Shown here: positions 1-31,261 of the stretch, in pieces
Numbering within the stretch: position 1 is the first letter of the stretch
Layout: each line of letters begins with the position of its first letter
Source: Cochliopodium minus
Taxonomy: Eukaryota; Discosea; Himatismenida; Cochliopodiidae
DNA length: 31,261 bases
Reading direction: 5' to 3'
Assembly (NCBI GenBank): GCA_024220525.1
Contig: JAMYWO010000397.1
Location: 1-31,261 of the forward strand
Translations under genes and position numbers: made by a program
The notes under the pieces: model-generated
What the model saw: the letters and a program-made list of their open reading frames with translations, nothing else
What the model was told of the DNA's origin: nothing
The model's database searches: none

Positions 1-90
1 ATTTTATTTATTTTATTTATTTTATTTATTTTATTTATTTTATTTATTTTATTTATTTTATTTATTTTATTCATTTTTATTCATTTTTAT
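1..90. repeat. 9-bp tandem repeat (ATTTTATTT)n inside an intron
   Basis: About ten near-perfect copies of ATTTTATTT, degrading into T-rich sequence, run up to the 3' splice site at 101-102 that opens the first visible PP2C exon. The repeat therefore most likely lies in an intron of that gene. It is T-rich on the gene's sense strand, like the other introns in the window. Confidence 0.9.
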
Positions 91-102
91 TATTTCTTCT
101 AG

Positions 103-946
103 TTAAACGACTATTTTACCGTGAAAAATATATTCACAAGGGTGTACAAGGAAATAGACGAGGAAATAAACAAAGACGAAAAAAAGAACAAAAGTGGAAC
201 CACCGCAGTATCTGTGCTTGTCGTCTCCGACACTGTGCTCTACGTTGCCAACGCAGGTGATGCCAGAGCTATCGCTTGTATAAAAAAATCTCCGCCTCAA
301 AGATTGACTGTTGATCACAAAATCAGCCTCCCTTCTGAAACCAAACGTATTCTCGATGACCCTGAAAGTCACATTTTGGATGATCGTTTGAATGGTTTCA
401 TTGAGGTTTCTCGTTCTTTAGGTAATTAAATTTTTTATTCATATTTATTTATTTTTTTGTTTTTATTTTTTATTATCTTTTTCTTTAAATTTTAAATTTT
501 ATTTTTTATTTGATTTTTTATTTTTATTTTCATTTTTATTATATTTTTATTTGCTATTTTTAATTTTTAAATTTTATTTGATTTTTTGTTTTATTTTTTA
601 TTTTATTTTTATTTTTATTTTTATTTTTATTTTCATTTTAGAAAAAGTTTTTATTTTCTTTAATTTTTTTAACTTTTTTTAAACAGGTGATTCAACAGTG
701 AAAAATATTTGCATATCCGAACCCCACTTTAGTAAATTTGAGATTAATAAAAACGTTGACTTTGTTGTTTTGGGATGTGATGGAGTCTGGGACGAGCTGA
801 CAGACCAGATGGTTTCCAACATTGTCTCTTCTTATTCTCATTTGGATCCTAATTATCTCTCTGTTCTCCTGCGTGATCTTGCTTTTCATTATGGAAGCCA
901 AGATAATATTTCTGTTGTAGTTTTGAAACATAAAAAAGCATTTTAA
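103..946 (+). CDS. PP2C-family (PPM) Ser/Thr protein phosphatase, 3' part
   Basis: Metal-dependent protein phosphatase of the PP2C/PPM family, seen as its last two exons, 103-421 and 687-946 (192 residues). The acceptor AG at 101-102 opens the first exon, and a 265-bp T-rich intron (422-686) splits a Gly codon. Visible PP2C motifs in order are SGTTAVSVLVV, YVANAGDARA, LTVDHK, FIEVSRSLGD (formed across the splice junction), LGCDGVWDELTDQ and GSQDNISVVVL. The Asp residues of the GDAR, CDGVWD and QDN motifs are metal ligands in the family. The N-terminal metal-binding motif and the start codon lie left of the window. It probably acts in the cytosol or nucleus; the substrate is unknown. The family call is firm, and no subfamily can be given from this part. 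Confidence 0.93.
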
Positions 947-1120
947 TTATTAAAAATTTAATTAATTTCGATTTATATTTTAGCTATATATCGAGATTTT
1001 GAATAAGATTTTTGGTTGTAAATAAGAACTCAATTTGATGAATAAAAAAAGTTTTGTTGTATTAAATATAAATTAATTCAATTATTATATTTTTTTCAAA
1101 GATAAATCAAAAAAAAAAAA

Positions 1121-2089
1121 ATGAAATGTTTTTTTTTCAATGTTGGACAAGGTAATTGTTTTGTGTGCACTTATAAATCACAAGCTATTATTATAGATTA
1201 TGGTTCTTCCAAATTTGAAGATCAAAAACAATTCATTGATAAAAATACAATATTTTCTCTTCTAAAAAATGAAATAAATACGATTATACCTTTTATCTCA
1301 CATCCGGATAAAGATCATTTGAATTGGATGAAAAGCATATTTGAAGACGTTCAAATAAAGAAAAAAATTAAAAATATTTACATTGGGGGAAATAAATCAT
1401 CTATGGATAAAAAAGATTCCAAAGATTTGTTGGATTATTTAAAAAAAACAAATCTTGAAGGAAAGATTCTTTTCAGCGCGAACTTAAAGAATGATAAAAT
1501 TGCCGATTTGATTGATTTTGAAATGGAAATTCTATCGCCTATTGGCCAGGATATTAAAAATCTGATTGATAAAAATTGGAAAATAATAGATAAAATCAAA
1601 GAAGATAAGAGAAATGATATATCTATGGTGTTAAAGATTACATGCAATAAAAACTGCATTATCGTTTTAGGGGATTCCACACTTCCTACTTATCGTCAAA
1701 TTTATAAAAAATACCAACAAAAACTTGGATTTCTTGAATGCGATATTGTTTTTGGATCTCACCATGGAGCATACAATGAAGGTTGTAATCTTTTTTCAAT
1801 GTATGATCAGTATTTCAAACCCAAAATCATAGTATTCAGCCATAATAATGCTTATGACCATCCAACATCTGAAACGCTTTTTACCCTTTCCAAACTAGCA
1901 AATTTGAAAGGATGCCAAGAACATTCACTCAAATATTTTGATTTGATAAGTGAGAAATGGAGCGAAAAAAAAACGCAAGTATGCATTCTTGATACTCAGA
2001 ATAAGGCTTATTTAAAGATTGATTTTGTTCAAGATATCTCCCTTTTCACAAAGATTAAACCAAATGAAAATGAAATTCAAATTAATTAA
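1121..2089 (+). CDS. ComEC/Rec2-type metallo-beta-lactamase-fold hydrolase, stand-alone
   Basis: An intronless 322-residue protein consisting almost entirely of a metallo-beta-lactamase fold of the ComEC/Rec2 competence type. It opens with the strand motif FFNVGQGNCFVC followed by IIIDYG. The metal-binding motif SHPDKDH is at residues 60-66, VLGDS near 182-186, GSHHG at 212-216, and FSHN followed by YDHP at 239-248. These match the order of the C-terminal domain of bacterial ComEC. No membrane segments or signal peptide are seen, so this is the catalytic domain alone. Family members are thought to hydrolyse nucleic-acid phosphodiesters, but the substrate here is unknown. It lies 174 bp after the PP2C stop and ends only 20 bp from the stop of the opposing gene. 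Bacterial origin by transfer is possible but unproven. The fold call is strong; the function is not settled. Confidence 0.82.
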   Translation: MKCFFFNVGQGNCFVCTYKSQAIIIDYGSSKFEDQKQFIDKNTIFSLLKNEINTIIPFISHPDKDHLNWMKSIFEDVQIKKKIKNIYIGGNKSSMDKKDSKDLLDYLKKTNLEGKILFSANLKNDKIADLIDFEMEILSPIGQDIKNLIDKNWKIIDKIKEDKRNDISMVLKITCNKNCIIVLGDSTLPTYRQIYKKYQQKLGFLECDIVFGSHHGAYNEGCNLFSMYDQYFKPKIIVFSHNNAYDHPTSETLFTLSKLANLKGCQEHSLKYFDLISEKWSEKKTQVCILDTQNKAYLKIDFVQDISLFTKIKPNENEIQIN

Positions 2090-2109
2090 AACAAATTGAA
2101 TTTATTTAA

Positions 2110-3495
2110 TCAAAATAATTTGAAATCTTTTGTTTTTTGGAGAATTTCCCTCAAGATATCAAATTTATAATCAAACAGATTCTCTTCTCCCAGAAACCTC
2201 TTTGCAGCATATGATCCCATTTCAGAAGCTTTTTCTATCAGTTTTTTAGATTGTATTCGTTTTTCTTCAGAAGAATAAAAGTCATTGAATATCATTATGT
2301 TTTGACAAATCAAAGATTGGGGGTCTTTTTCGTTGTATTTTCCAAGGATAAATGATGCATGAGGGAAATGTTCTTCAAGTTCAAGCATTTTTTCTTCATT
2401 ATCGAATTTGAGAGAAGCCAATCTGAATTTGATCAAATAAGATTCAGTTTTGATCTTTTTGAAATATTTTTTTGAAAGGGAACCCTTATCGAGGAAAAGG
2501 TAAGAATAAGCCTTTTCCCAATTGTTCAAGTGATCACTTGATTCCAATCTTTCAACACAATATTGATCAAGATATTTAAGGGCATTGCTATCCATATCAA
2601 CGAGGATTTCTTTGATTTCAAAGGAAGAAAAATTCTTGGAGAGGATGCAAAGAGAAGGAAGATATTTCATAAAAATGGTCAAACAGAATCTGGTGAACAA
2701 AGATTTAACATCAAAAAGAGTATCATGGGTATCTATGATGTCATAGAATTGAGATGGAAACAAAAACCTGCTCAACAAGGTGCTATCTTCTTCTTTGAGT
2801 GAGGTTAAATCAAATTCTTTCCATTTTTTGAGGCTTGCATCATTCATCATGTAAGAATCATCTAATTCCAACCAATTTTGTTGTTCATTTTGATTGAGGA
2901 GGTAATGTACTATCTTAGAAAAAGTATATTCATTTTTGATTTCGGTGGATATTTTTGATTGTCTTTTCTCTGTTGTCACCCTGTAGAAATATTGTTTGAT
3001 ATCTGTCCTTTCATTTTGAATCAAGAAACTTTCATCTATCCATTTCTCCTCATTAATTTTATATCGAAATACTAAAAAATGGAGCTCAATATAACTTATA
3101 TTTGTGTTGAGAATATTTTCTTCGGAGACTGTTCTTCTGTAAAAAATGGAGTTTGTTTCTTCATCAACTTTCTCCAACATCTTATAATCCCATATTTCCT
3201 TACTCTCCTTGATGTATTCGTTTCCCTTAAAGAGAAAGATTTTCTTTTTGATCCATTTTTCATATTTGTTTATTTCCTCCAAATTTGGTTTGGGTAAAGA
3301 TGATTCAAAAAAATAAATCTCTTTGAATATCTCATCTGGGAATTCTTTATTTTGAGTTGTATTTGATCCAGATTCATAATGGACATGTATTTCGCTCTCT
3401 TTATCTATATTTTCAAAATTTTTATAATTATTTGAGAAAAATTTATTTATATCAATCGAATTTATATTTCGATATACTAATATGGTGTTAGCCAT
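2110..3495 (-). CDS. Hypothetical protein with helical, possibly TPR/Sel1-like C-terminus
   Basis: An intact 461-residue intronless reading frame whose family I do not recognise. The N-terminal half is rich in Asn, Glu, Lys and Ser and has no clear motif. The C-terminal third (about residues 330-450) is a run of amphipathic helices with spaced Ala, Leu and Tyr (WEKAYSYLF, EHFPHASFILGKYNEKD, KASEMGSYAAKRFLGE). This resembles TPR or Sel1-like solenoid repeats without a clean consensus. No signal peptide or membrane segment is seen. It is convergent with the ComEC-type gene, with 20 bp between stops. Both are intronless in an intron-rich neighbourhood, so the pair may share a history, but that is inference. 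Confidence 0.7.
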   Translation of the reverse strand: MANTILVYRNINSIDINKFFSNNYKNFENIDKESEIHVHYESGSNTTQNKEFPDEIFKEIYFFESSLPKPNLEEINKYEKWIKKKIFLFKGNEYIKESKEIWDYKMLEKVDEETNSIFYRRTVSEENILNTNISYIELHFLVFRYKINEEKWIDESFLIQNERTDIKQYFYRVTTEKRQSKISTEIKNEYTFSKIVHYLLNQNEQQNWLELDDSYMMNDASLKKWKEFDLTSLKEEDSTLLSRFLFPSQFYDIIDTHDTLFDVKSLFTRFCLTIFMKYLPSLCILSKNFSSFEIKEILVDMDSNALKYLDQYCVERLESSDHLNNWEKAYSYLFLDKGSLSKKYFKKIKTESYLIKFRLASLKFDNEEKMLELEEHFPHASFILGKYNEKDPQSLICQNIMIFNDFYSSEEKRIQSKKLIEKASEMGSYAAKRFLGEENLFDYKFDILREILQKTKDFKLF

Positions 3496-4395
3496 TTTTA
3501 TTATATTTTTAGAATAAGTAATTAAAAATTAATTTAATAAATTTAACGATTTTTTTTAAAAAAAAGCAAAATTTTCTAATAAATCATGTAAAAAAAAAGC
3601 AAAAAATTTTTCAAGCACAAAATAAGTAATACGGTCACATTTCTTAGGAACAAAAAGCTTTTGAACTTTTATTTTTCCAAGGCACATTCATTTTCTCCAA
3701 TTCTATTAAATTTTTTGAAAATTATTTTAAATAAAGTGCATTGAAAACACTAATCAACTTGATATTGATCTTCCGGTGTAAGATTACGAGTTCAAGAGAG
3801 TAGAATTTGTTAAGCAATTTTTTCCTTAGTTATCTATTTGGACAAATTGATCGTTTGAATAAAGAAGCTCCCTTAATGGGAAGATATTGGTTAATTAATG
3901 AAAAAAAAGATCTCTTAATAAAGATTGGGAAGTTTGGAAAAAAGAAAGCACTCATTTTAATTTAGACCAGTTAATACTTTAAACAATCCAAAAGCAGTTC
4001 AGCCCTCCTTTTCTTTTCAAGGTACATATATAAGGTCTCTTCATGATTTAAGTTTCAAAAAGAAAAGATAAGAAACAAATTTTGTTTTATTAACGAAGAA
4101 TTTGTTGATTTTCATTTAAAAGTTGTACAACTTTGAATAAACAATGAGAAATCAACTTTTCCAAAAAAAGAAATTTTAAAAGAGTTTGAATGTAATACAT
4201 CTGATTCAACTGGTGACAGCCCTTTGAAATCTACAACAATTAAAAATTGCCTCGCATCGCTTCATAATATCAACAGAGGAAAGATGTTGAACTATAGTAC
4301 AATCCAAAGTATAACTCCTTTCAAATTTACTTTTATTAAAAAAAAATCGATGAATAAAAAAAAATTAAAAAAAATTGATTTAAAAATTCAAAATA
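3496..4395. other. 900-bp stretch with coding-like fragments, no intact gene seen
   Basis: This gap lies between the unknown minus-strand gene and the HEPN gene. Its first 200 bp are A/T homopolymer-rich, as expected for a promoter. From about 3740 to 4390 the sequence becomes codon-like on the plus strand in several short stretches. Examples are GQIDRLNKEAPLMGRYW near 3840, NEEFVDFHLKVVQL near 4095, and EILKEFECNTSDSTGDSP near 4170. I could not join them into one convincing gene with normal splice sites, and I do not recognise a family. A decayed gene or an unresolved multi-exon gene are both possible. Confidence 0.35.
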
Positions 4396-5301
4396 ATGAA
4401 CAACATTTTTGATCAGAAAACAGAAGAAATTCTGAATTCATCTTTAAAAATATTGACTATTTTGATGAGAGAATTCATCAAATCAAATTTGACTCTTATT
4501 TATGGAGATAAATTTTATGAAAAGATTATTCAGGTAAATTAAACAAATATGAATTCGCTCACAAAATGATAAATCAAAAATAGTTCTATCCACAAGCATC
4601 ATTAAAAAAAATGGAAGATTTAGATACACTTGATCTACTCAGGATCTTCACAAATGCCCTATCTTATAACGAGATGTGGAAAATGATAATCCCTAGTGAG
4701 ATTAGGAGCTATATGTTCGTTTGTGTAAAGGTAATTCAATTTTATAATCCATGGAATCTAATTTATTTTGAATTTATCAAAAAGGCAAGAAATAATTGGG
4801 CTCATAATAAGGTGATTTCTTTTTAGATCATCAATTATTTTCTAATCTAATTTTGTGTGATTTGAAAAGAAAATAAGTGTTTTTGAAATGCAGCATTATA
4901 TTTACTGCATTTTCCAAACAAGTTTAAAATTCAACCCAGATCCCAAGACCATCGAATTTTTTCACAACAAAATCAAAGAAATTAATCTAATGTTGGCAAA
5001 TGAAATCTTGCAAGATAATAATATGGATGTATTCATTCAAAAAAATAATCTTTATAATCTCATCAATTTTCATAAAAGGATTGAAATCAAAAATGGAAAT
5101 GGAATTAACAATAGTCAACCACAAATCAACAATTTTCAAAATAATCTACCCAATTACAATCAAAATCAAAACAATTTCCAATCTTTTAATTCTCCTCCAA
5201 CAAATCAAAATTTTAATTCCTCCTCTGTTCAACAAAATAATAATCTGAATAATTCATTTTCAAATTTCAACGATATGCTTGATGATGATGACAATCTTTG
5301 A
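4396..5301 (+). CDS. HEPN-domain protein, Swt1-like type, with Asn/Gln-rich tail
   Basis: Four exons, 4396-4533, 4584-4730, 4785-4811 and 4870-5301, join in phase 0 to give 247 residues. The first ~150 residues are all-helical. They contain LSYNEMWKMIIPSEIRSYM followed by RNNWAHN (residues 97-103), a match to the HEPN R-x4-6-H signature and to the 'RNxWAH' form I associate with Swt1-type HEPN domains. In HEPN RNases the Arg and His form the active site. The RNNWAH motif lies wholly in the 27-nt third exon. No PIN domain is present, unlike eukaryotic Swt1. The tail (residues ~170-247) is Asn/Gln/Ser-rich and ends in an acidic DDDDN run. The HEPN call rests on one motif and its helical context. 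It could also be a non-catalytic HEPN-like adaptor. Confidence 0.68.
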
Positions 5302-5420
5302 TCTCTTGAGGGAAATACATTTTTGATAAAGATTAATCTTCACTAAAAAAAAAAATCCTGAAAAATATTTTTTTTTTCTTCATACGAGAATATATTTTTG
5401 CTTCCTTATGAAAGAAGGAA

Positions 5421-5457
5421 TTATATGAATACAAAAACAATTATATGAGTACAAAAG
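5421..5457. repeat. Short direct duplication between genes
   Basis: Two near-identical ~18-bp units (aattatatgaatacaaaa and aattatatgagtacaaaa) sit in tandem in the 250-bp gap before the F-box-GTPase gene. They are a possible promoter element or simple slippage; nothing else identifiable lies in the gap apart from A/T runs. Confidence 0.5.
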
Positions 5458-5551
5458 AGTAAAAAAAAAAAAAAAATTGAATTTATTATATTTCATATAA
5501 ATAAAACTACTCATTAAAATAGTATATCCTCTATTGAAATACAATATCGAG

Positions 5552-7563
5552 ATGGGAAATAACTATTCTGAATTGAATATATTGAAGGATCCAAAACTGT
5601 TAAGTGAAAAGGGATTCATTATTTATTCTTCTGACAAAAACAAGAAAAAGGGGAGAATCATCTTTTCTCTCGATGATTTCCCATTGAAAGAAACCTTGTA
5701 TAGTGCTTCAGGAAATAGATTATATAGGCATAATAACCACGTTTTGGAAATAAACGGTTTCAAAAAATTTTTATCTTTATATATCAAATATCTCACAAAA
5801 AAAATTGATAATATGATTATATAAATCACTCAAATTGTTTCAAATTACCTTCTCTTTTCATCTTATTAATTTTTTTTTAGATTGGCATAAAATTTTGATT
5901 CAAAATACGGTAAAATTCACTCCTGCCTTGCCTCAACTCCTCAAAAAACAATATGTCAAGATGCCTTGGGATCTATCTAAAAAATTAACTTTGAAAATAT
6001 TCAGTTATTTCAAGGTCAGAAATTTTGTATCAATATCTAGGTAAAAAAACAAAATATTTGATAAACCAAATATATAATTACAAACAAATAATATTTATGT
6101 GGATAATCTTGCAATAAACCTGTATATTATTAATTATAATGTATATTATTAAAAATTGATTAATTCCCAATCAATAAAAAATTATAATTTTTTTGAGGAA
6201 ATGCAATCATGATTAATCGAATATGTAATCTATATATTAATTATCCATCATAATTTCTTGATTAAATATTTTTTTTTTATTTAATTTATTCAATTTAATT
6301 TATTTATATCAGGGTTTGCAAAGCATTTTATTATATATGTGGCGACTCCAAACGCTGGAAAAAATTATATATTTACACTTTCAACACGATCCCCCTCCTA
6401 AACTCGGAGGTGCAACACAACCACAACAGATTGTCCATCCGCAAGTCCTCTCTCACTCATTCCAAATCCAATTCCATCGAAATCAGTTCTGACAAAGTAA
6501 CCGAGTTCATGAACGATTTGAAATTAAACAACAAAAAAAATAATGAAGAAAATTTAACAAGTAAAAAAAAAATACTTTTAAATTTAAGATTTTTTTGAAC
6601 ATTTTTTTTTTACATTTTTTTTTTTTACAATTTTTTTTTCCATTTTTTTTTTTTTACATTTTTTTTTTTTTTGAAGATTCTGAATTTTCGGAGAATTTCG
6701 ATAATCATTACAAAAGCATTTTCATCGCAAAGTACGTTCAAGTTCGTAATTGGGGTGAATTGATTGATTATGATCCTTTAAAGCAAGAAACCCTCGAATA
6801 TCAAGCACAATCTGTCTACAAATTTGTTTTGGCAGGTAAACTAAATAATATTTTTTTTTTGTTTTATTAAAAATTTTTTTTTTTAGGACCCTCTAACAGT
6901 GGAAAAACTTGTATCACAAATACACTTGGGGTAATAAAATATATTTTTTTATTCTTGATTTATTTTTTTATTTTTCCTCTTTTTCATTTTTCATTATTTT
7001 ATTCATTATTTTTATTTCACATTTTATATTTTTTGTTTATTTTTTTTATAATTTGATTTATCTTTTGATTTATTTTTAAATTTTTATTTATTTTTATTTA
7101 AAAAATTTAGAATTCATGGATACATGGAACAACACCAAGTATTGGATCCACAAGAGTTAACTTTTCTTGCACCTCTGATGATGGAAAGCAAATAATAGTG
7201 AAAGTGGATGACGTGGCAGGAGAAGACAGATACTTGGGATTAGTGGGGACTTACTTCAGAGAATCAGATCTTATCATTTTAGTTTTTGACATCACTGATC
7301 TCTCTTCTTTTGATTCTCTTAAAACCACTTGGTTGCCTTTAGTTCGTCAAGAAGCTTCTGGTACTCCCATTGTTTTGGTTGCCAACAAAATTGATCTTTC
7401 TGAAGAACGTCGTGTTCCTTATCAGACTGTTGTTGAATATGCTCTCAAAGAAAAGTTGCCTTATTTTGAAATCTCTGCCAAGGATATCGTCACCACCAAG
7501 CTTTTCTTAAGAAAGGTCATTGAATACATTAACAAGATCAGACAAACCCAAAAAAAGAATTAA
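5552..7563 (+). CDS. F-box / Ras-Rab-like small GTPase fusion
   Basis: Six exons (5552-5756, 5881-6040, 6313-6560, 6677-6835, 6887-6930, 7111-7563) join with consistent phases to a 422-residue protein. The start at 5552 gives MGNNYS, a match to the N-myristoylation signature (Gly2, Ser6). An F-box follows at about 96-145 (MPWDLSKKLTLKIFSYF, then SISRVCKAFYYICGDSKRWKKLY), the usual Skp1-binding module. A Ser/Asn-rich linker leads to a Ras-superfamily G domain: G1 GPSNSGKT (258-265), G3 DDVAGED (305-311), G4 NKID (364-367), G5 SAK (394-396). The protein ends KIRQTQKKN, with no C-terminal Cys for prenylation. Inference: a GTP-switched, membrane-anchored SCF substrate adaptor. The 5552 exon uses a GTTTCA donor, the least certain junction. 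The domain calls are strong. Confidence 0.85.
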
Positions 7564-7740
7564 AAAAAAAAAAGTTTTTTTTTTATTATTTTTCAACAAA
7601 AAAAATTAAAATTCTTATTATTTAAATGATTATTTGAAATGGAACAAAAGACTATCTTTTAATTGAATCTTATTGGGTAACTTTTTTATTTTTATTTGGA
7701 TTAATCTTTATAAATTAAATAATTAATGATTTTTCTTTTT

Positions 7741-8286
7741 CTAAAAATCTTCTAGATCATCTACATTCTGATTTACATCCGATACCAATGCAATTGATAT
7801 ATGTTTTGATCCTACCACTATTCTCGTATCATATGTATCTTTATCTTTTTGTTTGATATATTGAAGTTTTCCTTCCAAGTGAATAAATGTTCTTGGATTT
7901 GACAAATGAAAATTTTAATCAATGGATAAACAAGAAGAAAAAAAAAAAAAGAATATCTTACCCTTTTGTAAGAGAAGCACTATAATTATCTGCAACTGCT
8001 GGATTTACAATCACAATTTTATGTGTTAATTTTTCATTTTTAACAGTCCCATCAGGATAATTAACTTTTTCAAGGGTAATTAATGGAAAATAAGCAAATG
8101 CATTCCCATTCTTTGAATTCCTTCAACAAATTTGTAAATCAAAAATTAATTGTTTTATAATGGTTTATAATACTTTAATGTAGCATCTTTTCCAATAGTT
8201 CCATTAAGAAATACTTTATTATAGCCACTCAATTTTCTAATAGTTGTTTTGAATAATTTGTTGCTATTTTTAAAATTTTTATTCAT
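7741..8286 (-). CDS. ssb: Mitochondrial single-stranded DNA-binding protein (OB fold)
   Basis: Three minus-strand exons, 8286-8174, 8120-7962 and 7891-7741, give 140 residues with consistent phases. The first ~20 residues are basic and rich in Ser, Thr and Asn (MNKNFKNSNKLFKTTIRKLS), as in a mitochondrial targeting peptide. The OB-fold pattern of SSB follows: NKVFLNGTIGKDA, AFAYFPLITLEK, then KGTFIHLEGKLQY and YDTRIVVGSKHISIALV. The 'KG..I.LEGKLQY' block is the typical SSB strand after the variable loop. The family binds ssDNA as a tetramer in mitochondrial DNA replication. The gene is convergent with the F-box-GTPase gene (177 bp between) and 52 bp downstream of the FHA gene stop. The three reading frames are fragments, so the gene is visible only after splicing. 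Confidence 0.8.
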
Positions 8287-8338
8287 TTTTTTTTTATATT
8301 TGTGATTTTCTCACATGAGAATCATCTTTATAATTTTT

Positions 8339-9301
8339 TTACATTGAAATCTTTCTTTTCCTTATATTATGAGTATTTTCAATGATATCCTTGATCTCAA
8401 CCAAATGATCATCAATATCACCAAAATTATTGTTCTCTTGGCTATTATACTCTGAATCATCAATCTCATACAAACAATAGTGATTTTCATTTTCTTCTTT
8501 CTCCTCTACCTTTTTCTTTTGGGTGTTTTTTGGGATATTTGGTTTGGTTTCTTTAATTGAATTGGAGATAGGAAGATTATTAGAGATGGCATTAGCATTT
8601 GGATTGATATTGGAATTGTTGGTGAGATTATTATTAGGATTAACATTGGAATTCAAATTAGGATTGATGTTGGGATTGTTATTAAGATTTGGGTTGGGAT
8701 TAACATTAGGATTCAAATTGGGATTGATATTAAGATTGTTAGAATTGAGATTGATGGGATTGGTTGGGTTTATCAATTTATTTGGCAATGGAGAGTTTAC
8801 TTTTTTGAGATTATCTTGTTGGGGAGGAAGATTTGGGTTGTTTTCTAACAAAATTTTGAAAATAAGATCTATCCCCTCTATCCTCATCATTGTATTATTG
8901 AGTAAATCATAATTATTACATATAGGTGGTCTATATGTTTGGTAATCATTCCCTTCCTTTATCATAATTCCTTTTTTTCCCAATATCTCCATTTTAAATT
9001 TTCCTTCTTGTTGATTATATGTGATTTTTGCTTTTTGGATGTTAAAAAAGTATGTTACAAGCTTGTAAATTTAAATGAATTCTTCTTTAAAATAAACCAT
9101 GTGTCCTTGAAATTAGTCTTGATTCTGAAATTTGTATTTGCATAATAGAAGGGCTAGATGATTTATTGATTAAGAGGTTTCAGAAAGAATTCATTGAGAA
9201 AATTACTTTTTATTTGAGCTGTCTATTCTTCTCCCCAATTGTGCAGTTTGTGATTTATCCCATGTGTACTCTTTTTCACCAATTTTAAGATATGCTTTCA
9301 T
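8339..9301 (-). CDS. FHA-domain protein with Asn/Pro-rich C-terminal tail
   Basis: Three minus-strand exons, 9301-9207, 9153-9098 and 9030-8339, give 280 residues. The spliced N-terminus forms a forkhead-associated domain: YLKIGEKEYTWD, QLGRRID (residues 21-27), then LISRTHAKITYN (45-56) with the SRxH core, and FKMEILGKKGIMI (62-74). Arg24, Ser47, Arg48 and His50 occupy the conserved phosphothreonine-binding positions. The pattern, especially 'SRTHAKITYN' then 'LGKKG', is close to FHA domains of FHL1/forkhead-type regulators, but no DNA-binding domain is seen. Residues ~95-205 are low-complexity Asn, Pro, Leu and Ser. The tail is acidic (DDSEYNSQENN) and ends in a basic RKRKISM. A nuclear phospho-reader is likely. 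The second donor (GTTTAT) is weak, but the phase and domain both require it. Confidence 0.75.
8575..8757 (-). repeat. Coding Asn/Pro low-complexity repeat
   Basis: A degenerate repeat of units such as NPNLNPN, NLNNNPN and NPNINPN in the FHA protein tail. It consists of 12-18 bp units related to ATTAGGATTGAT on the plus strand. The antisense reading is an artefactual Leu/Gly-rich frame. Confidence 0.7.
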
Positions 9302-9359
9302 ACTTTATTCTAGTTTTTGATATAGTCTTAATTTTTTTTTATAAAAATAAAATTGATTA
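9302..9359. promoter_or_regulatory. 58-bp divergent promoter between the FHA and SHK-kinase genes
   Basis: The predicted start codons of the two diverging genes leave only 58 bp, made of T runs, A runs and a short TATA-like ATAAAAATAAAA segment. Both 5' untranslated regions and both core promoters must fit here or lie inside the neighbouring gene, unless an upstream non-coding exon exists. Confidence 0.55.
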
Positions 9360-11988
9360 ATGTTGAATGCAAACAAAATAGAATTGGAAGATATTGATTA
9401 TGAACATGGATTAGAGAGTGTAATTTTTGATTTCCTTTATATCTTTTTTTTTTCATAATATTTGTTTATAATAAAGACTGATTTGATAGGCAAAGGTGGG
9501 GTAATTAAATTTATCAAAAAAAATTAGTTTAATTTGCGATTAAACATTTATTGAAGTTTGGGGAAGTTTATAGGGCAAAATGTAAGGGGAACATAGTTGC
9601 ATTCAAAACACCAAATGATAAAAGAGAGGAAGAAAATCAATTGAAAACATTCTCAAAAGAAATAGAGATCATTTCGAAAATTAATCGTGAAAGAAATTCA
9701 AATTATACAATAGAATTCTTCTAAAACTATTTTTATAAAATTCTATTAGATCCTCACATCGTATTATTCATGGGATACAGTAAAAAAAATCAATTTTAAA
9801 TAGTTTTATTTAGAAGAAAATAAATCTAATTTGGAAAAAATAGGCAATAGCAATAATCAATTGAGCATCGGTCAATATTTTTTAATTGTGAATTTATTTT
9901 CTTTTAAATTCTTTTTATTTAACCAATTTAGTTATGGAATACCTCGAATGTTTTGGCGACGCATTGTTAGATACCGAAAAAAACAAGTTTTCTTTATACG
10001 AGAGAATTGTTTACGCGAATCAAGTAGCAGAGGGGTACTAAAACCTGCTCGTAGTTAAAATAGATTCAATTTTAAATTTTTTTTTTTTTTTTTTCTCAGA
10101 ATGGCATGGCTTCATGGTAAAAAAAAAATTTTTAATTTTCATCTTATAATTTTTTATTTTTTTTTTTTAATCTTTTTATTTTTTATTTTTTTTTTTCTTA
10201 AAAAATAGGAGCAAAGATTGTGCATTGTGATTTGAAACCATCCAACATTTTGTGGGACAGAAACAAAAAATCGATCAAAATAAGTGATTTTGGCCTCGCA
10301 GTTCCAGTAACAAACGTCACTCACACAGGTGGAAGCAAAAATTATATCCCCCCTGAAGTTTTCAAACTCAGAAAAAAATATCTCCAAGAAAAAGATGAAT
10401 CTTATTTGTTTTCTAGGGATGGTAAAAAAAAAAAATCAATAAAATATTATTTAATTTTTTTTTCATCCTAAAAATTTTCTATTGATTTTGTATTTAAAAA
10501 AAAGATATTTTAAATTTTTTTTAATTTTTTTTCATTAGAATTTTGTTTGTTTTCTTAATTTCAATTTTTTTTTAAATAAAATTATAGTATACGCTTATGG
10601 GGTGACAATATTGCAGTTTATTACGAGAGAAAGGCCATTTTTCGAAGAAAGTTTTGAGGACTCCTACGAACTGAAAGAAGCAGTGGTGAATGGAGAAAGA
10701 CCCTTCTTCCCCTTTAACGAGTTCTATTGCCCCACCAGCATCTACCAACTCATACACGAGTGTTGGAATGAGGATCCCTTTCTGCGCCCTTCTTTCGAGG
10801 ACATCTTGGAATCTTTTGTGGATGATTTTTTGGTCGATTCTTCCATTTTTGAATTTAATCAAAATGAAAATAAAAATAAAAAAAATTTTAGAATTAATCA
10901 TCATGATAGTGATGATGATCATCACAATGATAGTGATAGTGATAAAGATGGGAAAAAAAATCTCAATAGATTTATTTCCGATTTGACAAACCCGGAGATC
11001 TATCCTGCTAGACACTTTTGGAAGTTTTACTTTGGGACGAGAAAAGATGATTTCGAAAAATTCTTCAACGATGACAAAAATAGCAATAAAACTAATAGAA
11101 ATAATAATAATAATAAAAATGAGGGTGAGAACGATGGGGAGAAAAAAGCTTTCAGGGTGAGAAAAAGAGATATCAGAAACAATGTTGCTTCTAATCGCTT
11201 TTCTTCTTTGTTGAGTACTGTCCCCCTCGACCAATTTCTCGTTTCTCTCCAAGCTTACTTGAAAGTTTCCAATGATGATCTTCCTTGCCTCTCTCCCATT
11301 GTCAAGTGTTTTCAACTCTTTTAATATAATTTAATTTGTTTTATTCATTTATTATTTTATTTATTTTTATTTATTTTTGTTTATTTTTTGATAATTTTTT
11401 ATTAATTTTTTTTTTTTTAGTTTTATTTTGTAAAAACAACAACGTAACATTGAATGATTTTGGAAATATGATTGGCTTTTTTGTCCCATTGGTAATTTTT
11501 TTTTGATTTTTTTTTTTTCATCAATTTTTAAAAAAATGTCAGGATTCAAAGTGGCTAAAAAAGGGCAAAAAAAGAAATAAATTAACAATTTCATCTTTAT
11601 AATATTTTTTTAACAAAATTCTGTAGTAATCAAAATTTTAAACTCACCTTGGTACTTTGGGAAAATCAGTAGGGAAGAAGCTTTCAATTTTTTGAAAGGA
11701 AAATCAAAAAGAGATTTTTTGCTTAGATTTTCTTCCACAGAAGATTACAACTGGGTTCTCAGTTATGTTCAATCTCAAAATAAAATTTTACATCTGAGAA
11801 TTATTCATAGATATTCTTCCAACACCTTTTCCTTGGAAAGAGACAATGGAGAAAATAACATTGAATTCAAGTCTTTGCATAAATTGGTTGATTATTTCAG
11901 AAAGCACAAGTTTATTTCTAAACCGGTTTCAAATCTTTCCAACCCCTCCTCTTTTTTGTTTGTTGATGATTACTATGATCTGGGGTAA
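9360..11988 (+). CDS. SHK-type protein kinase with C-terminal SH2 domain
   Basis: Twelve exons: 9360-9417, 9490-9500, 9557-9686, 9750-9779, 9814-9870, 9932-10034, 10100-10116, 10209-10421, 10588-11307, 11421-11491, 11543-11564 and 11627-11988. Together they give 597 residues. Kinase landmarks are the Gly-loop KGGFGEVY (21-28), VAFK40, [20 protein letters not shown] (141-148), DFG (162-164), PPE (183-185), [10 protein letters not shown] and [12 protein letters not shown]. The interval has [10 protein letters not shown], and then [13 protein letters not shown] as in SHK proteins. The SH2 domain is [11 protein letters not shown] (486-496) and FLLRFSS (508-514), with phosphotyrosine-binding Arg511. 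The family combines a Ser/Thr or dual-specificity kinase with an SH2 and acts in cortical signalling. Three exons are 11, 17 and 22 nt. The intron after 11564 appears to be GC-AG. A variant last exon, splicing 11984 to 12046-12064, would end in YGSFN. Confidence 0.88.
11565..11626 (+). other. Apparent GC-AG intron in the SHK-kinase gene
   Basis: Exon 10 ends in phase 0 and the SH2 exon must begin in phase 1. The only intermediate exon that fits is 11543-11564, with donor GG|GCAAAA and acceptor CTGTAG. The result reads [20 protein letters not shown], which agrees with the SHK interval before the SH2 domain. No GT donor in the interval gives the right phase. Confidence 0.55.
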
Positions 11989-12064
11989 ATCTTTTTTTTT
12001 TTTAAATTTAATTTTTTTTTTAATTTAGATTTCTATCTTTTTCAGATATGGATCTTTCAATTGA

Positions 12065-12286
12065 TATTTAACCAAATTAGATGATACACCAAATCTTTTT
12101 TTCACATTAAAATCAGATAATTTATAAATAAAAAATTTTTTTTTTTTGAAAAGATGATCAATCCTGCAATGTTGTTTGATATATTTGTGATTCTTTGAAA
12201 TTGCTAAATTTTCTTTAGATTAAAAAAAAATTAAATTATAAAAAATAAAGTTGATTGTGGCAAAATCAAAGAAAATATTAAAAAAA
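12065..12286. other. Intergenic A/T-rich stretch
   Basis: This is the spacer between the SHK-kinase gene and the ankyrin-RING gene, with A and T homopolymers. I see no gene or structured RNA. An A-run immediately precedes the next start codon. Confidence 0.6.
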
Positions 12287-13105
12287 ATGGAAAATAATGT
12301 CGAGAACGTATTTTCAATAATAGAAGAAGCTGATGAACAAAGATTAATGGCATATTTGAATGAAAATAAAGATGTAGATATAAATATTAAAAATGAAAAT
12401 GGGCAAACTCCTATTTATTACGCTTGTCAATATGACATGCCTTCACTATTGAAAATATTAATAAATAAAGGGGGTGATTCGAATATAGCAGAACCATCTG
12501 GATTTACACCCCTTCATCTCTGCGCTCATTTAGGACTTGAAAATTCTGTAAAATTTTTGATAGAAGAAGGAAAAGCAGATGTAAATAAACCTAATGGACA
12601 AGGAGCAACTGCACTCCATCTTTCAGCGAGTCAAAATCATACAACAGTTGTAGATATCTTAATTAAAGGAAAAGCTAATTTATTATTAAAAGATGAGAAA
12701 GGAAAAACAGCAATTCAATATGCCGAAGCAAATTCTGATTCCTTTAATTTGATCAAATCTGGTTTATTGAAAATGAAAGAAGAAAGATCATTGGAATCTC
12801 TTGGTGGTGAAAAAAATACTATTAATACTCCTCCCCTTTCTAAAAAAAATTTGGAATTGGAAGAAAAAGTACAAAAGGCATTAAAAATTCTTCAAGAAAA
12901 ATTAGTTAAAGAAAAAGAATTAACAGAAAAATTAAGAAAATCCTTGAATATTGCAACCATTTGTCAAAATTGTCACACCAAAAAGAAAGATACTCTCATC
13001 TTCCCATGTTTGCATGTTTCTTGTTGTTCCTCTTGTTCTCAATCTTTGGAGACTTGTATTTCTTGTAATCAATCTATTGAGGGAAAAGTAATCATCAATA
13101 ACTGA
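12287..13105 (+). CDS. Ankyrin-repeat protein with C-terminal RING finger (putative E3 ligase)
   Basis: A single-exon 272-residue protein; the start is the ATG at 12287 after an A-run. Residues ~10-160 hold four ankyrin repeats, clearest in NGQTPIYYACQYDMPSLLK, GFTPLHLCAHLGLENSVKFL, GATALHLSASQNHTTVVDIL and GKTAIQYA. A charged coiled-coil follows (~205-240; LELEEKVQKALKILQEKLVK). The C-terminal RING is CQNC, FPCLH, CCSSC and CISC (~225-265). It is the short C3HC4 type found at the C-termini of IAP, MIB and similar E3 ligases. The likely role is ubiquitin transfer onto targets bound by the ankyrin repeats; the target is unknown. The plan is common in protists and animals. Confidence 0.87.
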   Translation: MENNVENVFSIIEEADEQRLMAYLNENKDVDINIKNENGQTPIYYACQYDMPSLLKILINKGGDSNIAEPSGFTPLHLCAHLGLENSVKFLIEEGKADVNKPNGQGATALHLSASQNHTTVVDILIKGKANLLLKDEKGKTAIQYAEANSDSFNLIKSGLLKMKEERSLESLGGEKNTINTPPLSKKNLELEEKVQKALKILQEKLVKEKELTEKLRKSLNIATICQNCHTKKKDTLIFPCLHVSCCSSCSQSLETCISCNQSIEGKVIINN

Positions 13106-13174
13106 AATATAAAAATTAAATTTGCTTCTTTTTTTTCATTCTTTTCATTTTTATTTTCAAAAAAAAATTGAATA

Positions 13175-13878
13175 ATGAGTCTTTTGTCAGTTCTACCATA
13201 TATTTGCACCACCTTTGGATTTTCTGTATATTTGTCAAATCTGTAAAAACTTTTCCCTTATATTTTTATTTTTTCAATCACACGTCTTTAAATAAAAAAA
13301 GCCCCACCGTATTAACCTTTAAAGAAAGGGGAATACAATCATTATCACATATCCCCTATATTTTCCTATTTTTGAATGCAGGTATGTGGATATTATATGG
13401 ATTGACACCTGATGTTTCAAATATGTCTATCATCACTACCAATACAATTGGAATAATACTTTCTTCTTTTTATTTGATGAAATATTATCAATATACAGTG
13501 GATAAAAGAGTTGTTTCAATTCATATCTTTTCCACCACTCTTTTTGTTTTCATGTCTTCATTGATCACATATTATATGGTCTTCAATGAGGTGGCAAATA
13601 TCTCTTTTTATTTGGGAATTGTTTGTAGCATTATTTGTGTAATAATGTTCGGATCTCCTCTTTCTACTATTGGTGAGGTATTGAAAACTAAATCCACAGA
13701 ATCAATGCCTGCTTTAATGTGTTTGATGGGATTTGCATGTTCCTTCTCTTGGATGATATATGGTTTTTTGATTCATGATTATTTCGTTTGGGGACCAAAT
13801 ATGGGAGGGTTTTTGGTTGGATGTGTTCAATTATTTTTGTTATTCATATTCAGAAAGTCAAAGATGACACAATTTTGA
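13175..13878 (+). CDS. SWEET-family (MtN3/saliva) sugar transporter
   Basis: Two exons, 13175-13242 and 13302-13878, encode 214 residues, near the usual SWEET length. The spliced N-terminus reads PYICTTFGFSVYLSNLPTVL, followed by a basic loop and SLSHIPYIFLFLNAGMWILYG, the first MtN3 repeat. The second repeat has ISFYLGIVCSIICVIMFGSP and LSTIGEVLKTKSTESMP, followed by FACSFSWMIYGF. Both PQ-like and SP/MP positions fit the family. Seven membrane helices are expected. The role is passive sugar transport across the plasma or a vacuolar membrane; the substrate cannot be read. The intron is 59 bp, with a purine-rich acceptor (AAAAAAAG) unlike its neighbours, but phase and homology both require it. 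Confidence 0.88.
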
Positions 13879-13939
13879 AAAATAATAAAATATGTTTTAA
13901 TTTTAAATTAAATTTTTTTTTTTGGGTTTGTTTTTTTCC

Positions 13940-16900
13940 TCATCCAAATCTACCAGTGAGCTTGGAGCTAATCATGTTGCACAATTCAATCATGTAGTTA
14001 TCTTCTTCAGATTTAGTGTCGAATTGAATTATCTTTTCGAGTTCTTCAACAAAAGAAGAAGAATTTACAAGTCTTCCGAACAAAACGATGGAATAAATAT
14101 CATTAATATGAATCCAAAAGAGTGCGAGAACATTTTCGATAATGTAGAGAAGAGAAAGTTCAATTTTATAATCTTTTTTTTTGTTAGTTTGTCTTGATTT
14201 TTTTAAATGTTCGAAAGAGTGATGAAGAAGAAAAGAGAGAAGGGAAATGTGGTTGGCTTCTTTTGGTCTTTCTTGAATTTCTTTATGTAAAATTGGTTCA
14301 AATATATGTCCATGTATTCTCAAAAAGTTTGTGAGGTAACCAACAGAGAGCTTGCAAATGTCCAATATGAGAGTCTTGCAAGATTCCAAATCAGATTTGA
14401 TTGGATTGTTTTCTGTTTCGCTTTTTTCTTCCAATTCTTCTTCACTGAAATAATTTTCTTGTTGATTTTCTTCAAAGGAATTAAAAGAAGCCAAAAAAGA
14501 AGAAAAAGTGCAAAGGAGAGAAAGAATAGGCTTTTTAAATTTGGTAAAAGTAGAAAAAGAGGAATGAAAAGAAAGGGAAGAAGAAAATCTGAAAAGAAGT
14601 TCCAAAATGAGTTTGATTTGCTTCAAAAGAGAAAGTTTTTGAGAAGAGTTGAAATTTTCGGTTGTTTCAACTGTCAATCTGTTGATTTGCAAATAAGATT
14701 CCAAGTCAGAAAGGGAAGATAAATTGTTTTCATCCAAAATAGAAAGGAAAGCATCAGAGTAAGTGTTTATGAATTTTAAAACACTCAACGACACTTGTTC
14801 TTCTTTTGGAAGCAATGTCAATAAAGAAGAGGTGAGGGAGAGAATAGGAGACAAAAGAGTGTTGTATCTTTCAGGTAAAGGAGGAACGAAATTGGTTTGA
14901 TTAACAATTTGGTAATGCAAATTTATAAACTCAAATTTTTGAAAAATATCCAGAATTCCTTTCTTAAAAAGAAGAAAACAACCCTCATACGTCTCGCACA
15001 TTGAAAGAAGAAGCGAAAAGTGAGATTGATAAAGATACAAGTACTGAACTACTTGGGTGGGTGATGAAAGAAAAGAAGACCAGTTGTTTTCATTCACATT
15101 GTTGCTGAGATGATTAAAAGTTGTGTTGTTATTTAAAGTTGTGTTGTTATTAAAAGTTGTGTTATTAAAGTTGTTCGTACTGTTATTAAAGTTGGTTGTG
15201 TTGAGGTTTCCTTCTTTGAGAGAAGAAGAGGAGGGAGGAGATTTGAGAAGGTATTTGGAAGAGAGGAGGTAGGAAGAAAGATCAAGGAGGGAAGAAAAAT
15301 AAGATTTTTGGAGGAAAAAATCAATGATCAACTCATTTGTGTTGTTATTTAAGAGAAGAGTGTTGAGAAGGGAAAAAATGAGAGCTTTGTCTATATCATT
15401 TGAATTTGAAAAATCAACAACCAAAAGTCTGTCCAACAACAATTCTATTTTTTGTTCCAAACACTCACTTATTTTCTCATTCAATGTTTTGATCGCATTG
15501 TTTGTTGTGTTTGTCATGGTGGGGTGAGTGCCTCCATTGTTGGTAGAGTCAGAGGAGGAGGAGGAGGGAGGAGAAAGGAAAGAGAGATGAAGAAAATGAA
15601 TGAGAAGATTGTAACAAATGGAACGAAAAGAAAAATGGTTGGGAGGTGAATCGAGAATGAGAGAAAGAAGAATGTTCAAAATGGAATACAAAAGATGTGA
15701 CAAAAGATCGTTCAAATTGAAAAGAAAAAAAGATTTGTAAGAACGAAGTTTATAGAGGATGGAAAGGGAGAGTTGTGCCAAATTTTTTTTGATGAGAGGT
15801 GTTGATATTTTGCTGCATTTGTGTAAAAGTTGGTAGATGATTTGGCAAAGAGTCAACTCGAGGTTGGGAGTGGATCTTTGAAGGAGAGGATACTTGTCAA
15901 CCAAAACGATTTGCACTATTTCTTTCCATGAATGAAACATTCTACGAAGAGAAGATTTGAGTTGTTGATAATAATTGGAAGAGATGCAGTATGCTTTCAG
16001 ATTATCAAAGTCTTGTTTTATGGAAAGGGGATTAATGTTTTGTAATCTCATTTTGTAGTTGAGATCATCCAGTTTATGGTCCAAGAGTTGAAGATCATAG
16101 AGAGGGAGGAGGGGAGAGGATGGCCTTTTTATTTCTTCTAATAGATTTTGGAAAAGAAGAGGGGAGACAACAGAAAAGGGAGGGGGAGGGGGAGGGGAAA
16201 GATTGATGAGGATATCATCCAAAATGGAAAGGATGAGAATTTCATTCTCTTCTTTTTCTCCCATTTCAGAAAGAAGGGGGAGGGGAGGGAGAAGAGTGGA
16301 GCGAATAGAAAAGATGTTGTTGCTACTCCCATTGTTCATAACGCTACTGTTATTGTTGTTGTTATTGTAGAAAGGAGGAAGGAAAAGTTTGCTGAAAATG
16401 TTGGAGGAAGGAGGAGAAAGGTGGATTTGAAGAGAAATTATTTTAAAGATCCACTGGTATGAAAGGATTGTTATTTGTTTTTTTTCTCTCATCTCTTCTT
16501 TCTCTTTGTAGATATCTCTCCAATCGAGAAGCGAAAGTTTGGGGAGGGAATAGAGCTTTTCCAAAATGAAATCGAGGGATGGAGGGAAACTTTCAAAGAT
16601 ACGAGAGCAAGTGTAGATGTTGGAAGATAAAATAAAGATGCTTTCCAAGCAAAGTTGTTTGATTTTATCAGAATACAAGAGTTCACTGTTATCATTCAAG
16701 ATATGGAGAATGGAGATTAAACAATCATCTGCCAATTCTATCTTTCCATCATTCACGAATCCAAGCAAAAACAAAGAAAGAGTAGATTTGGGAAGATCAA
16801 TGAGGTACTTGGGAATGAGAGGATTAGAATTGGAGGAAGGAGGGAGGTGATGGAGAGGGATTTTTTCGAAATAAATGTTTTTGAGATGTTGCAAATCAGT

Positions 16901-19564
16901 GATAAGAAAGTTTAAAATCTCTATTGCCAAAAGTTGATTTTGCTCCGAGTATTGAATGGAAGGAATGGAGAGTTTATTGTAAAACTTTTTGTAAAGAGAA
17001 GGGAGAGCTTTCTTTTGATGGAAAAAGTAGAGGAGATCTTTGTTGTATTTGGAGAAATGAGACAAGTTTTTAATGGAGTAAAGATCAAGATAGTTGGATT
17101 GTGCAAAACTTTCTTCCATGTAGTGGAGAATGTGAAGAATGGTCTCCTTGTTTTTGTCGTTGATAAGGAAATTGGGACTTTTGATGATTCCTCCTTCTAA
17201 AAGGAAAATGTTTTGAAAGTAAGGATGTTGGGAATAGTAAGAGTATTTCTTGAAGAGCGTGTCTATTATTCTCAAGCAATATTCGATGCATGTTTCGTAA
17301 TAAGTGTAAAAGTACAACTCTTTGCTTTCAGATAAGGAAGTGTGTTTTTTAGAAGAAGAAGAAGGAGGATTAGAAAATCTGTTTGGTAAAATATTATTAT
17401 TGATGTTATTATTGTTGTTATTATTATTGTTGTTGTTGGTGAGGTTCATGTTGTTGTTTTCTTCTTCGTTGTTGGAGTAACCAACTTTGAGGAAATAGCA
17501 GACTTTGTCGAGGAGAGAAGAAAACTTGTTGATAGACAAAAACTCGGAAAACAAAAGATACCAAAGATTGTAGTATTTGTTTGGAGGATCTTCAAAGAGA
17601 TATTTCAACTTGTCGACTTCTAAATCTTTATCGTAAACGAGAAGAATGTGGTTGAAAATTTGAAGAGAAAGAGAAATGAGTTTCCATTTTTGGTGCTGTT
17701 TTTCAGGAATGAAAGAAAGAGAATCTATTTTGAGAAAAATATGTCTAACAAAACTAACAAAATGAGAAATGAAAGAAGAGTTTTTGAGTTGGGTGTGGGC
17801 AAAGTATTTTTTCTCCAAATTAACAATCATTTTGTTGTCAGAGTTTAAAAACAAAGATTTGATCAATTGCAAAAGAGACAAAGTACATTCACAAGAAGCC
17901 AACTGTAATTCTTTGCTGATGTCTTCCAAATAAAGAGATCCTTCTAAAAATCTTTTCACTGTTCCCCACATGTACTCTACATCTATTTGGTTGGTCACTA
18001 AAGAGTCTAGGATGTTCAACAATTCAATTCTGAGTTTGGACATGTTGGGAGCATTTTCAATTTGAAAGAAATCTTTAAAGTTTTTTTTGTGTACCAATGA
18101 GATTCTCACTTTCTCATTTCCTTTTATCAAGTTGTTCAACAAAGTGAGGATGGAAGAAGAAAAATGAAGATCAAGTTGTTTGGAAGAAGAAAGGTATCTG
18201 ATCAACTCGTCTATTGTAAAAAACTTTGAAAACTTTTGAGATTCAATCTTTTCGTAAATGGAAAGAGTGTTGGAATGTTGAACAGAAGAAGAAGAAGAAG
18301 AAGAAGAAGAGGTGGTGGGAGAAGGGGAAGCAAGAGAAGACAAGAGTTGAATGAAATGAGAAGAAAAGAAAACGTCTTTGTTGTCAGAGGGAGCCAATTT
18401 GATGAGAAAATCAGAGTTGTGCTCCAAAAAAGAAGCGGAAAAAGGAGGAGACTTGTAGTAAAAAAAAGAAAGGAATTTAAGAAAAGAGAGAAGGGGGTAG
18501 GGAAGAGAAGAAGAGTCCTTTTTGAATTGATCAGTAAACTGGAGATTTCTATAAATGTTTCCACCTACATTTTTATTGTTGGGAAGGGTGTTGTCGTTTC
18601 TAAAAGTTTGTTTTATTTCTTCAATCTTTGCTTTCATTTTTTGGAGGTACTTTGAAATGAAGTGGTGAAGAAAGATGCGGATGGGAGTGTGTTCTTTGAT
18701 CACTTGGAGAATGAAGAGCAAGTAATCGAATATCTTTTTGGTTTCCCTCTTAAAGTTTGGTTCGCTCAAGAAAAAGTTGAAAAGAGAAAAAAGAATAGAA
18801 TCGATTCCCTCCCTTATTTTATCGATTGAAGTAAGATGCTTGGAGAGAATGAATACAGGGTATAGATAAAACAATAAAACTTCTTCAATGTTTTTATCTT
18901 GGATGTTTCTCAGTTCGAAAGGATCCTCAGAGATGTTGCTTTTCTTTTGCGAATCATTGAAGAGATTCTCTACGTATTTTTGTGATCCTATTAAATTCAC
19001 CAATTCTATCAAACCATCTTCATTATCTCTCTTCATCTCAAAATATAATCTTAAACATTCCAACAACAACGCCCATTCTCTTTTGATGTATTTCCAATTT
19101 GAATAACTGCTTAGCTTCATGTTTGGATCATTATATTTCTTATAATAACCAGAAAGGATGTTTATTATGACAGAAAAAATGTTATTATCCAAAAATGTTT
19201 TTGCTACATCCTTTTGGAGTTCATTTGTTGATGCTCTTGTATAAATCGATTTCAATGATTGAAATACATACATTCTGTATTGAAAGTGTTCGAACATTGC
19301 ATCATTCAAAGTATAACAATTGAGCAATTTCTTGAGATATTCATCATTGTTTCCTTCAAAAAGATATGTAATCTCTATCTTCTCTCTCAAATCTTTAATA
19401 ATTGTTTCTGGGATGTTTTTTGGATTATTCACTTCAATATCATTGAATAATAAATTTTTTTTGGAATAACGATGAGGATCTAATTTATTTTTAAGATTAA
19501 TGTAATCCCCAATTTCTAAATAATACAATATTTGTGAATAATAGTTTTCTGATTGAATCTCCAT
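13940..19564 (-). CDS. Large helical scaffold protein, Nup188/Nup205-like nucleoporin
   Basis: An uninterrupted 5.6-kb reading frame of 1,874 residues, all helical repeats with low-complexity inserts. Near residues 165-175, REWALLLECLRLYFEM resembles the N-terminal helices of the family. The best sign is near the C-terminus: LLLSMCETYEGCFLLFKKGI, then PPLPERYNTLLSPILSL, LLTLLPKE and VLKFINTYSDAFLSILDE. These match, in order and spacing, the Nup205/Nup188 tail (…TR.GA..LL..G…, RY..LL.P.L.L…, VL.F...H.D). The length lies between Nup188 and Nup205. Such proteins form the inner ring of the nuclear pore. It is convergent with the SWEET gene (61 bp) and divergent from Nap1 (407 bp). Poly-Asn and poly-Ser tracts occur. 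Another huge alpha-solenoid cannot be excluded. Confidence 0.6.
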   Translation of the reverse strand: MEIQSENYYSQILYYLEIGDYINLKNKLDPHRYSKKNLLFNDIEVNNPKNIPETIIKDLREKIEITYLFEGNNDEYLKKLLNCYTLNDAMFEHFQYRMYVFQSLKSIYTRASTNELQKDVAKTFLDNNIFSVIINILSGYYKKYNDPNMKLSSYSNWKYIKREWALLLECLRLYFEMKRDNEDGLIELVNLIGSQKYVENLFNDSQKKSNISEDPFELRNIQDKNIEEVLLFYLYPVFILSKHLTSIDKIREGIDSILFSLFNFFLSEPNFKRETKKIFDYLLFILQVIKEHTPIRIFLHHFISKYLQKMKAKIEEIKQTFRNDNTLPNNKNVGGNIYRNLQFTDQFKKDSSSLPYPLLSFLKFLSFFYYKSPPFSASFLEHNSDFLIKLAPSDNKDVFFSSHFIQLLSSLASPSPTTSSSSSSSSSVQHSNTLSIYEKIESQKFSKFFTIDELIRYLSSSKQLDLHFSSSILTLLNNLIKGNEKVRISLVHKKNFKDFFQIENAPNMSKLRIELLNILDSLVTNQIDVEYMWGTVKRFLEGSLYLEDISKELQLASCECTLSLLQLIKSLFLNSDNKMIVNLEKKYFAHTQLKNSSFISHFVSFVRHIFLKIDSLSFIPEKQHQKWKLISLSLQIFNHILLVYDKDLEVDKLKYLFEDPPNKYYNLWYLLFSEFLSINKFSSLLDKVCYFLKVGYSNNEEENNNMNLTNNNNNNNNNNNINNNILPNRFSNPPSSSSKKHTSLSESKELYFYTYYETCIEYCLRIIDTLFKKYSYYSQHPYFQNIFLLEGGIIKSPNFLINDKNKETILHILHYMEESFAQSNYLDLYSIKNLSHFSKYNKDLLYFFHQKKALPSLYKKFYNKLSIPSIQYSEQNQLLAIEILNFLITDLQHLKNIYFEKIPLHHLPPSSNSNPLIPKYLIDLPKSTLSLFLLGFVNDGKIELADDCLISILHILNDNSELLYSDKIKQLCLESIFILSSNIYTCSRIFESFPPSLDFILEKLYSLPKLSLLDWRDIYKEKEEMREKKQITILSYQWIFKIISLQIHLSPPSSNIFSKLFLPPFYNNNNNNSSVMNNGSSNNIFSIRSTLLPPLPLLSEMGEKEENEILILSILDDILINLSPPPPPPFSVVSPLLFQNLLEEIKRPSSPLLPLYDLQLLDHKLDDLNYKMRLQNINPLSIKQDFDNLKAYCISSNYYQQLKSSLRRMFHSWKEIVQIVLVDKYPLLQRSTPNLELTLCQIIYQLLHKCSKISTPLIKKNLAQLSLSILYKLRSYKSFFLFNLNDLLSHLLYSILNILLSLILDSPPNHFSFRSICYNLLIHFLHLSFLSPPSSSSSDSTNNGGTHPTMTNTTNNAIKTLNEKISECLEQKIELLLDRLLVVDFSNSNDIDKALIFSLLNTLLLNNNTNELIIDFFLQKSYFSSLLDLSSYLLSSKYLLKSPPSSSSLKEGNLNTTNFNNSTNNFNNTTFNNNTTLNNNTTFNHLSNNVNENNWSSFLSSPTQVVQYLYLYQSHFSLLLSMCETYEGCFLLFKKGILDIFQKFEFINLHYQIVNQTNFVPPLPERYNTLLSPILSLTSSLLTLLPKEEQVSLSVLKFINTYSDAFLSILDENNLSSLSDLESYLQINRLTVETTENFNSSQKLSLLKQIKLILELLFRFSSSLSFHSSFSTFTKFKKPILSLLCTFSSFLASFNSFEENQQENYFSEEELEEKSETENNPIKSDLESCKTLILDICKLSVGYLTNFLRIHGHIFEPILHKEIQERPKEANHISLLSFLLHHSFEHLKKSRQTNKKKDYKIELSLLYIIENVLALFWIHINDIYSIVLFGRLVNSSSFVEELEKIIQFDTKSEEDNYMIELCNMISSKLTGRFG
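15100..15200 (-). repeat. Coding Asn/Thr/Phe tandem repeat in the nucleoporin-like gene
   Basis: Tandem 18-21 bp units (plus strand aaagttgtgttgttattt) encode FNNTTFNNNTTLNNNTTF, a local slippage-driven expansion. Confidence 0.75.
17391..17440 (-). repeat. Poly-Asn coding tract
   Basis: An ATT/GTT-rich trinucleotide run on the plus strand encodes about 15 consecutive Asn with one Ile in the nucleoporin-like protein. It is typical of Asn-rich amoebal proteomes. Confidence 0.85.
18284..18310 (-). repeat. Poly-Ser coding tract
   Basis: (GAA)n on the plus strand encodes a pure run of about ten Ser (TCT/TTC register) in the nucleoporin-like protein. Confidence 0.8.
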
Positions 19565-19971
19565 TTGCTTTTTTATTTATAATTTTTCAAAAAAATAACA
19601 GAAAAATATTTCTCAATCAATTCTTTTTTTCTCTTTGAAAAATAACTGAAAAAATTTTGTTTAATTCACATTGGAGGTATCAATTATCCATGTAAGATAA
19701 AGAATTTGGATCAAAAAAGCAATAGTGGATAATATATCAGCATTCTTCCAATAATTGTTCTTTTTTTTTTTATTTTTGTCAAAATAGGGGAATAAAGAAA
19801 AATATGGAATTGGGGAACAATTTTAACAATATTTATCATAATAAGTTAAATAAACATTGAGAGAATCCAGAAAAAATTTTTTTTTTTTTTGAATTCAAAT
19901 ATAAATTTTAATAAAATAAAAAAATATAAAAAAAAATTTAATTTTTTCATATTCTTGCAATCTAAATTAAA
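19565..19971. promoter_or_regulatory. 407-bp divergent intergenic region (nucleoporin / Nap1)
   Basis: No open frame or structured RNA is seen. The region holds alternating T and A homopolymers, including T runs near 19761 and 19876 and an A-rich leader before the Nap1 start. It presumably carries both promoters. No specific element can be named. Confidence 0.6.
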
Positions 19972-22900
19972 ATGATGAACACTTCTCAACATAGATATGC
20001 AGAAAAATTGGTTACCTTGCAAGGTGTGGGCTATGAATTACTTGATCGTCTCCATAGAACATATTCAGTATTAAACTCATCTAGAGCTTCATTTTTGAAT
20101 GATACAAATAATAAAAAATTATTATCAGCTTTGATGAACAAATTCCCTGAATTACCAAAAGATCCAACAATTGTAAGATATATTTTTTTTATATATTCAT
20201 CATTATATTTTTTGAATTACTTTGATTTGAATAAAATTAGATTCAAGGTTATAATGAGCAAATCGTGGGAAAATCTTCCAAATTGCATGAAGAATTATAT
20301 ATACATTATTATACTTTTGTGGATTTAGAAGAATGGAAAGTGGAAGCACTCAGCACATTGAATGATGTGGCAAAAAATACATCAAGTATAAAAGTAAAAA
20401 CACCTCAATTTAAATAAATACAGAAAAGAAAAAAATTTTATTTTATATATAATCACAAATATTTTTTTTTCTAGTACGATTTGAATCCCACCCTCACATC
20501 CTATTTTCTTGAAGTATTAACACTCTTTATGAAATTGCATATACTCTTAAATAGTATTCCTGAAAGCAAAACCGTATTGGCAATCTACTCTAGAGTATAT
20601 TATCACATGAAGATGAATGAAGAGCCTTCTTACCAAAAAGTTGCGACTTATTTGAATGAATATATGAATAATTTTTTTAAAGTGTTTATTTCTGAATTCA
20701 AAGGAATTGGAAAGAAAATTGCAGAAACACTAACCTCCTTATTCATGCCTTATGTGGAAAATTTGGAAGTTTCTTCAATGAGAGGAAACGGAATTCATAC
20801 TATTATTAATGATCCTAAAAAGGTTACTTTGCCTTCTGATAGTTTGGTAATTATTTTTTTTTTTTGACAAAAAATTTATATTCTTTATTTCTTAAATCAA
20901 ATATCTCATCAAATATTTAAATAATTAATTTCTAGAAACATTATAATCTCATCTATTCTGAGAAAATGTATAATTGGCTTGCATTTGGTCTTTTGACTTG
21001 TCCAGAGAGTTATCACGAAGTTAATATGGATTTGCTTCATACTGTCCTTAAACAAGGTTTTCTTGTTCATGTTCATGGATCATTCAATGTTCATATACAT
21101 CCTCTCTACGATTCCATGTTGAAAACATATAAACCAAGCAAAAAATCACAAATCCCAAAAGAAGTTATGAAATTGCTCAATAAAGCTCTCAAGAATGCCA
21201 AAAAGATTGTTCCTGAATCTGAAAAAGAAGCTGTAGCTCTTCATGGTCCTAAATTTCACAAAGATAGAAGAACTTATCTCCGCCAACAACTCAGCGAGTT
21301 ATATCACATTTTTGGAGATAAACCAGGACTATTGGGACCAAAAATTACTGTAATTTTAAATTAACCTTTTTATTTCATCCAAAAAATTTATAATTTAATT
21401 TAGTTATTGATGTCTGGTATAGTTTTGGCAAGAAATGAGATTGTTTGGTATTTTACACACCGCGGTACTGAACCTAGAAACAGTTCAAAATTATACAGAG
21501 AAAAATATGATGAATATTGTGATGACAAAATCACCGATCTCATCTTCATCACTGATGGATTGATTGATTTGATCAAACAACATAAGGATGTGATTTCCAC
21601 TTATTATCAGGAATTCATTCGTGGTCTTGATTATATCCTTTGTAGGGAACAATCCGAAAAAATACAACAAGGAATTGCCGATAGATTGATCCAATCAATT
21701 TTGGAAGAAGCAACCAGTGTGACACCAGGACAAACTCATGATTTCAAAGCATTTCGTATGAATTGGTTGAGAGTAGAATCCACTCTTTCTTCTGCCTCCA
21801 GTGTAGTTTTCATCAACACTGTTGTCGGTTTTGTCAATCGTTTTACCACGATCACCCGCCACAGTTATTATGCAGACAATTTATTGGATATGATTGATGA
21901 ATATGCCAATTGGAGACCTTTGTGGTATCAATACAAATTAATTGAAGATGAATTCACCAAATCAATCAACCCCAGATTTGATTCTCTTCCTGGACTCCAA
22001 CCTTCTAGGAGCATCGTTTACATTAAACTTTGCAAATATTGGAGTGATAGTGTAAGTTCTTCAACACCAGAACTAAAGCCACAAATAGGAGGATTATGTG
22101 TAGAATTTGCAAAAGATATGTTGGGCAAAATAACCTCCAAAGTCATCAACGAATTGTTGGAAATTGCAAACACTTTTGAAAGCTTTGATGAACAATTGAA
22201 CGATAGAAATGCTTGCTTCCCTCAATTAAAGAGTATGAAACAATATAAACCTCAAAAAGGTAACATCGAGCCCACCCAACCTGGTTTGGAGAGTGAATTT
22301 TCAAATTCTTTGAGACTTGGAAAGTTGAAAGAAAAAGAGAGCGTCACCTTTCAACTCTGCAGTTCATTGAATCAAATCACCACCATCTCCATCTACGATA
22401 CTCTCTTTACTCCTAGAGAATTTTTGAGAGAAGCCATCTTGGAAACCTTTAGCCAATTTTTGACAAGATTGGGAGGAAGCATCAACGAAGTCGAAATCTT
22501 GAGACCTTCGGCCATCGAAAAGAGGATTGGCTCTTTCTGCCACGTCTTTCAATTGATTGAAAATTATTTGGATATCGATATTTCCAACATTTATCGTGAG
22601 GTTTTTGTCAGAAATATCTGGTATTTGCAAACAGGAGAGATCATCAAACTTGAAAATGCAGAAGATTTGTTGTCCATTCAAGACTTGAAGGATGTAGACA
22701 CCAAAAGTTTGTTCAAACCTCTCATCTTGTTCTACAGAAACTTTGCCACTCAAAGACTTGCGGCAACAGGGATAGTATGGGCACCTGTTCGCCAATCTTT
22801 TGTCTCAACCAAAGAAATGAAAGGCACCTCTCCTGCTGAAGATTTTGCAGATATCACCGAATTGGAATGCTTTTGTAGAATACTTGGTCCTTATGGTGTA

Positions 22901-23797
22901 AAACTTTTAGACAGAGAAATCTTGAAGCACGTCGCAAAAGAGTATATCCCTCTCATCCTCACCGGTATCGGAAACAATCAAAAAGCATGTGAACAACTCA
23001 ATGATTCTTACTACAGTGATAATGTCTTTGAAGTGTTGAAGCAATTTAGAGATCTTGATCCTTTCATTTCAATCTCTTCTGCTCTTGGTCTCACCCTTCA
23101 ATTCAGAGAACTCCTTTATCAAGCTCTCGGAAATGTAGTAAGAGAAAAAGCATACTACTTTTACGATGTCACACACTCCACTCTCAACCAATACACCAGA
23201 AACACTTTTATGGTTCCTGATTACATGTCCATCGATTTGATTGCAAAATATGCGGGGATAGATGTGGGAACTGCTGATCAAATGTTGAAATCCTACATTG
23301 GTGCTGCTATCAAGAAAGATAACAATGGTACTGTTCTTGCTTCCCAATTACCAACCATTTTTGCTGCTTCTTTTGCTACCAAATTTTGGGGAGAAGCCAC
23401 CAAATTGTACAGAGCAAACGTTGAAGCTTTTCAAAATAATGCTCATGTTTTGACCACCACCATCAATTCTCTCATTCTATCTTTTAAAGCTACCACCACC
23501 ACCAACGAAAATCTTCAAGAGATAATCAATCTTCTTTCTCATTTCATTGAAGTTTCTTCAAATATCCTCTTAAAATTAATCAAATTAGGAAACAAAACTT
23601 ATCCAAAAGTATTTGGGACAAATGTCAGTGACTTGAATCCTATTTTCATGTTCCTAGATAACTTTGTTGAACAATCTCCTTTTTTGACTGTAGATCATCT
23701 TGAAAATTGCTTACCTTTCGTCCTCTTGCGTTCTATGTACAAACAAATTTATGACCTCAAATTATCAAAAAAGAATGTTGATCTTGATGATTTATAA
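19972..23797 (+). CDS. nap1: Nap1/HEM-family subunit of the SCAR/WAVE complex
   Basis: Five exons, 19972-20172, 20241-20393, 20475-20846, 20936-21349 and 21404-23797, all phase 0, give 1,177 residues, close to animal NCKAP1 and amoebal Nap1. Family landmarks are, at the N-terminus, AEKLVTLQGVGYELLDRLH; in the middle, EKMYNWLAFGLLTCP; then RRTYLRQQLSELYHIFGDKP, GLLGPKIT|LLMSGIVLARNEIVWYF across the last splice, DTLFTPREFL, DITELECFCRILGPYGVKLL, and near the end QSPFLTVDHLENCLPFVLLR. Nap1 pairs with Pir121/Sra1 to hold the SCAR/WAVE complex, coupling Rac to Arp2/3 actin assembly at the leading edge. Introns are confined to the first third; all are GTAA..YTAG or similar and 54-89 bp. The assignment is secure. 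Confidence 0.95.
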
Positions 23798-24259
23798 TCA
23801 ATTTTCTTATTCTATAGTAAAATTAAAAAACATCGAAATACTATCTGTTCTTTTAAACAAAAAAAAATAAAAATAAATAAAAAATGATTTATATAAATTT
23901 TTTTATTTGCTCTTCAAATCTTTTATTGCATTCTCTTTATTTTCGCATATGAAAAACAAATTTGATTTTTTCTTATAAATTTGATTGGAACTCGAATTAA
24001 TTTCAGATATTTGGATTGATCTCATTTCTTTGCTTTGTTTATAATTTTTCTCGTTTTTTAAATTTTCTGATTTTTTTATATCTTCCCAAAATGAATTCAT
24101 TCCTTAACGATTTTTTTTTTTTTTATTTTTGAAAGTTCAAGGTCAAAAATTAAAGATTGGAATACATCAATTCGTGGAAGAGGATGGGATATTATCAAAT
24201 TATTCGTTTCTCTGAAATTTTTACCAAATGACCTTTCCTTTTTATAAAAAAAAAAAAAA
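23798..24259. other. Intergenic stretch between Nap1 and the GPI-protein gene
   Basis: A/T-rich, with poly-A and poly-T tracts at both ends. It contains one short minus-strand reading frame (listed separately). Immediately before 24260 an A-run forms the leader of the next gene. No RNA gene was seen. Confidence 0.5.
23903..24100 (-). CDS. Small hypothetical protein, 65 residues (uncertain)
   Basis: A minus-strand frame from an ATG at 24100 to a stop at 23903 encodes a hydrophilic, Lys/Asn/Ser-rich peptide starting MNSFWEDIKKSENL. It has no recognisable domain, signal peptide or membrane segment. Its base composition is more balanced than the surrounding T/A runs, and its start is preceded by an A-run on its own strand, as for other genes here. 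No homologue comes to mind, and a chance frame in AT-rich DNA is quite possible. Confidence 0.25.
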   Translation of the reverse strand: MNSFWEDIKKSENLKNEKNYKQSKEMRSIQISEINSSSNQIYKKKSNLFFICENKENAIKDLKSK

Positions 24260-25534
24260 ATGAAGAATTTATTCTTTTTATTGGTCATATTTTGTTTGGT
24301 GAATGCAGATACAAAATATTCTATTTTAAGTGCTTCAAACAATCAAACAATAAAAGAAGTATCAATAACTTTGGATGATGGATGTAGATTGGATCAAACC
24401 AATCTTGTTTTTGAATCAAACACAAAATATAAATTAAATCTGATTGGAATAGATACTTCTGGAAGATATCTTCATGCTCCAGAATTTTTTAATGCAACAG
24501 CTGTCGAAAAATTGGAAACAAATATTGCTGTTTACTATATACCCACTTTGATTGAAGTGTTAAAGCAATATGAAACTTCTGATAATTTAGTTTCTGTATA
24601 TTTTGTTCCTGCAGTAACTGGAAATTATGGTATTTATTGTAGGAGCGATAGTGAAAGCGATTTAATGCTCATTGGAAATTGGACAATTCAAGGTTCGACA
24701 AATGTCACAGAGGTCAGTTATCAAAATAGTACCAATACACCAGATATCCCAACAATAAGAATAAATGATTCCAGATTGTCTTCAGAGAATGAAATTTGGA
24801 CTTTTTTTACAGATTCAGCAATACTATTATCTCCTACTTCCATCTTTCCTAATTTAACTTCTTTGAATGCTGGTGTACCATATCAATTAGTTTTGGCTAC
24901 TTCTGGAACTAATTTACAAGCTCTTACTTTGGATATTTCTCAATTATGGCTCAATAGTATCTTTTTCAAAATTCAAGAATTGTTCACCAAATTTAGATCT
25001 CCTTATCTTGAGAGAATAGTTTTAAAACCAGGATATACCAAAGAAATAAATCTTTTCTTCATCCCAACTCAAAAAGAAACTGAAAAAATTTATGAAGCTA
25101 TTTTATCTTCTGATGTTGAAATAATAAATGCCAAAGTATCTGTCTCCCTATTTGCAGATAATTCACCAAAAACACCACCATTAACGGAAGCCCTTTGCAC
25201 TCCAAAATTAATTGAAGGTTTTCACTGTGGGGCAGGTCAGTCACTTTGTTGTCCAGAAAATACTGTTTGTTGTTTAAATCAGTTGGGGGTTGCGCAAGGA
25301 TGTAGTCAAGTAAACGTCACATTTTGTTGCCCTAATGGACAATCTTGTGGTGTAGATCAGGATTGTTGTGGTACAGGATGTATGCCAAAAGGATCCGTTT
25401 GTTGTTCTGAAGAAACCCAATTTTGGTATTGCAGAAATTTGGGAGGTTGTGGTAAAGAAATGATGACTTGTTCCGCATCCATGTTTGGATATTTTATAAT
25501 TTCATTAATCTTTTTGATATTAATTCATATATAA
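24260..25534 (+). CDS. Secreted, probably GPI-anchored Cys-rich surface protein
   Basis: A single-exon 424-residue protein. A signal peptide (MKNLFFLLVIFCLVNA) is followed by two related ~120-residue beta-type domains, each with a 'Y.L.L….G..L.A' strand, a 'LK….' turn and a closing 'FF[VI]P' strand: YKLNLIGIDTSGRYLHAPEF then VYFVPAVTGNYGIY, and YQLVLATSGTNLQALTLD then LFFIPTQKETEKIY. The pattern suggests a duplicated cupredoxin-like or Ig-like fold. The region from ~residue 310 is a Cys-knot segment with repeated CC pairs (SLCCPE, TVCCL, TFCCPNGQSCG, QDCCGTGC, SVCCSEE). The last ~17 residues are hydrophobic (MFGYFIISLIFLILIHI), after a Cys/Ser-rich stretch, consistent with a GPI signal. Several N-x-S/T sites occur. 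Likely a cell-surface protein; function unknown. Confidence 0.75.
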   Translation: MKNLFFLLVIFCLVNADTKYSILSASNNQTIKEVSITLDDGCRLDQTNLVFESNTKYKLNLIGIDTSGRYLHAPEFFNATAVEKLETNIAVYYIPTLIEVLKQYETSDNLVSVYFVPAVTGNYGIYCRSDSESDLMLIGNWTIQGSTNVTEVSYQNSTNTPDIPTIRINDSRLSSENEIWTFFTDSAILLSPTSIFPNLTSLNAGVPYQLVLATSGTNLQALTLDISQLWLNSIFFKIQELFTKFRSPYLERIVLKPGYTKEINLFFIPTQKETEKIYEAILSSDVEIINAKVSVSLFADNSPKTPPLTEALCTPKLIEGFHCGAGQSLCCPENTVCCLNQLGVAQGCSQVNVTFCCPNGQSCGVDQDCCGTGCMPKGSVCCSEETQFWYCRNLGGCGKEMMTCSASMFGYFIISLIFLILIHI

Positions 25535-25572
25535 TAAAAATTTTGTTTTTACAAAAAAGAAGAAATTTTATT

Positions 25573-26706
25573 TTATTTTTTTCTGAACACATTAATCAAT
25601 TTTTCAATGATATTGAACCATTCTTCTCTTGTTTCGAGATTAGGAAAGTAAAATCTTTCAAAGTTTTGAGAGGGTTTCAAAGTGGAAGAGGAAGAAGAAA
25701 CATTTAAAGACTTTGAACAAAGTTTGATTCCATTTTCGCCAAAAAAATCATTGAGAATTTCAATTTTGTAGCTTCTGAGGGCAAGGATGTTTTTGAGTTG
25801 ATAAGAACTCGATTTTTTTTTTGTAACAACCAAAATATCGTTAAATAAAAAAAGGTAAAAAGAATCTCTTTGAGCCCACTTGGTGTTGTAAGTTTCTTTT
25901 TCTGAAATAATTTTTTTTAGCTCCGAGTTATTTTCGTAACCTTGTTTCTTTATTTCTAAAAAGAAAGCTTCTCCTTCTTTGATAAACTCTCTTCCAGGAA
26001 CATTTAAAACAAAGTTTTTACCAATAATCTTTTTCTCTATCTCTTTAATCTTTTTTGTATTTTCTGAGATTATTTTTATTTGTTTTGTTTCATTTATCAC
26101 TTCTTTTGCCATCTTTCTTGCTTTTGAAAGTGCACTCGCATTTGGATAATCTTCTTGTGTTTCATTTATCAGTCTCTAAAATAAAATGAAAATAAAACAT
26201 AAAACCCCAAAATAAAAAATAATTAAAATAAAAAATAATAAAACAAAAAATAATAAAACAAAATGGTTTAAAATAAAAATCGAAAATCGAAATTAAAATT
26301 AAAATTAAAATAAAAATAAAAAATAAAAAATAAAAATATTAAAAAAAAATAAAAATAATAAAAATAAAAATAAAAATAATAAAAAATAAAAATGGAATAC
26401 AGAGATTTTATCTTCGAGAGAAGGAGGGAATTGAAGTAAATTTAAGAAATAAGAGGGGAGAGGGAAATGATGATTATCTTTTTCACAGTCTTTAATTAAT
26501 TCTTCAAACTTTTCTCTCTCCATCAATTCTCCCAACTTTTCCATCACACTCTCATACTGTTTCGCATATCCCAAATATGACTTTATCAATGCCACCTTTT
26601 TACCAAAAAATTAATTATAATAAATAATAAATAATAAATAAATAAATATTAAATAATAAATAAATAATAAATAAATATTAAATAATAAATAAATAATAAA
26701 TAAATA

Positions 26707-26742
<36 letters not shown>

Positions 26743-29247
26743 ATATTAAATAATAAATATTAAATAAATAAATATTAAATAATAAATAAATAAATATATA
26801 ATAAATAAATATTAAATAAATAAAAAGAATAAAGGAAAAGAATACAAAAGTGGAGGAAGAGAAGAGAGAGGGGTAGGGAGGGAGAGAGTTTTGATGAAGA
26901 AAAGAGTTCCATTGAGAAAGAAGTTTATGAATTTCAATAGAAAAAGATTTATTTAATTCCATATTCACCATCATTGTATAAAACACCCAATCCAGTTCTT
27001 TCACACTCACAAATGGTTTTGAATAATTTAAAGTTGCTTTCAATGGTTCCACAAATCCCTTAATACAATTTAAGTTTATATATATATAATTTAAGTTTAT
27101 ATAATTTAATAATATATAATTTAAATATAATTTAAATATAATTTAATAATATAAATATATTAATAATATATATATAAAAATATTATTAAACTATAAAATT
27201 AAAAACTATTTATAAATAGATGTATATTTTGTAATTTGGGATTTTAAAAAGATGTACCTCATCTACTTGCTTTAGGGAAAGAAACTGAGAATGGAGAAGA
27301 AGGTAAAGTTCTTTTAAAATTAGAAAAGAAGATTGAAGAGAAGAAGAAGAGGAATGAAGTGAAATGAAAGAAGGTAGTGTTGTATTTAATGTATTTGTAG
27401 TTATATTTGTTGTATTTGTTATATTTGTTGTATTTGTATTTGTTACATTCAAAGTATTTGTTGAATTGACTGTATTTGTATTAAAAATATCTCCTGTATC
27501 TTCAGAAGAGGGGGGAAGAACGAAAGAGTTTAAATTAAGAGAAGAAGTGGAAAACATGCCACTCTCCATGATAGAGGAGGAGACACGATCATACATGTTA
27601 ATGTTACCATTATTCTCCATGATAGAGGAGGAGACACGATCATACATGTTAATGTTACTATTATTCTCCATGATAGAGGAGGAGACACGATCATACATAT
27701 TAATGTTGTGGTTGAGGTTACTTTCAAAATAGATAATTTCTTTCGTTGCCATATTGGGGGAGGTCATTTCATCCAAAGTGCTGGAGGCACGGGAGGGATT
27801 AAAAGAGAAATTACTTTCTTGGATGCTGATGTTCTCGTTACTTTCATTATTTAGGTTCTCATTGCTGGTGTTATTATCATTAATCTCATTTCCTTTTGTA
27901 GAATTAGATTGATTGGCAATTTTCCTTTCATCACCCTCCAGAAAAACAAAGAATTTTTTTCTTTCAATAATTTTGTTTTCAGTTTGATTGAAATGGGTAA
28001 TAATGTAATCATGAACACCATCACAGTACTTTCTTTTTTGAACAATCAATTTCATTCTTACATCAAAAGGAAGATCGAGTTCATGAAGCTCTTCTTCTTC
28101 CATAAGTAAAAGGGTTTGAAAATCAATTTCCTCTTTTTCAAAGTACTTGTAATATTGAAACAATTCGAGTTCTTTCAGTAATTGTTCAAACAAATCTGCA
28201 ATTATCCTCACACTGCTCCTTTTAAATCCCTTTAAACTCAAATCCTCTTCTCCCCCTTCCTCCCTTGTTTCCACTTTATTCAAAAGTTCTTTAAGCACTT
28301 CTTCTTTCAAAAAGCTCTTTTCTTTCAATGTAGGTGAATTGGACAAGATTACATTACTTGTGTGAATCATTCCTGCTTCATTATTATTTTTGATATGGAA
28401 ATTGTTATTGATACTATTTATTCCTATCCCTCCTCTCTCATTACCTTTTTCCTCCTCATTGCTTTCATTCTTTGACTCCTTTCCTCCTGTCTCTTTTTTT
28501 TCATCTTGATTGGAATCAGTGTTTATCTCTGTGCAAATTTCATTTTGATCCATATTCTCATTGCTTTCATTCTTTTCAGGATTATCATTGCTATCATTAC
28601 CGGTTTCTCCATCTTTATGAAACACATCTCTAGAAATCTTTTTTTTCACCAAATTATCTTTCTTTTTCACCGTCAAAAATCTAATCCCTGAAAAGGCTCC
28701 TCCTAAATTAATATCAAATAAAATTTAAAGGGTCCAAAATTATTAAAGAAACATATACCATCTTTCTCAATAAGATCGTTTCCATTCAAATCTTGATTTG
28801 CTTTTTTAATTTTTTCGATGCAATCAGTTATTAAAAAGATCCATGTTTCAAAATCTACTTGTGTCTTTGCTTCCAAAATTAATATTTTTTCTTCGCTATT
28901 CAAATCTTTAGTTGATTGAATTGTAAAACGAAATTTTTTTTTTTTATTTCCAACTTCAGCTTGAATGATGGTATCTTTTCTTATTTCTAATATCCCAGCA
29001 GGGGTTCTCATATCCTATTTAATTGATTTTAAATTCGAATTATTCAATTATTTCCATTTGAAAGTTTAGATATAACCTTTTTATTGTTGCTTTGATAATA
29101 AACCAATGTGAAAGATTCTATTTGAAGATTATTTTGTTTTAAGATGAACCATTTATTAGACCAACTTCCTCTTATTGTGCCTCCACTTATTGATTTTTTC
29201 TTTAATTGTCCCTCTTTTAATGTTCCCTTCTCTTTTGTGGTTATCAT
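25573..29247 (-). CDS. RhoGEF with PH-SAM-DH-PH architecture
   Basis: Six minus-strand exons, 29247-29077, 29014-28759, 28702-27258, 27058-26846, 26595-26401 and 26175-25573, join in consistent phases to 960 residues. PH1 (~9-130) begins KEGQLKKKS and has SWSNKWFILKQ, LVYYQS and a closing FETWIFLITDCI helix. An acidic Asn/Glu-rich linker precedes a SAM domain (~309-367; LLKELELFQYYKYFEKEEID). After a 51-bp repeat, the DH domain (~605-800) has VDEGFVEPLKATL, VFYTMMVNMELNKSF, SYLGYAKQYESVMEKL and PLPSYFLNLLQFPPSLEDKI. PH2 (~805-955) has REFIKEGEAFF and FYLFLFNDILVVTKKK. DH-PH pairs activate Rho/Rac GTPases. The usual 'QRIPRY' helix is QFPPSL here, so GEF activity is uncertain. Confidence 0.85.
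26176..26400 (-). repeat. Intron of the RhoGEF gene filled with (A3-5T)n repeat
   Basis: A 225-bp intron (the fifth), made almost wholly of aaaat/aaataa units on the plus strand, so U-rich on the sense strand. No coding signal. Confidence 0.8.
26596..26845 (-). repeat. Intron of the RhoGEF gene filled with (AAATA)/(AAAT)n microsatellite
   Basis: A 250-bp intron (the fourth) built of taaataaat-type units and their ataat variants. On the sense strand it is TTTATT-rich, and the apparent minus-strand frame there (a Phe/Ile/Tyr/Leu run) is read-through from the exon. Confidence 0.85.
27059..27257 (-). repeat. Intron of the RhoGEF gene with TATA/TTTAAATA repeats
   Basis: A 199-bp intron (the third), with (TA)n, repeated taatttaaatat and tatataa units. 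Confidence 0.7.
27564..27716 (-). repeat. Three tandem 51-bp coding repeats in the RhoGEF
   Basis: Copies begin at 27564, 27615 and 27666. Each encodes a 17-residue unit related to NINMYDRVSSSIMEN (protein residues ~475-521). The copies differ at only a few bases, mostly at their 3' plus-strand ends, so the expansion is recent. The unit lies in the disordered linker between SAM and DH and contains a Tyr and a Ser run that could be phosphorylated. Confidence 0.9.
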
Positions 29248-29304
29248 TTGAATTAAAAATGGCCAATTTTATTTTATATTTTTGAAAAAAAAAAAAAGTT
29301 GAAA
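29248..29304. promoter_or_regulatory. 57-bp divergent promoter between the RhoGEF and F-box/LRR genes
   Basis: Start codons of the two diverging genes are separated by 57 bp holding an A13 run and AT-rich DNA (ATTTTATTTTATATTTTTG). It is nearly the same length as the 58-bp gap at 9302-9359. Confidence 0.55.
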
Positions 29305-30200
29305 ATGAGAAGGTAAAACAAAGCCATTTCAAAACAATTTTTATTCTAATATTCCTTTACTATTAGATTCTTTAGCGAAAAAAAGACTCAACCAAAAGAA
29401 CAACCAATCAAAAAACCTCCCACAGGCGTAAATATTAAAATTTTTTATCCATATATCTTTATATTTTAAATGATCTATAGCCAATAGGTCCACCAGATAA
29501 AGATTATATAAATTTGATTCTGGAAAATAAATATTTGAACATGATATTTTCAAGATTGGATATTAAGAGCATTTACAGTTGTTTGATGGTATGCAAAAGA
29601 TGGGAAGGTGTGGTGAATGAAGAAGATTCACACCCAAGAGTGATTAATTTCCATTCTTTTCAAAATTTGAGATCAGCACAAATAGCCACCCAAATTTTGG
29701 AAAAGAGAGGGAAAAGAGCAGAGAAGATTAATTTTGGGAGATTGAAATTTACAGAAGAATATTCATTGATTTCAATCATTAAACTTTTACCCAAAGACAA
29801 AATTCAAAAACTAGATGTTTCTGCAATTGGTACCAAAAAATTTTTGACAGACGAGTGCATTAGAGAAATTGCTTCTTCTTTTCCGAATCTGATCAGTCTT
29901 AATTTGTTTGGTTGTTGGATGATTTCTGATTCTTCTCTTTTGGAACTTGGAAACTTGAATTTAAAGAAATTAAACCTGGGTTCTTGTCATAAAATCACAG
30001 ATAATGGTATTTCCAACATTTCGAATTGCAGAGGTTTGGAGAAACTAAATTTGTGGAGATGCAAGTTATTAACTGATAAGAGTTTAGAAAAATTGGGAAA
30101 TGAATGTAAAAAAATCAAAATATTGACCATCAGTGATTGTGAATTTTTGACAAACAATGGAATTGAAGTTTTTCAATCCAATTGTAAAATTTATTTTTGA
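29305..30200 (+). CDS. F-box / leucine-rich-repeat protein (FBXL type)
   Basis: Three exons, 29305-29312 (8 nt), 29367-29427 and 29481-30200, give 262 residues. The N-terminus is basic and Pro-rich (QPIKKPPTGPIGPP). The F-box is NLILENKYLNMIFSRLDIKS then IYSCLMVCKRWEGVV, the usual Skp1-binding fold. From ~residue 130 there are four to five Cys-containing LRRs of the SKP2/FBXL type: NLISLNLFGCWMISDSSL, LKKLNLGSCHKITDNGI, LEKLNLWRCKLLTDKSL, IKILTISDCEFLTNNGIEVF. It is probably an SCF substrate receptor. The LRR run stops abruptly at SNCKIYF, so a further unrecognised 3' exon may exist. The 8-nt first exon is an inference from phase and from the gap it closes. Confidence 0.78.
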
Positions 30201-30305
30201 AATGATTAAATATAAATTAATTCAAAAAAAACTGATTTTTTTAAAAATTATTTTATTTACTTTATTTGAAAAAACGTTAATTTTGGGAGTAATGATGATA
30301 CAAAC

Positions 30306-30929
30306 TTATTTGATCAAAGAACCCTTTCTTTCTTTCTTCTTTGAAAAAATTCTCTTTCTTTCAAGTTCAACATTATTTTGAAATTCGAGGAGATTCCCGT
30401 TTTTATCAGCCCAGTCTTTTGGAAGAAAAACATTGGCAGCAAATTTGTCAGTCAAAATTCCCATCTTTTGGTAAGCTGCTGCAACTAATTCAGAACAAAA
30501 AACACTGGAAAGGTTTTCATTATTATCACCTTTGTTTGTTTTATCTTTTTTTATGACTGCACCAATTATCTCTGACAAATCTTTTTTAAAGGGCCTTCCT
30601 CTCATTTGTTCGACAAATTCGTTGACATTTTTCAACATTTCTTTTGATCTGTCCAAATTTTTGAGTCTTCTTATCGCTATTTTGTTGTCTGTATGTAAAA
30701 ATTCTAAACGAGAACCCAATTTGTAAAGACCCACCCCGTTTGATGTTGCTTCAAAAAGCTTTAAAGAGCTATTCGTCCATCTTATAATGAACGCCACGTG
30801 ATCCCATTGTGACATTGTAAATATTTTTGTACCATACGATGCCAAATGTTTTGAGTGAAACAAAACTATATCTCCTGTGTCTGCTCTTATTGGTAATGTT
30901 TCACAAGGCACTCCCATGCTTTTCAACAT
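30306..30929 (-). CDS. Permuted papain-like hydrolase, YiiX/NlpC-P60 type
   Basis: A single-exon 207-residue protein. The first in-frame ATG after an upstream stop is at 30929. It has the circularly permuted NlpC/P60 order with His before Cys: ADTGDIVLFHS (17-26), QWDHVAFIIR with His44, then FEATSNGVGLY, and finally SSVFCSELVAAAYQKMGIL with Cys145. This is the YiiX/YebB/LRAT-like group of cysteine hydrolases, acting on amide or ester bonds of peptides, peptidoglycan or lipids. A basic Lys-rich segment (~100-135) and tail (KRIFSKKKERK) may bind membranes. No signal peptide is seen. It is convergent with the F-box/LRR gene (105 bp). The substrate is unknown, and eukaryotic members are poorly studied. 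Confidence 0.78.
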   Translation of the reverse strand: MLKSMGVPCETLPIRADTGDIVLFHSKHLASYGTKIFTMSQWDHVAFIIRWTNSSLKLFEATSNGVGLYKLGSRLEFLHTDNKIAIRRLKNLDRSKEMLKNVNEFVEQMRGRPFKKDLSEIIGAVIKKDKTNKGDNNENLSSVFCSELVAAAYQKMGILTDKFAANVFLPKDWADKNGNLLEFQNNVELERKRIFSKKKERKGSLIK

Positions 30930-30950
30930 CGAATTCTTTTAAATATTATT

Positions 30951-31208
30951 AATAATAACAATAATAACAATAATAACAATAATAATAATAATAACAATAA
31001 TAATAATAATAACAATAACAATAATAACAATAATAACAATAATAACAATAATAACAATAATAATAATAATAATAATAACAATAACAATAATAACAATAAC
31101 AATAATAATAATAATAACAATAACAACAATAATAATGATAATAATAATAATAATAATAATAACAATAACAATAACAACAATAACAACAATAATAACAATA
31201 ATAATAAC

Positions 31209-31252
<44 letters not shown>

Positions 31253-31261
31253 TAATAACAA
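30951..31261. repeat. Long (AAT/AAC)n trinucleotide repeat, running off the window edge
   Basis: At least 311 bp of uninterrupted triplets, all AAT or AAC with a single GAT near 31136, starting about 20 bp upstream of the hydrolase start codon. Read on plus it would be poly-Asn with one Asp, and on minus poly-Leu. The poly-Leu frame runs into a stop before the hydrolase frame. No gene can be assigned to it within the window. It may be a hydrolase 5' flank or part of a gene beyond the edge. Confidence 0.9.

Follow-up and report, generated by a model that had tools for sequence, protein, structure and literature searches.

The pairing of an F-box with a small GTPase is already known from a few other microbes, and it is its repeated occurrence within one genome, that of Cochliopodium minus, that is new and forms the main interest of this analysis; the fusion seems to have arisen several separate times in this genome. 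The example from which we started lies at positions 5552-7563 of the window (the whole stretch of DNA analyzed, 31,261 nucleotides), where a single six-exon gene encoding an F-box/small-GTPase protein is the best model and is well supported by the sequence. The spliced exons amount to 1269 nt and translate into 422 amino acids with zero internal stops. The five introns that the earlier note had placed here are all GT...AG and leave a joined frame of 422 codons. The features of the gene, in order, are:

5552..5756, plus strand: exon 1, start MGNNYS, where a possible N-myristoylation motif spans 5552-5569; no Pfam match in residues 1-95
5881..6040, plus strand: exon 2, N-terminal part of the F-box, beginning about 5970
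6313..6560, plus strand: exon 3, remainder of the F-box to about 6373, then linker
6561..6676, plus strand: intron 3, 116 nt, 10.3% GC, GT-AG, connecting the F-box part with the G-domain part
6677..6835, plus strand: exon 4, linker and β strand 1 of the G domain (VYKFVLA); its frame is open from 6565 without an ATG
6887..6930, plus strand: exon 5, P-loop GPSNSGKT; intron 4 splits the codon of the first Gly
7111..7563, plus strand: exon 6, remaining G domain, then the stop; the C-terminus, RQTQKKN, has no Cys
7207..7227, plus strand: G3 motif DDVAGED, with Glu at the place of Gln61
7384..7395, plus strand: G4 motif NKID, from the sequence
7474..7482, plus strand: G5 motif SAK, from the sequence

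The introns are 8-17% GC versus 30-41% in the exons, and the stretches fetched from this genome average 25.7% GC over 166 kb. Because splice donors vary beyond GT, the exact intron boundaries are uncertain, and the same holds for the exact linker, since 21 stop-free in-frame GT-AG joins exist there, the chosen join among them, when donors at 6400-6596 and introns of at least 30 nt are considered. The donors of all 21 joins lie 3' of the F-box and the P-loop exon comes after them; with two of them (acceptor 6835), exon 4 would be lost together with the first G-domain strand. No close paralogue of the window protein was found in its own genome, where the next best match reaches 28% identity, and no relative was present in the viral contigs scanned, which leaves conservation no guide to the linker.

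Other genes were also recognized in the window. The end of a kinase domain (32.5 bits) followed by an SH2 domain (42.2 bits) in a later frame occupies 10539-11988, an arrangement like that of the SH2 kinases known from social amoebae. At 12242-13105 a run of ankyrin repeats is accompanied by a C-terminal match to the RING finger, and Nck-associated protein 1, a subunit of the WAVE complex, lies at 21404-23797 (499 bits). A second F-box frame, here with leucine-rich repeats, lies at 29481-30200, and a permuted papain-like amidase (Peptidase_C92, 35.9 bits) at 30306-30938 on the minus strand.

In the spliced window protein, the Pfam F-box-like profile matched residues 104-142 (30.8 bits, cut-off 24.3) and the F-box model residues 99-139 (24.3 bits, cut-off 20.5), and the Ras profile matched residues 253-412 (97.3 bits, cut-off 21.6), covering profile positions 1-160 of 162. 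With G1 (GPSNSGKT), G3, G4 and G5 all present and every match above its cut-off, the proposal of the earlier note that an F-box and a complete G domain share one spliced protein is borne out. No Pfam match was obtained to residues 1-95, nor to a BTB domain anywhere in the protein. The G domain scores higher with the Ras profile (97 bits) than with Arf (41 bits), its closest solved structures are those of Ypt1, Rab30 and Rab1 (best E 5e-20), and Rab1A is the nearest of the few reference sequences compared, at 29-30% identity. An ungapped reading of the structure alignment places Ser at the Mg-binding Thr position of switch I, with Thr next to it, and D replaces the W of the WDTAG motif. Given the doubtful conservation of this Thr in switch I and the change of the W, effector binding by the G domain may be unusual.

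The two ends of the protein were likewise as the earlier note had described them. The only cysteines among the 422 residues are at positions 124, 131, 266 and 292, so none follows 292 and the C-terminal prenylation cysteines of the Rab type are absent. The start MGNNYS, which is the first ATG 3' of an in-frame stop at 5498, fits MGxxx[ST], the N-myristoylation consensus, a motif that is short and common. The genome holds four matches to the N-myristoyltransferase profile PF02799 and six to the Skp1 profile PF01466, both counted by exon. The note had further held that Glu at the place of Gln61 could slow hydrolysis; work on Ras points the opposite way, the Gln61-to-Glu change (Q61E) being described as raising intrinsic GTPase activity (PMC10515638, PMC2987813).

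Two profiles each for the F-box and the GTPase were run against the assembly (44.65 Mb, 598 contigs), and for each profile the best 150 of 469 to 771 candidates were scored, so that the tally of fusions is a lower bound. At least 191 F-box places and at least 215 GTPase places were found; the window F-box was entered by hand, as intron 2 splits it and the genome-wide searches did not recover it, the domain being visible in the spliced protein only. In at least five cases, at four loci (two at C11 and one each at C114, C384 and the window), an F-box is followed within 1500 bases by a GTPase on the same strand, and the number expected by chance is about 0.7 (hand arithmetic from the 191 and 215 places). 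At least four same-strand pairs in the reverse order were also found, inside the C11 and C114 arrays and at C134 and C307. Because motifs are interrupted by introns, a motif scan that covered 48 of the 149 F-box places from the first F-box search overlooked C384 and did not reveal a P-loop on C11. Besides the window gene, the fusion loci are:

C11:121500-131400, minus strand: tandem array of five F-box/Rac-like genes with the C-terminal ends CNLF, CIFF, CTLF, CFLF and CILF in their open frames
C384:13500-18000, minus strand: Kelch/F-box/Ras gene ending CLLM, from Pfam and open frames
C114:72000-80000: F-box/Rab-like copies, from profile matches and open frames

In the C11 array, copy 5 is complete at 320 aa, with an F-box of 34.5 bits, a Ras match of 151 bits and the end CILF, and it retains GDQGVGKT, DTAGQ and TKTD. 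The F-box and G domain of copy 1 join in frame, and copies 2 to 4 were assigned from open frames only; the switch regions are altered in some genes of the array. When the C11 fusion protein was used as query, arrays of Rac-like exons were also seen at C187:25669-57796 and C137:19652-35315. A sixth F-box/Rac fusion is likely at C224, where seven frame-keeping joins were enumerated, three of them stop-free, and one of these (a 49-nt intron) retains the KRYIE-PN stretch common to C11. A first reading, which saw no in-frame intron there, had taken C224 as separate F-box and Rac genes and was set aside once the enumeration gave stop-free joins; the locus also admits a two-gene reading, with stop and ATG 34 nt apart.

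The C384 gene carries the end of its Kelch region, its F-box and its first G-domain strand in one unspliced open frame. Kelch repeats are often substrate-binding. The C384 F-box passes one Pfam model (22.9 bits, cut-off 20.5) and falls below the other (13.2 bits, cut-off 24.3). On C114, copy 1 has a broken P-loop, GDRNVGGT, without the P-loop lysine, and copy 2 is interrupted by an N in the assembly and ends in a hydrophobic tail that may be a membrane anchor. At C134, a Ras frame closed by a stop of its own precedes an F-box frame that has a separate ATG, and judged from these frames the two are neighbors and separate genes. A GTPase match followed on the same strand by an F-box match 1.5 kb on was noted at C307:24256-26156. 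Enolase exons of the genome, once joined, matched gamma-enolases first among solved structures, with alpha-enolases also in the top ten, a result that carries no information on taxonomic position.

A 21-row maximum-likelihood tree without ARF1 was used to examine the origins of the G domains. In this tree the G domain of C11 copy 5 groups with Rac1 (100/100), that of C384 with Ras (98/95), and those of the window and C114 copy 1 fall on the Rab side (97/94). Constraining the four fusion G domains to one clade was 82.5 log units worse and was rejected (p-AU 2.9e-57), which points to at least three separate F-box/GTPase fusions in the genome; the three label changes on the tree could also be read as one gain and two losses. 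The branches of the window (2.71), C114 and C384 domains are long, and in a 26-row tree with ARF1 the window domain stood beside ARF1 with weak values (38/45), a placement flagged as long branches meeting.

Several known systems invite comparison. TRIM23 is a RING-type ligase with an ARF domain. As predicted for the window protein, it combines a GTPase domain and ubiquitin-ligase function in one chain (TRIM23 being named in PMC8358228). The earlier note had known of no described family of this kind, a view that does not stand against two in print, TbFRP (PMC3593210) and the ARF-family F-box fusions (PMC8358228). TbFRP, from Euglenozoa, is described as having the order FYVE, F-box and Ras-like GTPase, the last placed by its authors nearest to Rab18/Ypt6, and as lacking a CAAX; its turnover is fast, possibly through the F-box, and its authors report no orthologue in Naegleria gruberi (PMC3593210). 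Like the window protein, it places the F-box centrally and the Rab-like GTPase at the C-terminus, lacks a CAAX and has a membrane signal at the N-terminus, putative in our case (PMC3593210). The two differ in that TbFRP has a FYVE domain whereas the window protein has none (its residues 1-95 are without Pfam match and no Cys precedes 124) and starts instead with the MGxxxS motif, and in that the TbFRP G domain is nearest to Rab18/Ypt6 whereas the window domain is nearest to Rab1A among few references (PMC3593210). GTPases of the ARF family fused to an F-box or BTB are reported as lineage-specific, and as Ras-superfamily small GTPases joined to an F-box in a lineage-specific innovation they resemble the window gene; in them, however, the GTPase is an ARF, whereas the window domain favors the Ras profile over Arf, 97 bits to 41 (PMC8358228). 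RhoBTB likewise unites a small GTPase and a cullin adaptor in one chain, but there a Rho-type GTPase is followed by two BTB domains for Cul3, whereas the window protein has the F-box (Skp1/Cul1) first and the Rab-like GTPase last (PMC4931677).

Across the open-access literature, which includes few subscription journals, a search for F-box paired with GTPase, Ras, Rab or Rho returned the TbFRP paper only (PMC3593210). No breadth of fusions like that of this genome came up in the searches of this literature; supplements could hold such an account, for instance the small-GTPase supplement of the Naegleria fowleri genome paper, whose references include reviews on the F-box and BTB (PMC8296547). 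The term F-box is absent from the main text of the Acanthamoeba and Dictyostelium purpureum genome papers.

As to function, we tentatively favor, with a confidence that stops somewhat short of even, a membrane-bound SCF receptor, its gene being one of several F-box/small-GTPase fusions in the genome. The F-box would dock on Skp1/Cul1, membrane attachment would come from an N-terminal myristate rather than a C-terminal prenyl group, and partner binding within the SCF ligase would fall to the G domain, whose nucleotide state would govern the recruitment of effectors or regulators. On this reading the SCF activity of the window protein may be GTP-controlled. A competing account, which we consider rather unlikely, keeps the fused gene and has the F-box destroy its own protein, Skp1/Cul1 bringing about rapid turnover of a membrane GTPase with no other substrate. 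It draws on TbFRP, which is rapidly proteolysed with the GTPase released, possibly in connection with the F-box according to its authors (PMC3593210), and on the autoubiquitination of RhoBTB as a proposed parallel (PMC4931677); self and trans ubiquitination cannot, however, be separated by sequence, and the C384 gene has Kelch repeats besides its GTPase.

The G domain might instead have ceased to cycle and be a plain protein-binding scaffold in an ordinary F-box protein, an idea we hold to be improbable. The long window branch (2.71), the alteration of WDTAGQ to DDVAGE, the uncertain switch I Thr and the broken P-loop of the sister fusion C114 copy 1 (GDRNVGGT) speak for it, whereas the window protein keeps GKT in the P-loop, NKID and SAK intact, the Q61E change in Ras raises intrinsic GTPase activity (PMC10515638, PMC2987813), and the sister C11 copy 5 retains GDQGVGKT, DTAGQ and TKTD. 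That the locus holds two adjacent, separate genes, one F-box and one Rab-like, is very improbable. The unspliced F-box frame does stop at 6596-6598, 35 nt inside intron 3, and the same genome has neighboring but separate Ras and F-box genes at C134. Against this, the nearest stop upstream in the G-domain frame is at 6562, with zero ATGs from there to the P-loop, and of the four ATGs in 6300-6900 the chosen splice brings only 6509 into the G-domain frame, this sole start lying inside the F-box reading frame. The one-gene model also draws on the GC contrast between the introns, intron 3 included (10.3%), and the exons (30-41%). Other F-box/GTPase fusions also occur in the genome, with the F-box and first strand of C384 in one unspliced frame.

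The finding of several fusions with Rac-, Ras- and Rab-like G domains suggests that linking SCF to GTPase-marked membranes has repeatedly been useful to the organism. A wider proposition, which we regard as doubtful, is that the organism has placed Rac, Ras and Rab-like switches on SCF ligases at least three times, with differing anchors (a CAAX, possibly a hydrophobic tail, possibly a myristate), and that these proteins would stand as a counterpart to RhoBTB/Cul3, a class of SCF receptors gated by GTP and restricted to membranes. If GTP loading sets the degradation targets of the SCF ligase for each membrane, one chain would join two main control systems of the cell. If true, the repeated fusion with Rac, Ras and Rab-like partners in one genome would amount to a natural experiment by which the idea could be tested, and the euglenozoan TbFRP would be no lone oddity.
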